63,128 bases of DNA, taken from a virus. A program made the translations under genes and the position numbers. The DNA is taken from the IMG/VR virus record IMGVR_UViG_3300037346_000608, positions 1 through 63,128 of that record. The stretch is one strand, 5' to 3'. This document shows, piece after piece, positions 1-63,128 of this stretch; position 1 is the stretch's first letter; each line of letters starts with the position of its first letter. The notes below the pieces were generated by a model. That model saw only the letters and a list, made by a program, of their open reading frames with translations. It was not told the DNA's origin and did no database searches.

Positions 1-13
1 TATCCCCACTTTT

Positions 14-214
14 CTAATCTTTTTGGAAAAAAATGTATCTTAAGTCTTTCCACATAAGATCACGAGTATAAATCATTCCTTTCTTTCTACCTTTCCAAAA
101 TAGAAGGCTTTGACTAAATGATTTTGCTCTTTCTTTGAATGTACGGTTATCCTTAAATTCAAATTTACTCTTTTCTTTCTTTTTAAAACTTAACATTTTT
201 TCTAAAATTTTCAA
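14..214 (-). CDS. hypothetical basic protein, 66 aa
   Basis: I do not recognise this protein. It is short and rich in lysine and aromatic residues, with no clear domain or membrane segment. Its start overlaps the end of the upstream cREC gene by about 30 bases, an arrangement seen elsewhere in this gene-dense window. The reading frame is compatible with a real small phage gene, but nothing else supports it. Confidence 0.5.
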   Translation of the reverse strand: MKILEKMLSFKKKEKSKFEFKDNRTFKERAKSFSQSLLFWKGRKKGMIYTRDLMWKDLRYIFFQKD

Positions 215-596
215 TTAAACCTTTAATGTTTTCTGCCCCTACTGGGTTAGCAGATTGAATTTTGTAATTTGGTATGTTTAACTTGTTATCTAAACAAAAT
301 TCAATTAACCATTTAGTACAATCAAATCCACTTAATGTTTCTCTTTTTAAGATACGAGCTTGTCTTTTACTCATACCTTTAAAAACTCTACCTTTTGCAA
401 CATCTTCACCTAAGTCATGATCAAAACAGATTAATGAAGGTAAGCCATTCTTTTCTATCCATTTGGTAAAATCATCATAACTCTTAACCCATATTATATT
501 AAATGCAGTTGGATTAATTTCAGCATCTATCATCCAAGTTAACCAAATGTTATCTTTTGGGTCTCTGATATCGTCTAACCATAATAATGTTTCCAT
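183..596 (-). CDS. cyclic-phosphate processing receiver-like (cREC) protein
   Basis: The 137-residue protein opens with LWLDDIRDP, has the central motif ICFDHDLGED and ends with SANPVGAENI. This matches the cREC family of stand-alone receiver-fold proteins, which are linked in the literature to RNA-repair and cyclic-phosphate-processing operons. The acidic pair near residue 8 and the FDHDLG aspartates would form the metal or phosphate site. An RNA ligase (33-34 kb) and a 2H phosphoesterase (42 kb) elsewhere in the window fit an RNA end-healing role. The family call is from motifs; the substrate is unknown. Confidence 0.75.
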   Translation of the reverse strand: METLLWLDDIRDPKDNIWLTWMIDAEINPTAFNIIWVKSYDDFTKWIEKNGLPSLICFDHDLGEDVAKGRVFKGMSKRQARILKRETLSGFDCTKWLIEFCLDNKLNIPNYKIQSANPVGAENIKGLIENFRKNVKF

Positions 597-610
597 ATAA
601 TAATAATAAC

Positions 611-642
611 AAAGGGATCAGCTTTTTGAAAGAGATCCCTTT
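611..642 (-). terminator. intrinsic terminator hairpin
   Basis: The arms AAAGGGATC and GATCCCTTT pair perfectly around a loop of about 13 bases. Read on the minus strand, the hairpin lies after the 0.7-1.6 kb gene and is followed by a T-rich stretch just before the cREC gene. It probably ends upstream transcription. Confidence 0.7.
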
Positions 643-675
643 ATTGTTATATAAAAAACCAGTAAAAAGTTTAAG

Positions 676-777
676 TTACTTAGAATTGTTTAGAACTGGG
701 TATGTTTTACCGTTGAATTCAAATTCTTTAAGGTTTTCTTCGATTGCTGTTGCACGTGCACCAAGAAATGCATTTCT
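676..777 (-). pseudogene. in-frame coding tail after the stop of the 778-1644 gene
   Basis: Directly after the TAA of the upstream gene, the same frame stays open for 33 codons. It encodes a coding-looking segment with AFLGARATAIEENL and EFEFNGKTYPV, then a real stop. I recall FxFNGKxYPV-type tails as common C-termini of phage proteins. There is no start codon of its own. It is therefore either a C-terminal part cut off by a nonsense mutation or a read-through extension. Confidence 0.55.
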
Positions 778-1644
778 TTATCTAACTTCGTATTCATCCA
801 TCCTATCCCACATTCCAGGATATTCTTTTTTGAAGTCTTCTCCATATACTTCATCCCAGATTCTAGCTAATTCACGACGATCTATATTAGGACGATTCTT
901 TAGAATTTTTGCAACTTTAGGATATTCATTAATGAATTTTTCGCCATATAGGTCAAACCAATGATCATGAATAGATTTGCTAATACCTTCACCTTCATTA
1001 ACATCAGATTCATGAACAAATTGAGATTCAATATTAACGATTTCTCCTGATCTTAATTTAACAGTTGCTATATCACCATCATCATCAATAAGTTCTACTT
1101 TTTCTCCTTTTTTAACATTATAAAATTTATTTCCAATTTTAGAATCTTCAACTTCGGTATTTTTTGTAATTTTATACATGCCTTTCTTTTCGCTAACGAC
1201 TTCTTCATAAACTACTGAATCATATACACTCTTTAACCATTTCAAAAGTTCTTTAATACTACCAGTGTTAGCAATGTCAGCGTTATCCTTTTTAAATTCT
1301 TTTACAAAATCTTTAAAGTTTTTTGCTTCTCTTGCTAATAGATCAATTTCTGACATAGCACCTTCAAAGATAGTATTATTTTCAGATATTACCAATTCAA
1401 TAAAACGATCTTTACCTGCAACTGCAGTATTGAGTTCTTGTTCAAATTTATTCTTTTCTACTGTAAGATCCTTAAGTCTTTGTAAGAATGATGTCTCGGC
1501 TTCTTTATCTCCACTTGCTTTAGCAGCTTTCCAGTTGGTAACCATTTCAGCCATACTGTTAATTACTCGAGTACGATCTTTTTCAATTTTTTCAATTGAA
1601 CGAGATTCATTAATAAACTCTTCGTAAAGTTTAATGTGTTTCAT
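778..1644 (-). CDS. leader-bearing (putatively capsid-targeted) coiled-coil protein, 288 aa
   Basis: The N-terminus MKHIKLYEEFINES matches the leader shared by about twelve proteins here and resembles the T4 capsid-targeting peptide. FINE|S would be the predicted prohead-protease cut. Residues 15 to about 100 are charged and probably coiled coil. A stretch around residues 155-210 (KGMYKITKNTEVED to GEIVNIES) looks like an SH3-type barrel. The C-terminal 65 residues contain two related segments, LYGEKFINEYP and VYGEDFKKEYP. The function is unknown; packaging in the head is inferred. An in-frame coding segment follows its stop. Confidence 0.8.
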   Translation of the reverse strand: MKHIKLYEEFINESRSIEKIEKDRTRVINSMAEMVTNWKAAKASGDKEAETSFLQRLKDLTVEKNKFEQELNTAVAGKDRFIELVISENNTIFEGAMSEIDLLAREAKNFKDFVKEFKKDNADIANTGSIKELLKWLKSVYDSVVYEEVVSEKKGMYKITKNTEVEDSKIGNKFYNVKKGEKVELIDDDGDIATVKLRSGEIVNIESQFVHESDVNEGEGISKSIHDHWFDLYGEKFINEYPKVAKILKNRPNIDRRELARIWDEVYGEDFKKEYPGMWDRMDEYEVR

Positions 1645-1759
1645 GTTTAGTTTATTTTTTTATAAATTGAGATATTTCCTTTTTGACTTTTATTATTTAG
1701 TTTTATGTGTTTCATTATTCACCATGCATTACTTGGTGCTGCTCCTTCTGTCATAGAAA

Positions 1760-1852
1760 CTATCTAAAGTAGTTAAGGTATGCATCAGTTAAGTCAGTAA
1801 TTACTGATTCATCGCTTTCGTTAAATTTATTAAATGTTGGTAAGTTTTTCAT
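1760..1852 (-). CDS. short leader-type peptide, 30 aa
   Basis: A 30-residue ORF starts MKNLPTFNKFNESDES and ends LTDAYLNYFR. The N-terminus matches the spacing of the capsid-targeting-like leader (aromatic, aromatic, then NE-S), but there is little cargo. It may be a leader fused to a lost gene or a very small packaged peptide. It sits between two full-length leader genes. Confidence 0.5.
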   Translation of the reverse strand: MKNLPTFNKFNESDESVITDLTDAYLNYFR

Positions 1853-1868
1853 ATTTTTTTGTTTTTTA

Positions 1869-2045
1869 TTAATCTAATTTATTTATTGCTTTCTGTGCAT
1901 CATCAACATACTTTTGAAATGTTTTTCTAATTCTGTTCTTTTTTGCTTCATTATTTGGAAGCGATGATATTATAGTGTTATCAAGTTCCCATATTTTACC
2001 TTCATGTTTATCGATAATATCTTGGTAATCTTCTCTACTTTTCTT
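1869..2045 (-). pseudogene. startless coding segment in frame with the upstream gene
   Basis: This 58-codon segment (begins KKSREDYQDIIDKHEG, ends YVDDAQKAINKLD) has normal coding composition but no ATG, GTG or TTG start. It is in the same frame as the 2058-2591 gene and separated from it by a TAG, three codons and a TAA. It looks like the detached C-terminal part of that gene, or a remnant of a neighbouring helical protein. Confidence 0.5.
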
Positions 2046-2057
2046 TTACACCTTGTT

Positions 2058-2591
2058 CTAAAGTTCCACCCCGTGGAACTTTAAGAGAACTCTCCGAAAG
2101 TCCTGTGGTGAATTAACCTCTTCTCCGTGTAATTTAATTGTTTCATCATTAAGATCAATATAAATTTCAGATCCTTGATGTTTCATATCAAGAATAATAG
2201 TATCATAATTCTTTCCAATTGCAGTACCACCACTAATATACTTACCGGTCTTTTCAGCCCAGCTTGCGGCCTTCTTAACCAGTGCAGTTGCATAAGATCC
2301 TTTTCTTTTTGCAAACTCTAAAATAGATGAAGGTACGCTCGCTGCTTCATCTAATTTAGATTCATTGGTTTCATTAATCTGTCCGCCGTGATTAAACTGG
2401 CCTAGATTAACCTCTACTGTATTATCCTTTTCATCTTTAAGTGTTAAGATGTAACCATCGTTTGCAGTTACTTCATATTGGCTTCCTATATAATGGATAG
2501 TTTTACCTACTGGGATTTTTTTAAAGTCGCTTGCTGTTATTTTCTGACCGTAGATCTTTTTAAAAGACTCAAATGTCTGTATATGTTTCAT
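2058..2591 (-). CDS. leader-bearing (putatively capsid-targeted) protein, 177 aa
   Basis: It starts MKHIQTFESFKKIYGQ, a variant of the shared leader. Residues 17-80 form a beta-rich stretch (GKTIHYIGSQYEVTANDG, then LGQFNHGGQ) that could be a small barrel. A second site NETNES near residue 78 resembles another protease cut. The C-terminal half is mixed alpha/beta without a family I can name. The stop codon lies inside a strong hairpin, and an in-frame coding segment follows. Confidence 0.75.
   Translation of the reverse strand: MKHIQTFESFKKIYGQKITASDFKKIPVGKTIHYIGSQYEVTANDGYILTLKDEKDNTVEVNLGQFNHGGQINETNESKLDEAASVPSSILEFAKRKGSYATALVKKAASWAEKTGKYISGGTAIGKNYDTIILDMKHQGSEIYIDLNDETIKLHGEEVNSPQDFRRVLLKFHGVEL
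2059..2083 (-). terminator. hairpin overlapping a stop codon
   Basis: Arms TAAAGTTCCAC and GTGGAACTTTA pair perfectly over 11 bases with a 3-base loop. The stem includes part of the stop codon of the 2058-2591 gene. No long T-run follows on the minus strand, so it may be a weak terminator or an RNA-stability element. Confidence 0.5.
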
Positions 2592-2608
2592 AATTTTTAT
2601 TTTATATA

Positions 2609-2908
2609 TTATGACAAATTCAATTGGGCTTTAATCTCATTAATATGTTTACATGTACCTCTGAATTTACCAGCAGGACATTCACACGTTAAAGTATTAT
2701 CTCTTTTAGTAATTGTGTAAGTATTACCTTTTGAACCATTGACCTTGAATTCTTCTATTTTAGTTTTCCAAGGATTGATATGTTCAACATCATCGAATGT
2801 AATATCATCTGCTACTGGTGTCCATCCTGGCATTAGATATCTTTGGCCATTAATTGTTGCAAAGCCTGGTCTAAATAAGTGCGCTATTGTATATTTCTTT
2901 TTTGTCAT
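2609..2908 (-). CDS. SWIM-type zinc-finger protein, 99 aa
   Basis: The C-terminal third carries CECPAGKFRGTCKH, the C-x-C-x(n)-C-x-H pattern of SWIM zinc fingers, which bind DNA or protein. The N-terminal part (LFRPGFATINGQRYLMPGW) is a small conserved-looking domain. It overlaps the upstream gene by 38 bases. A nucleic-acid-binding role is likely; the target is unknown. Confidence 0.75.
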   Translation of the reverse strand: MTKKKYTIAHLFRPGFATINGQRYLMPGWTPVADDITFDDVEHINPWKTKIEEFKVNGSKGNTYTITKRDNTLTCECPAGKFRGTCKHINEIKAQLNLS

Positions 2909-3200
2909 ATTCTTTAAATTTTTTAAAATCAGTAATATGAAAATATCCTACTCCTTTAAAAGTTTTGTCATAATGTTGTTGACATCTTACTGAAAAACTA
3001 CCATCTTTTCTTGGTTTAAAATTATTAAATTTAACAAATTCTGGAATAACAATTTTTAATATGTCAGATATTTCTTTTATTTGTTTTTTGAATTTTTCTT
3101 GAATTTCTTTGTTTAAATATTCATAACCATTATTATTTAATGTTAATTCAGGATATTTTTTCTGAAACATTATTAATTTATTATAATATTTATTTGTCAT
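2871..3200 (-). CDS. hypothetical protein, 109 aa
   Basis: I do not recognise this lysine-rich, mostly helical protein. It has no signal, membrane segment or metal motif apart from isolated Cys/His in VRCQQHYDK. Its end overlaps the SWIM gene, suggesting co-translation. Confidence 0.6.
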   Translation of the reverse strand: MTNKYYNKLIMFQKKYPELTLNNNGYEYLNKEIQEKFKKQIKEISDILKIVIPEFVKFNNFKPRKDGSFSVRCQQHYDKTFKGVGYFHITDFKKFKEYDKKEIYNSALI

Positions 3201-3211
3201 AATTAAAGTTT

Positions 3212-3721
3212 TTATTGTTTAATATAAGCCATTAATTGTCCATCAACTCTGGCTGTTCTGATTTGTAAAGTATCAGATAACTTTTCTTTATCACCTTTTT
3301 TCCAATCTAAATAACTGGTTTCCATCTCCAACTCAATGTATTCTTGTTTTAGAGATTCAATGAATTTAGTTATTAAAATATCTTTACCTTCATCTGTTAC
3401 ATAAGTTAATTCAGCCCCTTGTGCAACTTTTCTTAAATCCTCTTCTGAATAAACATCTTTCTGTTGTGATGCTTTGTAACCTAAAATCTTAACTTCATCT
3501 TCAACAATAACCATTGCAATATTTTTATTGATAGAATGATTTATTGTTCCTATTATTTTATAGGGTGTTTTACCATTAAGACCACTTATTAAAACATATA
3601 TAATCCATTGTGGTATTTTATAATTATCTTCCCAAGCAACATAGTAGTCATTCGGTTTTATTTCAGTGGTTTCATCTACTATAATTTTACCTTGTTCTGT
3701 TGTTATTACTTTGTGTTTCAT
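3212..3721 (-). CDS. hypothetical protein of flavobacterial type, 169 aa
   Basis: The protein begins MKHKVITTEQGKIIVDE and contains KIIGTINHSI and EEDLRKVAQGA. I have seen this architecture as an uncharacterised protein in Flavobacteria and their mobile elements, which supports the host assignment, but I cannot give a function. The leader before it carries the 47-base repeated hairpin found again at 4472-4518. Despite starting MKHK, it lacks the aromatic and E-S positions of the capsid-targeting leader. Confidence 0.7.
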   Translation of the reverse strand: MKHKVITTEQGKIIVDETTEIKPNDYYVAWEDNYKIPQWIIYVLISGLNGKTPYKIIGTINHSINKNIAMVIVEDEVKILGYKASQQKDVYSEEDLRKVAQGAELTYVTDEGKDILITKFIESLKQEYIELEMETSYLDWKKGDKEKLSDTLQIRTARVDGQLMAYIKQ

Positions 3722-3726
3722 AATTA

Positions 3727-3773
3727 TTTTTTATTTGTTAAAAACGCATAAACTTGCGTATATCTAGTAGTTA
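3727..3773. repeat. 47-base repeated leader element, copy A
   Basis: This stretch and 4472-4518 are almost identical (three or four differences). Each lies directly upstream of a minus-strand start codon. The core can fold with arms ACGCA and TGCGT, and on the minus strand a T-run follows the second arm. It could be a shared promoter/leader, an attenuator, or a mobile leader. Confidence 0.7.
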
Positions 3774-4001
3774 TAACTCATTTTGGAGAACCCTAATAAG
3801 ACGACTTTTTTTATCGAAAACAACATTTTCTTTAGATATAATTTTTACTTCACTAATTAATATTTTACAAGGCTCATCTAAATAAGAAATATATTCGGGG
3901 TCGCTTTCTAAAATCATTCCGACTTCACAATATTGTGGCTTAATGCCTTTAGGTTGAAAATAAACTGTATTCATATTTATTATTTTAATTTTTGATTCCA
4001 A
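3771..4001 (-). CDS. hypothetical protein, 76 aa
   Basis: Unrecognised small beta-rich protein (EVGMILESDPEYISYLDEPC, then ILISEVKIISKENVVFDKKS). The start overlaps the end of the next upstream gene by 22 bases. The conserved-looking register and tight packing argue for a real gene. Confidence 0.6.
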   Translation of the reverse strand: MESKIKIINMNTVYFQPKGIKPQYCEVGMILESDPEYISYLDEPCKILISEVKIISKENVVFDKKSRLIRVLQNEL

Positions 4002-4195
4002 AAAGGGTTTTTAAATTCACCATCTAAAAAATATACCCAAGAATGTCTTAAATCTTCTGTTTCGTTTTTATTCTCTAATTTTTTATTTTTAAAGTAATTA
4101 CGTATATTTTTAAAAAACGAGTTATAACACGTGCTATAATCAATAGCGGGTTCTGTGCTTTCCAAAAGTTTTGGTGCATTATTTAAGTCTGTCAT
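3980..4195 (-). CDS. hypothetical protein, 71 aa
   Basis: Unrecognised, highly charged protein with a C-terminal hydrophobic-aromatic tail (HSWVYFLDGEFKNPFWNQ). It is translationally coupled to the downstream gene by a short overlap. Confidence 0.55.
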   Translation of the reverse strand: MTDLNNAPKLLESTEPAIDYSTCYNSFFKNIRNYFKNKKLENKNETEDLRHSWVYFLDGEFKNPFWNQKLK

Positions 4196-4258
4196 AAATT
4201 TTAAGTTTTGTGTTATTTAATCCGCTACTTCTCATAGCACCATCCGTTATCGTTAATA

Positions 4259-4462
4259 TTAAACTAGGCTTACAACACGACCTCTTCCGCTTTCATACCA
4301 ATTTGCTATACTTCCCGCTTCTTCGATTTGTTTATTAGTCTCTGCTTCTACTTTTCTGTAAGTGTTTCTCATCTTTTGCTTATCCTCATCTGTTGGACAA
4401 TCATAAAAAGAATCTGTATCTATTAGTAATGTTTCTAGTTCTTCGTCTGTTAAGTTTTTCAT
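4259..4462 (-). CDS. hypothetical protein, 67 aa
   Basis: The likely start is the methionine of MKNLTDEELETLLIDTDSF. A longer frame exists upstream but it translates the repeated leader element and is unlikely to be coding. The protein is acidic and helical, with no known domain. It is preceded by copy B of the 47-base repeat. Confidence 0.6.
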   Translation of the reverse strand: MKNLTDEELETLLIDTDSFYDCPTDEDKQKMRNTYRKVEAETNKQIEEAGSIANWYESGRGRVVSLV

Positions 4463-4471
4463 AAGATTTGT

Positions 4472-4518
4472 TTTTTTATTTGTTAAAAACGCATAAAATT
4501 GTGTATATCTAGTAGTTA
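4472..4518. repeat. 47-base repeated leader element, copy B
   Basis: This is the second copy of the element at 3727-3773, again immediately upstream of a minus-strand start codon. The hairpin arms are ACGCA and TGTGT in this copy, so one pair has become G-U on the plus strand. Confidence 0.7.
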
Positions 4519-4528
4519 GCAAACATTG

Positions 4529-4823
4529 TTATTTTTCGTTTTCATAAGAGATTATCTCACTCTTAACTTCTTGCAAATAATCTAATTCAATAGCTTCAAA
4601 TTCGCTTCTATCTTCATTAAAATATTTCATTAAAGATAGTGTTGTACTTTTAATTTCTTCCAAAGAGATTAAGGCACACTCTTTCGATAGTGTTTTCCAA
4701 ATACCGCATCCGTGACCAGAATTAGTACAATTACCCTTTCTATATTCTTCCTCACAATCACCAAAGCAATTATCAGTTTTCTGAAATACTTTATAATATT
4801 TTGTTATATCACCTGTTACTCAT
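4529..4823 (-). pseudogene. cysteine-rich ORF with apparent frameshift near its start
   Basis: An ATG overlapping the upstream stop begins M-S-N-R and then stops. One base away, an open frame of about 95 codons follows with strong coding character: ITKYYKVFQKTDNCFGDC, then CTNSGHGCGIWKTLSKEC. A single-base indel after the third codon would join them. The Cys/His-rich core suggests metal binding. This is either a broken gene or a sequence error. Confidence 0.5.
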
Positions 4824-4941
4824 CTCTAAGTTGCTCTATTTCAACTTCCATTTCAACTAATTGCAATTCATAAATAGAACCTAAGATAGGATCTTCTACT
4901 AGGACTAATTGCTCTACTACTATTGTTTCTGTGTGTTTCAT
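4816..4941 (-). CDS. hypothetical acidic peptide, 41 aa
   Basis: A 41-residue ORF (MKHTETIVVEQLVLVEDPIL to VEIEQLRDE) starts next to the end of the prs-like remnant and overlaps the start of the Cys-rich ORF. It is predicted helical and strongly acidic. The function is unknown. Confidence 0.5.
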   Translation of the reverse strand: MKHTETIVVEQLVLVEDPILGSIYELQLVEMEVEIEQLRDE

Positions 4942-4942
4942 A

Positions 4943-5122
4943 TTAAAATACATTCATTTGTTTTACATTTGTTATAACACTGTATTCATCGTCAGCAACA
5001 TCTGTGTATGAATTGGTTGTGTATATTCCTTCTAAGTATTGGTTTAATTCTTTAAATCCTGTGCTGAAAATACCATGAGTAACTACAGAGTATACTTTAG
5101 CAGTTGGAATACTCCCTTTAAT
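4943..5122 (-). pseudogene. C-terminal remnant of a PRPP synthetase-like gene
   Basis: A startless 59-codon frame contains KVYSVVTHGIFSTGF, YLEGIYTTNSYTD and the terminal VKQMNVF. This pattern matches the C-terminal end of ribose-phosphate pyrophosphokinase, including the phage forms that accompany NAD+ salvage genes. The rest of the enzyme is absent. The fragment overlaps the end of the 5083-5397 gene in another frame. It is a truncated leftover of a lost prs gene. Confidence 0.65.
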
Positions 5123-5397
5123 TCATTTACAGCAGCCGATGTTACTCGACCTGAAGCACCACCTATATGCCATTCAATAATTTCATCTTCACTTAATCGG
5201 CGATACTCTTTCCAATCATAAATGGTAAAGACTTCACCATCTTCAGTTTCCATAACCCAATCAAAATTAACCTTATCTGAACCATCATTTTGTTCATATT
5301 GAGGTTCTCCTAAAATCTGTCTTAAGTCGGTGACTGATACTCTAATTGTGTCATTGTGGAAAGATGTTCCTTCTGATGTTTGTGTTGTTTGTTTCAT
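5083..5397 (-). CDS. hypothetical protein, 104 aa
   Basis: The protein contains VSVTDLRQILGEP and VNFDWVMETEDGEVFTIYDW, a compact alpha/beta arrangement that looks like a genuine small phage domain. I cannot name its family. Its last residues (ELKGVFQLLKYTL) are encoded by bases that in another frame encode the prs-like remnant. The natural C-terminus may therefore have been replaced by a recombination joint. Confidence 0.65.
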   Translation of the reverse strand: MKQTTQTSEGTSFHNDTIRVSVTDLRQILGEPQYEQNDGSDKVNFDWVMETEDGEVFTIYDWKEYRRLSEDEIIEWHIGGASGRVTSAAVNELKGVFQLLKYTL

Positions 5398-5402
5398 ATT
5401 TT

Positions 5403-5576
5403 CTATTTTAAAAGTTCTTCAATATCTTGGACTGCTAGCGAACATTCGTGAATTTCAGATCCACCCTCCTCAATTTCAGTATCTGCCAATTCATAAAGAC
5501 CACGAATCTCGCCTTCTAATTGTGGGTGTTCCTTAATCTTTTGTTTACAAAATTGTTGTAATTGTATAAGATTCAT
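5403..5576 (-). CDS. hypothetical protein, 57 aa
   Basis: A 57-residue ORF (MNLIQLQQFCKQKIKEHPQL to HECSLAVQDIEELLK) ends just before the 5397 start. Its own start touches the stop of the 5576-5830 gene. It is acidic and helical, with no recognised family. Spacing and coding composition support it. Confidence 0.6.
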   Translation of the reverse strand: MNLIQLQQFCKQKIKEHPQLEGEIRGLYELADTEIEEGGSEIHECSLAVQDIEELLK

Positions 5577-5830
5577 TATTTTTGATTTTTAAGTTGTGGC
5601 CAGTTATTTACCAAGAGTTGACATAATTCATAATCTTCTCTTTCTTGGAATAGGTAAAGAAATGATTCTGCTAATTCAAAAATATTAATGTCTTTGCTTA
5701 AATCTTTAGGTTCGCTGCCATGTAAAAGATCACTGATGTTGAGGTCGTTAACCATTTGGTCAGTTTGGATCTCATCCATAGTAATTATAAACTGATTTAA
5801 TGCACTTTTTGTAATGTATTTGAGTTCCAT
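5576..5830 (-). CDS. hypothetical protein, 84 aa
   Basis: Unrecognised acidic helical protein (LNISDLLHGSEPKDLSKDIN, then LYLFQEREDYELCQLLVNNW). It sits in a closely packed run whose promoter appears to be the repeated module upstream of 6029. Confidence 0.6.
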   Translation of the reverse strand: MELKYITKSALNQFIITMDEIQTDQMVNDLNISDLLHGSEPKDLSKDINIFELAESFLYLFQEREDYELCQLLVNNWPQLKNQK

Positions 5831-5831
5831 A

Positions 5832-6029
5832 TTATTTAGATTTTTGGAATGAAAATATGAATGATAAAAAACACATAGTTAAACATAGTGCAAAAAATAC
5901 CATTTCATTTAATGCATCTTCGAAGTAAAATAATTCTTGTAAGGTACCTTTTACAGTTAACATTGCGATTGTTAGTGTAACAATTGAAAGTAAAAGATAC
6001 TTAATGTTTAGTTTGAATTTAATTTCCAT
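5832..6029 (-). CDS. small membrane protein with two transmembrane segments, 65 aa
   Basis: Two hydrophobic segments are visible at about residues 10-27 and 43-61, with a short loop between and a basic C-terminus. It is the first gene after promoter module copy 1, as expected for an early gene. Small two-helix membrane proteins in this position are sometimes superinfection-immunity factors (T4 Imm is of this type), but there is no sequence match to justify that name. Confidence 0.65.
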   Translation of the reverse strand: MEIKFKLNIKYLLLSIVTLTIAMLTVKGTLQELFYFEDALNEMVFFALCLTMCFLSFIFSFQKSK

Positions 6030-6118
6030 ATTTCCATTGTTTTAATTATAATATAAATATAAAACATTTTTTTAGGATTTGAAACCATTTTGTGAACTTT
6101 TTTCTAAAAGTTATTAAC
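6030..6118 (-). promoter_or_regulatory. repeated promoter-like module, copy 1
   Basis: Read on the minus strand it has an A-rich GAAAAAAGTTCAC-like block, then about 40 bases, then ATATTTATATTATAATT just before the gene start. Closely similar modules occur at 6849, 34366, 36172 and 54171. The TATAAT-like core and the position upstream of genes suggest a phage early or middle promoter. Confidence 0.65.
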
Positions 6119-6120
6119 AA

Positions 6121-6237
6121 GCTGTAGACAAGACTCGAACCTGTATGATAGCTGTTCTATCTGGATAATCTTATCGAAAAGATACTTATTATACTTACTA
6201 ATTGTGTTTACCATTTCGCTACTAAATTAAAAATACT
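6121..6237 (-). tRNA. tRNA-like element with long insertion, anticodon unresolved
   Basis: On the minus strand a T-arm (ACAGG/CTTGT around TTCGAGT) lies at 6128-6144. A leucine-type D-arm (GCGAAATGGTAAACAC) lies near the 5' end, about 100 bases away. The two halves do not form a good acceptor stem, and the middle contains extra hairpin sequence instead of a simple anticodon arm. It may be a decayed or interrupted tRNA-Leu-like gene. Confidence 0.35.
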
Positions 6238-6338
6238 TTAGTCGTGAGGAACCCAGCTCTCACTTCTTACTAGATTCTTGTAGCTTACTTACCGCGGTTC
6301 AATCCGTTACTACTAGGGAGCCCAACATTGTATTTTTG

Positions 6339-6398
6339 TGGATAGCAAGGATTCGAACCTTGTGCCTGTACTTGTACGGCTTTAACCAAACCTACCCT
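6339..6398 (-). tRNA. miniature tRNA-like element, 60 nt
   Basis: A perfect T-arm (CAAGG/CCTTG around TTCGAAT) is followed by CTATCCA, which pairs with AGGGTAG at the 5' end except at the last pair. Only about 29 bases separate acceptor and T-stem instead of about 41, so the D-arm is minimal. I cannot place an anticodon loop with U33. It is a degenerate or D-arm-reduced tRNA. Confidence 0.4.
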
Positions 6399-6454
6399 GG
6401 ACCTGCAGATCCGTTATAAATGTTGCTTCAATCCTGATAAAAGCTTTGACCTAT

Positions 6455-6660
6455 GGTGGAGTCAAAAGGGATTCGAACCCTTATTCTACATTTACCTATG
6501 CTTTTCAAACTTGGTTTTAGTTGCTTTCCTTGCGCTCAGAAATAACTAATTTCCAGTATCGCCACGTGGAGGCGTTTGATTGATACCATGAGCTTCGTTA
6601 TTCTCCTTTCGGATATTCTTTCATACATTACTCTAGCCTTATCTTAAGTTGACTATTTCT
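6455..6660 (-). ncRNA. structured RNA ending in a tRNA 3' half with encoded CCA
   Basis: A perfect T-arm (AAGGG/CCCTT around TTCGAAT at 6466-6482) is followed by TTGACTCCACCA, a typical tRNA 3' end. The matching 5' acceptor strand is missing nearby. A TAGTCAA that pairs with TTGACT lies about 185 bases upstream at 6648-6654. The intervening RNA has several hairpins, including a GAAA-tetraloop and CGCC/GGCG arms. It could be an interrupted tRNA, an intron-bearing tRNA or an unrelated structured RNA. Confidence 0.35.
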
Positions 6661-6848
6661 TGCTTATTATACAATTTATTTTAATTCGTTATCCCCTACT
6701 GCCCTTATGGATACGTATACGAATTGTTTTTGTCTTAGCACCACCTAAAACCTTTGTCCGGTTTGTCTACATGATCGTAACCGATTATTACGTTAAAGAC
6801 CGAAGCTTGTAGCCGGTAATCAATGCAGTATTTTTATGGATATTCATT
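6661..6848 (-). other. non-coding leader of the tRNA-like region
   Basis: There is no convincing ORF here. The stretch lies between promoter copy 2 and the tRNA-like elements. It has short inverted segments (for example CCGGT/ACCGG around 6755-6815) but no tRNA arm that I can resolve. It is probably transcribed as precursor RNA. Confidence 0.4.
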
Positions 6849-6950
6849 TTCCTTTGTTTTAATTATAATATAAATATAATCAATTTAATTGGGATAAAAA
6901 AATATTTAGTGAACTTTTTTCTCTAAATAGTGAAAAAGTTATTAACAATT
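6849..6950 (-). promoter_or_regulatory. repeated promoter-like module, copy 2
   Basis: This is nearly identical to copy 5 at 54171, including GTTATTAACTTTTTC, AAAAAAGTTCAC and ATATTTATATTATAATT in the same order on the minus strand. It points into the 6.1-6.8 kb tRNA-like region, so that region is probably transcribed from it. The upstream part overlaps the end of the 6949 gene. Confidence 0.7.
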
Positions 6951-7758
6951 AGATATGAATATCATAACTAGTAAAAGTATCTCTCCATTTACTAATTATC
7001 ATATTATTAAAAGCAGCACTGTTCCTACCTCTTTCTTGTGGGTATAAACGAAATACATAATCAGATTGCCAATACTCATTTGTATCAACATTCATAATTG
7101 TTGCAGGTCCAAAGAATGCAGCTCCTGTATCAACATTCCAAACATTTCCAATATTTATAGGTTTAGAAGTACCCTTTGATAATGTAGGAGTATGACCAAT
7201 AAAAACTTTATCATAACGTGGATCTTCTACATCGAATCCTTTATTAAGACTATCCCACATTTCACGGTCCCACCATAGATTACCACTACTCACTTCCCAA
7301 TCTGGTGTATATTCAGAATCCTGTATTGATAACCCACGGTCATACCCAGCATGAACAAAAAGGCGATTCTTTTCGTCTATATAATATGGTAATGCATTCT
7401 TAAGTAATTGGATAAAGGCTTCTCTATCTTCATCATCTAAACTAAGATATGAATTTTTAGTTGCTTGCCCACCATGGGATAACCATGCATGACTAAATAC
7501 AGCAGCACCCATCCTATTTACGTTCTTTAATCCATCTAATGACCATTCATCATGGTTACCCATTACATGAAAAAAGTTCTTCATTTTACGAACCTCATCA
7601 AAAATAAGATGCGTTTCTGACCAACCATCACAAAGATCACCTACTGAAATAAGTTTATCATTTTCATAGTCAAAATTAACCTTATTAAGACATTCCATTA
7701 ATCCTCGGTAACCACCATGAAGATCTCCAATTACATATGTTTTAGCTAGTCCCACCAT
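6949..7758 (-). CDS. calcineurin-like metallophosphoesterase (PPP-type), 269 aa
   Basis: The family motifs are in order and intact: GDLHGGYRG near residue 12, GDLCDG near 42, GNHDEW near 67, a VHAGYD block near 138 and FIGHTPT near 190. These bind two metals and hydrolyse phosphomonoesters in Ser/Thr phosphatases and Ap4A hydrolases. The start overlaps the upstream gene by 13 bases. A cytoplasmic phosphatase is likely; whether it acts on protein, nucleotide or RNA ends is unknown. Confidence 0.9.
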   Translation of the reverse strand: MVGLAKTYVIGDLHGGYRGLMECLNKVNFDYENDKLISVGDLCDGWSETHLIFDEVRKMKNFFHVMGNHDEWSLDGLKNVNRMGAAVFSHAWLSHGGQATKNSYLSLDDEDREAFIQLLKNALPYYIDEKNRLFVHAGYDRGLSIQDSEYTPDWEVSSGNLWWDREMWDSLNKGFDVEDPRYDKVFIGHTPTLSKGTSKPINIGNVWNVDTGAAFFGPATIMNVDTNEYWQSDYVFRLYPQERGRNSAAFNNMIISKWRDTFTSYDIHI

Positions 7759-8393
7759 TTTTTTATGTTCTCTTCTATAATTTTAAATAGTAATTTATGG
7801 GCACGTTGTTCGTTAATATGACCAATATTCATTGCTATTCTCTGTTTTATCTCAGTACCAACACTATCATGTTTACCTAATGAAAAAACTCCCTCACCAA
7901 GTAATACTCTTTTGTAAATTAGTGGATGTTTTTTAAAGTAATCATCAAAATTCTCTTCAAGTAATCTAGATTCCCATGTTGAACAACCACGGCCATCATT
8001 GATAGGTTCAAACCAATGTTTTGTTTTGTGATAATCTGAATATTCTCCCGAGTAGTGTTCGTCCTGTACTAGTTTCATTAATCTGACGCAAGTCATCATA
8101 ATCTCAGCATCTCTTTTGGCTCCTCTATGAATATCTCTATCACCGATGTATTTAGATTGTGCTTTGATTTTGTGCATCATGATTTCAAAAATATAATAGC
8201 TGTCACAATCTCTATCTTTCCATATGATAGGGAACCAGTAGATAAGTTTTTTAACGCCTCTAATGAACCATCTACCTATGAATCTTCCATCATGATTCCA
8301 CCATAATGGAATCCATTCTAATTTTCTTATAACCCAATTTCTTTGTTCTCTTTCATCTGACCATTGGTCAAATATGTCTTTTTCTGGTTCCAT
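7746..8393 (-). CDS. hypothetical protein, 215 aa
   Basis: I do not recognise a named family. It is rich in tryptophan, histidine and charged residues (RNWVIRKLEWIPLWWNHDGR, later HWFEPINDGRGCSTW), and the central part is helical. Proteins of this look occur repeatedly in large phages. It is coupled to the downstream phosphatase by overlap. Confidence 0.7.
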   Translation of the reverse strand: MEPEKDIFDQWSDEREQRNWVIRKLEWIPLWWNHDGRFIGRWFIRGVKKLIYWFPIIWKDRDCDSYYIFEIMMHKIKAQSKYIGDRDIHRGAKRDAEIMMTCVRLMKLVQDEHYSGEYSDYHKTKHWFEPINDGRGCSTWESRLLEENFDDYFKKHPLIYKRVLLGEGVFSLGKHDSVGTEIKQRIAMNIGHINEQRAHKLLFKIIEENIKKWWD

Positions 8394-8397
8394 ATCT

Positions 8398-8718
8398 TTA
8401 TATTAATTTGATTGCCTCTAATAAGCCTTCTTCCAGCGCACACTCCCATTGTCTATGAAGACTCCAATTTTCACCGCTAGGAATTGATACCCAAGACCAT
8501 TCCCTTTCTGCAAGGTTTTTAGGATTTCCAGTAAATCTTGAAATATCGTAACAAAATTTAGGATATGTTGTTCTATCAACATATATACAATAGGTTTCTC
8601 TTAGCCATTTCTGTAACTCGGTCATCCATAATTCATAATATGACTCATTAGGAATTATTAATTTATTCCTAGAAATAAATCCAACCTCAATACTTTTAGC
8701 AACTAATTCCATTTTCAT
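8398..8718 (-). CDS. hypothetical protein, 106 aa
   Basis: Unrecognised protein with a helical N-terminal half and ending HRQWECALEEGLLEAIKLI. It overlaps the next upstream gene by four bases (ATGA type), so the two are probably translated together. Confidence 0.65.
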   Translation of the reverse strand: MKMELVAKSIEVGFISRNKLIIPNESYYELWMTELQKWLRETYCIYVDRTTYPKFCYDISRFTGNPKNLAEREWSWVSIPSGENWSLHRQWECALEEGLLEAIKLI

Positions 8719-8957
8719 TTTTCGTTTATTTTATTACAATCTTCAAAATCGGAATAAGTCAATCCATATTGTAAGTTAAACCACATCATTTTTCTTTCAG
8801 CCGACTTAGCAGTTTCACGAAGCTCTTTCATCAAATACATTTTGCCCCATGCTTTAAATACCTCACTTTGTTCAACATTCATTGTATATTTTTTAAACCA
8901 ATCCTCTACACCTAAAATATCATCATAGGTAACACTGTGTCCAGCAATTATAAACAT
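8715..8957 (-). CDS. hypothetical protein, 80 aa (N-terminus may extend upstream)
   Basis: The ORF starts MFIIAGHSVTYDDILGVEDW and is helical. The same frame remains open upstream (SKAITDLINQ). Just beyond it, a 17-codon ORF (8971-9024, MEAKKRLTREQKKQGNN) runs into a run of seven A. Removing one A would fuse the two into a longer protein starting MEAKK. The true product may be about 103 residues. Confidence 0.6.
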   Translation of the reverse strand: MFIIAGHSVTYDDILGVEDWFKKYTMNVEQSEVFKAWGKMYLMKELRETAKSAERKMMWFNLQYGLTYSDFEDCNKINEK

Positions 8958-9026
8958 TTGATTTATTAAATCAGTTATTGCCTTGCTTTTTTTGCTCTCT
9001 AGTTAATCGTTTTTTAGCTTCCATAA

Positions 9027-9701
9027 TTAATAAAATTTTCTAAGTAATAATACTACATCCATTGCATCTTCAACTGCATTGTGAGTTACGATACCGTCAA
9101 TTCCTGCGCGTTGCTTACATTCAAGCAAACTTGGCACTGATTCATCATTTTTCCAATCAACAAAAAGAATTCCTGGATCAAGGACTCTGCTACGAATTGA
9201 AAAGACTTGTTTCCATCTTGGTAATAACTCTAAGAATTTTTTGTCAAATCCTGCAAAGTTTTTACCTGCACAATTTAGGTAAACCTTTGGCATATTTGAA
9301 GACAATGTGAAATATGGTATATCATCAACTACTTTAATCGTCTTATCTAAAAAATAAGGGTCAGGTGGAACCAAACCGTTCCTATAGCAAAATTGATAAA
9401 GTGCTTCAACAATTTCATCTTCATGATAAAACTTAGCACCAAATCTCAATTCTACATCTTCTTTTAATTCAGGAGTGCGTGCTTCAGAATAATCCTTGAT
9501 TGCCTCTATTAAGTCCTTATTTAAGTTAATAGCAAATATACTTCCATTAATATTTTCTCTCTTAATGACTCCATGAAATCTTGGAAGCTCTTTTACTGGT
9601 AATTTGTTATTAGTGTCTTCAATAACTGCGCCAATACTTAAAATTTGACAAGTTTGTGGATCTAACCCTGTAGTTTCGATATCGATTGAAATATACTTCA
9701 T
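9027..9701 (-). CDS. DEDDh 3'-5' exonuclease (DnaQ/RNase T-like), 224 aa
   Basis: DIETTG at residue 7 is exonuclease motif I, KNFAGFDKKFL is the motif II region and HNAVEDAMDV is motif III with the catalytic histidine and aspartate. An insertion (residues 60-110) separates I and II. It would remove nucleotides from 3' ends of DNA or RNA using two metals. It is one of two DEDDh enzymes in the window; the other, at 54-55 kb, has a different C-terminus. Confidence 0.88.
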   Translation of the reverse strand: MKYISIDIETTGLDPQTCQILSIGAVIEDTNNKLPVKELPRFHGVIKRENINGSIFAINLNKDLIEAIKDYSEARTPELKEDVELRFGAKFYHEDEIVEALYQFCYRNGLVPPDPYFLDKTIKVVDDIPYFTLSSNMPKVYLNCAGKNFAGFDKKFLELLPRWKQVFSIRSRVLDPGILFVDWKNDESVPSLLECKQRAGIDGIVTHNAVEDAMDVVLLLRKFY

Positions 9702-9754
9702 AATAAATGTTTTTAATTATACATTAAATTTTAAAAAAGTTTAACTTTGTTCAA

Positions 9755-10036
9755 TTAAAACGCTATCCTATCCTTGATAGGATCATCACCGTTTAATACA
9801 CCAGTTAACATAACAATACCTTCCTGGAGATCAGGTTTACCAACACATCTTTTAAGAAAAATATCTTTCATTAAAAGACGACCTGTTCTGCTTGCATTTG
9901 ATCCACGAATTACCCAAGATGACCGTGGTGGAAGTACACGAGTAACGCCGTACCATTCACCATTAGACATAAGTACTAAAACGCCTTCTACTTTTGTTGT
10001 ACTTTTTAATTCTTTTGTTTTTACTACTTGTATCAT
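9755..10036 (-). CDS. hypothetical protein, 93 aa
   Basis: Small beta-rich protein (VEGVLVLMSNGEWYGVTRVL, then RGSNASRTGRLLMKDIFLKR). It overlaps the upstream gene by four bases. I cannot assign a family; the pattern would fit a small nucleic-acid- or ligand-binding barrel. Confidence 0.65.
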   Translation of the reverse strand: MIQVVKTKELKSTTKVEGVLVLMSNGEWYGVTRVLPPRSSWVIRGSNASRTGRLLMKDIFLKRCVGKPDLQEGIVMLTGVLNGDDPIKDRIAF

Positions 10037-10446
10037 AATTTTTCTTTAATTGTTTTTGCGATGTTACTTATTGAATGCTCAATGTTACTTTTATACTCAT
10101 TCTCCATTTGAAGTCTGCGTTTGTCAACTTCTATTAAAAAAGTTTTAACCATAGAATCTATTGTACGATTACTTAATTTGATAGTATACCCATATACATG
10201 ATTAATTATTGATATCTCAGGATGGTGCTTAGTAATAGTAACAAATATACCAGTCGTAAGTGACTTAATATAGTACTTTTCATTATATGGGTTGGCGTAT
10301 AATTCACTATTATGATCTTTACTTAAAGTAGTAAATATGTAAACTGCAGCACGCTCGGTGTTTGATAGTTGTTCAATATGATTAAATTTTCTTTTAAACC
10401 AAATAGAAATTTTAGTTAAGATTCTTTTACTAAATAGCGTTTTCAT
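10033..10446 (-). CDS. hypothetical protein, 137 aa
   Basis: Basic N-terminus, then an alpha/beta stretch (GIFVTITKHHPEISIINHVY) and a C-terminal helix with many charged residues. No family recognised. It overlaps both neighbours (uvsE-like gene and the 10036 gene), forming a tight operon. Confidence 0.65.
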   Translation of the reverse strand: MKTLFSKRILTKISIWFKRKFNHIEQLSNTERAAVYIFTTLSKDHNSELYANPYNEKYYIKSLTTGIFVTITKHHPEISIINHVYGYTIKLSNRTIDSMVKTFLIEVDKRRLQMENEYKSNIEHSISNIAKTIKEKL

Positions 10447-11392
10447 AGGATTCGGTTAAAGGTACATATTCAGTTAATAATGATAAGTGTTTTTCTTTAT
10501 ATTTAATGACAGCCAATTCTTTTGCTTTTGCCTCCACTTCAATATCCACAGATTGACCATAATCATTAATTTTTTCATAAATATAATCAGCGTGAGCGAC
10601 AGCCTTTGCCTCAAAGTTTTCAAAAGTTTTACGACAAGAAGAGTAATGAAACAGTGGTTTTATATTATGATGTCTCCATGTAGTAGCAGCCAATTCAAAT
10701 GCCTCCTGTTCGGTTAGATCACTAGTATTAAATCTGTGGTGGTGATAATCAAATGTAATTGGTACATGTACTTTTGTAAAAATACCATTATAAAGATCTT
10801 TGACAGAATACATACCTGTCTTATCATCATTTTCAACAACCAATCTAGATTGTGCCGATTCTGATAAATTTAGATAGTTACTCGCCCATCTGGATAGAGT
10901 AGCATTCTTGTCACCGTATACACCATTACAATGTATATTGATAGGATAAAAGCGAGATTTAGGTAAACCCATAAGGTCCATTATCTCAGCATGTTGATTA
11001 AGTTCTTTAATTGTTTTCTGTACTAGGATTTCGTTTGGTGAACCTAATACATTAAACGGTCCTGGGTGAAATGATATGCGTTGTCCATATTTTAGTGCAA
11101 GATTACCAGCGCCTAATAGTAGTGTACGTATTTTGTGGTAGTCTGGTAAATCTTTGAATTCATATTCGCTCATCCAAGGTATCATATCAGATGACATGCG
11201 GTATACCTTAAAACCGTTCTGTTCATTCCATTTAATAATCTCAATAAGATTACGTGCATTGATGAGTGTAAGCTGACTTACATAAGCCAAACCGCGCTCA
11301 TCGAATGTTCTGCGTATGCAACTGTTGTTAACCGATATTTTTTTCGGTCGCAAACTCATATTAATACAGCAGTACCCTAGATTTGTGTCCAT
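10430..11392 (-). CDS. uvsE: UV damage endonuclease UvsE/UVDE, 320 aa
   Basis: The start LGYCCINMSLRP, the IRFHPG-type element ISFHPGPFNVLGSP, NIHCNGVYGDK, LVVENDDKTGMYSV and FDYHHHRFN follow the TIM-barrel UVDE family in order. The histidines, glutamate and aspartates in these motifs are the metal ligands. The enzyme nicks 5' to UV photoproducts and many other lesions, so it would repair phage DNA. The length is usual for the family. Confidence 0.92.
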   Translation of the reverse strand: MDTNLGYCCINMSLRPKKISVNNSCIRRTFDERGLAYVSQLTLINARNLIEIIKWNEQNGFKVYRMSSDMIPWMSEYEFKDLPDYHKIRTLLLGAGNLALKYGQRISFHPGPFNVLGSPNEILVQKTIKELNQHAEIMDLMGLPKSRFYPINIHCNGVYGDKNATLSRWASNYLNLSESAQSRLVVENDDKTGMYSVKDLYNGIFTKVHVPITFDYHHHRFNTSDLTEQEAFELAATTWRHHNIKPLFHYSSCRKTFENFEAKAVAHADYIYEKINDYGQSVDIEVEAKAKELAVIKYKEKHLSLLTEYVPLTESYENAI

Positions 11393-11444
11393 ATAAAATT
11401 TATTTTAATAAAATATAAACTATAATAGACATTTCTGAAAGACT

Positions 11445-11552
11445 TTAAAAAATAAGTTTAAAAATAAAACTCCAAATTAATATTGAAGTAACAAAGAGAC
11501 CAAGCCAAACCCAGCCTTTTAATGAAATTCCTAAAAAACCATTTCTTTTCAT
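11445..11552 (-). CDS. small membrane peptide, 35 aa
   Basis: A 35-residue ORF (MKRNGFLGISLKGWVWLGLF, then a hydrophobic stretch ending FKLIF) has one clear transmembrane helix preceded by a basic segment. It starts two bases before the end of the GT-methyltransferase gene. Function unknown. Confidence 0.55.
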   Translation of the reverse strand: MKRNGFLGISLKGWVWLGLFVTSILIWSFIFKLIF

Positions 11553-11554
11553 AA

Positions 11555-12811
11555 TTATAAATTAAGTAATATTTCACCAGGATATTGTTTTCTATCATTG
11601 CCCTTAATTGCTCTTAACCAAGCACGAGTAACATAAATATCATTATCTGCAAAGAACTGATTAGGATATGCAGTTTGAAGATCTCTTGCTTGGAATTTAA
11701 TATCAGTATTGTAAATATAATCCATTTGTTGTTGTCTCGTATAGTACCAAAAATTATTTTGATTCCAGAAACTTACATGTGTTGGGTCTTGCCAAGCACC
11801 TCGGCCATCAGTTGATGGAACTTCGATAAATGCCCACCCACCATCAGCAAGAACTCTATGAAGTTCAGACATAGTATGATGTTTATCGGTTAGGTGTTCA
11901 ATAACATGAGATGCATGAATAACACCAACCTCACCATCTTTGAATGGCCATTTTTTGTTAAGATCTGCTGTGATGTCACCATTGGTAATATCAACCGATT
12001 CGTATCCTGCCTTTGGAAATAAACCTCCACCGATATCAAGTTTTCTTAACCCTTTAAGATCTGCATCACGCTCAGCTAAAGCCTGTTGCCATACATTAAA
12101 CATTTCCCATGTTCCTTTTTGAATTGCATCATTTCTTTCAATCCAAGTATTATCGCCATGAACTCTATATATGTAAAGAACCTTTGGTATATGTTTAAAC
12201 TTAGTAACTAAGTAAGTTCTTATCATTAAATCCTGGTCATCCAAAACAGAAAGATTAACATCATGACCACCTACTTGATGATATACGGTGGATCTCCAAC
12301 TTCTAACATGATCAGGTGCATAGTAAATCATACCTATTGCTGCTGCACTTGGTGGAAATGAATGATGCGCCAATAGTTTTTTACCTTGCCATTCAATCCA
12401 CTCCCAGGTCCACCCGCCACTGGCGTTGAAAGGTTGGGGGTTATCACCTAATATAGCGTCATCACTATATACAAATCCTATCTCTGTATCTTCATACCCT
12501 TTTACTAATTCATCTAAACAAGTTTCAATTAAAATATCATCATGATCTACTTCAACTAAAATATCCCCAGACCCTAAATGGAATGCTTTATTTTTTTGAT
12601 ATCCTACATTTGGACTCAATTCACACTGTTCATCTTTATAAATTTTAACTTTAATATCAGACTTAATTTCTAATGGAATATCGTCAAGGGTAATTTTACC
12701 GTTAAGATATAAAATCCATTCCCAGTTAGAATAAGTTTGTGCCTTTATGGATTCATAAAGTTCTAGGATATAAGTTGGTTTGTGGGTTGGTGTAATTAAA
12801 CTAAATTTCAT
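11555..12811 (-). CDS. family 2 glycosyltransferase fused to a SAM methyltransferase, 418 aa
   Basis: Residues 1-240 are a GT-A glycosyltransferase: SLITPTHKPTYILELYESI opening, AFHLGSGDILVEVDHDD with the metal-binding acidic motif, then LDDQDLMIRTYLVTKF. Residues 255-400 are a Rossmann methyltransferase: LRKLDIGGGLFPKAGYESVD (SAM loop), then VGVIHASHVIEHL and EVPSTDGRG. The fusion would transfer a sugar and methylate it or its acceptor. It sits beside an oxygenase and a carbamoyltransferase, so the three may decorate a glycan or modified DNA base. Confidence 0.88.
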   Translation of the reverse strand: MKFSLITPTHKPTYILELYESIKAQTYSNWEWILYLNGKITLDDIPLEIKSDIKVKIYKDEQCELSPNVGYQKNKAFHLGSGDILVEVDHDDILIETCLDELVKGYEDTEIGFVYSDDAILGDNPQPFNASGGWTWEWIEWQGKKLLAHHSFPPSAAAIGMIYYAPDHVRSWRSTVYHQVGGHDVNLSVLDDQDLMIRTYLVTKFKHIPKVLYIYRVHGDNTWIERNDAIQKGTWEMFNVWQQALAERDADLKGLRKLDIGGGLFPKAGYESVDITNGDITADLNKKWPFKDGEVGVIHASHVIEHLTDKHHTMSELHRVLADGGWAFIEVPSTDGRGAWQDPTHVSFWNQNNFWYYTRQQQMDYIYNTDIKFQARDLQTAYPNQFFADNDIYVTRAWLRAIKGNDRKQYPGEILLNL

Positions 12812-12823
12812 ATTTTTATTTTA

Positions 12824-13801
12824 TTAGTATGCGTCAAAAAAGAACATGTGGAATAATCTACCATTATCCTTTGATTTACCGAAGTATGTTGTTGCTGAAT
12901 GTATTAATTTTGCATCCCACATTGCAAAACGATTAAATTTATTACCTATTCTATCTATCTCTTCCCATTTTGTACCATCAAGAAAATCATCATGTTCAGA
13001 ACCAATAACCCTATCATTAAATTCTTGCATCTGAATAGCACTATCCCAGCCTGCATATTCAACTGGGTCTTTCATTAACCAAGTTTCTTTTTTATGTCTA
13101 TAAAAAGATGTACCTGATTCTGGTGGTGGATTCGGGGTTAAGAAAACAACAGCTGCGTATTTTTGAGAGTCATAATGATATACAATAGGATCTGCTGATG
13201 TACAGTATTGAAAAACACCATTATGTGGTTGAGAACTCCAATCGCGAATCTTCTTTCCTAAAAGCTGTTCAATCTTTTCACGAGTTCCATCAATAATGTG
13301 TTTAAACTCAGTTCTTTTACCTTTATGATATTGGCTATTATTAAACCCAAGAGTTAGTGCTAGTTCTCGAACAGCCATAGGATCTGTGTAAAAATCATCA
13401 ATTGCTAAAACAGCAGGTGTTGCACTCATATTTACCTCAGATACTGGTTGATCAACCACTAAACGATTTTTCATAATAGTTATAGTCTCACATAGAGACC
13501 ATTCATTACCCATCTTAATTTCAAATTGAATATTATCATTAGGCATATCAGGTTTAAAATAAAGTTCAAAACCAGAATATCCAGATAGAGGTTTAAATTC
13601 AGTATACACATTAGCAACATCATTACGTAAAATAGGAAAATTAATTTTACTCTTAATCTCTTTATTACCAACAGATATTCTAATATCATCTATCTTTGAT
13701 ACTTTATCAAAAACCCAGCCTTTAAGCAAATAAGATTCGGATGAATGATATTCATTTTCATCTAGATAAAATTTTACTGACGGGATAACAGACGTATGCA
13801 T
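12824..13801 (-). CDS. 2OG-Fe(II) oxygenase-like (DUF6445-type) protein, 325 aa
   Basis: Residues about 130-325 carry HYDSQKYAAVVFLTPN, GTSFYRHK and a distal NRFAMWDAKLIHSATTYFG ending RLFHMFFFD. The pattern of H-x-D, a late histidine and an R/F strand is that of double-stranded beta-helix iron/2-oxoglutarate oxygenases. The N-terminal 125 residues look like a separate beta-sandwich domain. It would hydroxylate a sugar, peptide or base. Cassette context with GT-methyltransferase and carbamoyltransferase suggests a modification pathway. Confidence 0.7.
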   Translation of the reverse strand: MHTSVIPSVKFYLDENEYHSSESYLLKGWVFDKVSKIDDIRISVGNKEIKSKINFPILRNDVANVYTEFKPLSGYSGFELYFKPDMPNDNIQFEIKMGNEWSLCETITIMKNRLVVDQPVSEVNMSATPAVLAIDDFYTDPMAVRELALTLGFNNSQYHKGKRTEFKHIIDGTREKIEQLLGKKIRDWSSQPHNGVFQYCTSADPIVYHYDSQKYAAVVFLTPNPPPESGTSFYRHKKETWLMKDPVEYAGWDSAIQMQEFNDRVIGSEHDDFLDGTKWEEIDRIGNKFNRFAMWDAKLIHSATTYFGKSKDNGRLFHMFFFDAY

Positions 13802-13863
13802 GCTTTTTATTTTTATATGTTATTTTTCACAAAGGTATTTGTCTACCAAATCAATTTTGCTTA

Positions 13864-13962
13864 TCATCTTTCTTTTTTAATAACAGGAGCAAATGCTTTT
13901 AAACTATCAGAGAAAACCTTTCTATTCTCAGTATACATTGCTTTAATCTCATCTTCTACCAT
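13864..13962 (-). pseudogene. small ORF or truncated gene end, 32 aa from internal ATG
   Basis: From ATG, MVEDEIKAMYTENRKVFSDS continues to a KKER end. The same frame is open and coding-like for another 17 codons upstream (YDKFRTSVAKLVNER), but without a start. It may be the shifted tail of the carbamoyltransferase gene or the leftover of an independent small gene. Confidence 0.4.
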
Positions 13963-14036
13963 TCTTTCGTTTACCAATTTAGCAACCGATGTTCTAAATT
14001 TATCATAGATAACATGTTATACTCTAAACTGAAATA

Positions 14037-15884
14037 TTATAGTTGGCCATTTCTAACAATTAAGATATGCCCAATACACACCACATCAAGATTACATTTC
14101 CAAAATGTAGTAATTGCATCCAATGGTGTTTCTACGACAGGTTCATGTGAACCATTAAATGAAGTGTTAAGTATTACAGGTACACCAGTCCATTTATCAA
14201 ACTCAGATATAAGCTTATGATAAAATGGATTATTTTCTAGGTTAACGCTTTGTATTCTTGCTGTATTATCAACATGTACAACTGCTGGTATTTTTTTTCT
14301 CCACTCTTCTTTAACATTACAAGTGACCAACATATAAGGTGAAAATACATCTATATCAAATATTTCATTTGCTCTTTCATCTAACACAGAAGGTGCAAAC
14401 GGTCTGTACCACTCCCTGTTCTTTATATGATGATTAATATAATTTTGCATCCACGGGTAAATTGGAGAAGCAAGAATGGAACGGTTACCTAATGCACGAG
14501 GACCAATTTCAGATCCATCTCTGTGCATACCAATTACTTTATTACCGTTAAGTAAATATACCAAATGATTTATTAAACCGTCCTCATTATTTGAATAATC
14601 AAACCAAGTAGTGCTTTCTTTAATACCTGGTATTGTTTTTTGTGCTGTTTGTAATGCCTTCTTTATTTCATTCTTAGTGTAGTTTTTACCTACATACGGA
14701 GATAATGTATAATTTTCTTTGATTTCTTCAATTTGCTGATATGCAAACCATGCACAACCTAATGGTATTCCACTATCATCGGCAGCAGGAATAAAATAAC
14801 AATTATCAAATTCACCGCTATTAATAATGATCTCATTTGAATTACAGTTTAGAAATGATCCACCGGCCAAACATATATTTTTAGATTTTGTTAACTTCTT
14901 TGCTCTCTTGGCAACAGTTAGTGCCATTCTCTCCTGCTCACGTTGAAATATTGCAGCAATATTAGCTTTATCCATAAAAGAAGAATCTACATTGATATGA
15001 GAATACGCATCATAAATTTCAGTTGGATTGTTTGTAAATGTATGTTCAGTATCATCATATTTACATAAGTGTGGCTGTGTTTCAACCCATTGTTTATTAC
15101 CAAATGAAGCTAATCCCATCAGCTTACCTGCACCTGCAGCTGGCCAATTATTATTAGGATCTTTTTCATTATACTTATAAATAAGACGCATAGTAGCAAA
15201 AGCATACATATGACCCATATTAAACGAATAAGGCGCGCCTGTCCATTCATAGACCGGTGGTGGATCTACTATAAAATGTTTTTCATATTCTTTATAATCT
15301 TTAAGTGTAAAATGATAAATACTCGTACCCTCTGCCCAGCATGAAGTTTTATCAGGTCTTTGATTAGTCATAGATGGGTTGTTTTTAACAAAACCTTCAT
15401 ATGCAGAATTTGTTGGACTTATAATATTCCCATTTGCATCACCAACAACAACAGCAGCTTCAGTTAAACCAGAACTAAAAAAAGTTGAATATGCATGTGC
15501 TAAATGATGATTAACAAAAACAAGTTTTTCTAAAGGTTGGTTTAAATAAAATTGAAAATCAAATTTTATAGTGTCTTCAACACCTTCTCCATTTTCAGCT
15601 GTATTCCAGCCGTAAAGCTCTACATCATCATATGTTAAGTTTGCATAATCTAAACAGTAATTTATTGAATCTAATGGTATGTTACTGTCAAACACTTTAT
15701 CATGCTTTAACCTAGATAATCTTTCTTCACTAATACCAACAATAACTTTACCATTGATAATAAGAACAGCTCCTTTATCATGACCTACTGAAAAACCTAA
15801 TGTTACTTTCTTATTGCTAGTAACATATGCTACACCGGTGTCCATATTCCAAAATGCAGTATTATTGCCTTTCTTTTCTTCCAT
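14037..15884 (-). CDS. NodU/CmcH/TobZ-family O-carbamoyltransferase, 615 aa
   Basis: The N-terminal ASKHA part has GFSVGHDKGAVLIINGKV, HHLAHAYSTFFSSG (iron-binding HxxxH), VVVGDANGN and GGSFLNCNSNEI. The C-terminal YrdC-like part has GSEIGPRALGNRSILASP and VILNTSFN. Full length for the family. These enzymes make carbamoyl-adenylate from carbamoyl phosphate and ATP and transfer the carbamoyl group to a hydroxyl on a sugar. A phage relative has been reported to carbamoylate hydroxymethyl-cytosine DNA. Which acceptor is used here is unknown. Confidence 0.92.
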   Translation of the reverse strand: MEEKKGNNTAFWNMDTGVAYVTSNKKVTLGFSVGHDKGAVLIINGKVIVGISEERLSRLKHDKVFDSNIPLDSINYCLDYANLTYDDVELYGWNTAENGEGVEDTIKFDFQFYLNQPLEKLVFVNHHLAHAYSTFFSSGLTEAAVVVGDANGNIISPTNSAYEGFVKNNPSMTNQRPDKTSCWAEGTSIYHFTLKDYKEYEKHFIVDPPPVYEWTGAPYSFNMGHMYAFATMRLIYKYNEKDPNNNWPAAGAGKLMGLASFGNKQWVETQPHLCKYDDTEHTFTNNPTEIYDAYSHINVDSSFMDKANIAAIFQREQERMALTVAKRAKKLTKSKNICLAGGSFLNCNSNEIIINSGEFDNCYFIPAADDSGIPLGCAWFAYQQIEEIKENYTLSPYVGKNYTKNEIKKALQTAQKTIPGIKESTTWFDYSNNEDGLINHLVYLLNGNKVIGMHRDGSEIGPRALGNRSILASPIYPWMQNYINHHIKNREWYRPFAPSVLDERANEIFDIDVFSPYMLVTCNVKEEWRKKIPAVVHVDNTARIQSVNLENNPFYHKLISEFDKWTGVPVILNTSFNGSHEPVVETPLDAITTFWKCNLDVVCIGHILIVRNGQL

Positions 15885-15916
15885 TTTTTAAAATTTTCTA
15901 AATTTAATTTCTCCTA

Positions 15917-16099
15917 TTATTGGTATGCTTCTGCTAAAATCATGCTAGCAGACTCAATCTTTGTTGCAAATTCTTTCTCCAGTTTAAATACAGGATGTTG
16001 GATTAAATGTTTATCTATAATATCAATAATCATATAAGTACGATCCATCGCTTCATGGTAATCGTGGTCATCTAGTAATTTACTTAAATCTTCACTCAT
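15917..16099 (-). CDS. hypothetical protein, 60 aa
   Basis: Short acidic helical protein (LDDHDYHEAMDRTYMIIDII). It sits three bases after the IMPDH-like stop and before the carbamoyltransferase's upstream region. No family recognised; position and composition support a real gene. Confidence 0.6.
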   Translation of the reverse strand: MSEDLSKLLDDHDYHEAMDRTYMIIDIIDKHLIQHPVFKLEKEFATKIESASMILAEAYQ

Positions 16100-16102
16100 A
16101 TA

Positions 16103-17161
16103 TTACATGTATAATAAGTGTGGTTTAGCTTCATTAATACCAGATGTGGTAACAATAATATAATTAGGATGATAATGATCTAATGAATCAGCACCAGCAT
16201 ATGATAGTGCAGATTTTACTCCATCAATTAAACCGCTTAATATATTTTTTACACTACCTTTGTATAAAATCATCATAGATTCACCTTCAATATTTATTCC
16301 TTCTTGGCCATGTGCTGTTTTAGTTTCAAGAGAAGCAGATCCTCTATATTTTTTATATAGCCCTTTCCTAGTATCAATGATATCGCCTGGTGATTCATCA
16401 GTTCCAGCAATAAGAGATCCTATCATAATGTTAGATGCACCAACCGCTAATGCTTTTGCAATATCTCCACTACTACGGATTCCACCATCTGCCATAACAG
16501 GTACTTCAGCAACTTTCATAATATCTTCAATGCATGTTATATTAGGAACACCAAATCCAGTTTTAATCCGGGTGGTACAAAGTGAACCTCCGCCAACACC
16601 AACACGTAAACCATCTGCACCCGCAGCTTGAAGTCTTTCAGCTGCTTCCGCTGTAGCAATATTTCCAGCAATGATATCTACATGAGATGGTAAATTTTCT
16701 TTACACCAAACGATCATATCAATTACATTTTGATGATCACCATGAGCTACATCAATAAGAAGTACATTTGCTCCTGCTTTAACTAAAAGCTTTGCGCGTT
16801 CTTGGTCAGATTCATTAACACCAATTGCAGCCATGATAGGAATATTATCTTCTATTTCCCAGTCGTACCAAAGATGACCTTCACCGTTTTCTCCATATAT
16901 TCTATATCGTAAATCTTTAACAATGTTTGCCTGTTCTTCTGGGGTATTAAATCTATGAATACATCCAACACCACCAATTTGGAATAATCTAAGAGCCATA
17001 TCAGTTTCACAAACAGTATCCATAGGAGATCCTACTATAGGAATAAGTAAGTTATAATTTTGACTAAGCTTTGTTCTTAATGAAATAGTAGTACGAGATT
17101 TAATAGAAGAAAATTTAGGAACTAATTGAATGTCATCATATGTTAATGCAGTCTTATTCAT
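16103..17161 (-). CDS. guaB: IMP dehydrogenase/GMP reductase family enzyme lacking CBS domains, 352 aa
   Basis: TIM-barrel motifs are clear: LTYDDIQLVPKFSSIKSRT, IVGSPMDTV, LLIDVAHGDH, VGVGGGSLCTTR with the catalytic cysteine, VMADGGIRSSGDIAKA and YRGSASLET. The CBS pair found after residue 90 in usual IMP dehydrogenases is missing, as in GMP reductase and CBS-less IMPDH. It would act on IMP/XMP or GMP/IMP with NAD(P) and so steer guanine nucleotide supply. The reaction direction cannot be decided from sequence alone. Confidence 0.85.
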   Translation of the reverse strand: MNKTALTYDDIQLVPKFSSIKSRTTISLRTKLSQNYNLLIPIVGSPMDTVCETDMALRLFQIGGVGCIHRFNTPEEQANIVKDLRYRIYGENGEGHLWYDWEIEDNIPIMAAIGVNESDQERAKLLVKAGANVLLIDVAHGDHQNVIDMIVWCKENLPSHVDIIAGNIATAEAAERLQAAGADGLRVGVGGGSLCTTRIKTGFGVPNITCIEDIMKVAEVPVMADGGIRSSGDIAKALAVGASNIMIGSLIAGTDESPGDIIDTRKGLYKKYRGSASLETKTAHGQEGINIEGESMMILYKGSVKNILSGLIDGVKSALSYAGADSLDHYHPNYIIVTTSGINEAKPHLLYM

Positions 17162-17193
17162 TTTTATTTTTATATGTAAAAAGTTATAAAAGT

Positions 17194-19221
17194 TTATTGT
17201 ACATCTATTTTAATCAAACCCTTAGTAGCAGATACCTTAATCATGTTACCTTGTAAAATTTTACCTTTAAGAATCATTTCAGCAATTGGATTTTCAACCA
17301 ATCTCTCCAGTGCTCTTCTTAAAGGTCTTGCCCCAAACTTAGAGTCATACCCTTGTTCAATAATTAAATCCTTTGCTGATTTTGCAATCTTAAATCCATA
17401 TTCATTTACTTCAAAAAGATTATCAGCAAGATCATCACATTCATTATCTAAGATTTTCATAATATCATCTTTATTTAATTTATTAAAGACAATAATTTCA
17501 TCTATTCTATTTAAAAACTCTGGTGAAAATTTACGATTAAGTGCTTTCATTAAAATTTCTTTTTCAGCATCTTCTCTTCTTGCTAAAGTATCGTCTGTTT
17601 TAAATCCAACGCCCGTACCAAAATCATTAACTTGTCTTGCGCCTGTGTTTGATGTTAGGATAACTAAACAATTTCTAAAATCAATAGTTCTTCCTAATGA
17701 ATCGGTAAGATACCCGTCGTCTAACATTTGAAGTAATACATTAAAGATGTCTGGATGAGCTTTTTCTACTTCATCAAATAATACCACAGAATGTGGTTTT
17801 CTCTTAACCTGCTCTGTTAGAAACCCACCAGATTCATGACCAATATAACCAGGAGGAGATCCAATTAATTTAGAAATAGAATGAGGTTCCATATACTCAG
17901 ACATATCAACCCTAATAAGATTATCACTAGAGTTAAACATATATTCTGCTATACTTTTAGCTAGGAATGTCTTACCAGTTCCAGTAGGACCTAAGAAAAT
18001 AAAGTTACCAGCAGTGCGATCACGCTTTCTGATACCTATTCTATTTCTCTGAATTGTAACTGATACTTTATCAATAGCTTCTTTTTGTCCAATTACACAA
18101 GATGATAAGTGTTCATTAATCCCTAATAAATTTTTGTTTTCCTTATCAGTTATTCTTTCAATAGGAATACCAGTTGACTTAGAAACAACCTTAAGTACAT
18201 CATCTTCAGTAACTTCCATTTTATGTTCAGCTATAGACTGTTTCCATGCTGCATATTCTGTTTCAATTTTAGTTTTAATCAAAGTACATATGTCACGTTC
18301 CCTAGCAGCTAATTCATAATCCTGTTTTAATACAGATGCCTTTTTTGATTTTTCTATCTTTGTTAATTTTTCTTCTAATGATTTAATCTTATTAGGAACT
18401 TTCATATCAATAAGATGCTTATATGATCCAACTTCATCTAAAATATCAACTGCCTTATCTGGAAAATAGCGGTCTATGATATAATTGTCAGCTAGTTTTA
18501 CAATTAAAGAAATAATACTATCAGAATAAGAAACACTATGGTATGATTCATATTTATGACGTATGTTTAATAAAATAGTTTCAGTTTCTTCTAATGATGG
18601 TGGTTCAACTATGACCTTTTGAAAACGGCGATCTAATGCACCATCATCTTCAATGTTTTCCCTAAACTCATCAAATGTAGTTGCACCAATACAACGAATA
18701 TCACCTCTTGCTAATGCAGGTTTAATAATATTAGATGCATCAAGCGATCCTGAACTTCCACCAGCCCCAACTAGTGTATGTATTTCATCAATAAAAATAA
18801 TTATATGTGGATTAGCAATAAGTTCTTCGACTATTGCTTTCATACGCTCCTCAAACTGACCTCTATATTTTGTGCCTGCTACGATTGTGCTAAGTTCAAG
18901 AGTATAAATTGTTTTTCCTTGTAGAGACGAAGGTACATTGCCCTCAAGCATTCTTAATGCTAATCCTTCGATAATAGCAGTTTTCCCAACACCAGGTTCT
19001 CCAACTAAAACTGGGTTATTCTTTTTTCTACGTCCTAAGATTTGAACAACTCTAAGAATTTCATCTTCTCTCCCTACAACAGGATCAAGCTTGCCTTCAG
19101 CTGCAAGTTTACTAAGGTTTGTACCGTAAGTGTCTAATACAACTGATGAAGGTTTCTTAGGACCTTTATTACTGTTTTTGTTAAATTGTGGTGATTCTTC
19201 TTCTGGATAAATTTCTCCCAT
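17194..19221 (-). CDS. clpC: ClpC-like double AAA+ unfoldase without N-domain, 675 aa
   Basis: Two nucleotide-binding domains are complete. D1 has [26 protein letters not shown] and GATTFDEF. D2 has [23 protein letters not shown] and [13 protein letters not shown]-type segment [13 protein letters not shown] marks a short ClpC-like middle domain. The D2 loop GVGFKTDD (about residues 537-544) matches the ClpP-docking VGF loop of ClpC. The double-Clp N-domain is missing and replaced by a short charged leader. It could unfold substrates and feed host ClpP. Confidence 0.9.
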
Positions 19222-19272
19222 ATTATTAAGTGTATAAGTGTATAATAATTATACCTAAAAAACTTAAAAAGT

Positions 19273-19611
19273 TTAAGATTTAATACGAAAAGATATAGGG
19301 GAAGTGCCTTTAATAATTCTATGAATTAATCCCTTAGGAATAAAAATGATTTTTCCAGGTTCCACTGATTGTGGTAATTCATTATCAAACTGAAAAGACC
19401 AATCATTTTTGGTTATAGATTCTACCCAACGGTCTTCTTCATCCCAATGCCATTTAAAAAGATGAGGTTCGGCAAGTGGATCAAAGTGTCTTATTTTTTC
19501 GGTATCACTAATAATGTCTTCTGTGTAAGGTTTTTGTTGATCATCCATTTGTTGAATAATTTCATCGGTAATAGACTTACCACACTTACAAGTTTTGCAT
19601 TTACAGTCCAT
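19273..19611 (-). CDS. cysteine-rich N-terminus plus cupin-like domain, 112 aa
   Basis: The first twelve residues hold five cysteines (CKCKTCKCGK), a likely metal site. The C-terminal half ends with GKIIFIPKGLIHRIIKG, a cupin-type strand with a histidine. Between them is a HWDEEDRWVES stretch. It overlaps the small DUF6356-type gene and is close to the cupin fusion at 19.8-20.5 kb. The role is unknown; metal binding is likely. Confidence 0.65.
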   Translation of the reverse strand: MDCKCKTCKCGKSITDEIIQQMDDQQKPYTEDIISDTEKIRHFDPLAEPHLFKWHWDEEDRWVESITKNDWSFQFDNELPQSVEPGKIIFIPKGLIHRIIKGTSPISFRIKS

Positions 19612-19729
19612 TATTTTTAGATTTAAGTTTGTCTAATACGTAAGTGGTAAATAAGTGTGGAAACCAAGCATGAATGAAAAGGGCAATAGACATTTTCATA
19701 GCATCTAACCAGTGTTTCCAGTAACTCAT
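19601..19729 (-). CDS. small DUF6356-like membrane-associated protein, 42 aa
   Basis: The 42-residue product (MSYWKHWLDAMKMSIALFIH to VLDKLKSKNNGL) matches in pattern the small phage/bacterial family with YWxHW, SLALFVHAWFP and a C-terminal basic end that I know as DUF6356. One amphipathic or transmembrane helix is visible. It overlaps the start of the next gene by 11 bases. Confidence 0.7.
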   Translation of the reverse strand: MSYWKHWLDAMKMSIALFIHAWFPHLFTTYVLDKLKSKNNGL

Positions 19730-19771
19730 TTTTATTTCATTTAAATGTTTAAACATTATATTGTAATTTGA

Positions 19772-20533
19772 TTAAATAATATTAACATTACCACAGTTGT
19801 GACAAAGAAATGGATCATCTCCACCATTAGCCAAAGTCCAAGACCAATTACAACTGTCACATGTAATATTACCTTCAGAATCAATTCTTTCAAGTAGATC
19901 ATTTCTACCTAATTGCTTGTAAACTTCTATTCTGGTTTTTTCCATCTTATCAGCATAAGCAGGATCTTCTTTACGATTAAAAACAACCTGTTGCGTAAGA
20001 GATCCGCTGATTTTTTTTACATCTTTTTTTCTTGTCTTAATTAACCAAGCAGCAAGATCTTTTGGATTAAGATCCCTAAAACGACCTTCTGCAGAAGGGG
20101 CATCAGATTGATGAAAATCTGGTGCACCTGCTGGTTTTTTACCTTCATTAACAAATTGAGAAAACGTAAAAATCTTATGCTGTTCTTTAACCGGTTCAAC
20201 CGTACCTTTTGGGTGTTCAGGTGGAGCGTATATACTATATAGCTTTAGCACTTCGCTACCTGTGTTAATAATATTATGAGATGCACCTGCAGGTATTACT
20301 AAAGCAATGTCATTTTCAACTTGATATTCAACTTCATCAATAATCGATACACCAGTACCAGTTAATATTTCAAAAAATTGATCAATTTCAGCATGTATTT
20401 CACTACCTATTTCTTGACCAGGTTCTAAACTCATTAAGACTAATTGTAAATGAGCAGCAGTAAAAACCTCACGACGATAATCCGTATTTTGTAAAGTTAG
20501 TTTCTTGATATTATTAACGTATGGTGTTTTCAT
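19772..20533 (-). CDS. cupin fused to internal leader motif and zinc ribbon, 253 aa
   Basis: Residues 1-115 are a cupin barrel: EIGSEIHAEIDQFFEILTGT, then VIPAGASHNIINTG. Next comes KIFTFSQFVNEGKKP, which copies the capsid-targeting-like leader internally. A helical segment with RFRDLNPKDLAAWLIKTR follows, and the C-terminal zinc ribbon is CDSCNWSW to CHNCGN. The fusion reads as a cupin placed in front of a formerly N-terminal leader protein. If NEG is cut, the C-terminal part would be released. Confidence 0.8.
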   Translation of the reverse strand: MKTPYVNNIKKLTLQNTDYRREVFTAAHLQLVLMSLEPGQEIGSEIHAEIDQFFEILTGTGVSIIDEVEYQVENDIALVIPAGASHNIINTGSEVLKLYSIYAPPEHPKGTVEPVKEQHKIFTFSQFVNEGKKPAGAPDFHQSDAPSAEGRFRDLNPKDLAAWLIKTRKKDVKKISGSLTQQVVFNRKEDPAYADKMEKTRIEVYKQLGRNDLLERIDSEGNITCDSCNWSWTLANGGDDPFLCHNCGNVNII

Positions 20534-20536
20534 ATT

Positions 20537-21175
20537 TTATTTTTTAAATTTTAATCCTGTCAATTCTTCAACTGCTAATAAAGTTACTTCATTATTTTCT
20601 ATACCGTCAGGTTTTGATGTGTTGTTAATAAAAATATAAGCCTTCCAAATATTTGTACGTTTAATATAGATAACTTTCCAACAATGAGTAGGAACCGCAA
20701 CTCTACCAATTCTTTTAACAACACCTACATTACCAGTCCAAATATGAATTGAATCCATTTCAATTGCAAGCTTCTTTGTTGTCATTTCAAGCGTTTTCCA
20801 ATCACCACGATTTAATGCACCGTATTGTGGAGACATATTTGAAAAGTAAAAAGATTCTTCCATAGCTTGCTGACCAGAACACTGGTTATCAGCAGCAGGT
20901 GCCATGTGACCTCTATCAGTACCACTTTTAACATAATCCTTTGCTAAATCTGTATATTCAGGTAAAAGCGGATCAGGTTTAAATTTATCTTGTCTAGGTA
21001 TTGGGTTTGCACATGTTACCTTTTCTTTAGTTACCCACCATTCAACCAACACTGGGTATTTGAGAGATTTACTAAAAACCGTTGAATATGTTTGATGATT
21101 AAGTCTAATAGTATCTAATTGTGCGTATGACAACGTAGATATAAGTAAGACAATAATTATTAAGAACCTTTTCAT
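20537..21175 (-). CDS. secreted DNA/RNA non-specific endonuclease, 212 aa
   Basis: The N-terminus MKRFLIIIVLLISTLSYAQ is a classic signal peptide with cleavage after Ala18. The nuclease core has DRGHMAPAAD, the hallmark of the beta-beta-alpha-metal NucA/EndoG family, followed by NMSPQYGALNRGDWKTLE with the metal-binding asparagine. It would degrade DNA and RNA in the periplasm or outside the cell. A secreted nuclease in a phage is unusual; it could block rival DNA entry or recycle nucleotides. Confidence 0.9.
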   Translation of the reverse strand: MKRFLIIIVLLISTLSYAQLDTIRLNHQTYSTVFSKSLKYPVLVEWWVTKEKVTCANPIPRQDKFKPDPLLPEYTDLAKDYVKSGTDRGHMAPAADNQCSGQQAMEESFYFSNMSPQYGALNRGDWKTLEMTTKKLAIEMDSIHIWTGNVGVVKRIGRVAVPTHCWKVIYIKRTNIWKAYIFINNTSKPDGIENNEVTLLAVEELTGLKFKK

Positions 21176-21200
21176 TATATTTTAGTTGTGTTTTATGTTT

Positions 21201-21563
21201 TTATCCATCTGTTCCCTGAATTTCTTCAGATTGATCAATTTTTTGGTAATGAGAAGGAATATAACCAGCAGTTCTACTTCCTCTTAGATCTCTTCTTACT
21301 ATTTTATATACGTAAGCACTAGAATCCTTACTATTCACTTGTAAGTATTCAGTTATTTGATCTCCTTTATAAATAGACATTTCATTACCAAAAACATCCA
21401 GTAAATCATAAACCGTACTATTTGAAACCCAAGATCCTCTAGATCTTCCAGATAACAAATCTTCAGGGTCATCATTCTTTTTTATAGGGTATGTATTTGC
21501 ATCATTTGGCCCAGACATTAAAGATTCATTTGCAAATTCTTCAAATAATTTTATTTTTTTCAT
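21201..21563 (-). CDS. leader-bearing (putatively capsid-targeted) protein, 120 aa
   Basis: It begins MKKIKLFEEFANESLMSG, the shared leader with a predicted cut at ANE|S. The remainder is a beta-rich domain (STVYDLLDVFGNEMSIYKGD, AYVYKIVRRDLRGS) resembling a small SH3/OB-like barrel. It overlaps the upstream leader gene by four bases and is the last of seven consecutive leader genes. Confidence 0.78.
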   Translation of the reverse strand: MKKIKLFEEFANESLMSGPNDANTYPIKKNDDPEDLLSGRSRGSWVSNSTVYDLLDVFGNEMSIYKGDQITEYLQVNSKDSSAYVYKIVRRDLRGSRTAGYIPSHYQKIDQSEEIQGTDG

Positions 21564-22288
21564 TTTCTTTGTTTTGGATTATTTTCAGACCAAACAACAT
21601 GCCCAGTCGAATCTTCAATATGAAATTTTGCTTTAGGATATTCTCTCGCTAGCCCTTCATATTTTGCTGGTAAAAGATTTTTATCTCTAATATCAATTTC
21701 TTGTGCAACTACTCTTTTATTATCATGAGCAACAATAGACCAGGGACCAGATGAACCAGTCTTAACATCTTTCATCATTCTTGACCATGATGTAGTAGCT
21801 TCATCAATAGAAACAAGTTCATCTTCCAATTGGTCTAGTTTAAATTCAATAGCTAATGAAACATAGTCTTTTTTAGTTTCTCCGTGTGGTGCAGCCAAAT
21901 AACCACGTGGATTATTTAAGTTTCCAATTATTTTGGTAACTTTCCATGTTTCACCATCCTTAAAATTTAAGATTGCACCAACTTGTAAGTCTTTAACTTT
22001 AAATTCTTTAGCTTCATTTAAAAACTGCTTAATGAATCTTTTTACATAAGATTTATTAGCACCAACACCAGTACCAGCAATAATATCACGAACATTATAT
22101 TTCTCTATAGTATCCTGGTTTTGTTTTATGTAGTCGGCTAATTTCTTACCATCTATATTATTATCGTCAATAAAGTTTTGCGCGGCTTTATGACCTGAAC
22201 CAGTTATTTGATGAATATAAACAGCATCCATTGATAAGCCTTTATTAAGAGATTCTTTAAGTTGTGTATAATTTTTAATATGTTTCAT
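21560..22288 (-). CDS. leader-bearing (putatively capsid-targeted) protein, 242 aa
   Basis: The start MKHIKNYTQLKESLNKG is almost the same as that of the next gene upstream, suggesting duplication of the leader. Residues 20-90 are helical (HQITGSGHKAAQNFIDDNNI) and basic. Residues 95-160 form a beta segment with LQVGAILNFKDGETWKVTKI. The C-terminal part (SSGPWSIVAHDNKRVVAQEI) is another small domain. No catalytic motif is evident. Confidence 0.78.
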   Translation of the reverse strand: MKHIKNYTQLKESLNKGLSMDAVYIHQITGSGHKAAQNFIDDNNIDGKKLADYIKQNQDTIEKYNVRDIIAGTGVGANKSYVKRFIKQFLNEAKEFKVKDLQVGAILNFKDGETWKVTKIIGNLNNPRGYLAAPHGETKKDYVSLAIEFKLDQLEDELVSIDEATTSWSRMMKDVKTGSSGPWSIVAHDNKRVVAQEIDIRDKNLLPAKYEGLAREYPKAKFHIEDSTGHVVWSENNPKQRK

Positions 22289-22290
22289 AA

Positions 22291-23760
22291 TTATTCAAAT
22301 TTTATTCCAGTATGATTATTACCTTTAGCACTAATTGGTGAATATTCACCACTAAACGAAGTTTTTATAAAAGTTTGGTAAGGATTAACTGAACATCCTA
22401 TTCTTTCCATAAATTTTCTATTTACTAGAAACTTTGTAGATTTTTCAGTTCTATCAACTAATGATATATGTACATCTTTATATATCTTACCTGCAAATAC
22501 AACATCCATTTCAATAATAGGTCTGTTGTGTTTAGTTTCACCAACTTCAGCACTTGAGAAACCGATAACATTTGACGTAAATTCTTTATTACCTAATTTC
22601 CATGTTACTGTTTTTTCATCTTCTGATAACTTCTTTTTATCATAAGTCAATGAACATGAAAGAGTACCATTACCAGTATCAAATTTGCCAATCACATCAC
22701 CGATGCCTGGTATTGTCACAGATTCACGGAACCCAATTGTAGTTTGATTTTTTATCCAATTTTGTTTATCTACTACAAATTCTATTACGTCTTTCACCAC
22801 ATCAACACCTGTTGCCTTTTTAAGGCCTTCAGTACCTGGTGATGAATTAACTTCAAGAACATAATTCTTACCACTCTTTTTATCAACTATAATATCAACA
22901 CCACACCAATTGCAACCTATGGCTTTAGCAGATTCAATTGCTATTGATTCTTGCTCAGGAGTAACTTTTGTTTTTTCAACAGTACCACCTAAGTGATAAT
23001 TTGTTCTAAAATCGTCATTAACGCGATTACGTCTCATATAACCAAGAAGAACAGAATCAGTATCAGCTGGAGATGGCGAATTAAATCTTCTGGTTAAAAC
23101 ATGAATTCTTAAATCATAATCAGAATCTATCTTTTCTTGAATTAACAATTCTACCGTCTTATTAGCTTTCCATATAGTTTGAATTACCGATTTTAACGAT
23201 GCTATTGAATCTACAATAGAAACACCAATACCATGAGAACCCGAAAGCATCTTAAGTACTACTGGAAATTGACCGCCAATTGATTCGACAGCATCTTCTA
23301 ATCCATCGTCATCCTCAATAAGAGCCATTCTTGGAATTGGTATCCCAGCATCCATTAAAATTTTTGATGTTGTGTATTTATTTTCACAACTTAAAATTGA
23401 TTCTAATGTATTTACCACAAAGAAACCACTTTCCTCAAGTTGTTGAACAATGCTCCTGGTATAGGTACTCTTAACAACACCACGTCTTGTTAAAATTGCA
23501 GTATCATCTGAACTTATTGTTGCAGTTGAATCACCATCAGTTATTACAAATGATTCACTATCTGGTTTTTTAGTAAGGGTCGCTTTATCAATACTAATAA
23601 CCGTAAAAGGTACACCTTGTTTTTTACACTCAGCCTTAATGGTAGGTACAGTGTTGGACTCTTCACTAGTATTTGATAATAGTACTATTTTAACTTTACC
23701 ATTATCTAATGCTTCATTTAGAGATTCCTTAAGTTGAATATATGTCTTTATGTGTTTCAT
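22291..23760 (-). CDS. leader-bearing RimK-like ATP-grasp ligase fused to RimB-like retropepsin domain, 489 aa
   Basis: After the leader MKHIKTYIQLKESLNEA comes a RimK-type ligase: a pre-ATP-grasp domain, then KYTTSKILMDAGIPIPRM, FPVVLKMLSGSHGIGVSIVD, LIQEKIDSDYDLRIHVL and CGVDIIVDKKSGKNYVLEVNSSPG. These are the ATP, metal and catalytic segments in order. From residue 342 a second domain has IGFRESVTIPGIG, then FDTGNGTLSCSL (D-T-G at 361-363) and FLVNRKFMER, matching the RimB/ATP-dependent zinc protease retropepsin fold. RimK adds glutamates to ribosomal protein S6 and RimB-like proteins trim such tails. Packaging is inferred. Confidence 0.88.
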   Translation of the reverse strand: MKHIKTYIQLKESLNEALDNGKVKIVLLSNTSEESNTVPTIKAECKKQGVPFTVISIDKATLTKKPDSESFVITDGDSTATISSDDTAILTRRGVVKSTYTRSIVQQLEESGFFVVNTLESILSCENKYTTSKILMDAGIPIPRMALIEDDDGLEDAVESIGGQFPVVLKMLSGSHGIGVSIVDSIASLKSVIQTIWKANKTVELLIQEKIDSDYDLRIHVLTRRFNSPSPADTDSVLLGYMRRNRVNDDFRTNYHLGGTVEKTKVTPEQESIAIESAKAIGCNWCGVDIIVDKKSGKNYVLEVNSSPGTEGLKKATGVDVVKDVIEFVVDKQNWIKNQTTIGFRESVTIPGIGDVIGKFDTGNGTLSCSLTYDKKKLSEDEKTVTWKLGNKEFTSNVIGFSSAEVGETKHNRPIIEMDVVFAGKIYKDVHISLVDRTEKSTKFLVNRKFMERIGCSVNPYQTFIKTSFSGEYSPISAKGNNHTGIKFE

Positions 23761-23763
23761 TAA

Positions 23764-25119
23764 TTATAAATATCTTTGTGCCATTCTTTCCCAGTTAGGT
23801 AAACCTGCCTGTTTAAAACCAGCTGCTTTAACAAAAGTTCTCATTGAAACATCCTTTGCACGTTTCATAAATTCATAAATTTCTTCTTTATCTTTAAGTG
23901 GCATATCGCGCGGTTCAAGATCAGGAAGAAGAAGTTTAATTCTTTCCATTAGAGTCATATCATCTGGGTTAACATCAATTAAAATTGATCTTGAACGAAT
24001 TGCCCCATCTGGATCTGCTTTATCTTTTGCTAAATTTGAAATAAAGATTACACGACCTGCAAAATCAAAATATCCAGGAATTAATCCATTTTCAATAGCA
24101 AGAAATTCACCTTCTGGATTATTTTCAAAATCTTTAGGATCAAATACTAATCCTGTCTTTTTAAGATAACTAATTCTTCTAACCTTTTTGGTGTCAAGTG
24201 CAGCCTTTAAGATATTACGACCGGTCTCATCTCTAAATACAGCATCACAATCATCAAATACTAATGTCTTGGTTCTGTATTGGAATAATTTTTTATACAT
24301 CATAATAACTGAAACTGCCCCAGATACAACGATAAAGTCATCATCTTCAACAAGTCCTTCATCCTTTAGTGCTCTAGTAATAGAAAAAGTTTTACCAGTA
24401 CCTGCCCTACCTGAAACCATTAGTGAATTAAACGCACCTGCAGCAACTCTTCGGGTGATTTGATATAAGTCATCTAGTGTTTCATCTAATAGTTTAACTT
24501 TATCGGCAAGTGTAATATCATTTTGTTTAACTGCTGGATTAACGTCCTCGGGTACATTTACATTTCTCTTAAGTTGTAAAATCATACCATACGATACACT
24601 TAGTTCTCTTGCAATAGCAGCACCACTTTCGCCTTTATTAAGCCTAGTTAGAATACCCCTTTGTTCAGCTGGTGTGAATGACCTACTACCTTCATTAACA
24701 AGAGATTCAGTTAAAGTTTCAACTTCTTTAGTATAAGAAGGTTCATTTATTAATTTAGTAAATTCATTTACCAATGCAATAATTGGGAAGTTTTGACTGC
24801 TTATTGAAAAGTCTGCGGTATGTGATGCACCATCAGAAAAATAATCCAATTGAGCAATTACACCAGGAAAGGTTCCACCACCACCACCAATTCTAACAGC
24901 AGAGTTGTCTTTACCACTATAGAGCATAATTCCTGGTACACCATTAGAATAAACTATAAATGGGAATTTCTTAAAATCCTTTCCTGTCTTTTTGTTTAAG
25001 AAACCTGTGATAATATCAGCAGCTTGATTTAATTTAGATTCAGTTTGAACAGAATCCATAGAACTTGAAAAAGCTTCATTTAGCATTTTAAATTCTTCGT
25101 ATTCTTTGATGTGTTTCAT
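23764..25119 (-). CDS. leader-bearing AAA+ ATPase with central helix-turn-helix-like segment, 451 aa
   Basis: The leader is MKHIKEYEEFKMLNEAF. Residues 30-130 form a beta-rich domain. A second cut-like site LTESLVNEGS appears near residue 143, followed by RGILTRLNKGESGAAIAREL, which looks like a small helix-turn-helix. The ATPase part has Walker A GRAGTGKT, Walker B TLVFDDCDAVF and sensor-like FISNLAKD. It would use ATP to remodel DNA or protein. It is immediately upstream of the RimK/RimB gene. Confidence 0.82.
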   Translation of the reverse strand: MKHIKEYEEFKMLNEAFSSSMDSVQTESKLNQAADIITGFLNKKTGKDFKKFPFIVYSNGVPGIMLYSGKDNSAVRIGGGGGTFPGVIAQLDYFSDGASHTADFSISSQNFPIIALVNEFTKLINEPSYTKEVETLTESLVNEGSRSFTPAEQRGILTRLNKGESGAAIARELSVSYGMILQLKRNVNVPEDVNPAVKQNDITLADKVKLLDETLDDLYQITRRVAAGAFNSLMVSGRAGTGKTFSITRALKDEGLVEDDDFIVVSGAVSVIMMYKKLFQYRTKTLVFDDCDAVFRDETGRNILKAALDTKKVRRISYLKKTGLVFDPKDFENNPEGEFLAIENGLIPGYFDFAGRVIFISNLAKDKADPDGAIRSRSILIDVNPDDMTLMERIKLLLPDLEPRDMPLKDKEEIYEFMKRAKDVSMRTFVKAAGFKQAGLPNWERMAQRYL

Positions 25120-25162
25120 TTTTAATAATTTTTTTATATTTATCGGTTTAAGCTTTTATTAT

Positions 25163-25705
25163 TTACCAAGGGTTAGTAGAACTTAATCCTAATTGCTTAC
25201 CAAAGAGACTTGGACCATAACATGCCCAGAACCCAGGTTTATTTGGATCCATTTTTTCTACCTTATCACAACCTTGTCTGGCCCAAAAACTAGCAGATCT
25301 TTTTGGATCATCATTCTTAACTGTTAGGTTAGGATCACCCCATTCTATTTTCTTTGCAACGATATTACCTTCTTTATCAGTTTTATCACTATTTCGATAA
25401 ACTATAAACTTTTTCTTACCACCTCTTTCAGGTGAATCAAGCTTAACCTTATTAGATCTGCCTGTTTTTCTATCATTATAGACTGCATCCTTTCCAACTT
25501 CAAGATTTTTTGCCATCCAGCCACTAGGACCATTAAGAATAATATTCCCTTTGTCCCAATATTGTTTTACTTCTTCAAATAGGTCAGTAAATGAATCTGA
25601 ACCTAAACGAAAAACTGAATTCGTTAAATCTAATTCATTTTCAATATGATACTTAAGTCCTTCTGAAACTTTATGATAATCGTTAAAACTTTTTATAAAT
25701 TTCAT
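25163..25705 (-). CDS. leader-bearing (putatively capsid-targeted) protein, 180 aa
   Basis: It starts MKFIKSFNDYHKVSEGLKYH with a possible cut at VSE|G. The C-terminal 80 residues (KKFIVYRNS, KIEWGDPNLTVKNDDPKR, SFWARQGCDK, FWACYGPSLFG) follow a pattern I have seen repeatedly in phage head-associated proteins: a GDP motif, R-rich helix, and a Cys before a tryptophan/cysteine end. I cannot give a biochemical role. Confidence 0.78.
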   Translation of the reverse strand: MKFIKSFNDYHKVSEGLKYHIENELDLTNSVFRLGSDSFTDLFEEVKQYWDKGNIILNGPSGWMAKNLEVGKDAVYNDRKTGRSNKVKLDSPERGGKKKFIVYRNSDKTDKEGNIVAKKIEWGDPNLTVKNDDPKRSASFWARQGCDKVEKMDPNKPGFWACYGPSLFGKQLGLSSTNPW

Positions 25706-25734
25706 GTTTAATATGTTTCATGATTTTATTCTTT

Positions 25735-26181
25735 TTATTTTATGGGATCAGGATTCATTGCTGCATCCTGATTTTTTTCTTGCCATCCGTATGATACCTT
25801 ATCTTCATCTATAGGACCACCTGCAGCCCAAGTATAGCAGCTACGGGCAGAATGACACTTAAATTGATGCATCCAACAGTATCCTAATTGACCATCTTTG
25901 TCACTAATTGCACCAGGCATACAGTCTTCCATTCTTGGCGATATATCAAAAGCAACGCATTGTCCACATGTTGATTTTTTAGCAGCTTCAACTGATGTAT
26001 TCCAGTGGTCAGCTAAATGCCCCCAATAGCCAGCAGGTTCATCAACATTAAGTGGACCATATTGAATATGATCTGCTTCAATTGCACGATTTCTATTTTT
26101 TGTATTTACCTCTAGATCTTTAGTAGGAACAGGGCATGATGTTGCTTCTTTAAATTCTTCGAATAGTTTTATAGTTTTCAT
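25735..26181 (-). CDS. leader-bearing cysteine-rich protein, 148 aa
   Basis: After MKTIKLFEEFKEATSC comes a conserved-looking domain: YGPLNVDEPAGYWGHLADHW, then CGQCVAFDISPRMEDCMPG, GYCWMHQFKCHSARSCYTW. Six or more cysteines with histidines suggest a metal or iron-sulfur site. Domains of this pattern occur in other large phage genomes as uncharacterised proteins. It is probably a head-internal metal protein. Confidence 0.8.
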   Translation of the reverse strand: MKTIKLFEEFKEATSCPVPTKDLEVNTKNRNRAIEADHIQYGPLNVDEPAGYWGHLADHWNTSVEAAKKSTCGQCVAFDISPRMEDCMPGAISDKDGQLGYCWMHQFKCHSARSCYTWAAGGPIDEDKVSYGWQEKNQDAAMNPDPIK

Positions 26182-26182
26182 A

Positions 26183-26989
26183 TTATCCTTTTTTTAAGTT
26201 TTTATCATGACCACCTTTAATTACTTCTTGAGCAACATCGGCGTCAGCACCATAGGCACCTTTAGGACCACCTTTGATTGGATCTTTGAGAGGTCTACCC
26301 CAAGTACCCGGCGCCTTAGTTAAAAATGAATTAACTCTTGCATACCCCCATTGTTCTTGACCTGCGCCTGGTCTATGTCCGCTTTTCCATGCAGCCATAC
26401 CTCTACGCATAATAATTCTAAGAAGAGGTAAAGGAATGCCAGTTTCTTCCTTCTTATTCTTTAATGCAGTTTCAATTGAATCATTATCAATAGGTGAACG
26501 ATCACCACTTGAATCTTCATTAAGTGATTCATTAACAGGGATCTCTTCGTTATTCAGATAATCTAATATCTTTTTCTTATCAGAGTCTTTAACGGTTAAG
26601 TACCAACCTGGTCCCATTTGTTTAACGTCAACGCCTAGTTTAATTAGATCTTCTTTGTTAGTTTTAGATAAACCTGTTACGGCTAATTGAGAATATCTTT
26701 CATATACATCAAAAGATTCATTTGAATCTTTATATCCATATAACTCTTGATAATTTTTAGTGTGTTTTGATGGTTTAAGCAGTTTTTTACCTTTAGTATC
26801 GCCCGGTAACGCTTTATATGCGTCTGGGTCATTATCAGGTAAATTTGCCTGATCTTTCATTTGTGCGGCTTTTTTACGTGCAGTCGATGTTGAAATGCCT
26901 TTGAAGTAACCATGATCTTTAATCTTGTCTTCAAAATCTTCTTCTTTGGCCTCAGTTAAAAAAGAAATAAACGTTTTAATGTATTTCAT
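26183..26989 (-). CDS. leader-bearing (putatively capsid-targeted) protein, 268 aa
   Basis: It opens MKYIKTFISFLTEAKEEDF with a likely cut at LTE|A. A basic segment (ARKKAAQMKDQANLPDNDPD, AYKALPGD) follows. A second NES site occurs near residue 90 and a third, VNESLNEDS, near 153. The C-terminal domain has IPLPLLRIIMRRGMAAWKSG and GQEQWGYARVNSFLTKAPG, a module I recall as DUF5824-like in phage proteins. Repeated cut-like sites suggest processing into several peptides. Confidence 0.78.
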   Translation of the reverse strand: MKYIKTFISFLTEAKEEDFEDKIKDHGYFKGISTSTARKKAAQMKDQANLPDNDPDAYKALPGDTKGKKLLKPSKHTKNYQELYGYKDSNESFDVYERYSQLAVTGLSKTNKEDLIKLGVDVKQMGPGWYLTVKDSDKKKILDYLNNEEIPVNESLNEDSSGDRSPIDNDSIETALKNKKEETGIPLPLLRIIMRRGMAAWKSGHRPGAGQEQWGYARVNSFLTKAPGTWGRPLKDPIKGGPKGAYGADADVAQEVIKGGHDKNLKKG

Positions 26990-27030
26990 ACAGGTATATT
27001 ATTTGTTTATTTATTCATAGCTGTTAATAG

Positions 27031-27057
27031 AAAAAATAGGACCGAGCCCTATTTTTT
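27031..27057 (-). terminator. intrinsic terminator overlapping a stop codon
   Basis: Arms AAAAAATAGG and CCTATTTTTT pair perfectly around ACCGAGC. On the minus strand the second arm ends in a run of T, as in an intrinsic terminator. The stop codon of the 27049-27297 gene lies within the stem. It separates that gene from the leader-gene block downstream. Confidence 0.8.
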
Positions 27058-27297
27058 TAATTCTACTATTCTTAATTCATTATGGACTAGTTTTATGATG
27101 TTATCTTTAAGTGATACTTGATCAAACGATAGCCATTCTACATCATTAACTATATCTGATATTTCACAAGCGATACCGGATTCAGTAATTATTGTATCAG
27201 CACCTTGGGTATACCATTGAATGATTCGGTCAACCCCGCCGTCATTAAATAATCTAATAACTTGTTCATTAGATATATACCTTTTATGAAAACTCAT
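27049..27297 (-). CDS. hypothetical protein, 82 aa
   Basis: Unrecognised alpha/beta protein (EQVIRLFNDGGVDRIIQWYT, DTIITESGIACEISDIVND). It ends inside a terminator hairpin and starts one base after the next upstream gene's stop region. No motifs. Confidence 0.65.
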   Translation of the reverse strand: MSFHKRYISNEQVIRLFNDGGVDRIIQWYTQGADTIITESGIACEISDIVNDVEWLSFDQVSLKDNIIKLVHNELRIVELKK

Positions 27298-27298
27298 A

Positions 27299-27892
27299 TT
27301 AAAGTTCTACAATAGGATCTACTTCATTTGCAAGTGAGGCCACCACATCTGTGGATTCCATATCATCAATAAAATCACCTGATGCCAATTGATCATCAAG
27401 AATAGATAACCTGTGATGGTTTTGACGTAAGCTGTTATTATCATTATGAGCCTGTTGAACTGCTTTAGATAAACTTTCACCACATACTGCCATTAATTCA
27501 ACGAATGCTTTTGCTTCATAAAAACCTTTACCTGTCATTTTAGTTACCATTGACCATAAAATGGTAATGTTAGCAGAACGAAGATTAATAAATCCAGCCC
27601 AGTCTTGTAATTTAACAAATTCTTTTTGTTCTCTAAGATTATGGTAAAGCATAATCAAACCAGTAGCAGTCGTATGACCCCATGGTGCATCTTTTTCTAA
27701 AAATTTTAATAAGTTATCAAAGATCTTTTTTGATTTTAAATCAATAGAGTATTCTCTTTCTTGCATTTCTTTAAGAAGAGTTTCATTGATTTCAAAAAGT
27801 TCTTTTTGTTCCGAGATAAGTGCACTCTTTTTTAGAGTTTCTTTATTTTCTACCAATAGTTCAGTGGTTTCCATTTCTTGTGTTTTATTCAT
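27299..27892 (-). CDS. hypothetical helical protein, 197 aa
   Basis: Mostly helical and acidic. The first 60 residues are likely coiled coil, and the middle has APWGHTTATGLIMLYHNLRE and NITILWSMVTKMTGKGFYEA. It resembles uncharacterised proteins near the structural genes of large phages but I cannot name it. It is coupled by overlap to the zinc-ribbon gene. Confidence 0.7.
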   Translation of the reverse strand: MNKTQEMETTELLVENKETLKKSALISEQKELFEINETLLKEMQEREYSIDLKSKKIFDNLLKFLEKDAPWGHTTATGLIMLYHNLREQKEFVKLQDWAGFINLRSANITILWSMVTKMTGKGFYEAKAFVELMAVCGESLSKAVQQAHNDNNSLRQNHHRLSILDDQLASGDFIDDMESTDVVASLANEVDPIVEL

Positions 27893-28139
27893 TTTCTTTT
27901 AAATTATTTGTTTGTGATGTTGGGTTATTTGTTTGTGATGTTGGGTTAAAATCTTTGTTTACATGATCGCATTTAACACAAGCAAGTGAATCAATAGGAA
28001 TAACTTTGTCATTACCATCTGGTGATAAAAATCTACTAAGCTTTCTTAAAAAAAATATTGGCCTAAATGTATTATTATTACATTCATCGCAAGTAATTTC
28101 TGTTGTGCTGTTAATGTCGATGTTTGGTTCCTGTTGCAT
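27885..28139 (-). CDS. zinc-ribbon protein, 84 aa
   Basis: Two C-x-x-C pairs (CDECNNN near residue 18 and CVKCDHVN near residue 59) form a probable zinc ribbon. The C-terminus carries a short duplicated NPTSQTN unit, encoded by a 21-base direct repeat at about 27904-27945. The tail may be disordered. Function unknown. Confidence 0.7.
   Translation of the reverse strand: MQQEPNIDINSTTEITCDECNNNTFRPIFFLRKLSRFLSPDGNDKVIPIDSLACVKCDHVNKDFNPTSQTNNPTSQTNNLKENE
27904..27945. repeat. 21-base tandem direct repeat
   Basis: Two adjacent copies of a 21-base unit (TTTGTTTGTGATGTTGGGTT-like) lie inside the zinc-ribbon gene and keep the frame. They encode the repeated NPTSQTN tail and could vary in copy number by slippage. 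Confidence 0.7.
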
Positions 28140-28231
28140 ATAATTATTATTTTAGTTTTATATTGATTATTTTCTATTTGGTTTCAGATAATCTTTAATT
28201 ACCTTATCATTATTTAGTGTTACCTTTTACT

Positions 28232-28996
28232 TTATTGTTTGAAAGGGCATTCATTATATAAAAGATCTAAATCAATTGAAATACGATATTCATGAAATTT
28301 CATATTTTTTATTTCGGTTTCATTATTAATTAATATTGGCTTAGTATCTGGTCTATTTACTGATTTAAAATAATCAATAAATTTAAAATCACCACCAATT
28401 ACATGTGTTGATAATTTAATCCAATATGAAGGTATACCATAAGAATCGGCACAAATAAGACCGTGTAGTGAACTTGATAAAATTACTTCACATTCGTTTA
28501 TTTCATCAACAAAGGTATTAATAGTAGGATCTAGAATATTAATAATTTTTACACTATCAGAATTTTTGTATTGTTCCAACCAAGAGTTTGCTTGATCAAT
28601 ATAATGTGGTATTATACCATATTTATATTTTTTAGAAACATTAGGTTGATAAAAACGAGGATAAAGAAGAGCAGGGTCTCCATATATAGGAGGGCAATTA
28701 AAACCTAATTTTAAAAGCATTTCCCTACTCAAAGGACCTCTAACTGCTCTTATATCAGGTTGTTCATTTATAGTATCAATAGATGAAATAAAACCAGAGC
28801 CCCATACTGTTGTATTTTTATGAGACCATCTTAATATACTACCAGCACACAAATAATGGTGTATATCCGGATCTTTTATATATAAAGGATCCTTTCCACT
28901 AATGAGCTTAATGAGAGTTTTATTTAATTCATCACCCCAATTAGGTTTATGTGGGCCTGACCACCTTATGTTTATGCTATTTTCTATTTCACCCAT
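28232..28996 (-). CDS. polysaccharide pyruvyl transferase family protein, 254 aa
   Basis: The pattern NWGDELNKTLIKLISG at the start, DIRAVRGPLSREMLLKLGF, PIYGDPALLYP and SSSLHGLICADSYGIPS is that of the WcaK/CsaB pyruvyl transferase family. These enzymes place a ketal pyruvate on a sugar using PEP. It overlaps the upstream GT-D gene by 13 bases and belongs to the 28-32.6 kb sugar cassette. Confidence 0.88.
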   Translation of the reverse strand: MGEIENSINIRWSGPHKPNWGDELNKTLIKLISGKDPLYIKDPDIHHYLCAGSILRWSHKNTTVWGSGFISSIDTINEQPDIRAVRGPLSREMLLKLGFNCPPIYGDPALLYPRFYQPNVSKKYKYGIIPHYIDQANSWLEQYKNSDSVKIINILDPTINTFVDEINECEVILSSSLHGLICADSYGIPSYWIKLSTHVIGGDFKFIDYFKSVNRPDTKPILINNETEIKNMKFHEYRISIDLDLLYNECPFKQ

Positions 28997-29781
28997 AATA
29001 AATGCTGGAATTCAGGTTGTTCATACATTAATCTTGATTTGTAACCAGTCCATGCGTCTAACACACTACCTACATCAATTGAAACAGCTCCCATTGTTTT
29101 TGCAGACCATGGGATAAGATCTTTAATAGCGCTGCCACCACCAAAAAGAAATATCTTTTTATTTGAAGATAGAATAGATTCTTTAATAAAAGCCCTCTGT
29201 TTATATGACCTATCTCCTGATATATCAGTATATGTTACATTAACTCCTAAAACATTACTAAAATTTACATCCTTAAATCTTTTAACATTTGATGTAATGA
29301 TATGCATATCATTACCTTGTATTAATTTTTTAAAGTTTGATAAACTACCAAAAGAATGACTTCTTGTAAATAGGCTATCAATAGTTTTTTTTGCTATATG
29401 ATCAATCCCATGTCTTCTTAAAACATTATCAGATATACTATAAAATCTAGCATCCTTACCTGGAACAGTTAACCCCAAATAATCAGCTGATTTCATTGCC
29501 GATATGATGTAACTTCGGATTTCTTTTATCCAAGTCAATGCTTCGTTAGAATTAAGATAACATTGACATGAATGAGGATGGATTTTGCAATCCCAGATGT
29601 GATTTCGCCTTAAGATATCATTCATAGCATTATGGTGGATTTTTACTGATCTTTCATCAAAGTCACCTTTTGACTTAACTATATGAAATTCCCCATCCCC
29701 ACATCTAACAGCACTTAGTGGCTTTTTATTTATTATAGAATTTTTAATATCTTCCAAGAGATCCTGTGTACTAATATTCAT
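28984..29781 (-). CDS. GT-D fold glycosyltransferase, 265 aa
   Basis: AVRCGDGEFHIV near residue 24 and the C-terminal IPWSAKTMGAVSIDVGSVLD are the signatures of the GT-D glycosyltransferase fold (DUF1792 type), in which the DGE acidic motif binds metal and sugar nucleotide. It likely adds glucose or a similar sugar to a growing glycan. Length and context with pyruvyl transferase and acyltransferases fit. Confidence 0.82.
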   Translation of the reverse strand: MNISTQDLLEDIKNSIINKKPLSAVRCGDGEFHIVKSKGDFDERSVKIHHNAMNDILRRNHIWDCKIHPHSCQCYLNSNEALTWIKEIRSYIISAMKSADYLGLTVPGKDARFYSISDNVLRRHGIDHIAKKTIDSLFTRSHSFGSLSNFKKLIQGNDMHIITSNVKRFKDVNFSNVLGVNVTYTDISGDRSYKQRAFIKESILSSNKKIFLFGGGSAIKDLIPWSAKTMGAVSIDVGSVLDAWTGYKSRLMYEQPEFQHLLWVK

Positions 29782-29783
29782 AA

Positions 29784-30725
29784 TTATCTTTTTTTAGGCA
29801 CCCCTTTTACTTCGTTTGGATTCTTACCAGTGTTTTTTGCAGGTATACCTGCAAATACGCCAGTTTCATCATAAGACTTAGTTAAAATTGCACCTGATCC
29901 TAACACAGATCCTTCTTTTAATTTTATTGCAGGTTGCACAACACAAGCAGATCCTAAAAAACAATTATCCTCAATATGAACTGAACCAGATAATGTTACA
30001 TTATTTGCAATATGAACATTACTTCCAATTACGCAACCGTGACCAATTGCTGTACTAGGTGCTATCATAGTACCTTCACCAATAATAGTATTTTCATTGC
30101 ATGCACCCCTAACGATCGATACATTTGCTGAGATATAAGATCCTCTTTTAATTATGACACCACCATTAGTTGATAACATTATTTTTTTGTCATCCTTAGT
30201 ATCATAAGTCCAAAGAAGTCCAGTACACCCTACTATAGTACCAGATTCAATTGTAACATCATCTTCAATGATAGTATTTTTATAAATTATCGCACCGGGT
30301 AAAATATTAACATTTTTTCCTATTTTACATCTTTTATCGATAATAGCACCTGGGTATTTATCTGTAATCAATGTATCAATATCAAAATCACCATTACCAG
30401 GATTAAATACATAAGATAACAAATAAAATAGAAGCTTTGGATCTTCGGTTTTTATATAAGATATGTTAGTGTTAACTTCTTCAAAATAATTTGGGCAAAC
30501 GAGAAATATATTTTTCTTACCTTCGATTAAATGATAAGCTGGGCCATCAAGATAACAGATATCATATTCATCTGCAAATCCTATCATTGACATTCTATTT
30601 ATTGAAATATCATTATGATCAATTATTTCAGCGGTTATTCCTAACTCCTTTATTTTATTAAATACTTTATTCTTCATTACGCTTAAAGAATTTTGCAGGA
30701 CTACCGTACCAAATTTCATTATCAC
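29784..30725 (-). CDS. left-handed beta-helix acyltransferase, 313 aa
   Basis: Residues 1-100 are an alpha/beta domain. From about 115 the protein is made of hexapeptide repeats (CKIGKNVNILPGAIIYKNTI, GTMIAPSTAIGHGCVIGSNV), the left-handed beta-helix of LpxD/NeuD-type acyltransferases. GHGCVIG carries the likely catalytic histidine. The C-terminus is GVFAGIPAKN, typical for sugar N- or O-acyltransferases. It would acylate an amino sugar. Confidence 0.82.
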   Translation of the reverse strand: MIMKFGTVVLQNSLSVMKNKVFNKIKELGITAEIIDHNDISINRMSMIGFADEYDICYLDGPAYHLIEGKKNIFLVCPNYFEEVNTNISYIKTEDPKLLFYLLSYVFNPGNGDFDIDTLITDKYPGAIIDKRCKIGKNVNILPGAIIYKNTIIEDDVTIESGTIVGCTGLLWTYDTKDDKKIMLSTNGGVIIKRGSYISANVSIVRGACNENTIIGEGTMIAPSTAIGHGCVIGSNVHIANNVTLSGSVHIEDNCFLGSACVVQPAIKLKEGSVLGSGAILTKSYDETGVFAGIPAKNTGKNPNEVKGVPKKR

Positions 30726-31137
30726 CTACATCGGATCTAACTTGTGAACATGCACCAATGATTGCATTATTACCTATACTGAATCCTGGCATGAGTGTAA
30801 CATTTGCACCAATAAGAACATTATTTCCTACTCCCTTTACCACCTTGATATCTCCTTCTTTAAGATTAGGTGTATCGGTTAAAACAAAACCATATTTAAT
30901 TGTAGTACCTGAACCTATAGTTGCATTGGCTGAAATAGTACAGCGACTACCCATTGTTGTATTATCACCAATAATAACGTTTTCCCTAATTTCGCAGTAT
31001 GCAGTAAACTTACAGTCATTACCGATTTTAGCGCCATTCTTAACAATACAAAAAGGACCTATAGAAACATTTTCGCCTATTGTGACATTTTTCTCAATAT
31101 AGGCGAATGGATGAATTTTTGATGTTGTGTGTATCAT
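30667..31137 (-). CDS. hexapeptide-repeat acetyltransferase, 156 aa
   Basis: The whole protein is hexapeptide repeats (NVTIGENVSIGPFCIVKNGA, GNNVLIGANVTLMPGFSIGN) ending EIWYGSPAKFFK, the usual end of WbbJ/WlbB-like sugar acetyltransferases. It is short for the family, but it contains the core beta-helix. Its gene overlaps the next acyltransferase gene by about 59 bases. Confidence 0.8.
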   Translation of the reverse strand: MIHTTSKIHPFAYIEKNVTIGENVSIGPFCIVKNGAKIGNDCKFTAYCEIRENVIIGDNTTMGSRCTISANATIGSGTTIKYGFVLTDTPNLKEGDIKVVKGVGNNVLIGANVTLMPGFSIGNNAIIGACSQVRSDVGDNEIWYGSPAKFFKRNEE

Positions 31138-31141
31138 ATTT

Positions 31142-32647
31142 TTATACTTTATTTTTTAATTTTCTACTTGCTTGAAAATGCTCGATCACTGGGACCACAT
31201 CAGGATACATTGCACGCATACTATCAAATATCATTGTATATTCTGGTGGTAGATTATCTGTTTTGATTTTTCCTTCAGCTTCCATTTCTTTAATTACACT
31301 TCCTAAATTCCACTGTTCAAATGTAGTAGCGTTTGGCCCTTCATTTTTATTAATTCGCTGCCAACGGCGACAAAGCTCCCTGGTCTTTTCGTTATTAGCC
31401 ATAAAGATAGTTCCACTCAAACATTCATTCTTTCTCCATCTAAAGTCTTGCCATCTAACTGCAATATCAGTAACATAATCTTCAAAAAGAACTGGTCTAC
31501 TATGAACTATTGCATCAGAATCTATGTAAAGTAAATTTTTCTCTTGATGTTTATTTAACATATCCTCCATGAATTTGGCCTTAAATCTGGTATTTGCTTG
31601 CCAGTTGCCTAAATTAGTAACACCAACTACATCATGATTAAGTCCTAATTTATTAAGTGAACTAATTAGTTTTTTAGCTTCTTCTTCGTACGGTGTGTTA
31701 ATTGTATAATAAGCAACAATAACGAGATTATCTAATCCAGTATTATTAATTGGATTTTTGGTAATATGCTCAACTGCATCTTTAGTAGAATTCTTTATAA
31801 AATTACTCAAGGGTGCTCTAGGTACAGTAGGTTCAAGCGAAGAAGGTGTTATAGTGTAAAACTCAGTATTATTATATCGCCTAATTCTAGTGATAGATCC
31901 TAATAAATGTTTTCTATATGTATTAATATTTTGATAAAACCTAGACGTTGAAAACTTAGGATAAGAACTATGAAAGTGTGTTTGTTCACTATTTACAGGT
32001 TCTGACAAATCAAATCCTAATAAATAGATTTCAGTATACCCAGCAAGAATAGCAAATTGAATCGCACAGTATCCACTATTATCACCGTGGCAAAATTCTG
32101 CTAGATTTTGACCGAATCCACTTATTGCATTAGTTTCTTTAAATGCACTTATAATAGAAGTAAAATGACGTAAACCTTCATATCTATAATTTGTTCTAGT
32201 ATCAGTATAAACGCCTCTGATGTTTTGGATATATTGATGTTGTTTATTTATTATGAAATGACTACTTTGTGCTCTTGTGGTAACAGCCTTAACTGATGAT
32301 TGGATCTTTCCAAAAAAACTATAATCCATAGTAATAAAATACTTAGGATTTTTAATTAAATCAATTGCCTTATTTATACAAATAACATCATCATCTTTAA
32401 TAAATGATAAATCCACATTTATCAAAGAAGGCCCACCACCAATAATAAAAACACGCTCGGATTTTCTCTCTAAAAAATTAGTAATTTCATTTAGAGATGA
32501 TTCACTACTAGACTTTATTATTCTATTACGTGAATTCACATTAATGGATCTACTTTGATTATTGTTAATAGGTCTAATCAAAATAGGTCTATTTGCTTGA
32601 GTTTCCTCTGGTTGTTTTGCGCTTATTTTTATTATTCGCCTTCTCAT
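31142..32647 (-). CDS. two-domain sugar-transfer protein (MptE-like + GT-A-like), 501 aa
   Basis: The first 40 residues are basic and disordered. Residues 65-270 have VFIIGGGPSLINVDLSFI, VICINKAIDLIKNPKYFITM and AIQFAILAGYTEIYLLGFDL, the pattern of MptE-like/motility-accessory glycosyltransferases. Residues 305-500 look like a GT-A domain: VIVAYYTINTPYEEEAKKLI, LLYIDSDAIVHSRP with an acidic DxD-type motif, then ECLSGTIFMANN. It may transfer two sugars or pair recognition with transfer. It is the first gene of the cassette after the terminator at 32.7 kb. Confidence 0.8.
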   Translation of the reverse strand: MRRRIIKISAKQPEETQANRPILIRPINNNQSRSINVNSRNRIIKSSSESSLNEITNFLERKSERVFIIGGGPSLINVDLSFIKDDDVICINKAIDLIKNPKYFITMDYSFFGKIQSSVKAVTTRAQSSHFIINKQHQYIQNIRGVYTDTRTNYRYEGLRHFTSIISAFKETNAISGFGQNLAEFCHGDNSGYCAIQFAILAGYTEIYLLGFDLSEPVNSEQTHFHSSYPKFSTSRFYQNINTYRKHLLGSITRIRRYNNTEFYTITPSSLEPTVPRAPLSNFIKNSTKDAVEHITKNPINNTGLDNLVIVAYYTINTPYEEEAKKLISSLNKLGLNHDVVGVTNLGNWQANTRFKAKFMEDMLNKHQEKNLLYIDSDAIVHSRPVLFEDYVTDIAVRWQDFRWRKNECLSGTIFMANNEKTRELCRRWQRINKNEGPNATTFEQWNLGSVIKEMEAEGKIKTDNLPPEYTMIFDSMRAMYPDVVPVIEHFQASRKLKNKV

Positions 32648-32682
32648 TATGGAATAGTAGTTTTGTTTATTTATTTAAACAA

Positions 32683-32710
32683 AAAAGGCCCAGGAATTCC
32701 TGGGCCTTTT
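32683..32710. terminator. 28-base perfect palindromic terminator
   Basis: AAAAGGCCCAGGAA and its exact complement form a perfect 14-base-pair inverted repeat with A/T ends on both sides. It can terminate transcription in either direction. It separates the sugar cassette from the 32.7-33 kb genes. Confidence 0.85.
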
Positions 32711-32723
32711 AATAGGGATCAAG

Positions 32724-32954
32724 TTAGACTTTTTCTACGATAGGTTGTACCAGTGCTTCATCTGACTGAGGTTCCTGATTCATTATAGGATCAGCACCAT
32801 TTTCAGTTTGATTCGCTGGTACAAAGATACGAATAGCTTTTGCAACTAATTCAGCATCTTCTAGAGTAAATGCACCTTTTGCTTGTGCAATTCTAACCGC
32901 TTGGATTAAGACATTAACCGCCTGGGATTGTGTAAGTTCTTGTGAATTTTCCAT
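32724..32954 (-). CDS. hypothetical protein, 76 aa
   Basis: Helical N-terminal part (SQAVNVLIQAVRIAQAKGAF, TLEDAELVAKAIRIF) and an acidic disordered tail. The upstream sequence has TATATAAATAAA on the minus strand, close to the T4 late promoter TATAAATA. I recognise it as a type common in large phages of Bacteroidota but without known function. Confidence 0.7.
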   Translation of the reverse strand: MENSQELTQSQAVNVLIQAVRIAQAKGAFTLEDAELVAKAIRIFVPANQTENGADPIMNQEPQSDEALVQPIVEKV

Positions 32955-32967
32955 GTTCTTTATTGTT

Positions 32968-32988
32968 TTATTATTTTTTTATTTATAT
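32968..32988 (-). promoter_or_regulatory. possible T4-late-type promoter
   Basis: On the minus strand TATATAAATAAA lies about 20 bases before the start of the 32724-32954 gene. It contains the T4 late promoter octamer TATAAATA. The phage sigma factor at 40.9-41.5 kb is a candidate reader. Confidence 0.45.
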
Positions 32989-33037
32989 AACTATTTAGAC
33001 ACATGGTTTCAGATATTATGAACATTTATAACTATTA

Positions 33038-33220
33038 TTATAGTTTTTCTATTTCGGCTTTCACGTCATACCAATACCTAGATCCTGTTGTTTTGATTAA
33101 TTCACTGACCGCGATTAATGCACAGTGTTTGGCTAAACTATTAGAGTGTTTACTATTTTTTATTTCAGAAATATTTAGGTATTCACTAAGTAAGCTTTGT
33201 GCCCTTTCCTTTGGTGTCAT
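33038..33220 (-). CDS. small phage protein, 60 aa
   Basis: The pattern MTPKERAQSLLSEYL, then HCALIAVSELI and YWYDVKAEIEKL is typical of a small protein found in many phages of Bacteroidota, often just downstream of nucleic-acid genes. It is helical. No biochemical function is known to me. Confidence 0.75.
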   Translation of the reverse strand: MTPKERAQSLLSEYLNISEIKNSKHSNSLAKHCALIAVSELIKTTGSRYWYDVKAEIEKL

Positions 33221-33242
33221 AACTTATTTTTTTTATATTTAT

Positions 33243-34370
33243 TTAATGGCTATCCTCTACGTCGTTTTTCTCACTATAAATTAAATAATCTGGGTTAATT
33301 ACCTTTGCAACTTTCGGTCTCTCTCCAGTATGATACTTAATAACAATCCCTTCATGAGGTACTTTGGTTCCTCCAATATTGTTTTTAAATACAAAGGAGT
33401 CTTGTACTTCTTGAGACCAATTACCAAAGTGCAGTATTTCAACATAAGGTAATTCTAAAATATCGGCGATCAATAGTTTTGAATTAATTGTAGATAAATA
33501 TTCTCCATCTTCTTTAACATCAAATCCAACGAATTTAATATCGGTTAAACCATATTCATAGTTCTTTTGAATTCCTGCGCCATAAATTTCACCGTATATT
33601 GTAATACCATCACCAATTTCTGGTTCCATTGCTACACTTTTAACATAAGCCCAAAGTTTAGCTTTAATTCCATATTTTTCTTCAATGGTTCTCCATATAT
33701 CAGTTGAATAGAATCCTTGAGAATCACTACCTTTCTCTACATTATGTGAACCATATACAAATTCATAGTCAATCCACTTATCAGCTAGTTTAAAGAATCT
33801 CTTAACCTTATCCCAAAATGATAATTTAATTTTCTTTACAATACCGTAACGTGCATTTGTTCCATGAATCTTACGTGTAATTTCTACAGTGTCTTCTTCA
33901 GTAAACAGTCCAACCACATTCTTTAAGTTTGGAAACTTATAGTAAACATGGAAGTTTGGATTGTCTTGGTATCTTACTTTTTTACCTCCAGCCAATTGTA
34001 CTTGTCTAACAGGTGGTTCATATTTAAAGATATCTAATGCTTCCATTAAATCCTTACCTTCGTTATTATAACCAATTGGTAAAAACTGATTAGGTATAAC
34101 TAAACACTCAGAATAAACACCACGTAACTTAACCGTTCTCACTCTACCTCCTTTACGCAAGTAATTGGTTACATCCATTGCATCTGATAATCCTTGAGGA
34201 ATGACAGCGTCAGTTGTTGATATTCCAACTAAGTCGGCTTCTTTGTATTCGCCCTTTTTAACAATAGCATTCCAACCGCCAACAACTATTAATTCAATAT
34301 TGTCAGCTCCTTCAATTGCTTTTAATTCTGTTATCTTTCCAACGTAACAAACCGAATTTTGATTTTCCAT
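33243..34370 (-). CDS. RNA ligase of the DRB0094/Rnl5 type, 375 aa
   Basis: Residues 1-100 form an OB-like N-terminal domain (VCYVGKITELKAIEGADNIE), as in the DRB0094 ligase family. The nucleotidyltransferase part has ITRKIHGTNARYG with the adenylated lysine at 167, YEFVYGSHNV, ITIYGEIYGAG, FVGFDVKEDGEYL and HEGIVIKYH. It joins 5'-phosphate to 3'-hydroxyl RNA ends using ATP. It is headed by promoter copy 3. Together with tRNAs, cREC and 2H phosphoesterase it may repair tRNA cut by host nucleases. Confidence 0.9.
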   Translation of the reverse strand: MENQNSVCYVGKITELKAIEGADNIELIVVGGWNAIVKKGEYKEADLVGISTTDAVIPQGLSDAMDVTNYLRKGGRVRTVKLRGVYSECLVIPNQFLPIGYNNEGKDLMEALDIFKYEPPVRQVQLAGGKKVRYQDNPNFHVYYKFPNLKNVVGLFTEEDTVEITRKIHGTNARYGIVKKIKLSFWDKVKRFFKLADKWIDYEFVYGSHNVEKGSDSQGFYSTDIWRTIEEKYGIKAKLWAYVKSVAMEPEIGDGITIYGEIYGAGIQKNYEYGLTDIKFVGFDVKEDGEYLSTINSKLLIADILELPYVEILHFGNWSQEVQDSFVFKNNIGGTKVPHEGIVIKYHTGERPKVAKVINPDYLIYSEKNDVEDSH

Positions 34371-34460
34371 AGTTTTAAATTATAATATAAATATAATCAA
34401 TTTAATTGGGATCTGAAAATATTTCTAGGACTTTTTTCTCAATTTTAGTAAAGTTTTAAG
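34366..34460 (-). promoter_or_regulatory. repeated promoter-like module, copy 3
   Basis: The core matches copies 1, 2 and 5 (TTGATTATATTTATATTATA on the minus strand), then an A-rich GAGAAAAAAGTCC block upstream. It lies directly before the RNA ligase start. Confidence 0.65.
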
Positions 34461-34479
34461 CCTAGTACTAAACTACATA

Positions 34480-34932
34480 TTATACGATTTTTTCTTCATA
34501 TGTTTTCTTCCACTGCATCCAAGGCTTAGTATCAAGTTCAACTGCGCAAATTACTTTCCACCAAACGAAAAGCTTTCTTTCTGACCAGTCTTCATATTTT
34601 TCAATAAGAGCTGCAGTTTCATTAATCTTACCTTGATAAAACTCAACGGTTTTAATAAGTTCAGCATTCTCTTTTTCAATCTCATTGATTTTTTCTGCAG
34701 CTTGTGGTGAAAGTACGCCACTTAGTGCTTGTAAAAGTACTGCTTCATTAAGAGTACGAATCTTATTTAAGTTAGTATTAACAGCAGGAATAATCTCATT
34801 ATGCTTATCTTTATACATTCGAAGATCACGAGTAAATCCGTTATAATTTTTCTGTAATTCAGGATCATTCACTTCATCATGGAAAGCTTTCATTAAGGCT
34901 TCAACTGGATTGTGTTTTTTATCTTTGCTCAT
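34480..34932 (-). CDS. hypothetical coiled-coil protein, 150 aa
   Basis: Charged helical protein; residues 50-115 are probably coiled coil (AAEKINEIEKENAELIKTVE). The C-terminus has tryptophan-rich FVWWKVICAVELDTKPWMQW. No family recognised. Confidence 0.65.
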   Translation of the reverse strand: MSKDKKHNPVEALMKAFHDEVNDPELQKNYNGFTRDLRMYKDKHNEIIPAVNTNLNKIRTLNEAVLLQALSGVLSPQAAEKINEIEKENAELIKTVEFYQGKINETAALIEKYEDWSERKLFVWWKVICAVELDTKPWMQWKKTYEEKIV

Positions 34933-34983
34933 ATAATGTATTTTAAAATGTTTATTTAAGTGTCCTAGTCTTTTGATTCATAA

Positions 34984-35154
34984 CTATCTATTTTTAATTG
35001 TATTGGAATACATTACCATAAGGTCTAATGAGGTTTTCCAGTTATCTCTTAATTCTCTTCTTTTTTTAAATTTCCACCAAGAAGTATTATAGTATTCTTC
35101 TTTATATTTTAAAGCGTGTTTTAAATATAAATCTTCAAAATAGTTCATTTTCAT
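34984..35154 (-). CDS. hypothetical basic protein, 56 aa
   Basis: A 56-residue ORF (MKMNYFEDLYLKHALKYKEE, WWKFKKRRELRDNWKTSLDL) with basic helical character. It fills the gap between two genes and has no competing frame. Function unknown. Confidence 0.55.
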   Translation of the reverse strand: MKMNYFEDLYLKHALKYKEEYYNTSWWKFKKRRELRDNWKTSLDLMVMYSNTIKNR

Positions 35155-35156
35155 AA

Positions 35157-35366
35157 TTATAAGTTTTTATTAATCCAATCATCAATATTCCATCTATCAG
35201 AAAATTCATTGTGAAATTTTATTATTAATTCTCTAATCTCTTCTCTACCCAAACTTTGTTTGGTTGATGTTATGTCAAATACTTTTTCTTTATCAATAGA
35301 TAATGAAGCTGATATTAAACTACCTCCTTTTCCTAGTTCTATTCCTTCTGGTGATGAATTTGGCAT
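35157..35366 (-). CDS. hypothetical protein, 69 aa
   Basis: Short protein (SPEGIELGKGGSLISASLSI, then GREEIRELIIKFHNEFSDRW). The front half is glycine/serine-rich and the end helical. It is the small neighbour of the 35.2 kb genes; no function inferred. Confidence 0.55.
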   Translation of the reverse strand: MPNSSPEGIELGKGGSLISASLSIDKEKVFDITSTKQSLGREEIRELIIKFHNEFSDRWNIDDWINKNL

Positions 35367-35389
35367 GATTTTATTTTTTTTGTTCTTCC

Positions 35390-35821
35390 TTAATTAATTC
35401 TATAAATTAGTCCCTTGTCCTTATAAATACTCAGCACCGAACCTTGACCGTGCGTGATTGCGAATTGCCATCCAAAATAATCATATACCATTGATGAAAA
35501 GCTTTCAGTCAAACCATCGATAGCATCTATTTCATTTCCTTCGCTACTTGCAAGTTCCCATAAAAGATTTGTAACATGAAGTGCACGCTCTGAATATGTT
35601 TTATAATGACGAGCGTCATATACTTTCTGTCTTTCAAGTACAAATTCCATTAGGGTACTAAATGAAGTCTCATCTGTAAAATGATTCTTAATTCTTTGTG
35701 CTCTTGTTCGTTCAATTGCATCCCTTTGTGCAAGTTTAGCAAAGTACACTTCCATTGATTTTTTACCTTCTGGGCTTTTCATCCATTCTAAGCCCTGTTT
35801 TAACGTTTCGTTTGCGTTCAT
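35390..35821 (-). CDS. hypothetical protein, 143 aa
   Basis: Helical, basic N-terminal half (MEVYFAKLAQRDAIERTRAQ) and a C-terminal beta stretch (FGWQFAITHGQGSVLSIYKD). Not recognised. It belongs to the accessory run headed by promoter copy 4. Confidence 0.65.
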   Translation of the reverse strand: MNANETLKQGLEWMKSPEGKKSMEVYFAKLAQRDAIERTRAQRIKNHFTDETSFSTLMEFVLERQKVYDARHYKTYSERALHVTNLLWELASSEGNEIDAIDGLTESFSSMVYDYFGWQFAITHGQGSVLSIYKDKGLIYRIN

Positions 35822-35826
35822 ATTTT

Positions 35827-36171
35827 TTATTTTTCAAATTTTACGATGTTAGGATATTCACTCATAAATCCAATACGATAGCCAATCGTATGAAATGTAT
35901 AAGTTGAATCTTGTTGAATTTGACCGTACCGGTCGCTTGAATTAAAATTACCATATAGTAATTCATCTTCCAATTTTAAAGCTCCTGCTTCAGTAAAGAT
36001 AAGGTAATAAGAATAAACGTTACCATTCCCATCGCTATCAGTGATACGTTCCTTTCCAGTCACCTTTGTTTTGATAGACTGTTTATTACTATATCCTGAG
36101 ATAGTAAATGCGATAGAGCCCATTATAAGAGATAGGACTAAAATAAAAATAAGTTTGTTAGATTTAAACAT
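35827..36171 (-). CDS. exported or membrane-anchored protein, 114 aa
   Basis: The start is taken at MFKSNKLIFILVLSLIMGSI because the frame upstream of it translates the promoter module. Residues 6-25 form a signal anchor. The rest is a beta-rich outer domain (NVYSYYLIFTEAGALKLEDE). It is the first gene behind promoter copy 4, suggesting early expression and action at the cell envelope. Confidence 0.65.
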   Translation of the reverse strand: MFKSNKLIFILVLSLIMGSIAFTISGYSNKQSIKTKVTGKERITDSDGNGNVYSYYLIFTEAGALKLEDELLYGNFNSSDRYGQIQQDSTYTFHTIGYRIGFMSEYPNIVKFEK

Positions 36172-36268
36172 ATTTAATTGTTTTATAATTATAAATATAA
36201 AACAATTTTTTGGGAATTGAAAATAATGGGGAGACTTTTTTCTCCCCATTATGAAAAAGTTATTAACA
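36172..36268 (-). promoter_or_regulatory. repeated promoter-like module, copy 4, with hairpin
   Basis: The AT-rich core (TTATATTTATAATTATA on the minus strand) is present in a shorter form. The A-run block sits in the loop of a strong hairpin with arms GGGGAGA and TCTCCCC (36227-36246). GTTATTAACTTTTTC follows upstream, as in copies 1, 2 and 5. The hairpin could terminate upstream transcription. Confidence 0.6.
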
Positions 36269-36269
36269 A

Positions 36270-36410
36270 TTACTTTCCTTGTCCTTTGTAAGCTTTCTTG
36301 TAATGTTTGGACTTTTTACTTTTGCTAGTCTTAGTCTTTGAGTGAACACCCGGTCTACTTACCTTAGATGTAACGCGCTTAGATAAACTATTACCGTTTG
36401 CCTTTGCCAT
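36270..36410 (-). CDS. small very basic protein, 46 aa
   Basis: A 46-residue ORF (MAKANGNSLSKRVTSKVSRP to YKKAYKGQGK) with about one third Lys/Arg. It is likely to bind nucleic acid or ribosomal RNA. The start is preceded by A-rich sequence and the stop lies inside promoter copy 4. I recognise the type as a small phage basic protein but not its function. Confidence 0.65.
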   Translation of the reverse strand: MAKANGNSLSKRVTSKVSRPGVHSKTKTSKSKKSKHYKKAYKGQGK

Positions 36411-36415
36411 TTTAG

Positions 36416-36613
36416 TTAAAGTTTTTTATATTTTTTATCAGCCTCTATAATTAAATATACCCAAAGTACACCAAGAGGCAGTACTAAAAGTATTGTTAAC
36501 AATAAAAACTTTTTTCTTTTACTATAGATTTGTAATTGTTGCTTGGTTTTAACTAAATATACTGTGTGACCTGTGATTATAAAATCCCTAAATCCATTAA
36601 TTATTAATTGCAT
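36416..36613 (-). CDS. small membrane protein, 65 aa
   Basis: A hydrophobic helix at about residues 35-58 (FLLLTILLVLPLGVLWVYLI) follows a basic stretch, and the end is KKYKKL. It is probably anchored in the inner membrane with basic ends in the cytoplasm. Function unknown. Confidence 0.6.
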   Translation of the reverse strand: MQLIINGFRDFIITGHTVYLVKTKQQLQIYSKRKKFLLLTILLVLPLGVLWVYLIIEADKKYKKL

Positions 36614-36641
36614 TACAAACTATACATAAAAATTATTTATT

Positions 36642-37346
36642 CTAATTCTTTTTATTTCTTCTATCATTCTCTTCTTCGTAAACTTGAATAAGATCATCTA
36701 CTATAGGATCTCTATGATTTTTTAATAAAGTAATACCTGCAAGACGTTTAATCTTTTTTGAACAACTATATAAAAATTTAAAACCAGAGTCACGCTTATT
36801 CTTAAGATCAACCTGACCGTCATCACCGCATATAATCATCTTGGATCTTAATCCTACACGAGTAACGATCATTTCCATTTGTTCATTAGTTACGTTTTGT
36901 GCTTCATCTACAATTACACAACTGTCAAGAAATGTCCTACCCCTCATGAATGATAATGGTACTATTTCAATTTGACCCCTTTGTATATAAGCATCCACCT
37001 TTTCTTTGTCATATAAAATGTACATGTTTTGGTAAATTGGTTGTACCCACGGATCCATTTTTTGATGGAGATCACCAGGTAAGAATCCTATTTCTTCCTT
37101 TGATACAGTTGGTCTTGTAATAATAATCTTTTCAAATTCCTTGCGAAATAAACCGTCTAATGCAATTTGACATGCTAACAAAGTTTTCCCACTACCTGCT
37201 TTACCTGCTATTAATGAAATAGTATTTTGTAAAATAAGTTCCTTTGCTGCTTTTTGTTCTTCGTTAAGTGATATTTTAAATTTTATTGGATTTTTTATAA
37301 TCTTCTTTTCACGAAATATTTCGTCGTCATGGCGTCTGGCTGTCAT
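36642..37346 (-). CDS. phoH: PhoH-like ATPase, 234 aa
   Basis: Walker A is LIAGKAGSGKT near residue 47, Walker B is CVIVDEAQNVT, and between them PTVSKEEIGFLPGDLHQKMD is the PhoH signature. LITLLKNHRDP-like and VEE segments close the fold. PhoH proteins are RNA/DNA helicase-related ATPases widely found in phages; their role in infection is not settled. The N-terminal 25 residues are basic. Confidence 0.92.
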   Translation of the reverse strand: MTARRHDDEIFREKKIIKNPIKFKISLNEEQKAAKELILQNTISLIAGKAGSGKTLLACQIALDGLFRKEFEKIIITRPTVSKEEIGFLPGDLHQKMDPWVQPIYQNMYILYDKEKVDAYIQRGQIEIVPLSFMRGRTFLDSCVIVDEAQNVTNEQMEMIVTRVGLRSKMIICGDDGQVDLKNKRDSGFKFLYSCSKKIKRLAGITLLKNHRDPIVDDLIQVYEEENDRRNKKN

Positions 37347-37388
37347 ATCATTTTAATTTTTTTAATAACACTTCATAATTAGCGTTAT

Positions 37389-38036
37389 TTATGGTTTAGA
37401 ATTATAGTGTTTTACCGGTTCTGAAACCTTTGGTTCAACTATTAAATTACCAACTTTAGGATTTTCCTGTACAACGGTAGGCTCCTTAGGTGCATCAACC
37501 GTTACCGGTTGTATTACATCAAGAACTTCAGTACTAGGTTCAGTTGGAATTTCTATAGGTTCTTCTATAGATAGAGCCTCAGCCAATTCTTCATTTGGTT
37601 GAGCAGGCCTAATATAATCAACTAGAGATTTTATAAACCCTAATGCAATAACAGGTAGAATTGCACCTGATACGATTGAGAGTATTCTTTTTTGTGTAAT
37701 AAGGTCTTCTTCTTGTAGTCCAAATAGTTCAATCCAATCTTTAAAATTTTCTAAGTGAGTATACGCATAAAACATATTACCTTGGATTTGCATTGCAGTA
37801 AGAAGTATAAATAAAAACCATACAAGTGTCTTGCTTGTCTTTTCTAAAACTATGATTGATGCAAGTGATGCTGCTGCACCTATTTCAAAAGCAATTGCTA
37901 ATGATACCGCTAACCATCGTGGGTTTGACATTTTAAAAAATTCTATAACATGAAGGGTTGATATAAGAGATACAATAACATAGAGTCCTATCATAGTACT
38001 TAAGATAAATCCTTTTGTAAATTTTTCTGTGTTCAT
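37389..38036 (-). CDS. four-helix membrane protein with proline-rich tail, 215 aa
   Basis: Hydrophobic helices are visible at about residues 9-29, 38-62, 68-90 and 115-138. The C-terminal 65 residues are rich in Pro, Glu and Val (EEPIEIPTEPSTEVLDVIQP). The tail is probably disordered and cytoplasmic. No family recognised; an upstream TGAATAAATATT could serve as promoter. Confidence 0.7.
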   Translation of the reverse strand: MNTEKFTKGFILSTMIGLYVIVSLISTLHVIEFFKMSNPRWLAVSLAIAFEIGAAASLASIIVLEKTSKTLVWFLFILLTAMQIQGNMFYAYTHLENFKDWIELFGLQEEDLITQKRILSIVSGAILPVIALGFIKSLVDYIRPAQPNEELAEALSIEEPIEIPTEPSTEVLDVIQPVTVDAPKEPTVVQENPKVGNLIVEPKVSEPVKHYNSKP

Positions 38037-38047
38037 ATAATTTAGTT

Positions 38048-38182
38048 TTAATATTTATTCACCAATAATACTGTATTTACATAATGGTAAATCAGCACCG
38101 CTATTAGTAAACTTGTGGATGGAACCTTGTCAGTTCCATCTAATGGTGCATATCCATTTGTTTACCTTTTACTTTCAAACAT
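38048..38182 (-). pseudogene. decayed tail-fibre-like fragment
   Basis: From MFESKR a TAA stop interrupts the frame. It then continues TNGYAPLDGTDKVPSTSLLI, the signature of phage tail-fibre repeats (xNGYAPLDGxGKVPSxYL), with TAA where glutamine (CAA) is usual. It then runs into unrelated sequence. The segment includes a hairpin (GATGGAAC/GTTCCATC, 38118-38140). It is a relic of a tail-fibre gene. Confidence 0.65.
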
Positions 38183-38215
38183 ATTTTATATTTTATTTAA
38201 ACTTTAATACTCTTA

Positions 38216-38542
38216 TTAGTTTTTCGTGCCATATTTAGTTTGAAAATATTTATTGATTCGATTACTTAACCTTACTCTTGGATCATTTATATTTATGTTC
38301 ATAACTGAATATGGTACAACAAAACCAAAACTTAAAAATATTCGTCTTGAATTAAACTCGTTTGTCCAATGTTTATATAAGGAAGCTTCAAAACAATATA
38401 AATCCTTTTGTTTTATATTTGAGTACTCATCACCAATATAAATATCATAATCGTGAGATAATACACATATATTACATTTATAATTAATGTAACCCGCAAT
38501 AGACGCGTCATAATGTGGTTTTATTTTACCACCTTTATTCAT
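38216..38542 (-). CDS. short 2OG-Fe oxygenase-like protein, 108 aa
   Basis: The best start is MNKGGKIKPHYDASIAGYIN, four bases from the preceding stop; longer frames overlap the upstream gene. PHYD (H-x-D), LYCFEASLYKHWTNEF (second histidine) and SRRIFLSFGFVVPY (R and beta strand) follow the aspartyl-hydroxylase-like beta-helix. The N-terminal part is missing compared with usual domains, so it may be a minimal or truncated enzyme. Confidence 0.55.
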   Translation of the reverse strand: MNKGGKIKPHYDASIAGYINYKCNICVLSHDYDIYIGDEYSNIKQKDLYCFEASLYKHWTNEFNSRRIFLSFGFVVPYSVMNININDPRVRLSNRINKYFQTKYGTKN

Positions 38543-38543
38543 G

Positions 38544-39122
38544 TCAACCGCCTGGTTGAGGCGGGATGTATCCTGGGAAACAACCACCAACTCCACCATT
38601 TTTAGCAATCTTTGATTCTATTATACGTGCTACCTGTAAACAAGGAATACCAAAAGAATCACCGCTTCCACTAGTTGGAGTTGGTACTCCGGTTAAAATT
38701 TGTTGTTCACCTGTAAGTAAACATTCCTTCAAAAGAATTTCTGCAAATATTGCACCAGGTGACGTAAGAGTACAACTATTTGTTAAACAGATTCTAAGAA
38801 GTCCTTTATTAACAATATGTCCACCCGTTGTAGTATATTGAAGTATGTCGATGTCAAATCCTCTTGAGCCAGTAGGTACATCTGGGTACCAAAAGTTTAC
38901 AACTACACAATCAAACTCATTTGTTAATTGAATTTGGATGTCACAAAATTGATCTAGGTCAAGTGGTTTTTCATCAGCTCCAAAAAACTGAATATCAATA
39001 CAAGCAGAAGTACCTTGCATAATATATTTAATACAATCTACCTGTGCAATTATTCTACCACAGATAGTTAATGCACAGGTTGGATCTCCGGGTGTTGGTA
39101 CCCCTGGTATGATGTTATTCAT
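38544..39122 (-). CDS. probable structural or appendage protein, 192 aa
   Basis: Beta-rich, cysteine-containing protein with a PGVPTPGDPTCALTICGRII start and repeated PTP/GG turns. The last residues GGCFPGYIPPQPGG are proline/glycine rich. The layout, next to a tail-fibre relic and an oxygenase, suggests a virion appendage or decoration protein. I cannot name a family. Confidence 0.6.
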   Translation of the reverse strand: MNNIIPGVPTPGDPTCALTICGRIIAQVDCIKYIMQGTSACIDIQFFGADEKPLDLDQFCDIQIQLTNEFDCVVVNFWYPDVPTGSRGFDIDILQYTTTGGHIVNKGLLRICLTNSCTLTSPGAIFAEILLKECLLTGEQQILTGVPTPTSGSGDSFGIPCLQVARIIESKIAKNGGVGGCFPGYIPPQPGG

Positions 39123-39409
39123 TACTTCATCTCCAATATTTTTATTTCTTTTTCAATCGCGGTTTGGCGTTGAACATCAAAGATCTTACGGTCCGTTGCT
39201 TGGATCATTCTTTTTTCTGCATTAAGACCTTCGATCTTAAGGTCAGTTGTAGTTGGAAGTTTCATAATTAAATCTATGTTACTCTTTGACTCCTTTTTAA
39301 GTCTGTCGAGTTCTCGGTCTACACCACAAGATTTAAAATATAATAGGATTAAAAGTACAGTGATTACCTTACTACCATGTTCTTTAAAAAATTGATTAAT
39401 CTTATTCAT
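39122..39409 (-). CDS. small membrane-anchored coiled-coil protein, 95 aa
   Basis: One helix at residues 13-28 (KVITVLLILLYFKSC) is followed by a charged helix likely to form a coiled coil (TAIEKEIKILEMK). It touches the neighbouring gene at its stop. The arrangement recalls spanin or Rz-like inner-membrane proteins, but the evidence is only architectural. Confidence 0.55.
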   Translation of the reverse strand: MNKINQFFKEHGSKVITVLLILLYFKSCGVDRELDRLKKESKSNIDLIMKLPTTTDLKIEGLNAEKRMIQATDRKIFDVQRQTAIEKEIKILEMK

Positions 39410-39418
39410 AATATAATT

Positions 39419-39673
39419 TTAGTTTTCTGTCTTTCCTTTAGGGACTCTATGATAATTTTGTGTTGACCATGGGTCACTGCTTGCACAATCACAGTCATCA
39501 ACGTGTTCACCACACCTAGGACAATAATCAACGTTATCATCTACATAATCCTGTGCATCTTTTTCTGTCTTTTTATCAGACTTATCTTCAATCTCAATAT
39601 TCTCTATATGATCTACAGGCTTATGTCTCTGACCTTCAGTAACAAAGACTTCAAATGAATGAATATGTTTCAT
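39419..39673 (-). CDS. leader-bearing zinc-finger-like protein, 84 aa
   Basis: It begins MKHIHSFEVFVTEGQRHKP with a likely cut at VTE|G. After an acidic linker comes YCPRCGEHVDDCDCASSDPW, a metal-binding cluster of four cysteines. It lies far from the main leader block, supporting the idea that the leader is a mobile address tag rather than a local operon feature. Confidence 0.78.
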   Translation of the reverse strand: MKHIHSFEVFVTEGQRHKPVDHIENIEIEDKSDKKTEKDAQDYVDDNVDYCPRCGEHVDDCDCASSDPWSTQNYHRVPKGKTEN

Positions 39674-39691
39674 TATTTAATTTTATTTGTT

Positions 39692-40435
39692 TTATATATT
39701 CTGGGGTAATGGGTTTAGTTCATGATATTTTTTTACTAGAGATAGGAATTCTTTCCCATGTTCTTTAATATCATCCCATGTTACTTCAAATATTTGAGGT
39801 TCATCATTTTCAACAGCAATCCAAATTTCACCACCTTTAGGTTTTATACCATGCATTTCCCAATAGGCTAGGAAATATGCTGCGATTTGCATAAAGTAAT
39901 TTTTAATCCACTCTTTCTTTTTCCGTTTACGACTAGTCTTAAAATCTAAGATGAGTAGATGAGATAAATAGTTCTCATAAATATTATCTACCCTACCAGC
40001 ATACCCTCCCATCTGGTGTGAGTAGAGCGTTGCCTCGATGCTTACAATTCGGTTGATTCGGTTAAAAAGTCCATTATTATAAAAACTATAAAAGAGTCTA
40101 CGACCAACCTCGAGCTCTTCGTTGGTGAATCCTTCATCCTTTGCAAATTCTATGATTTTGTCCTGTGCATCCCGAATTCTTTTACCATTATCCTCTAAAT
40201 TGGATCCTAAATAAAATTCTATCATTTGATGCATAATAGTTCCACGATTTGCTGAAAATTTTGAAATACGATCTGCCTCTTCTTCACCAACTCTCTTTCG
40301 CCAATCATCTATGCCTGAAGAATCTGTCATACTACCTAATACAGTAGTAACTGATGGGTATTTATTTTCACCAATGATATAGTACCTCTTGTCATTAATT
40401 GTTTCAGTTAATGTTAATGATTCTGCTGTTGCCAT
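39692..40435 (-). CDS. MGME1-like PD-(D/E)XK exonuclease, 247 aa
   Basis: YPSVTTVLGSM near residue 28, RGTIMHQMIEFYL, IEATLYSHQMGGYAGRVDNI and LLILDFKTSRKRKKKEW carry the RecB-type nuclease motifs: H, D, D-x-K and a following glutamine in YFMQIAAY. These match mitochondrial-genome-maintenance exonuclease-like proteins of large phages. It would trim single-stranded DNA ends in recombination or replication. Confidence 0.88.
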   Translation of the reverse strand: MATAESLTLTETINDKRYYIIGENKYPSVTTVLGSMTDSSGIDDWRKRVGEEEADRISKFSANRGTIMHQMIEFYLGSNLEDNGKRIRDAQDKIIEFAKDEGFTNEELEVGRRLFYSFYNNGLFNRINRIVSIEATLYSHQMGGYAGRVDNIYENYLSHLLILDFKTSRKRKKKEWIKNYFMQIAAYFLAYWEMHGIKPKGGEIWIAVENDEPQIFEVTWDDIKEHGKEFLSLVKKYHELNPLPQNI

Positions 40436-40441
40436 TTGTGG

Positions 40442-40894
40442 TTAAAAGATAAAACTGATTAATTTACCAAATGATTCGCCAATACCATTCCAATATGATG
40501 TCGTAACAACATAGACTATTCTTAGGATAACAACTAATACTGTGGTTTTAATTGCTGACCATAAAAACGGTATAAGTTTTATATAATCTCTATCAGGTGA
40601 TAGAATTAAAAGATATGCGCCAGCTTTTGGTATTTCTTCTATCTCAGGTGATATTGCATCAGCAATTCCCATATCAAGAAACAGTTGATCATATTCTCTA
40701 AGTTTCATAAGAATATAACCCTCTTTTGATATAGGTTGAGTTATAACTTCTTCTGGTAAATTTATAACAGTATAAATTCTACCTATCCAATCAACCCTGA
40801 AGTTAGATTGATTGAGAAGCATTTCATTTTCTTTGGCAATGGTTCTAACTTTTCGCCAAATATTAATTTCGCCTATAAGATCTTTTATGTACAT
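40442..40894 (-). CDS. hypothetical membrane-associated protein, 150 aa
   Basis: The first 100 residues are soluble-looking. A hydrophobic segment at about 108-130 (FLWSAIKTTVLVVILRIVYV) and a second near the end anchor it. It lies between the exonuclease and the sigma factor. No family recognised. Confidence 0.65.
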   Translation of the reverse strand: MYIKDLIGEINIWRKVRTIAKENEMLLNQSNFRVDWIGRIYTVINLPEEVITQPISKEGYILMKLREYDQLFLDMGIADAISPEIEEIPKAGAYLLILSPDRDYIKLIPFLWSAIKTTVLVVILRIVYVVTTSYWNGIGESFGKLISFIF

Positions 40895-40905
40895 AATATT
40901 TTATT

Positions 40906-41541
40906 TTATGCGTATTGAGGTTTAGCAAACAATTTCATTTGCTCCAATTGTTTTTTAACAATATTCCTACCTCTAAAAATACGATTTTTTACAGTTTGTA
41001 GATTAATATCATTTTCATATTCTAGCATAATAGCTAGGATATCTCCATATGATTTATGATTTAAGAATCTTTCTACCATGTATCTCTTATACATAGGAGG
41101 GAGAGCATTAATAGCTTCCCTGGTTAATCTAACCTGTTCAGTGATAGTGTCTTCCTCGGCCCAGAAATCATCTTCGCTTTTAATCATAATATTAGGATCC
41201 AAATCCATACCGGGCATAGGTGGTTCAATACCTGCATCGGTAAATACATTAATACTTATCTTCTTATTACGAAAGCGAATCCAACCAATACATTCATTAT
41301 ACGCAATACGATAAGCCCATGTAGTAATTTGATAAGTCTCATCATATTGATCAATCTTAAGATACACTGTGGTTAATGTTGTTGATGCAATGTCATCAGC
41401 AATAGTTGGATCTTTTACAATATTATTAATATAAGACCATAAACCTGGTCTCATTTTTTTGTAAAGTTCATTGTAAACTCGCTCCGACCTTGTCTTTTTG
41501 AATTCAATTGCTAATTCTTTGTATGTTTTACCCTTTGCCAT
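40906..41541 (-). CDS. RNA polymerase sigma factor (ECF-like), 211 aa
   Basis: Region 2 is visible as LWSYINNIVKDPTIADDIAS, then ITTWAYRIAYNECIGWIR. Region 4 is INALPPMYKRYMVERFLNHK, SYGDILAIML, then VKNRIFRGRNIVKKQL with a helix-turn-helix. An acidic linker joins them. It would redirect host RNA polymerase to phage promoters, in the role of T4 gp55. The start overlaps the phosphoesterase gene by 14 bases. Confidence 0.88.
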   Translation of the reverse strand: MAKGKTYKELAIEFKKTRSERVYNELYKKMRPGLWSYINNIVKDPTIADDIASTTLTTVYLKIDQYDETYQITTWAYRIAYNECIGWIRFRNKKISINVFTDAGIEPPMPGMDLDPNIMIKSEDDFWAEEDTITEQVRLTREAINALPPMYKRYMVERFLNHKSYGDILAIMLEYENDINLQTVKNRIFRGRNIVKKQLEQMKLFAKPQYA

Positions 41542-42076
41542 TTATAAAATCTTTAATAGTTGAAAATTTAATAGGTGAATAGTTCCAAAAATCAGTGCAC
41601 ACATTAACACGATTGGAATCTCTTAAGTCTGTTTTGTGAGAAAATACCGTATGACCATGAAAATGAATAGTCCCTGACGTTTGCCCATTCCATACCTCTA
41701 ATGGATAATGACATATAACAGAATCAAATTGTAGTAACTCTACAATCTGGTCATCCAATATAGTAATATTATCAAATTCGTGTTCAATTTCTAATAATGC
41801 ATCATCAGAATTTCCTATCAAAAAAGTAATTTCGCCATTAAGCCGTTTAAGAACAGCTCTAGCAGTATGAGGATCCCATGCAAAGTTTCCTAAATGAAAA
41901 ACAACATCACCTTTCTTAATTTGCTTATTCCAATTTTTAATCAGCTTTTCATTCATATCTTCTATGGATGAAAATGATGACCGTTTGGCAATTTCTAATA
42001 TCTGTGGTCTGCCAAACCACGTATCCGATGTTATAAAAAAATCTATCGGTTCTGTTAATCTGTTTTGTTCTATCAT
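41528..42076 (-). CDS. metallophosphoesterase-like protein with altered metal ligands, 182 aa
   Basis: The fold pattern is clear, with DFFITSDTWFGR, GDVVFHLGNFAW, ITFLIGNSDD, VICHYPLEVW and HFHGHTVFSH in order. Usual ligands are changed: D-x-H at the start is D-T-W, GD is GN and GNHD is GNSD, while HYPL and HGHT remain. It may bind one metal, have a new activity, or be a binding protein. The sequence before the start has a partial promoter-like block. Confidence 0.75.
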   Translation of the reverse strand: MIEQNRLTEPIDFFITSDTWFGRPQILEIAKRSSFSSIEDMNEKLIKNWNKQIKKGDVVFHLGNFAWDPHTARAVLKRLNGEITFLIGNSDDALLEIEHEFDNITILDDQIVELLQFDSVICHYPLEVWNGQTSGTIHFHGHTVFSHKTDLRDSNRVNVCTDFWNYSPIKFSTIKDFINGKG

Positions 42077-42161
42077 TATATTTTAGTTTATGATGGCGTA
42101 TATAATACCGTCAGTACAAATATAATATAAATAAATGAAAATTGAAAACTTTTTAAGAAAA

Positions 42162-42707
42162 TTATTTTTTTATTTTCATTGTTGTTTTAGTACCATCAGG
42201 TTGACTAAAAACTGCATAGGTAGGGACCAACTCATATACGTCATTTTTCATACTGTCGCAATATTTTTTACCAGTACCTTTCTTTAAATATCCTACAGTA
42301 CAATGAGGATGATAGTCAGGATAATCATTTTCGTACGGAAGTTTCATTAATGCTTTATTTACCTTATGTAAATTATCGCCTTTAACGTCAAACTTTAAAA
42401 CATCATACTCATTTTCAAAAAGAGAAGCGTTATGTAAAGTGCATGGACCAAATGTAAAGTTTTCAATAATCTCCCTTACTTGAGTAGTTGCGACGTCCTT
42501 TTTTAGTCCATATAATAATGTTACATGCGGTTCATCCTCAAGACCGAAGGTACGATCACCTTCTTCTTCATAAAGATCATTAGGATCAATACTATCATGA
42601 ATTTCGTTCATTTCTGGAAAATCAAAATAGAGCATTACACAACCATGAGAATATGAATCCTTACTCTTTTCTACAACAAAGTCTTCGAATAATTTAATAT
42701 GTTTCAT
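42162..42707 (-). CDS. leader-bearing 2H phosphoesterase, 181 aa
   Basis: The start is set at MKHIKLFEDFVVEKSKDSYS, because the longer frame upstream overlaps the end of the thymidylate synthase-family gene. The two hallmark H-x-T motifs are PHVTLLYG (His61) and HPHCTVGYL (His135). Such enzymes open 2',3'-cyclic phosphates or cleave 2',5'- and 3',5'-linked nucleotides; T4 Acb1, which destroys CBASS signals, has the same fold. With the packaging leader it could act at the moment of DNA entry. Confidence 0.87.
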   Translation of the reverse strand: MKHIKLFEDFVVEKSKDSYSHGCVMLYFDFPEMNEIHDSIDPNDLYEEEGDRTFGLEDEPHVTLLYGLKKDVATTQVREIIENFTFGPCTLHNASLFENEYDVLKFDVKGDNLHKVNKALMKLPYENDYPDYHPHCTVGYLKKGTGKKYCDSMKNDVYELVPTYAVFSQPDGTKTTMKIKK

Positions 42708-42720
42708 ATGTAGTGTTTTA

Positions 42721-43599
42721 TTATATATCAGAGAAAATAGCATTAGTGATCCAATCATGTAATGGATCATCGTGTGTAGGAATATCGCCACCTTTAACAA
42801 TCGCAGATTCAATGTGCTTAATACAACCTAAAGGATTACCATCAGGATCAATAATAAACTCTCTCATGTCTGGAAAACTCATTGATTCAAATGGATTATT
42901 AAGCATATCTTTAATTAAGCCAAAGTGTCTTTCATAAATATGAAGAGAATGAATAATATGAGTGTATGTACCCATTTCTAATTCAGGATAATACTTTCTT
43001 AAATGTTGGTACATCTGTTCTTGTAATAAACAAAAGAATGCAACATCAGTTGGTGTGCCAAGAATAAGATCATTTGATCTCATATCAATAGTAAAGTTTA
43101 ACCTATTATCACGAATTTGAAAAACACCAGTTAATGTACATACAAAATCTTTGTTATCAGTCCATTGATGTGAAGGTTTATTAAAATGCAAAATTGCTTG
43201 GCGACTATCTTTATCATGAATAAGAGAGTTTAATGCCCATTGGTATTGGTTCCAACCGTGATCATTTTTTTCAGTAAAGATAAGATTACCATAAGCAGAG
43301 TTTACAGTCCCATCACCATTATCAATATGTTCCCAGAATTTTGCAAAAGGAGCAATAAATTCAATATCATTTCTACCAGTAAAGTACCAAACTAATTCAG
43401 CACCAATATACTTGAATTGACTGCTTCTTCTCTTATTTTCATATAGAGAAAAACGCGGATCTTCGATAACAAGAGCAGCATTGGTAACCTCTTTAATTTT
43501 CATACCTCTTGGTGAAGTAATATATTCTGGGTTATTAAATACATCAGTAAGTGCAGTTTGATATACATCTGCAAAAGTTTCTCCTTTATAAGTTCTCAT
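42721..43599 (-). CDS. thymidylate synthase family, likely dCMP hydroxymethylase, 292 aa
   Basis: Core motifs are GAELVWYFTGRNDIEFI, DSRQAILHFN, DFVCTLTGVFQI with the catalytic Cys154, MRSNDLILGTPTDVAFF and HIIHSLHIYERH. The residue that is Asn177 in E. coli thymidylate synthase and reads dUMP is Asp185 here (GTPTD), as in dCMP hydroxymethylases. I therefore favour synthesis of 5-hydroxymethyl-dCMP. It lies beside two kinases able to handle dNMPs. Confidence 0.8.
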   Translation of the reverse strand: MRTYKGETFADVYQTALTDVFNNPEYITSPRGMKIKEVTNAALVIEDPRFSLYENKRRSSQFKYIGAELVWYFTGRNDIEFIAPFAKFWEHIDNGDGTVNSAYGNLIFTEKNDHGWNQYQWALNSLIHDKDSRQAILHFNKPSHQWTDNKDFVCTLTGVFQIRDNRLNFTIDMRSNDLILGTPTDVAFFCLLQEQMYQHLRKYYPELEMGTYTHIIHSLHIYERHFGLIKDMLNNPFESMSFPDMREFIIDPDGNPLGCIKHIESAIVKGGDIPTHDDPLHDWITNAIFSDI

Positions 43600-43774
43600 T
43601 ATTTAGTTTCTGTTTAGCTTTATCATAACATCTCTCTATTCTATCAAAAAACTCAGCCCGAGGATACCTTTCTTGGGATTTTTGAATCTCTATATCAAAA
43701 AGAAATCTTAAACACTTGTTATTAGACAAACTAGTCATTATTTTATAAGTACGATCTTCTCTCCACTTAGTCAT
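43586..43774 (-). CDS. hypothetical protein, 62 aa
   Basis: Basic helical protein (MTKWREDRTYKIMTSLSNNK, FDRIERCYDKAKQKLN). It overlaps both neighbours, including a one-base ATG/TAA contact with the kinase gene, so it is part of the nucleotide operon. Function unknown. Confidence 0.6.
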   Translation of the reverse strand: MTKWREDRTYKIMTSLSNNKCLRFLFDIEIQKSQERYPRAEFFDRIERCYDKAKQKLNNENL

Positions 43775-44367
43775 TATTTAAACATATTAAGTTGTTTATC
43801 CTCACCAGTAATAAAATTATCATAAGATAAGAAATCTATAATAATATTAGAAACATCATCAGCACTCATAGTACCAACATTAAGCATAAGTTTATTCTTT
43901 ATTTTACTTAATCTATGCGCACGTTGAAAACCATCAACTTCTGCTTTGATATCCTCTTCATTTTTACTAAGAGACTGTCCGTCCTCCCTGCTCCAAACAA
44001 TATGAGGATCATTTACAATTGTAATAAGATAAAGATTTTCTCTAAGTCTATTTACATACTCTTTCTCAATATCAAAAACATAATCACCAGAATACCCTCT
44101 ATATAAAGGAGAATAAATAGTTTCTCCTAGATGAGCACGATTAAATATAAGATTGATATTATTTTCCTTAGCAGATAACATTAACTTAAACATATCTTCA
44201 TACAATTGCTTTGAGTATGATGTGTGTAATTCAGTATCATCGTTGAAAGGTAGAGCCGAGTAATGTAATTTATGAAAAACCTTATCTTTCAAACGTTTGA
44301 TAATTAAAGCAACTTGTGTATCTTTACCAACCCGGTCTAGTCCCTCTATGATAATTATTTTACTCAT
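43774..44367 (-). CDS. thymidylate kinase-like nucleotide kinase, 197 aa
   Basis: P-loop IIIEGLDRVGKDTQVALI is the dTMP kinase form, followed by NLIFNRAHLGETIYSPLYRG with the nucleotide-binding arginine and a LID-like WSREDGQSLSKNEED. It would phosphorylate dTMP or a modified dNMP with ATP. The start is preceded by CATATAAAAATAAA, a motif shared with several other genes. Confidence 0.85.
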   Translation of the reverse strand: MSKIIIIEGLDRVGKDTQVALIIKRLKDKVFHKLHYSALPFNDDTELHTSYSKQLYEDMFKLMLSAKENNINLIFNRAHLGETIYSPLYRGYSGDYVFDIEKEYVNRLRENLYLITIVNDPHIVWSREDGQSLSKNEEDIKAEVDGFQRAHRLSKIKNKLMLNVGTMSADDVSNIIIDFLSYDNFITGEDKQLNMFK

Positions 44368-44381
44368 TTTATTTTTATATG

Positions 44382-44861
44382 TTAGAATTTAGGATTGTTT
44401 ATTTTAATATCATAGTCGGTAAAATTTACAAAATCATTTTCATCTGCATTAATTCTACGATCCAATGAATCACCTGGCATGTATCTACCTAAAAGACGGT
44501 CTCTTCTTATATTAAGTGGAATATCAATATAAAAGATCGTACAATCGCTCCTATCTTCTGGTTTGATATGAGATACTCCAACCGGAGTCATAATGAATAG
44601 GTTACACATGTTATAAAATTGGTCTTTTGACGTTCCATAATACCAACCGTTAAATTCAACAAATTCATACCAAAAGTCTTCCTCTATTTTCTGTTTAAAT
44701 TCTTCAACGGTTAGGAAGTAATAATCCCTACCATGTGTCTCGCCTTCCCGAGGTGGTCTGGTTGTAAAAGAAATACCGTAGACAAATCCACGGCCTTCCA
44801 TTACTTGTCTCATATGATCTTTACCAGCAGCAGCCTTCCCAACTAAAATTACTTTATTCAT
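44382..44861 (-). CDS. guanylate kinase-like nucleotide kinase, 159 aa
   Basis: P-loop KVILVGKAAAGKDHMRQVME and SFTTRPPREGETHGRDYYFL are the guanylate kinase signatures, followed by WYEFVEFNGWYYGTSKDQF. The P-loop has AAAGKD instead of the usual GxGKS/T. Together with the hydroxymethylase, it could play the role of T4 gp1, which phosphorylates hydroxymethyl-dCMP, dTMP and dGMP; that is inference from context. Confidence 0.82.
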   Translation of the reverse strand: MNKVILVGKAAAGKDHMRQVMEGRGFVYGISFTTRPPREGETHGRDYYFLTVEEFKQKIEEDFWYEFVEFNGWYYGTSKDQFYNMCNLFIMTPVGVSHIKPEDRSDCTIFYIDIPLNIRRDRLLGRYMPGDSLDRRINADENDFVNFTDYDIKINNPKF

Positions 44862-45134
44862 TTACTTGCTCGTAAGGTTATCATTTAGTGTTTCGCGGTA
44901 TACGTTTTCGCTAGTTCCACCAGTTCCACTTGAATACCAGATTTGGTCTTTTCTTGGTATAGGATCACCTACATGGGGCACAAACGGTAGGTTGGGGTAG
45001 GGAGGACTGTACGGCATAGCGGGAAAAGTAGGAAAGCATGGCTTATTAAGCTCTGCCTTAAGAAGCACCATAGCTTCTTCGGCTGTAATATGCCCCTTTT
45101 CAAGCAATCCTTGTACAATACTACTTACTGTCAT
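44862..45134 (-). CDS. hypothetical proline-rich protein, 90 aa
   Basis: A helical N-terminal third is followed by CFPTFPAMPYSPPYPNLPF, a proline-aromatic stretch, and a hydrophilic end. Possibly a virion-linked or adaptor protein. It overlaps the upstream gene by 14 bases. Confidence 0.6.
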   Translation of the reverse strand: MTVSSIVQGLLEKGHITAEEAMVLLKAELNKPCFPTFPAMPYSPPYPNLPFVPHVGDPIPRKDQIWYSSGTGGTSENVYRETLNDNLTSK

Positions 45135-45360
45135 TAGACTTCTCAGTTTTATTTACTTCAAATGTTTCTTTTAATGTCTGTAAACAATCCATTGCTTCAG
45201 CAAGGGTTCTTGTTAAAGTCATCATTTCCTCGATGTGTTGAGGATGTTCCCCAATTCCAACAGGATTAGTGAAATAAATTGTTAATGTGGCTAATGCCAT
45301 TTGACGCTGTGCTTCAAATTGAGCTTTAAGTGCATCGTACATAATGTTAGAGTTTACCAT
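45121..45360 (-). CDS. hypothetical helical protein, 79 aa
   Basis: Helical protein (ALKAQFEAQRQMALATLTIY, HIEEMMTLTRTLAEAMDCLQ) with a charged tail. No family recognised. It overlaps the downstream gene and lies two bases from the upstream one. Confidence 0.6.
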   Translation of the reverse strand: MVNSNIMYDALKAQFEAQRQMALATLTIYFTNPVGIGEHPQHIEEMMTLTRTLAEAMDCLQTLKETFEVNKTEKSNDSK

Positions 45361-45361
45361 T

Positions 45362-45736
45362 TTAACTATTAATTAGTTTAGAGTTTGGATAATTGTTTTT
45401 AATTTTTTCGTTAAAGAATTTACCTTGAGATTCTGCTTTACAAAAATCATCATACATACCAGGTTCTAGATTTGCATATTCGTAAATAGCACCTGAATTA
45501 AATTCAATTTTTAAGGTATTACTAGCAAAGTTATAAACTGCCCTTTTAATCATTGATGAGTCTGTCGTCGTTACTTGTTCTATTAACATAATTTCAATTT
45601 TAAATAATTTTTTAAGTTCTTTTGTAGATAGTTTTTTAACACCCTCTAATGTGTTCCAGACTGCTTCTTCTGTTTCTGCTTTACAGGTCCACACTAAGGA
45701 GTGACCAAGGAGTGTGAATATTTTGTAAGTGTTCAT
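45362..45736 (-). CDS. KTSC-domain protein, 124 aa
   Basis: The C-terminal 65 residues (IKRAVYNFASNTLKIEFNSG, AIYEYANLEPGMYDDFCKAE, GKFFNEKIKN) match the KTSC domain found in small phage and bacterial proteins. The N-terminal half is a separate alpha/beta part. KTSC domains are linked to nucleic-acid enzymes but have no settled activity. Confidence 0.78.
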   Translation of the reverse strand: MNTYKIFTLLGHSLVWTCKAETEEAVWNTLEGVKKLSTKELKKLFKIEIMLIEQVTTTDSSMIKRAVYNFASNTLKIEFNSGAIYEYANLEPGMYDDFCKAESQGKFFNEKIKNNYPNSKLINS

Positions 45737-45780
45737 ACTAATAATTTATTTTTATATTGAAAAACATAGTAAGGTTTCAT

Positions 45781-47013
45781 TTAGTTTAATGATTTTTTAA
45801 GTTTTTCTAAATCTTTTATATACATATCTTTAGAATCAGTTTTCTTAATGACTTCAACCTCAACTTCCTTATCGCCTTTCTGTTTTAAAAGTTCTTCAAA
45901 CTTCTCTTTTGTTAATGTATATATGGGCATGCCTAAAAGATAATTAAAACTTCTATCAACCTGATTATATTTGTTTTTGGTTAAATAATCAATAATAGTT
46001 TCTCTAGGTACATTGTTTACTTTAAGCTTTCCTTGAATAATGTCTTTAATAAATCTTGCACGATTTGAAATTACTAAAAGTTCCCTTTCCAATTTAGATA
46101 AGAGATAAACTTTTCTTTTATCATAATAACCTAATCGTATACCTACAAAATGAGTAACAATATCTTCTGCTTTAGTAAAAATCTTAAGCTTACCATTTTC
46201 ATCAATAGTGGTTAAGTTTTCAGTTTCCTGTGAATGTATTTTCAGTAGTGCATCAAGTTTAGATTTTGAAATATAATCCTTAAGAATAGATCTTTGGAAT
46301 TTCAAAATATATTCAATCTTATCTGATGAATTATCTTCGTAATCAACAATAATTCTTTTTTCAACTAATGAATTCAACCACTCTTCATATCTTTCATAAG
46401 TAAACGAAGGAGGAATTTCTGTTACTTTAACTGTTGTGCTATTTACAACCTCGTATGAACCACTAATTTTCCATGTATTAGGATTTTGTGAATCTCTTGT
46501 AAAAGTACCAGTAAATTCACTTAACCAAGGAGAAAGTGTTTTCATCTTCTTATTATCAAGAACAGCTAGGCATGCATCAACTACATCTTTAGGATTTCTA
46601 TTAAGAATGTTTGTTGCAAAACCAACCGCAATCCCAGATGAACCATTTAAAATTACAGTAGGCACAATAGGTAAAAAGAATTCAGGTTCAATTTCTTCGC
46701 CTTCCTCAATTTTATTTGATAGTAATTCAAAATCTTGATAAATTAATCTAAAATTAGAATGCAATTTACCACTAATATAACGTGGTGCACCAGCAGACGG
46801 TGAACGTAATGATCCAAATTGTCCAATACCATCAAGGAGAGGTAATGAATTTTTAAATTTTTGTGCCATCCCAACCATCGCGCTCTCTAAACTTGAATTA
46901 TGAACGATTGATTTTGAATCAAACACTGCAAAATTATGAGTGTTATCAACTTCAATGTCCCAGAATTGTTTTGGGGTGGTTAAAATTACCCTATTTACTT
47001 TCTTTATTTTCAT
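45781..47013 (-). CDS. 52: split intein C-part fused to topoisomerase II medium subunit C-part, 410 aa
   Basis: Residues 1-39 look like an intein C-terminal part: NRVILTTPKQFWDIEVDNTH, then NFAVF and the terminal IVHN; Ser40 would be the +1 residue. From residue 40 the sequence is the type IIA topoisomerase A subunit: SSLESAMVGMAQKFKNSLPL, DGIGQFGSLRSPSAGAPRYI with the catalytic tyrosine, then GSSGIAVGFATNI. The missing N-terminal part is the 47266-47805 gene. The two proteins would be joined by trans-splicing to give a T4 gp52-like subunit. Confidence 0.9.
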   Translation of the reverse strand: MKIKKVNRVILTTPKQFWDIEVDNTHNFAVFDSKSIVHNSSLESAMVGMAQKFKNSLPLLDGIGQFGSLRSPSAGAPRYISGKLHSNFRLIYQDFELLSNKIEEGEEIEPEFFLPIVPTVILNGSSGIAVGFATNILNRNPKDVVDACLAVLDNKKMKTLSPWLSEFTGTFTRDSQNPNTWKISGSYEVVNSTTVKVTEIPPSFTYERYEEWLNSLVEKRIIVDYEDNSSDKIEYILKFQRSILKDYISKSKLDALLKIHSQETENLTTIDENGKLKIFTKAEDIVTHFVGIRLGYYDKRKVYLLSKLERELLVISNRARFIKDIIQGKLKVNNVPRETIIDYLTKNKYNQVDRSFNYLLGMPIYTLTKEKFEELLKQKGDKEVEVEVIKKTDSKDMYIKDLEKLKKSLN

Positions 47014-47104
47014 TTAGCCAGTTTTTAATGTGAATTGGTGTTGTGGTTATTTTTGTCCCTTTGCTTAAATTTTCAGAATAAAATATAAGTTCTAAATTTT
47101 GCAT
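46991..47104 (-). CDS. small ORF in the split-intein gap, 37 aa
   Basis: MQNLELIFYSENLSKGTKIT to IKNWLNENKESK overlaps the start of the C-part gene by 23 bases in another frame. It may be the leftover end of a homing endonuclease or of the intein's middle region. Weak support. Confidence 0.35.
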   Translation of the reverse strand: MQNLELIFYSENLSKGTKITTTPIHIKNWLNENKESK

Positions 47105-47226
47105 TCTTTACATGATGTTGTATGTAATTGTAGATTTTTATTAAAATTAATATTACTCATTAGTTTATTATCAAAGATCACGTTACATTTAGTACATACA
47201 TAGTTATTAAGCCTAGCTCTGTTCAT
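47092..47226 (-). CDS. small zinc-ribbon ORF in the split-intein gap, 44 aa
   Basis: MNRARLNNYVCTKCNVIFDN to SCKECKI contains two C-x-x-C pairs, as in zinc ribbons of homing endonucleases. It is preceded by TATATAAAAATAAAG, the shared start-site motif, so it may be expressed. It lies between the two intein halves, where a homing endonuclease would sit in an unsplit intein. Confidence 0.5.
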   Translation of the reverse strand: MNRARLNNYVCTKCNVIFDNKLMSNINFNKNLQLHTTSCKECKI

Positions 47227-47265
47227 GCTTTATTTTTATATACACGAGAGATGAGCTATATGTTA

Positions 47266-47805
47266 TCATGGCACCCACAATGATCTAATATTATGTAAAC
47301 TGGTTAAATATTGTGCTTCTATCCAATCTCCGCACTCTAGCAAAATCATATGATCTGGTGTGCATTTAATAATATCACCGTTCTCCAGTTCTAACTCAAT
47401 CATTTCGCTAGTCACTGCTCCCTTAAACGGTGGTGAGCTAAGTTCATAAATACCAGAACCTGTATTTTCATTAAACGATAATATCTCCAAGCTTTCTGAT
47501 GGGTATTGTTCATGCCATTCTTTAAATGAAATTTTACCATATTTCTTGGAGTGGACAATTGTATTTTCGTCAAGACAGTTCCCGTGATGATAATATGCCT
47601 CAGCAGCAACTCTACCTGCTAATTGAAATAGTTTCATTGGTTTTTCATTTCCACTTTTCCAGATTTTATTGGCCACATGTACTACCTTTCTCTGTGTAGG
47701 TTTTAAACCGTCAATACAACTAGGTATAGCACGGTTTTCCACAACATATTTGGCATACTCTAAGTATTCTTTATCAAAGAATGATGTTACGGTTCTTTTA
47801 TTCAT
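47266..47805 (-). CDS. 52: topoisomerase II medium subunit N-part fused to split intein N-part, 179 aa
   Basis: Residues 1-76 are the start of a gp52/GyrA-like subunit (RAIPSCIDGLKPTQRKVVHV, VAAEAYYHHGN). Cys77 begins an intein N-part: CLDENTIVHSKKYGKISFKE, then ELENGDIIKCTPDHMILLEC with the conserved TxxH. About 103 residues is the usual size of a split-intein N half. The host-protein joint is YHHGN|C in one half and HN|SS in the other, a conserved site just before the catalytic domain. Confidence 0.9.
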   Translation of the reverse strand: MNKRTVTSFFDKEYLEYAKYVVENRAIPSCIDGLKPTQRKVVHVANKIWKSGNEKPMKLFQLAGRVAAEAYYHHGNCLDENTIVHSKKYGKISFKEWHEQYPSESLEILSFNENTGSGIYELSSPPFKGAVTSEMIELELENGDIIKCTPDHMILLECGDWIEAQYLTSLHNIRSLWVP

Positions 47806-49679
47806 TAAAATAAAGATTTTTTGTTATTATTTACTTCTACAGATTCACCTAATATCTTTCTTTTACGAGGTGTAGAGTCACCAGAAAACCATATTTCTAA
47901 TGTACTATTAAATCCATTATCCTTAGTAAGAATATATGATCGTGGGCTTCTAATGATCTCTTTATACTCATCGTCTTCCAATGCAGCTAATCCTTTCTTA
48001 TATTCAATATTCCATGAAGATAATGATTTTTGTTTACTCTCCCATACTTTATAGTCTTCATCAGAATAAAAACTTAAGGTTTCCTTTCCTTTTTTCGCAA
48101 CCATTAAAGGTGTTTCAATTTTTAGCATCTTACCATCTTCAAATAGTTCTGGCCAATATTTACCAAAGAAATTAATTAGAAGTGCAGATATTGAATTACC
48201 ATCGACATCGGCATCAGTATAAAATAGGATCTTACCATATCTTATGTCCTTTGGTTCATGACCAATCTTAAGACCGATTGCAGCCATCAGAGACTGTACT
48301 TCTTTGTTTTGTACAACCTTTGAATCAGGTATTTCTCTTACATTAATAAATTTACCACGAAGTGGGAATGCACCTTGTGTTTGCGGTTCACGATAACGTC
48401 TAAATGCAGAAGAGGCTGAATCACCTTCAAATATAGCAAGAGTACAGTTTTTCCTATCACCGCTTTTCTTTGCATCGATAAGTTTAAGAACTTTAGATTT
48501 ATCAAGATTATTATTAAGCTTTCTAAGCTTTGCTCTTTCGTCTGCTGCATTTTTTCTCTCTATCCAATCTAAAACAGATTGTATAATTTCTGATGTAAAT
48601 ATTTGTTTTAGTATCTTATCTGATAATTCATGTATACTACCATAATCTTTAGGCTCAGTAATAAGTTTTTCTTTAGTTTGTGATGAGAATGCTGGATTAA
48701 TTACCGTACAATCAATAAACAGAAAAATATGTTGTTTGAGTTCTGCAGGTTTTACATCAACTCTATATTTCTTTTTAATCTTTTCACGAAGATCTTGGAT
48801 GATTTGATGTGTTATATTATTAACATGAGTACCGCCATCTTTTGTCTCAACAGAATTAACAAACGAAATTGCTTTAAATCCTACAGTAGAGTGACCTATA
48901 CCAATTTTCCAATTTGGGGATTGTTCGTAAAATACATAATCGGTATATAGTTCTGCGTATTCTTTAAATGAACCAAATGATATTTGGGTTTCATTAAAAA
49001 AGATCTTAAGTGAATGATTACATGCAGCTATATCGTATAGTCTTTTCTGTATCATCCTAATTGATGCATCATCAATTCCTGTCATACCAAATCTTTGATA
49101 ATCAGGAATATATGATATTTCAGTAAAGCCTTTCTTTATAGGTTTAATAATAGGATCGGTACGCTTTGACATATTATCAGTAAATACTTGTGTAAAGTGT
49201 TTTTTACCATCACAAGTTTCAATCCTAAACTCTTTACTAAATATATTGGTAAGTGTACTACCAACACCATTGGTACCTACTACGACGCGATCCTCAGTAT
49301 CATCAAAATTACTTCCAGTTTTTAAATTACTAAAGATCATCTCTGGAACCCATTCATTGTAATCTTTATGAATTTCTACTGGAATTCCACCATTATCCCA
49401 AATTGATATTCTACCAGAAGGTTTATCGATTGTTATTTTAATATGGTTAAGCTTAGTATTTCTTTTATGTTCATCTACTGAGTTTGAAACAATCTCATCA
49501 AACATTTTTATTAGTCCAGGATTATAAGTAATCTCGGTTGGTTCAAATTTTTTGTTATCATTAAGTAAATAAACTGACTCTGTGTGAGGTTTAATAGAAC
49601 CAATATACATACCAGGTCTTAAAAGAACATGCTCGGTGTCGGTGAGCCTTTGATATCTTTTCTCTATACTTACTGCCAT
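47805..49679 (-). CDS. 39: type II DNA topoisomerase large subunit (gp39/GyrB-like), 624 aa
   Basis: GHKL ATPase motifs are VLLRPGMYIGS, IVSNSVDEHKRN, ISIWDNGGIPVE and VVVGTNGVGSTLTNIFS. The TOPRIM domain has CTLAIFEGDSASSAFRRYRE, QGAFPLRGKFINV and ILFYTDADVDGNSISALLIN. It binds and hydrolyses ATP and, with the gp52-like subunit, relaxes or untangles ph age DNA during replication. Full length for the T4 gp39 plus gp60 arrangement in one polypeptide. Confidence 0.95.
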   Translation of the reverse strand: MAVSIEKRYQRLTDTEHVLLRPGMYIGSIKPHTESVYLLNDNKKFEPTEITYNPGLIKMFDEIVSNSVDEHKRNTKLNHIKITIDKPSGRISIWDNGGIPVEIHKDYNEWVPEMIFSNLKTGSNFDDTEDRVVVGTNGVGSTLTNIFSKEFRIETCDGKKHFTQVFTDNMSKRTDPIIKPIKKGFTEISYIPDYQRFGMTGIDDASIRMIQKRLYDIAACNHSLKIFFNETQISFGSFKEYAELYTDYVFYEQSPNWKIGIGHSTVGFKAISFVNSVETKDGGTHVNNITHQIIQDLREKIKKKYRVDVKPAELKQHIFLFIDCTVINPAFSSQTKEKLITEPKDYGSIHELSDKILKQIFTSEIIQSVLDWIERKNAADERAKLRKLNNNLDKSKVLKLIDAKKSGDRKNCTLAIFEGDSASSAFRRYREPQTQGAFPLRGKFINVREIPDSKVVQNKEVQSLMAAIGLKIGHEPKDIRYGKILFYTDADVDGNSISALLINFFGKYWPELFEDGKMLKIETPLMVAKKGKETLSFYSDEDYKVWESKQKSLSSWNIEYKKGLAALEDDEYKEIIRSPRSYILTKDNGFNSTLEIWFSGDSTPRKRKILGESVEVNNNKKSLF

Positions 49680-49713
49680 TTTTTATTTTTTATATGTATA
49701 ATCCTACTTTAGT

Positions 49714-49920
49714 TTAATTATGTAATGATTTTAATTTATTTAATTTAATGCATAAATAAGATACATAAATAGAATATATTCTCTTATGTGTTGGATGATT
49801 TTTACAATGTGACCATTTTTTCTCAAAAAGATTAACAAGAGTGTTGATTGCGTCAACATGTTTAGTCTTATTTTTAGAACTATTTATAATAATTCCTAAC
49901 CAAATAAAATCTTCTTTCAT
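49714..49920 (-). CDS. hypothetical protein, 68 aa
   Basis: Basic helical protein with several Cys/His (KKWSHCKNHPTHKRIYSIYV). It is preceded by TATAAATAATT, a T4-late-like sequence. No family recognised. Confidence 0.55.
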   Translation of the reverse strand: MKEDFIWLGIIINSSKNKTKHVDAINTLVNLFEKKWSHCKNHPTHKRIYSIYVSYLCIKLNKLKSLHN

Positions 49921-49934
49921 GTATTTTTTAATTA

Positions 49935-49950
49935 TTTATAAAATATAATA
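49935..49950 (-). promoter_or_regulatory. possible T4-late-type promoter
   Basis: On the minus strand TTTTATAAATAATT lies about 15-25 bases before the 49714-49920 start and contains the octamer TATAAATA. Confidence 0.45.
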
Positions 49951-50006
49951 CAAAGTAAGTATTTCTGAAAGAGTATTACTTATATTGATATGCATTTACA
50001 AAAAGA

Positions 50007-50080
50007 AAACCATCTGACCTGACCTTCCAGATAGTACAAGTCGAGATTAATTTGGCGCCTCGTTTTGTAGCAGATGGTTT
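50007..50080 (-). ncRNA. stem-loop RNA or terminator between gene blocks
   Basis: A perfect 10-base inverted repeat (AAACCATCTG at one end and CAGATGGTTT at the other) encloses 54 bases with GC-rich patches. On the minus strand the second arm is followed by TTCTTTTT. It could be a terminator with a long loop or a small stable RNA. Confidence 0.5.
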
Positions 50081-50094
50081 ATGTTAAATATTAA

Positions 50095-50601
50095 TTAGAA
50101 TAATAAAAATGTTTCCCATTCTTTTGGGATGTATTCAACCTGTCTTAGTAACATTAAATAATGTGGACGTTTTGGTTCTGGTATTTGCTTACCATATTCT
50201 TCTAATGTTAAATCTGCCTTTTCCTGATTGCATCGCCTGCACGCAGTTACTAAATTATCCCAGCTATCCCTACCACCTTTTGATTGTGGAACAACGTGAT
50301 CCAAGGTTAGAGTTCGTTGTTTTGAATCGCCGCAATAAACACATTCAAAATTATCTCTTTTATAAATATTTTCACGAGTTAGAGGTACCTTATGTGTATG
50401 CTGTTTAACATAATTAAATACCCTTATAATAGAAGGTTTGTAAATTTCTAAATTTGGGTTTACTAATCCAAATGTTTCAGGGTGTTCAGCAATTACTTCA
50501 GCATTACCTTTATAAGTAATCACAAAGGCTCTTTCTGCTGAGATAATACTTCTTGCAATAAAGCTTGAATCTATTACTAGTGTCTTTTGATACTTACCCA
50601 T
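50095..50601 (-). CDS. HNH endonuclease-like protein, 168 aa
   Basis: The likely start is MGKYQKTLVIDSSFIARSII; the longer frame upstream overlaps another ORF. The C-terminal HNH domain has FECVYCGDSKQRTLTLDHVV, PQSKGGRDSWDNLVTACRRC and NQEKADLTLEEYG: zinc cysteines and the D-H-V catalytic centre. HNH proteins of this McrA-like type nick or cut DNA. It stands just before the tRNA array, a common place for mobile endonucleases. Confidence 0.85.
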   Translation of the reverse strand: MGKYQKTLVIDSSFIARSIISAERAFVITYKGNAEVIAEHPETFGLVNPNLEIYKPSIIRVFNYVKQHTHKVPLTRENIYKRDNFECVYCGDSKQRTLTLDHVVPQSKGGRDSWDNLVTACRRCNQEKADLTLEEYGKQIPEPKRPHYLMLLRQVEYIPKEWETFLLF

Positions 50602-50797
50602 AATAACTGGTTTTAAATGATTTATACTGTGTTTTTCTGTTGTGCTTCCAAGAACGGTATTGCCTGTATTTAAAAGACCATATACCGGATTTTTTACTCC
50701 AATAGTCTTCAAACCACGCATCCCATTCTGTATACTCTTTTCTCTTTTCTAACTCATACTCTTTATTGGTATAGTTTTTAATTCTCATTTTGCTCAA
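50594..50797 (-). CDS. possible small basic protein, 67 aa
   Basis: Lysine- and tyrosine-rich ORF (MRIKNYTNKEYELEKRKEYT, WDAWFEDYWSKKSGI) overlapping the N-terminal extension of the HNH frame. Only one of the two overlapping frames upstream of 50601 is likely to be real and I cannot decide which. Confidence 0.35.
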   Translation of the reverse strand: MSKMRIKNYTNKEYELEKRKEYTEWDAWFEDYWSKKSGIWSFKYRQYRSWKHNRKTQYKSFKTSYYG

Positions 50798-50854
50798 ATT
50801 TTAGGTTAATAAACCTAATGAGCGTCAAATTTCTTTTTCATAATTAATAATTTG

Positions 50855-50925
50855 TGGAATATTTAGGGTTCGAACCCATACCTCGCAGTGTCTACTGCTT
50901 GTACACCTACTTGTGCTTTTACCCC
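50855..50925 (-). tRNA. tRNA, anticodon unresolved, 71 nt
   Basis: The acceptor stem GGGGTAA/ATATTCC pairs in six of seven positions, the D-stem GCAC/GTGT pairs, and the T-arm is ATGGG/CCTAA around TTCGAAC. The length is right. The anticodon region has a GCAGT/ACTGC stem with only a four-base loop (AGAC), so I cannot place a normal seven-base loop. It may be a tRNA with a deletion in the loop or a decayed gene. Confidence 0.5.
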
Positions 50926-50933
50926 TAAGTTAG

Positions 50934-50997
50934 CACAGGCTGTAGGAATCGAACCTACCCATCGAGGTTTTGGAGACCTGACCGACACCTTGCCTGT
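50934..50997 (-). tRNA. tRNA-Trp(CCA) with reduced D-arm
   Basis: The acceptor ACAGGCA/AGCCTGT, the T-arm GTAGG/CCTAC and the anticodon loop CTCCAAA (anticodon CCA) with stem CAGGT/ACCTC are clear. Only about ten bases lie between acceptor and anticodon stem instead of about nineteen. The D-arm is therefore very short or missing. It could read UGG. Confidence 0.65.
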
Positions 50998-51079
50998 GAC
51001 CCGTATTTTAAAAAATTAAGCAACCAAATAGATGCGTAGTCGACGTACGATTGGTTTAATCATCATTTCTTAATTTTAG

Positions 51080-51162
51080 AACCCCTACCTGGGCTCGAAC
51101 CAGAGAACCTTGAACACTCTGATTAACAGCCAAGATACTCTAACCAACTAAGCTACCGAGTA
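51080..51162 (-). tRNA. tRNA-Asn(GTT)
   Basis: The D-arm GCTTAGTTGGTTAGAGT, anticodon loop CTGTTAA (anticodon GTT) and T-arm TCTGG/CCAGG around TTCGAGC are well formed. The variable region is longer than usual (about eleven bases). The outer acceptor stem pairs poorly, so the ends are approximate. Confidence 0.7.
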
Positions 51163-51247
51163 ATATAAGATAATAAGCAGAGGCTTTGGGTTAGACACGC
51201 CCTAATATTACATAGGAGACCCCCTAGAATGCATAATTATTACCTAG

Positions 51248-51320
51248 CGGCTGGCACGGGCATCGAACCCGCAATCTCTGCAGTGACAGTGCAGCATGTT
51301 ACCAATAACACTTCCCAGCC
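51248..51320 (-). tRNA. tRNA-Asp(GTC)
   Basis: Full cloverleaf: acceptor GGCTGGG/GCCAGCC (six of seven pairs), anticodon stem CTGCA/TGCAG with loop CTGTCAC (anticodon GTC), and T-arm GCGGG/CCCGT around TTCGATG. Normal 72-base body plus discriminator. Confidence 0.88.
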
Positions 51321-51375
51321 AATTTACTCGTCTATTCCGTGTCGTCAAATCTGTCAGAGTCGATTATGCTTCTAG

Positions 51376-51447
51376 TGGAGCTATAGGGAATTGAACCCTA
51401 ATTTATGATTTGCAAAACCATCGTAATAGCCATTATACTATAGCCCC
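51376..51447 (-). tRNA. tRNA, probably Ala(TGC), possibly Cys(GCA)
   Basis: Acceptor GGGGCTA/TAGCTCC and T-arm TAGGG/CCCTA around TTCAATT pair fully. The anticodon stem ATGGT/ATCAT leaves loop TTTGCAA, giving anticodon TGC (Ala). A one-base shift would give GCA (Cys) but breaks the stem. Confidence 0.8.
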
Positions 51448-51589
51448 AATTGAAATTTAATATATGAGCCCAAACCCTCATACACCACCTAGCTTATAAT
51501 TCTACATTAACTTTGCCCAAAGTACATTATGAGACTTACATTCTAATACATTAATAAGTTTACATTAAATTTCGTAACATTAATGTTAG

Positions 51590-51661
51590 TACTACCGAAG
51601 GGAATCGAACCCTCGTTTCAACAGTGAAAGTGTTGTGTCCTAGCCGTTAGACGACGGTAGC
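51590..51661 (-). tRNA. tRNA-Glu(TTC)
   Basis: Acceptor GCTACCG/CGGTAGT, anticodon stem CAACA/TGTTG with loop CTTTCAC (anticodon TTC), and T-arm GAGGG/CCCTT around TTCGATT form a complete cloverleaf. Normal length. Confidence 0.9.
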
Positions 51662-51670
51662 AAATTAATT

Positions 51671-51731
51671 AGAGCCGGGATTCAAATCCGTTCTGCAGGT
51701 TAGCCCCGCTACTTTACTATAAGTTAACTCT
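51671..51731 (-). tRNA. miniature tRNA-like element, 61 nt
   Basis: Acceptor AGAGTTA/CGGCTCT pairs in six of seven positions with wobble, and a T-arm-like CGGATTTGAATCC is present, but with T instead of C in the loop. The GCGGG/CCTGC stem has a five-base loop GCTAA. D-arm sequence is minimal. Probably decayed, or an unusual reduced tRNA. Confidence 0.4.
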
Positions 51732-51737
51732 AATTTG

Positions 51738-51810
51738 TATCCATGGTGGGAGTCAAACCCACAGCTTACGGTGCTTAAAACCGTTGTGTTTACCATTTCA
51801 CTACAGGGAT
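51738..51810 (-). tRNA. tRNA with Leu(TAA) anticodon and short variable loop
   Basis: Acceptor ATCCCTG/CATGGAT (one mismatch), D-arm GTGAAATGGTAAACAC of leucine type, anticodon stem ACGGT/ACCGT with loop TTTAAGC (anticodon TAA), and T-arm GTGGG/CCCAC. The variable region is only about five bases, whereas leucine tRNAs normally have a long arm. Confidence 0.8.
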
Positions 51811-51857
51811 GTTTTCAGGATGGGTTTTTGCACGTGCTCTACTTGCTTTTCTTACGA

Positions 51858-51911
51858 TACACAAGACCAGAGTTGAACCGACGACCACGAGGTTAACATC
51901 CTAATTTGTAT
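51858..51911 (-). tRNA. truncated tRNA-like element, Asn(GTT)-like
   Basis: The T-arm GTCGG/CTGGT around TTCAACT, a loop ATGTTAA that would give anticodon GTT, and end segments ATACAAA/CTTGTGT that pair in six of seven are visible. There is no room for a D-arm. It is likely a tRNA that has lost its 5' half. Confidence 0.35.
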
Positions 51912-51938
51912 TTTTGCAGTAGCCATCCTTTTTATTAG

Positions 51939-52011
51939 AGGCTATAGTAGGATTCGAACCTACAATCTTTTCGTTCGTAGCGAAAGGCTTTTCCATTTAA
52001 GCTATATAACC
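51939..52011 (-). tRNA. tRNA-Arg(ACG)
   Basis: Acceptor GGTTATA/TATAGCC, anticodon stem TTTCG/CGAAA with loop CTACGAA (anticodon ACG), and T-arm GTAGG/CCTAC around TTCGAAT. Full-length cloverleaf. Confidence 0.9.
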
Positions 52012-52020
52012 ATTATTTAG

Positions 52021-52094
52021 TGGTCCATACAGGACTCAAACCTGTGACCTTCTCGTTATGAGCGAGCTACTCTAACCAACTGAGTTAAAGGACC
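52021..52094 (-). tRNA. tRNA-Met(CAT) or CAT-anticodon tRNA
   Basis: Acceptor GGTCCTT/ATGGACC (one mismatch), anticodon stem GCTCG/CGAGA with loop CTCATAA (anticodon CAT), and T-arm ACAGG/CCTGT around TTTGAGT. A CAT anticodon may be elongator Met or, if C34 is lysidinylated, Ile. Confidence 0.85.
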
Positions 52095-52100
52095 GTATTG

Positions 52101-52174
52101 TACCGAGGGAGGGATTCGAACCCTCAATAAACGGTTTCTAAGACCGCCCTGTATACCAGTTCCAGCACCCCGGC
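52101..52174 (-). tRNA. tRNA-Leu(TAG) with short variable loop
   Basis: Acceptor GCCGGGG/CCTCGGT, a leucine-type D-arm (TGCTGGAACTGGTATACAG), anticodon stem GCGGT/ACCGT with loop CTTAGAA (anticodon TAG), and T-arm GAGGG/CCCTC. As in the TAA tRNA, the variable region is only about five bases. Confidence 0.87.
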
Positions 52175-52445
52175 GGAATAACCCTTTTTTACGTCTTCGG
52201 TTTTGCTTTCGCTAGAGTCTACTGTTATTCAACTACATCCTAATTGCACCTATTGGGGTGGTATGACGGGTAGCTTATTTTCTAGTGTTAGCCTTCACAT
52301 TGTCTAGCGCTTCATATGCTCTAGGGGGCGAACCGTTCTAAAACTCCACGTTTAACCCAGACATCTGTCATAGTTTTTTTACTTTTTGCTGTACCTATCC
52401 TTTTTATTATATTATATATTTACCTAAGTAAATAAGTGTTTATAG
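52175..52445 (-). other. non-coding spacer between tRNA-Leu and tmRNA
   Basis: No tRNA arms or gene of useful length are evident. A 17-codon ORF (MTDVWVKRGVLERFAP, about 52310-52370) is open on the minus strand but has no support. The stretch is probably processed from the tRNA precursor. Confidence 0.35.
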
Positions 52446-52860
52446 TGGAGATGGAGAGAATCGAACTCTCGTCCAACATATATTCATATTAAGTCGTCTT
52501 ACAGCGTATCCAATTATTTGATATTGGAAAACTTTTTGTATTGAAGTTTTTGGACTGACGTTATTTACATTGGTCAGCGAACCTACCATTAACACCGCTC
52601 CTTGGACTTAATCCGTGGTCTGTTGCCGTAGCTCAGGGTTTGTGATGGTTTCAATAGAGGTACTATAAACCCTTTTTCCCTCATTTACTTCATTTAACAC
52701 CTTACTCATTTACAAGCATACTCAATAAGATGGTGTGCACGGTACCTAACTGTTAGGCAGCTATTGCAAGTTCAGCGTTTCCACTTAACTCTGGTTTGAT
52801 GTAAGTCATCACCTAGCTGGACTTAATACTTCAACTATGCTGTCAAAACCAAGCATCCCC
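52446..52860 (-). ncRNA. ssrA: transfer-messenger RNA (tmRNA) with tag peptide
   Basis: The RNA 5' end GGGGATGCTTGGTTTTGACA and 3' end with T-arm GAGAG/CTCTC and CATCTCCA pair as the tRNA-like domain. GTATTAAGTC near the 5' end pairs with GACTTAATAT near the 3' end (helix P2). The tag reading frame is at 52753-52782: with the resume codon GGA it reads GNAELAIAA and then TAA. CCA is not encoded. It rescues stalled ribosomes and marks the product for proteases. Confidence 0.9.
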
Positions 52861-52925
52861 AAATTTTCAAAGAACTATTTCTTAATTTATTATTATATAT
52901 CCTAAAATGCATTGGTTTTATGCAT

Positions 52926-53249
52926 TTATGATTTTTTTTCAATATAAGCAACAGGACTTGCCATACCACTATAACTGCACCATTCACTTTGACGCTTACG
53001 TTTTATTATATCCCATTCAGAATGATCATATAGAGTATATGAATATATCCAACCACAATCTTCATCATAGTCTTCAGCCACAGACACAACTAGTTGACTT
53101 CCTAAAATCTGTGATAGTTTAGACTCATCGACTGGTTTCCAATACCCAAACTTTAAATAGTTATGATTATCATTACCTATTATGCGACCAATCTCAAATT
53201 GACCAAATTCTTCTTCAATCTTTTTTAATATTTCAATATGAATCTTCAT
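52926..53249 (-). CDS. hypothetical protein, 107 aa
   Basis: Start taken at MKIHIEILKKIEEEFGQFEI. Alpha/beta protein with LVVSVAEDYDEDCGWIYSYT. Its start overlaps the upstream gene by about 17 bases. Not recognised. Confidence 0.65.
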   Translation of the reverse strand: MKIHIEILKKIEEEFGQFEIGRIIGNDNHNYLKFGYWKPVDESKLSQILGSQLVVSVAEDYDEDCGWIYSYTLYDHSEWDIIKRKRQSEWCSYSGMASPVAYIEKKS

Positions 53250-53718
53250 TATCATCGAATTTATGTAAAACTTTTTCTATGTGAGCTTGTCCTTCTGTTG
53301 CCATCTTCATAAAGATTACTTGTTCTTCTGCCGTTAACGCCATTGGGCGATTTCCCGTAAATTCTAAACCAGGGCTTTTTTCATCGTGATCCATATTAGA
53401 CCATGATGCAAGCATATAACATGTTTCTGTATTATGGGTGAAATGGGTAAGTTGAAGTGATGTATAATTCTTTTGTAAGAAGTCTCCACCAAAACTTATT
53501 TCCCATCCATCATTTAGGTATTCTTGTAATTTACCATAATAAGGGTTATCTTCCCATTTTATGATTTCAAAGAAAGAAAAACGCGGAATATCTAAATGAG
53601 ATTGCATTGGACATTTCTTACCTTCTTTGTTAGTGTAATAGTTTGTAACAGAAATTTGACCTTCTCTATGTTGAAAGGGTTTCCATTTGATTTTTTCAAA
53701 ATTTCTTAACTTTCCCAT
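53233..53718 (-). CDS. hypothetical protein, 161 aa
   Basis: Mixed alpha/beta protein with tryptophans (PFQHREGQISVTNYYTNKEG, NDGWEISFGGDFLQKNYTSL). No motif that I can name. Part of the accessory run behind promoter copy 5. Confidence 0.65.
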   Translation of the reverse strand: MGKLRNFEKIKWKPFQHREGQISVTNYYTNKEGKKCPMQSHLDIPRFSFFEIIKWEDNPYYGKLQEYLNDGWEISFGGDFLQKNYTSLQLTHFTHNTETCYMLASWSNMDHDEKSPGLEFTGNRPMALTAEEQVIFMKMATEGQAHIEKVLHKFDDNEDSY

Positions 53719-53721
53719 ATC

Positions 53722-53949
53722 TTATCTTTCTAAAATTACAAATTCACCAAATGCATTATCAAAAACTTGTAATAAATGTTCATAATCACCATCCATCATT
53801 TGATTGATTAGGTCTTGGCATTTACTAGAATTCCAACATAATTGGTGACCAAACCTTTTTGCCATACCTATAAGGGCAAATGCATTTCCAGCAGGTCCTG
53901 TGAGGTCTATAATAATAGGACCTGATTTTTGTTTTTTTTCTCGTATCAT
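53722..53949 (-). CDS. small phage protein, 75 aa
   Basis: The start is taken at MIREKKQKSGPIIIDLTGPA, since the four codons upstream lie in the previous gene. GPAGNAFALIGMAKRFG resembles a nucleotide-binding-type turn, but it is a recurring small phage protein without known role. Confidence 0.65.
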   Translation of the reverse strand: MIREKKQKSGPIIIDLTGPAGNAFALIGMAKRFGHQLCWNSSKCQDLINQMMDGDYEHLLQVFDNAFGEFVILER

Positions 53950-53951
53950 AA

Positions 53952-54170
53952 TTACATACACATATAAGATTCAGATTGGCTCCAACGATTGTACCATTCA
54001 GCCTCAGCTTCAGTTACTTCAGATTTGTTGATACCCTTATGATAAATTTTACCGCCAAAAACTGATGCCAAATTTACTTTGTTTTTAGTACAGCGAGATA
54101 TACGATAGAATCCACCTTCAAATTTAACAATTGATCCTGAGTTGAATTCTGATGTTTGATTGTTTTCCAT
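53952..54170 (-). CDS. hypothetical protein, 72 aa
   Basis: Beta-rich small protein (SGSIVKFEGGFYRISRCTKN, VNLASVFGGKIYHKGINKSE) that looks like a small barrel. First gene behind promoter copy 5, so probably early. Confidence 0.65.
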   Translation of the reverse strand: MENNQTSEFNSGSIVKFEGGFYRISRCTKNKVNLASVFGGKIYHKGINKSEVTEAEAEWYNRWSQSESYMCM

Positions 54171-54275
54171 ATTTTCCTTTGTTTTAATTATAATATAAAT
54201 ATAATCAATTTAATTGGGATAAAAAAATATTTTGTGAACTTTTTTCATAAAATGAGAAAAAAGTTATTAACAATC
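54171..54275 (-). promoter_or_regulatory. repeated promoter-like module, copy 5
   Basis: On the minus strand: GTTATTAACTTTTTTCTC, then GAAAAAAGTTCAC, then AATTGATTATATTTATATT and TATAATTAAAAC just before the gene. Identical to copy 2 for long stretches. It heads the block that includes the tmRNA and tRNA array. The arms AACTTTTTTC and GAAAAAAGTT also form an inverted repeat. Confidence 0.7.
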
Positions 54276-54290
54276 AATAAATGTATGTTT

Positions 54291-55085
54291 TTATAAATGC
54301 ATAGATTTTTCAGCCTTCATTTTATCCATAAGTTTTCTTGCAATGATTTTTGTTTCCTTTGCAAATTCACCTTTATCAATCATCCATTCAATGTAGCGAG
54401 AGTCTGCTTCATATACTTCACGGAAAGGTTTGCCAGCCCATTTACCAAAACTAAATACAATTTCTCGTTTACCGTTGATTTCAGCAAACTTAAACTTACC
54501 ACCTAGATCAACTTGGTTTTGTCTAGATTCATTTACTTCTTTATCAATTTCTTCTGGTGTTTGCGCCATTGTGTATAACTGACGCTGAGCCTGGAATATT
54601 TCCATTGTCGCACGAATATCCGTTCCAGCTCTATGCGCACCAACTAGGGTCTTACCAGTGTACTTAGAATAAGCCGTACTTAAGTCTCTCCGCTCATATT
54701 TTGAGTAGATTAAGAAAGGATCTAGGACAGCACGTTCTCTATAGTTAAAAACAATACCAGCTCTCATAAGCTCTTCAGTTAACATTGGGATATCAAAATA
54801 GAGAGCATTATACCCACCGAGATGACTATCTCCAATAAAGTCTACTACTTCTTTTGCAATAAATTCAAAACGATCTTGATCTTCTAATTGATCTGGTGTT
54901 ATACCATGTTTATCAATGGCTTCTTGGCGCCATTCAATATTTGGACCAGGATTAACGAGACTATAAAAAGAACAAATCTCATTACCTTCAAAATCTGTCT
55001 TTATCATACAGATCTCAATGATCCTGTCTGTTGCTGTGTTAACTCCTGTAGTTTCTAAATCAAACCAAACAATACTCTTATCCAT
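54291..55085 (-). CDS. DnaQ-like DEDDh exonuclease with C-terminal extension, 264 aa
   Basis: Exonuclease motifs are FDLETTG at residue 8, YNALYFDIPML and GAHRAGTDIRATME. The C-terminal 70 residues have FSFGKWAGKPFREVYEADSR and YIEWMIDKGEF, a module (DUF3820 type) seen on exonucleases of phages and ExoX. It would proofread or trim 3' DNA ends. It lies upstream of promoter copy 5, so its transcription is probably separate. Confidence 0.9.
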   Translation of the reverse strand: MDKSIVWFDLETTGVNTATDRIIEICMIKTDFEGNEICSFYSLVNPGPNIEWRQEAIDKHGITPDQLEDQDRFEFIAKEVVDFIGDSHLGGYNALYFDIPMLTEELMRAGIVFNYRERAVLDPFLIYSKYERRDLSTAYSKYTGKTLVGAHRAGTDIRATMEIFQAQRQLYTMAQTPEEIDKEVNESRQNQVDLGGKFKFAEINGKREIVFSFGKWAGKPFREVYEADSRYIEWMIDKGEFAKETKIIARKLMDKMKAEKSMHL

Positions 55086-55175
55086 AATTACTATACTTTT
55101 AGTGGAACAATCCGTTAATATTATATAGTAACCAGATAACTTAGTTTTAGGTTTCTAAGAAAAAAGTAGAAATTA

Positions 55176-58100
55176 TTAGTTTTCAACAACAATTTTAATT
55201 GATTGAATAGCCCCAGGTAAACTACTCATAGTACCATTAAGTCTACCTAGCGCAGCACTAATTTGATTTAATGTTGGTTGTAGGCCTGTTTGATTAACTG
55301 GCGCAGGTGTACCACTTGGTGTTCCAGCCGCCGGTGTTGCAGCTGCTGGTGCTTCTCCTGCCAATGATTGTCTTATCTCTTGGACTGCATTAAGTAATGC
55401 TTCAAACGCTGCTTTATTATCGGTTAATTCGCCAGCACCTTTAAATAGGTTTCCAAATGATTCTGCTTTATTTTTATCTATTGAATTAACAGCAACCGCT
55501 ATCTTTTGCATTCCATCAGCAGCTTTATCAATGTAGCCTTTTTTAGCGTTAGTTGATATTTCAGTAACAAAACCTTGCATATGATCAAGCTGACTTTTGA
55601 ACATAGGCTTTGCATAATAAAATGTAAAAGTATCACCAATAGATGTGAAGATTGACTTAATACTATTTGCAACTGCAGTAGGATCTTTGAGCTCTGAGAA
55701 TACCTGTAAACCTTTTGCAATATTGGTTAATTCTGTACCAGCACCTTTAACAGCATCCATACCCTTTTTTACTAAGTTTTCATCCCATTTAAGCAATCCA
55801 TTAAATGAGCTATCACTTTCTTCATTACCACCTATTAATGCAAATGCATCACCAACAAAACCTAATGCTTTTGATACAGCTGTTGCAAGTTTTCCACCTT
55901 TGCTAAAATCGATTTCTTTATCAACCATGTCTTGAAACAATTTGAGTCCAGTCGCAATATTTGTCAATTCTTTACCTGCACCTTTAACTGATTCAATACC
56001 TTCGGCAACTTTATTCTTCTTAATACCAAAAAGAGTACTAAAGACACCACCTGCTTGAACATTGCCTTGATCGGCAACAGCAGCAAATGCTTCATTAACA
56101 AATCCTAGAGTATTGGTTACCGCGTGGCCTAATGTACCTTCCTTATAAAGACCGTCTTTATCATGTGTACCAAACTTAACCTTAGCTTTAATAAGAGCCT
56201 GAAACGATTCAAGCCCAGTTGCAATTTTAGTTAATGCCCTACCTGCACCTAGTACTGATTCAATACCTTCGGCAACTTTATTCTTCTTAATATCAAAAAG
56301 AGTACTAAAGACACCACCTGCTTGAACATTGCCTTGATTGGCAACAGCAGCAAATGCTTCATTAATAAATCCTACAGTATTGGTTACCGCGTGGCCTAAT
56401 GTACCTTCCTTATAACGACCGTCTTTATCATGTGTACCAAACTTAACCTTATCTTTAATAAGACTTTGGAATGACATTAAACCTTTTGAAATATTAGTTA
56501 ATGCCCTACCTGCACCTAGTACTGATTCAATACCTTCGGCAACTTTATTCTTCTTAATACCAAAAAGAGTACTAAAGACACCACCTGCTTGAACATTGCC
56601 TTGATCGCCAACAGCAGCAAATGCTTCATTAATAAATCCTATAGTATTGGTTACCGCGTGGCCTAATGTACCTTCCTTATAACGACCGCCTTCATCAGGT
56701 GTACCAAACTTAACCTTAGCTTTAATAAGACTTTGGAATGCCATTAAACCTTTTGAAATATTAGTTAATGCCCTACCTGCACCTAGTACTGATGCAATAC
56801 CTTCTTCAACCGCAGTCCTTTTAAATCCAAACATTTGACCAAAGAAAGATGAACTTGGGACTTGTTCACTTGAACCAGCTAACGCGAATGCAGTAGTAAT
56901 ACCATTTAAGATTGTTACCAATTCTTTCGATAGTTCATCATTCCAACCAACTGCTTTAATTGCAGTTAAACCATATGCCAATATCTTAAGAGCAACACCA
57001 GCAGCAACAAAACCGGCTGCGGCTTCTATCATTCTAACAGAATCAACAGCTCCAGTTATTGCTCCACCTATCTTTGAAAAGAAACCTTCATCAGCATTAC
57101 TTCCACCTAAAAAAGCAGACTTAACACCACTTAACATTGTAGCTAATTTAATAGAATCATCTTCTGTAAAATTAACTTTTTGTATTGCTAATAAACCTGG
57201 TGCTAATGCTAGTAATGCAACACCAATTGCAGCAAATGCTGCAGCGCCAGCAAGTATAAATAATGAACCAAATCCTGCTGCGGCAAATTCTAAACCTAGC
57301 ATTAATAGAATACCACCTTGTATTGCAACACTTTCTAGTGTCATATCTTTTGTAACATAGGCAAACGGTAAATAACCTAGACTAAATACAAGTAATCCAA
57401 TACCTATAGCAGCTACTGAAAATGCACCCTTTACAATAGATGTAAACATTTTACCAAGTATACCAAAGCCAATACCTAACCCAACAAGTAATCCTACCTG
57501 CATAAGGATACCATCCATTGTTATGTCTTTTACAGCATAAGCAAATATCAAATATCCTATTGAAAAGAGTACTAAGCCAATACCCATAAGAAACACCGCC
57601 ACTGCACCTTTTCTAATTGATTTATTAAATATACCTAAAATCGCAAATGCACCACCAATAAGAATAAGAGTACCTACCATTGCCAAGAGTATGACAGGTT
57701 GCATTAATATAAACATAGACGCTAATGCAAAAAATACCAAGCCAGCAGAAAAGAAGATTAAAGCATTACCCATTCGTTTAACAGACCTAGCACCATTTTT
57801 TATAGTTTTATCTAAACTACCTAACAATGCAAAAGCACCACCAATAATTATCATAGCAAGAACAATAATAGGTGTAAATAGGATACCTATAGCAGATCCT
57901 ATTGCAGCAAGTACAAGCCCCTTTGCAAAGCTTGATAACGCAGTACCCATAAGATTTAAAACCTCGGCTCCTTTATCTATTCTTTTTTCAGAATCTCCTA
58001 ACATTTCAAAAGTAGGCATTAAGATTTTTAATGCAAGAAGAACAAGTCCTGCACCTAACATAGCAGGTATAAATAAGATACCAGCAAGAGCTAATCCTTT

Positions 58101-58562
58101 AGCAAATTGACTAATAGATGATGCAATAGTTTGAAATGCGTTGGATCCTTTTTCTACTTTCTTTTCATCGATTGCATCAAAAGCAGCCATTAAGTCTGTA
58201 ATAGTTGTTACGAATTTCTTAATAACACTCTTTGGTACTAACATAAATATCAATAAACCAGAAGCAAGAGAAGATGCACCACCGCCTAACATTTTTATTG
58301 CAGATGCACCTTCTTTTAATTTATCTTGATCAACTTGTTTACCTTCAATTTTTATACCACCACCACCTGTTGTATTACCTGCAATGGTTCTTAATAAGCT
58401 TGTTTGGACTTGTAATTCTTTAAAAAGTTCCTGATTTAAAGAATCTCCAGCACCACCCGTGACAGCTAAAATAACCGCGTCAAGTTTTTGAGTGTTTTTC
58501 TCTATTGCCGCCGCCATCTTAGACAACGGATCCATTAAATCTTTAAGTGTTATTGCAGCCAT
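55176..58562 (-). CDS. tape-measure-like protein with 89-residue repeats, 1128 aa
   Basis: Residues about 90-470 alternate hydrophobic segments with short polar turns, as in tape measure proteins that must enter membranes. Residues about 580-870 contain three or more near-identical 89-residue repeats (VGFINEAFAAV to GVFSTLFGIKKNKVAEGIE). In DNA these are copies spaced exactly 267 bases apart near 56031, 56298 and 56565. The final 80 residues are alanine/proline-rich. Its size and its place downstream of sheath, tube and hub genes support a tape measure role. Confidence 0.7.
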   Translation of the reverse strand: MAAITLKDLMDPLSKMAAAIEKNTQKLDAVILAVTGGAGDSLNQELFKELQVQTSLLRTIAGNTTGGGGIKIEGKQVDQDKLKEGASAIKMLGGGASSLASGLLIFMLVPKSVIKKFVTTITDLMAAFDAIDEKKVEKGSNAFQTIASSISQFAKGLALAGILFIPAMLGAGLVLLALKILMPTFEMLGDSEKRIDKGAEVLNLMGTALSSFAKGLVLAAIGSAIGILFTPIIVLAMIIIGGAFALLGSLDKTIKNGARSVKRMGNALIFFSAGLVFFALASMFILMQPVILLAMVGTLILIGGAFAILGIFNKSIRKGAVAVFLMGIGLVLFSIGYLIFAYAVKDITMDGILMQVGLLVGLGIGFGILGKMFTSIVKGAFSVAAIGIGLLVFSLGYLPFAYVTKDMTLESVAIQGGILLMLGLEFAAAGFGSLFILAGAAAFAAIGVALLALAPGLLAIQKVNFTEDDSIKLATMLSGVKSAFLGGSNADEGFFSKIGGAITGAVDSVRMIEAAAGFVAAGVALKILAYGLTAIKAVGWNDELSKELVTILNGITTAFALAGSSEQVPSSSFFGQMFGFKRTAVEEGIASVLGAGRALTNISKGLMAFQSLIKAKVKFGTPDEGGRYKEGTLGHAVTNTIGFINEAFAAVGDQGNVQAGGVFSTLFGIKKNKVAEGIESVLGAGRALTNISKGLMSFQSLIKDKVKFGTHDKDGRYKEGTLGHAVTNTVGFINEAFAAVANQGNVQAGGVFSTLFDIKKNKVAEGIESVLGAGRALTKIATGLESFQALIKAKVKFGTHDKDGLYKEGTLGHAVTNTLGFVNEAFAAVADQGNVQAGGVFSTLFGIKKNKVAEGIESVKGAGKELTNIATGLKLFQDMVDKEIDFSKGGKLATAVSKALGFVGDAFALIGGNEESDSSFNGLLKWDENLVKKGMDAVKGAGTELTNIAKGLQVFSELKDPTAVANSIKSIFTSIGDTFTFYYAKPMFKSQLDHMQGFVTEISTNAKKGYIDKAADGMQKIAVAVNSIDKNKAESFGNLFKGAGELTDNKAAFEALLNAVQEIRQSLAGEAPAAATPAAGTPSGTPAPVNQTGLQPTLNQISAALGRLNGTMSSLPGAIQSIKIVVEN
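56000..56830. repeat. 267-base coding repeats inside the tape-measure-like gene
   Basis: The sequence AAGAGTACTAAAGACACCAC begins at 56031, 56298 and 56565, always 267 bases apart, and the units between are nearly identical. A fourth, more diverged unit precedes them at about 56760-56830. They are in frame and could expand or contract by recombination, changing tail length or the protein's reach. Confidence 0.85.
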
Positions 58563-58575
58563 TCATAATTATATA

Positions 58576-58809
58576 TTAAAACCTTGGCATACTAATCTTA
58601 GGTACCGAAGGATTTTTGTAACTGGACATGTTTTTAGTCATGTTCTTTTGCATACCATTTACATTATATTTATCCTCAGTATTACGATTTTGTTTCTTTT
58701 CATCTTCATTACGTTCTTTTACGATGTCATTATAGATTTCAAGAGTATATTCATACTCATAATATGGAAGCATGTCCAACTCAGATGGCTGAACATGTAA
58801 TTTTTCCAT
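58576..58809 (-). CDS. hypothetical tail-region protein, 77 aa
   Basis: The start is chosen at MEKLHVQPSELDMLPYYEYE, because the frame upstream of it overlaps the hub gene. The C-terminus is rich in Lys, Asn and Met (NGMQKNMTKNMSSYKNPSVP). Between hub and tape measure genes, it may be an assembly chaperone, as in other phages. No sequence match that I can name. Confidence 0.6.
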   Translation of the reverse strand: MEKLHVQPSELDMLPYYEYEYTLEIYNDIVKERNEDEKKQNRNTEDKYNVNGMQKNMTKNMSSYKNPSVPKISMPRF

Positions 58810-58825
58810 CAATAGTACCCTGAGT

Positions 58826-59815
58826 TTATAATAATTCAGAAGAGATATCCTGAATGATGAACAGAGACTTGATGCCGCCGGGAAAGGAAAGCGGGACAGT
58901 GACCTCCCCACCACACGATTGACACGGATAAATAAAATCCGGTTTAATTCCAATCTTCATTTTTTCAATTAATCTAAATACTAGTGAATACTTTCCAGTA
59001 TCCCATCCTTGGAACGCAGTCATTGCAGAAAAGATTTCCCTTTCATTAAATGCCCTCCATTCACGTTGAATATAAGGCAATATTGTTAATGCCGACCTAT
59101 CCCATGATTTATTTTCTTCTTCGCGCTTTCTTACATAATCAGTAATAGCACGCATAACACCAATTGTAGGTGGCGCTAAAGTAAGTTCGCCGTGGTTTTT
59201 AGTAGGAATAGAATAACAGCGATTTACGTCATCATAATATCTCTCAACTAATTCATCTACATTATTAAATTGTAAATTTTCAGTTCTTAGTTCGACGCTA
59301 TCTTGTGATTTACATGACGGTGTTGAACATTTTTTTTTCCCAGCAGGCATCATTATCTTAGCCTCACCAGTTTTAAATGTTACTTCTCTTATTGCTAAAA
59401 TTATATAAATACGATCTTCTTCAAGAATATCACGATAAGATCCTTTTTGATTACCATACATAACTTTAATACATGACACTAAGATTGAATTTAACTTATC
59501 ATCAACATCTTTAAGATTTTCTTCATCAACTGTTGAAAAATCTCTGATTTCGTTTACCCTAGCTGCTCTTATATGAATTTGAAAATCTTCTCTATAAAAG
59601 CGACCACCTGACGGTAATAATGATAAGTTTAATAGGAGGTGTCCTGCTAATTCCTGAATTCTTTTAATTTCTGGATCATCTGGTGATGTTATGCCACTCC
59701 CTCGTGTCATATCAACCTTCCCTAATGAGGTTGTTCTTTCATTTGTAGTTTCATGTGTTTCAATACCTTCCGCTGCTTCAAACTCCTTTTTAATATCTTC
59801 TTCGTAGTTATCCAT
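58826..59815 (-). CDS. baseplate-hub-like protein with zinc motif, 329 aa
   Basis: A disordered acidic N-terminus is followed by a helical and beta core (LLLNLSLLPSGGRFYREDFQ, IHIRAARVNEIRDFSTVD). It contains CSTPSCKS near residue 160 and CQSCGGEVTVPLSFPGGIKS near residue 300, which could together bind zinc. Its place between tail tube and tape measure genes matches T4 hub proteins such as gp26. The family name is inferred from context. Confidence 0.65.
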   Translation of the reverse strand: MDNYEEDIKKEFEAAEGIETHETTNERTTSLGKVDMTRGSGITSPDDPEIKRIQELAGHLLLNLSLLPSGGRFYREDFQIHIRAARVNEIRDFSTVDEENLKDVDDKLNSILVSCIKVMYGNQKGSYRDILEEDRIYIILAIREVTFKTGEAKIMMPAGKKKCSTPSCKSQDSVELRTENLQFNNVDELVERYYDDVNRCYSIPTKNHGELTLAPPTIGVMRAITDYVRKREEENKSWDRSALTILPYIQREWRAFNEREIFSAMTAFQGWDTGKYSLVFRLIEKMKIGIKPDFIYPCQSCGGEVTVPLSFPGGIKSLFIIQDISSELL

Positions 59816-59816
59816 T

Positions 59817-60287
59817 TTATCTTTGTTTTGTTAATTGTTTTTCTGGTGAAATTTCATGTACTATATGCTCAACAATAATGCTTCTAACATATCGTGATAT
59901 TGGAATAGGTCTTATCTTATGTTCCATTGATTTTTGAATAATTATTGAATTTAAGTTATCTTCATCTTCTGGTGTAAGTAAAACTTGTATTTTTTTCGTC
60001 AATTTTTTTTTCTGTGGAATCATTTCCTGTACGCTTTCATTATAACCATATTTAGGGTTATCTGCTTTGTACTTTTTAATCCAAACTTCTACACGATCCA
60101 TTATTAATCCCAATGATTCATCCGAGTCAAAAGTTTCAAGTACTTCTCTTTCAAAGGAAACCGTACCAAAATCTTTTACTGCGCGCTTAATGTATTTTCC
60201 TGTACCTAGATTATTAGGATTATCATTGACTGCATTGCCAATATAAACCTTTTTATCAGTTGTATTTTCTACTTTAAATATTATCAT
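59817..60287 (-). CDS. GIY-YIG-like N-part plus ribbon-helix-helix C-part, 156 aa
   Basis: Residues 1-80 resemble a GIY-YIG nuclease half (KVENTTDKKVYIGNA, GKYIKRAVKDFGTVSFEREV, VEVWIKKYKADNPKYGYNES), but the GIY tripeptide and some catalytic residues are not obvious. Residues 95-150 (KIQVLLTPEDEDNLNSIIIQ, PISRYVRSIIVEHIV) look like a ribbon-helix-helix DNA-binding domain. It sits inside the tail gene cluster, as seg-type homing endonucleases do. Confidence 0.6.
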   Translation of the reverse strand: MIIFKVENTTDKKVYIGNAVNDNPNNLGTGKYIKRAVKDFGTVSFEREVLETFDSDESLGLIMDRVEVWIKKYKADNPKYGYNESVQEMIPQKKKLTKKIQVLLTPEDEDNLNSIIIQKSMEHKIRPIPISRYVRSIIVEHIVHEISPEKQLTKQR

Positions 60288-60328
60288 ATATTTTATATTA
60301 TATATTATATATTAGTGATGTGATAAAA

Positions 60329-60350
60329 AAACTGGCCTTACAGCCAGTTT
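60329..60350 (-). terminator. intrinsic terminator after the tail tube gene
   Basis: Arms AAACTGGC and GCCAGTTT pair perfectly around CTTACA. On the minus strand the second arm is followed by TTTTTT. It lies just after the tail tube stop and before the GIY-YIG-like gene. Confidence 0.85.
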
Positions 60351-60399
60351 AAACTCGTTAGAGTCGGTCCTTCGATTCTATCCTAAGGAGGGGTAAGTA

Positions 60400-60954
60400 T
60401 TATCCACCTACATTTTCTTCAACCCAGTGATCAACGCGATACGTCATTGATAGTTCAGCAGGATCTTGTGTTTCATAGTTTAATTCATCTAAGAATGTAG
60501 GTTGCCCAGTTGGGAATACATCCTTTAGAGTAATTTTTCTAAAAATATCACCAGCACGATTATACTGTACGATGATCATACTACCAACATAATCTTTCTT
60601 TAATCCCATTTCACCCGTCAATGGATCATAGATTAATTTATACCAGTTACGGAATATGTTGTAAATATAGTTTTCATTTGCTTCATTTAAGTTAAGTGTA
60701 AAGTTAACTGTGATCTCTGCAGTAGTAGCAGATGGCATACCTGCAAACGAACGGTCAGCAAATTTATATTTCTGTCCAACTGCATCTATTGATGGGTTTA
60801 AAGCGTTTAAACCACCAATTGATTTGACATGCTCCAGAATTAAACCAGTATCATTACCTAGAGGTGTAAATATAGTAACCTCGAATAAGTTAGGATAAAT
60901 TGGTTCAAATTTCTGAGTACTCGCCGTTGACTGTGTGTAATGTGGTAATGGCAT
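60400..60954 (-). CDS. 19: tail tube protein (gp19-like), 184 aa
   Basis: The pattern FEPIYPNLFEVTIFTPLG near residue 15, ALNPSIDAVGQKYKFADRSF, NFTLNLNEANENYIYNIFRN and QPTFLDELNYETQDPAELSM, TYRVDHWVEEN matches gp19-type tail tube proteins. It is directly downstream of the sheath gene and is followed by a strong terminator, as expected for an abundant protein. Confidence 0.88.
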   Translation of the reverse strand: MPLPHYTQSTASTQKFEPIYPNLFEVTIFTPLGNDTGLILEHVKSIGGLNALNPSIDAVGQKYKFADRSFAGMPSATTAEITVNFTLNLNEANENYIYNIFRNWYKLIYDPLTGEMGLKKDYVGSMIIVQYNRAGDIFRKITLKDVFPTGQPTFLDELNYETQDPAELSMTYRVDHWVEENVGG

Positions 60955-60994
60955 AGTTTATCTTATTTTTTTATTTATTTTCTTTTGTTATTTA

Positions 60995-63128
60995 TTATTG
61001 AAAATTTCCTGAACTAATTGCACCAGTTCTAAGAATAGTTGTTCTTTGTACAAGAATTTCCATACCTCTTACTGGTTCAATAAAAACATCAAGGATACCA
61101 ACGTTATTATCAATAACTTCAGGTGTATTATTTGTTTCATCCATGATGTTTCTAAAATCAAAAACTCCATCATCGTTTTGAACAGTTGCTAAGAAATTAT
61201 CAGCAAGAGTTTTAATTTCTAATCTTGTTTGTGGTGTATTAAACTCAAACAAATAGTTTTTAAGAATTGCACCAATACCGTCTTGTATGTAAATAACAAC
61301 TTCTCTAACGTTAATTGAACTTAATGCAGATTTTGGTGTTTGTTGTGCAGTTTTATTTGCAAAGATAGTTGGACCAGTTCCGCTTTGAAAAATAATTGGA
61401 TTTAAACCAAATGGCTCTAAGTAATCTCTGTCTTCTCCATCAAGATTAATTTCTAATCCTACGACCCCATTACCACCAACAACACCCCTACGAACCCCAG
61501 CAACTAATGACCACGGTAATGCGTTTTCATATTTTGCAATAAAGTTATTAGATACATAAGCAGCAGGAGGAACAATAATGTTCTTTCCTAAATCTCTTAC
61601 CGTTAAGAATGGGTAATAGAATGCTCCCCAACTTCCACCTTGTGTAGATGCAGGTAATGAATATCTCGCTGTTGGATTTCTACTTAAATCGCCACCAGTT
61701 GAAATAAATCTAGAAGATAATGATCCAGCTAGATCAAGGAACGAAGGGTCAATATTAGACTTAAAGTCTTTGGCAGATGGTGCGTTTAATATAGCAAATG
61801 CATTTTTTCTAGATTGGCATAATTGTGTATAGATTGATTTAGATCCAGCTTCAATACCATTACCAAATGTATCAACTACATAACGGAAGTTAATTGTCTC
61901 TCTATCAGTTAATGCTTTAAATAAACTAGTACCACTTAATGTACTATTTAAAATTTGATTTTGACGATCATTTGATCCATTAGGTACATGTTTAGTTACA
62001 TCTAATTTAAACCCATCAAGAGCAAAAATATTTAAGTAATCAACCCAAGTATCAATTGGATAATATAATTCAACTTTTTTAACAGAACCTACGTTGGTAA
62101 TAGAAACCACAGATTGGCAAGTTATCAATAGTGCATTGGTACCAACAGGTATCACTGGAAACTGTGAAGTTGTTTTACCACCCTGAACTTCATTAATTCT
62201 AGTTAATCTTGAATAAGGTGTTTGTAAAGAACCTTCAGAGTTAAGTAAGTAATTACCTACAATAATATCCGCAGCCTCTGATGAAGTAGCTGATACTAAA
62301 ATCTGGTTAGGTTTAAGCGAAGGCTCTGATGTAGAATCCGCTATGATATCTATCATTAGGTTAATTGAACCTTTAAGAGTTTGAATACCTAATGTATTTA
62401 CAGCATATGTAGTACCATCTGAGTTTAAGAATAAACCAGTACCGTCGATATCAAATTCTAACCTTGGTGTAGCATTTATAAATTGATCTTCTTGGTATGC
62501 ATTAATTCTAACTGCTGGTAAATAATAAGCAGGGTCAGAAATAGCAATTTTGTTTAAATTAGTAGTTGGTGCGCCCGTATGAATAAATCCATATTCAATT
62601 GCATTAAATACTAAGTAAGAAGTATATTCTTGGCCAGCAATTTCATAAACTGCTTCGTCACCATCAGTAAGTGTACCGTTTGCAACTTGTGAATATAAAC
62701 CGCTTCCATAAGAACCTATGATTTGTGAATTTGTTGAAGCTCCAATAAATTCCTGTGTAGTAGATGAAAAATCTTCTTCATTGATATAAGTATAATCAGT
62801 ACCTACTGAAGGAGGAAAATCACTAACTGTTACTCCACCAACTCCGGAAACTGTAAGTGTTACTGTATTACTTGTTATATTAACAGAAAGGACAGGAATA
62901 AATGTTCCAGTTATAGCGCCTTTGATAAAAGATCCAACCTCAGTTGAATTATTTGCTGTCATTGTTGCAAATGCATCATAAACATCATTGCCAACTGAAC
63001 CCACTGTGGTAATCTGTATATTTCCACCAGTAAGACCAGTTACATTAATACTAGTACCACTTGGTACTGTAACTGTATTTGTAACTTGTGCAGATCTAGC
63101 ATATGAAAGATCCGAAACAATTGATGCA
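60995..63128 (-). CDS. 18: contractile tail sheath protein (gp18-like), 5' end cut by the window edge
   Basis: The frame stays open to the right edge; the segment before residue 1 of any internal start (SAQVTNTVTVPSGTSINVTG) is coding, so the true start is outside. The sheath-type C-terminal part is clear: WGAFYYPFLTVRDLGKNIIV, PPAAYVSNNF, LPWSLVAGVRRGVVGG, NVREVVIYIQDGIGAILKNY, NTPQTRLEIKTLADNFL. It forms the contractile sleeve around the tail tube. Confidence 0.9.
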   Translation of the reverse strand, partial: ASIVSDLSYARSAQVTNTVTVPSGTSINVTGLTGGNIQITTVGSVGNDVYDAFATMTANNSTEVGSFIKGAITGTFIPVLSVNITSNTVTLTVSGVGGVTVSDFPPSVGTDYTYINEEDFSSTTQEFIGASTNSQIIGSYGSGLYSQVANGTLTDGDEAVYEIAGQEYTSYLVFNAIEYGFIHTGAPTTNLNKIAISDPAYYLPAVRINAYQEDQFINATPRLEFDIDGTGLFLNSDGTTYAVNTLGIQTLKGSINLMIDIIADSTSEPSLKPNQILVSATSSEAADIIVGNYLLNSEGSLQTPYSRLTRINEVQGGKTTSQFPVIPVGTNALLITCQSVVSITNVGSVKKVELYYPIDTWVDYLNIFALDGFKLDVTKHVPNGSNDRQNQILNSTLSGTSLFKALTDRETINFRYVVDTFGNGIEAGSKSIYTQLCQSRKNAFAILNAPSAKDFKSNIDPSFLDLAGSLSSRFISTGGDLSRNPTARYSLPASTQGGSWGAFYYPFLTVRDLGKNIIVPPAAYVSNNFIAKYENALPWSLVAGVRRGVVGGNGVVGLEINLDGEDRDYLEPFGLNPIIFQSGTGPTIFANKTAQQTPKSALSSINVREVVIYIQDGIGAILKNYLFEFNTPQTRLEIKTLADNFLATVQNDDGVFDFRNIMDETNNTPEVIDNNVGILDVFIEPVRGMEILVQRTTILRTGAISSGNFQ

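What the first reader, a model, noticed from the sequence alone, without database searches (positions are those of the whole stretch)
45781..47805. Topoisomerase II medium subunit split in two by a split intein
The gp52-like N-part ends at YHHGN followed by Cys77 and about 103 residues with intein N-part features (CLDENTIVHS, TPDH). The C-part gene begins with about 39 residues ending IVHN before SSLESAMVGMAQ. The sizes match natural split inteins, and the splice joint is at the conserved YHHG[N/D] site just before the catalytic domain. A 252-base gap with a small CxxC ORF lies between, as if a homing endonuclease had been reduced or lost.
Basis: partly seen in the sequence, partly recalled or inferred. 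Interest (0 to 1): 0.87.

Follow-up and report, generated by a model that had tools for sequence, protein, structure and literature searches.

The report
Split intein in phage topoisomerase II
A large phage makes one subunit of its DNA topoisomerase as two separate proteins that carry the halves of a protein-splicing element (a split intein) and are predicted to be stitched together after translation, while the DNA-cutting gene that once spread the element survives only as a relic between them.

Summary
The T4 gp52-like subunit is encoded in two adjacent genes: 76 extein + 103 IntN residues, and 39 IntC + 371 extein residues. Both intein halves pass curated intein-model cut-offs, all class-1 splicing residues are present, and PDB searches return split inteins (NrdJ-1, Npu DnaE). 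About 50 related loci (71-93% identical) read straight through the joint, so these are empty sites. The seven most anomalous 30-nt windows of the window's gp52 straddle the joint, a homing footprint. Five other phages carry a related split intein at exactly this site: three with an intact endonuclease gene in the gap, one with a broken one, one with only relics; a sixth has an uninterrupted mini-intein there. The window's 252-bp gap is an endonuclease relic: a 44-aa zinc-ribbon head, an out-of-frame C-terminal tail, and an I-TevI-like hairpin with a promoter-like loop. Extein and intein divergence disagree, suggesting transfer between distant gp52 lineages. This belongs with the phage 'fractured genes' (split intein plus free-standing endonuclease), in a host gene I could not find described; the key paper (Dassa 2009) could not be read. 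Trans-splicing is strongly inferred, not shown.

The parts
47578..47805 (-). N-extein: first 76 residues of topoisomerase II medium subunit (gp52-like), ending YHHGN
   Evidence: phrog_551 E 7.6e-27; 81-90% identical to uninterrupted gp52 of relatives
47266..47577 (-). IntN: 103-residue N-terminal intein fragment (C1, block-B T-x-x-H), then stop
   Evidence: TIGR01445 E 4.5e-8 above cut-off; NrdJ-1 split intein best PDB match, 4.4e-5; modelled fold matches Npu DnaE IntN
47214..47258 (-). predicted hairpin with promoter-like TATAAAAATAAA (47229-47240) in its loop and the start codon of the relic ORF in its 3' arm
   Evidence: fold -10.9 kcal/mol, z -1.8 (9 of 200 shuffles as good); same layout before the endonucleases of L067, L002, L065, L089; motif in window
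47092..47226 (-). 44-aa CxxC ORF: relic of the N-terminal zinc ribbon of a free-standing endonuclease
   Evidence: BLASTP E 7e-7 (single comparison) to L002 300-aa endonuclease-like ORF; shuffle p 0.0002 to L002 and 0.0006 to L065
46991..47104 (-). out-of-frame relic of the C-terminal tail of an HNH-type endonuclease (NLELIFYSENLSKGTK..NENKESK), overlapping the IntC start by 23 nt
   Evidence: found by translation; shuffle p 0.0002 to L089 tail, 0.0046 to L067 endonuclease
46897..47013 (-). IntC: 39-residue C-terminal intein fragment (block-F D, penultimate H, terminal N)
   Evidence: TIGR01443 19.1 bits over cut-off 15.6; conserved in 7 homologues
45781..46896 (-). C-extein: remaining 371 residues of gp52-like subunit, starting S(+1)SLESAMVGMAQ
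   Evidence: phrog_551 E 3.6e-112; 93% identical to uninterrupted L007
47805..49679 (-). topoisomerase II large subunit, intact, directly upstream of the N-part
   Evidence: phrog_543 E 3.4e-189; syntenic in relatives

Best explanation
A naturally split, class-1 intein interrupts the topoisomerase II medium subunit gene at YHHGN|S. The two halves are translated as gp52N-IntN and IntC-gp52C; IntN (net charge -10) and IntC (+2) bind, fold into one splicing domain, and by N-S acyl shift at C1, trans-esterification to Ser+1, Asn cyclisation and acyl rearrangement join the exteins into a 447-residue subunit, releasing the intein. The element belongs to a family that homes into this site in diverse phages with a free-standing endonuclease between the halves. 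In this phage the endonuclease core has been deleted, leaving its zinc-ribbon head, its control hairpin and its tail, so the element can no longer home by itself; splicing is kept because the subunit presumably needs it. Shown here: sequence anatomy, homology, empty sites, endonuclease relic. Inferred: splicing chemistry, loss of mobility, dependence of the phage on splicing.
For: Intein models over cut-off for both halves. PDB profile search finds inteins only among its strong hits, NrdJ-1 split intein first at 4.6e-7; IntC profile likewise. AlphaFold model of the uninterrupted homologue L088 matches inteins across the PDB, E 2e-7, TM 0.75; window IntN model best matches Npu DnaE IntN and NrdJ-1. 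C1, T and H of block B, D of block F, H-N of block G and a +1 Ser are kept in the window and across the homologues. About 50 loci have the gene uninterrupted at the joint, with flanking synteny to L007. Same split at same site in L002, L065, L066, L067, L089; cis mini-intein in L088. Endonuclease ORF intact in L002, L065, L067, broken in L089, reduced to relics in L066 and window. Insertion footprint: the 7 most excess-divergent of 438 30-nt windows straddle the joint. Charges.
Against: No splicing experiment. The window's intein is the most divergent of the seven (end branch 2.2 changes per site against 0.2-0.95) and lost the HPFL motif common to the others (TPDHMILL instead), so reduced activity is possible. 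The hit to Pfam Intein_splicing is below its gathering score. The window model of IntN alone is of modest confidence (pLDDT 71, pTM 0.51).
Confidence: 0.9

Rival explanations
1. The intein is present but dead or too slow; the two gp52 pieces assemble non-covalently into a working subunit, as in T4 gp39/gp60 or Aeromonas phage Aeh1 NrdA split by mobE.
For: Split phage enzymes that work without splicing are documented (PMC2988022); the window intein is the most diverged copy.
Against: All catalytic positions kept; both intein frames are open; the break lies just before the conserved MAQ-containing segment of gp52, and 103+39 extra residues would sit there if unspliced.
Confidence: 0.07
2. Assembly or sequencing artefact broke one continuous intein gene (a frameshift in a cis intein such as L088's).
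For: A continuous 144-aa mini-intein at the same site exists in L088.
Against: The gap is 252 bp with stops in all three frames and holds an endonuclease head and tail; five other phages have the same split with the IntC start codon at the same place.
Confidence: 0.01
3. The extra residues are ordinary lineage-specific coding sequence or the product of an RNA intron, not an intein.
For: None found.
Against: Intein models and PDB matches; no group I or II intron in the interval; close relatives lack the residues altogether.
Confidence: 0.01

Closest known systems
Phage 'fractured genes' with split inteins (gp41-1, gp41-8, NrdJ-1, IMPDH-1; Dassa et al. 2009, described from memory, paper not held; cited in PMC7090010)
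   Same: A conserved DNA-metabolism gene broken by a natural split intein, free-standing Vsr-like or HNH endonuclease gene in the gap in relatives, control elements ahead of the endonuclease; NrdJ-1 is the best PDB match
   Different: Host gene is the topoisomerase II medium subunit at YHHG[DN]|S; endonuclease in the window reduced to a relic. I could not check whether topoisomerase is among the eight enzyme types of that paper
GyrA inteins of mycobacteria (NF038098 GyrA_w_intein)
   Same: Intein in the homologous cellular subunit
   Different: Different site: in that model residues 76-125 continue the extein across our joint and the intein lies between about 125 and 560; those are cis inteins
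Split phage topoisomerase/RNR genes made by mobile endonucleases (T4 gp39/gp60 with mobA; Aeh1 nrdA with mobE; PMC2988022)
   Same: Phage gene broken by a homing endonuclease
   Different: No intein there; pieces assemble without splicing
I-TevI / mobE type late-promoter hairpin control (PMC2988022)
   Same: Promoter-like A/T box in a hairpin loop, start codon in the 3' arm
   Different: In the window the controlled ORF is a 44-aa relic; expression not tested

Membership tests
Natural split intein (class 1) | IntN with C1 and block-B T/H on one protein | tested here: met
   TIGR01445 over cut-off; C1, T73, H76 invariant
Natural split intein (class 1) | IntC with block-F Asp, penultimate His, terminal Asn, and C/S/T at +1 on a second protein | tested here: met
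   TIGR01443 over cut-off; D, H, N invariant; Ser+1
Natural split intein (class 1) | Exteins join to a known intact protein without gap | tested here: met
   Spliced sequence aligns continuously, 93% over 446 aa to L007
Natural split intein (class 1) | Trans-splicing activity | not testable with these tools
   needs expression
Fractured gene (split intein + free-standing endonuclease) | Two gene pieces adjacent, same strand, intein halves facing the gap | tested here: met
   same in L002, L065, L066, L067, L089
Fractured gene (split intein + free-standing endonuclease) | Endonuclease gene in the gap | tested here: inconclusive
   Intact ORF in three other phages at this site, only a head-and-tail relic in the window
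Fractured gene (split intein + free-standing endonuclease) | Endonuclease of the Vsr-like (EDxHD) family | tested here: inconclusive
   L065/L002 match PHROG homing endonuclease phrog_3339, Vsr-like motif judged by eye only; L067/L089 and the window tail look HNH-type
Mycobacterial GyrA intein | Insertion site | tested here: not met
   different position in NF038098
I-TevI type control hairpin | Promoter-like box in loop, translation start in 3' arm | tested here: met
   for window, L067, L002, L065, L089; absent in L066; window and L065 z only about -1.8
I-TevI type control hairpin | Late transcription start inside the loop | not testable with these tools
   needs transcript mapping

The most novel reading that the evidence does not exclude
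One insertion site shows the whole life history of a split intein: empty, uninterrupted mini-intein with a neighbouring endonuclease (L088), split with intact endonuclease of two different kinds (L002/L065 versus L067), broken endonuclease (L089), relic only (L066, window). In the window the relic's hairpin and promoter have been kept as the control element of the IntC-gp52C half, so that assembly of a topoisomerase is timed by a fossil of the selfish gene.
Probability: 0.2. Interest if true: 0.75.

Novelty: new member of a known kind. Interest (0 to 1): 0.55.

Why it matters
It adds a host gene and site for split inteins, in a DNA-replication enzyme at the start of its DNA-binding helix (from my own knowledge, the joint is equivalent to E. 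coli GyrA Asp82|Ser83, a quinolone-resistance residue). More useful, a single site now offers cis, split, endonuclease-bearing and endonuclease-free forms, so the proposal that endonuclease entry creates split inteins can be tested by comparison and experiment. The inteins are also new candidates for orthogonal protein ligation tools.

Tried and rejected
GenBank phage collection: among 50,697 records only LR756500.1 gave a close match to this IntN (46.5%, E 4e-22); the other listed hits are distant inteins in other genes. Apparent hits of the N-part beyond residue 84 in cultured phages were taken as chance extension into extein; only Morganella phage vB_Mm5 was looked up (one continuous annotated gene). 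Bacterial genome collection: none; plasmids: only distant hits. Rfam: no intron. PHROG and Pfam do not recognise the 44-aa ORF or the tail at their thresholds, so their assignment rests on pairwise shuffles with endonuclease ORFs at the same site. Homing-site-like (operator-like) sequence in endonuclease leaders: nominally present in L002, L067, L089 with the left half-site, not in the window and not with joined half-sites; several queries were tried, so this is a lead only. A tree of seven inteins is too short to resolve order; holding window, L002 and L065 inteins together is not rejected (p-AU 0.09), so horizontal transfer rests on the identity contrast, not on the tree.

Full report
Observation. 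The first (47266-47805, minus, 179 aa) starts as a T4 gp52-like topoisomerase II medium subunit (phrog_551, E 7.6e-27) and turns at Cys77 into an intein N-terminal region that passes the TIGR01445 cut-off (34.0 against 24.5 bits). The second (45781-47013, minus, 410 aa) opens with 39 residues that pass TIGR01443 (19.1 against 15.6 bits) and continues as the rest of gp52 (phrog_551, E 3.6e-112). Joining 76 + 371 residues gives a 447-residue protein that aligns without gap across the joint to the uninterrupted gp52 loci found.

Empty sites. Two IMG/VR scans returned about 50 related loci in which gp52 is uninterrupted, 71-93% identical over nearly the whole protein. The closest, L007, is 93% identical and is syntenic with the window from the large subunit to the 292-aa gene at 42721-43599. 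Nearly all of these read YHHGN|TS; the window and L016 read N|SS. When the window's gp52 is compared with 32 distinct uninterrupted coding sequences, the seven 30-nt windows with the greatest excess divergence, out of 438, all straddle the joint (start positions 213-231, so reaching to about 260). Several serine codons there differ as AGY against TCN, which needs more than one substitution. This fits co-conversion of flanking DNA during homing from a diverged donor, although recoding of the target could look similar.

Same site in other phages. A huge-phage genome, LR756500.1 (462 kb; L002), has the same split at the same site with a 300-aa ORF between the halves. Searches with the IntN alignment found L065 (319-aa endonuclease-like ORF in the gap), L067 (300-aa HNH-like ORF), L089 (broken endonuclease in two ORFs), L066 (no intact ORF) and L088, where a 144-aa intein is uninterrupted within a 589-aa gp52 and a 608-aa Vsr-like ORF lies divergently next door. 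In all, C1, the block-B Thr and His, block-F Asp and the final His-Asn are kept; all have Ser at +1. The L065 intein is 53-58% identical to those of L066, L067 and L089 although the exteins are only 25-27% identical; compared with L002 the extein is 60% and the intein 47% identical. Such a contrast is expected from transfer of the intein between distant gp52 genes. The tree of seven short inteins cannot resolve the order.

The gap. The 44-aa CxxC ORF matches the N-terminus of the L002 endonuclease-like ORF (BLASTP E 7e-7; shuffle p 0.0002) and of the L065 one (p 0.0006). In another frame, ending 23 nt inside the IntC gene, is NLELIFYSENLSKGTK..NENKESK, which matches the C-terminal tail of the L089 endonuclease (p 0.0002) and of L067 (p 0.0046). 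Head and tail are joined out of frame with the core missing, the state expected of an endonuclease gene that lost its centre by deletion. By eye, L066 shows the same kind of relic with L089-like words. Endonuclease tails overlap the IntC start by 4 nt (L002), 17 (L067), 20 (L065) and 29 (L089), so the tail DNA probably also carries the IntC translation start and would be kept for that reason.

Control element. Ahead of the relic is TATAAAAATAAA, which has five exact copies in the window, all within about 10 nt of an ORF start. In the window, L067, L002, L065 and L089 this or a similar A/T box (TATAAATA in L065, the T4 late consensus as I know it) lies in the loop of a predicted hairpin with the endonuclease start codon in the 3' arm; z-scores -1.8, -7.7, -2.4, -1.7, -3.7; L066 lacks it. 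T4 I-TevI, segB and Aeh1 mobE use this layout to block translation from early read-through RNA and allow it from a late promoter (PMC2988022). That it still works in the window is an inference.

Structure and closest relatives. A profile of five IntN fragments finds inteins only among its strong PDB hits, first the NrdJ-1 split intein (4.6e-7); the window IntN alone gives the same first hit (4.4e-5). The L088 mini-intein model (pLDDT 76) matches inteins throughout (best E 2e-7), and the window IntN model, though of modest confidence (pLDDT 71), matches Npu DnaE IntN first. NrdJ-1 is, from memory, one of the fractured-gene inteins of Dassa et al. 2009; that paper is not held, and my searches of the held library found no description of an intein in gp52.

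Verdict. A real, naturally split intein in a new or at least little-noticed host gene, with a decayed homing endonuclease. It works like, and by every sequence test available is a member of, the natural split inteins of the fractured-gene type. Splicing itself remains to be shown; the window copy is the most diverged of the set, so it is the one whose activity is least certain.

Noticed in passing
L002:2947-6625: The topoisomerase large subunit of the same huge phage (LR756500.1) is also split by an intein with a 373-aa endonuclease-like ORF between the halves, so both subunits are fractured.
   Followed up: partly
L088:3891-7542: gp52 with an uninterrupted 144-aa mini-intein at the same site and a 608-aa Vsr-like ORF on the opposite strand next door; a possible cis ancestor or re-fused form.
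   Followed up: partly
L092:5500-8433 and L104:5347-8265: A helicase-like gene and a UvsX/RecA-like gene split by inteins with ORFs of endonuclease type in the gap: further fractured genes.
   Followed up: no
L002:7174-7240, L067:6298-6345, L089:6298-6360: Endonuclease leaders hold sequence like the left half of the insertion site, as in the I-TevI operator (nominal p 0.0005-0.04, several queries tried).
   Followed up: partly
window 50095-50721 (-): Free-standing HNH endonuclease gene two ORFs upstream of the topoisomerase large subunit, with no match in the syntenic stretches held of L007 and L011.
   Followed up: no
window 47229-47240, 45745-45756, 44368-44379, 17163-17174, 13806-13817 (all -): TATAAAAATAAA box 2-10 nt before ORF starts, a candidate late-promoter or leader motif of this phage.
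   Followed up: partly
L106:2501-3007 (Tenacibaculum phage PTm5): Unannotated stretch near the baseplate/sheath genes encodes a relative of the L065 endonuclease.
   Followed up: no
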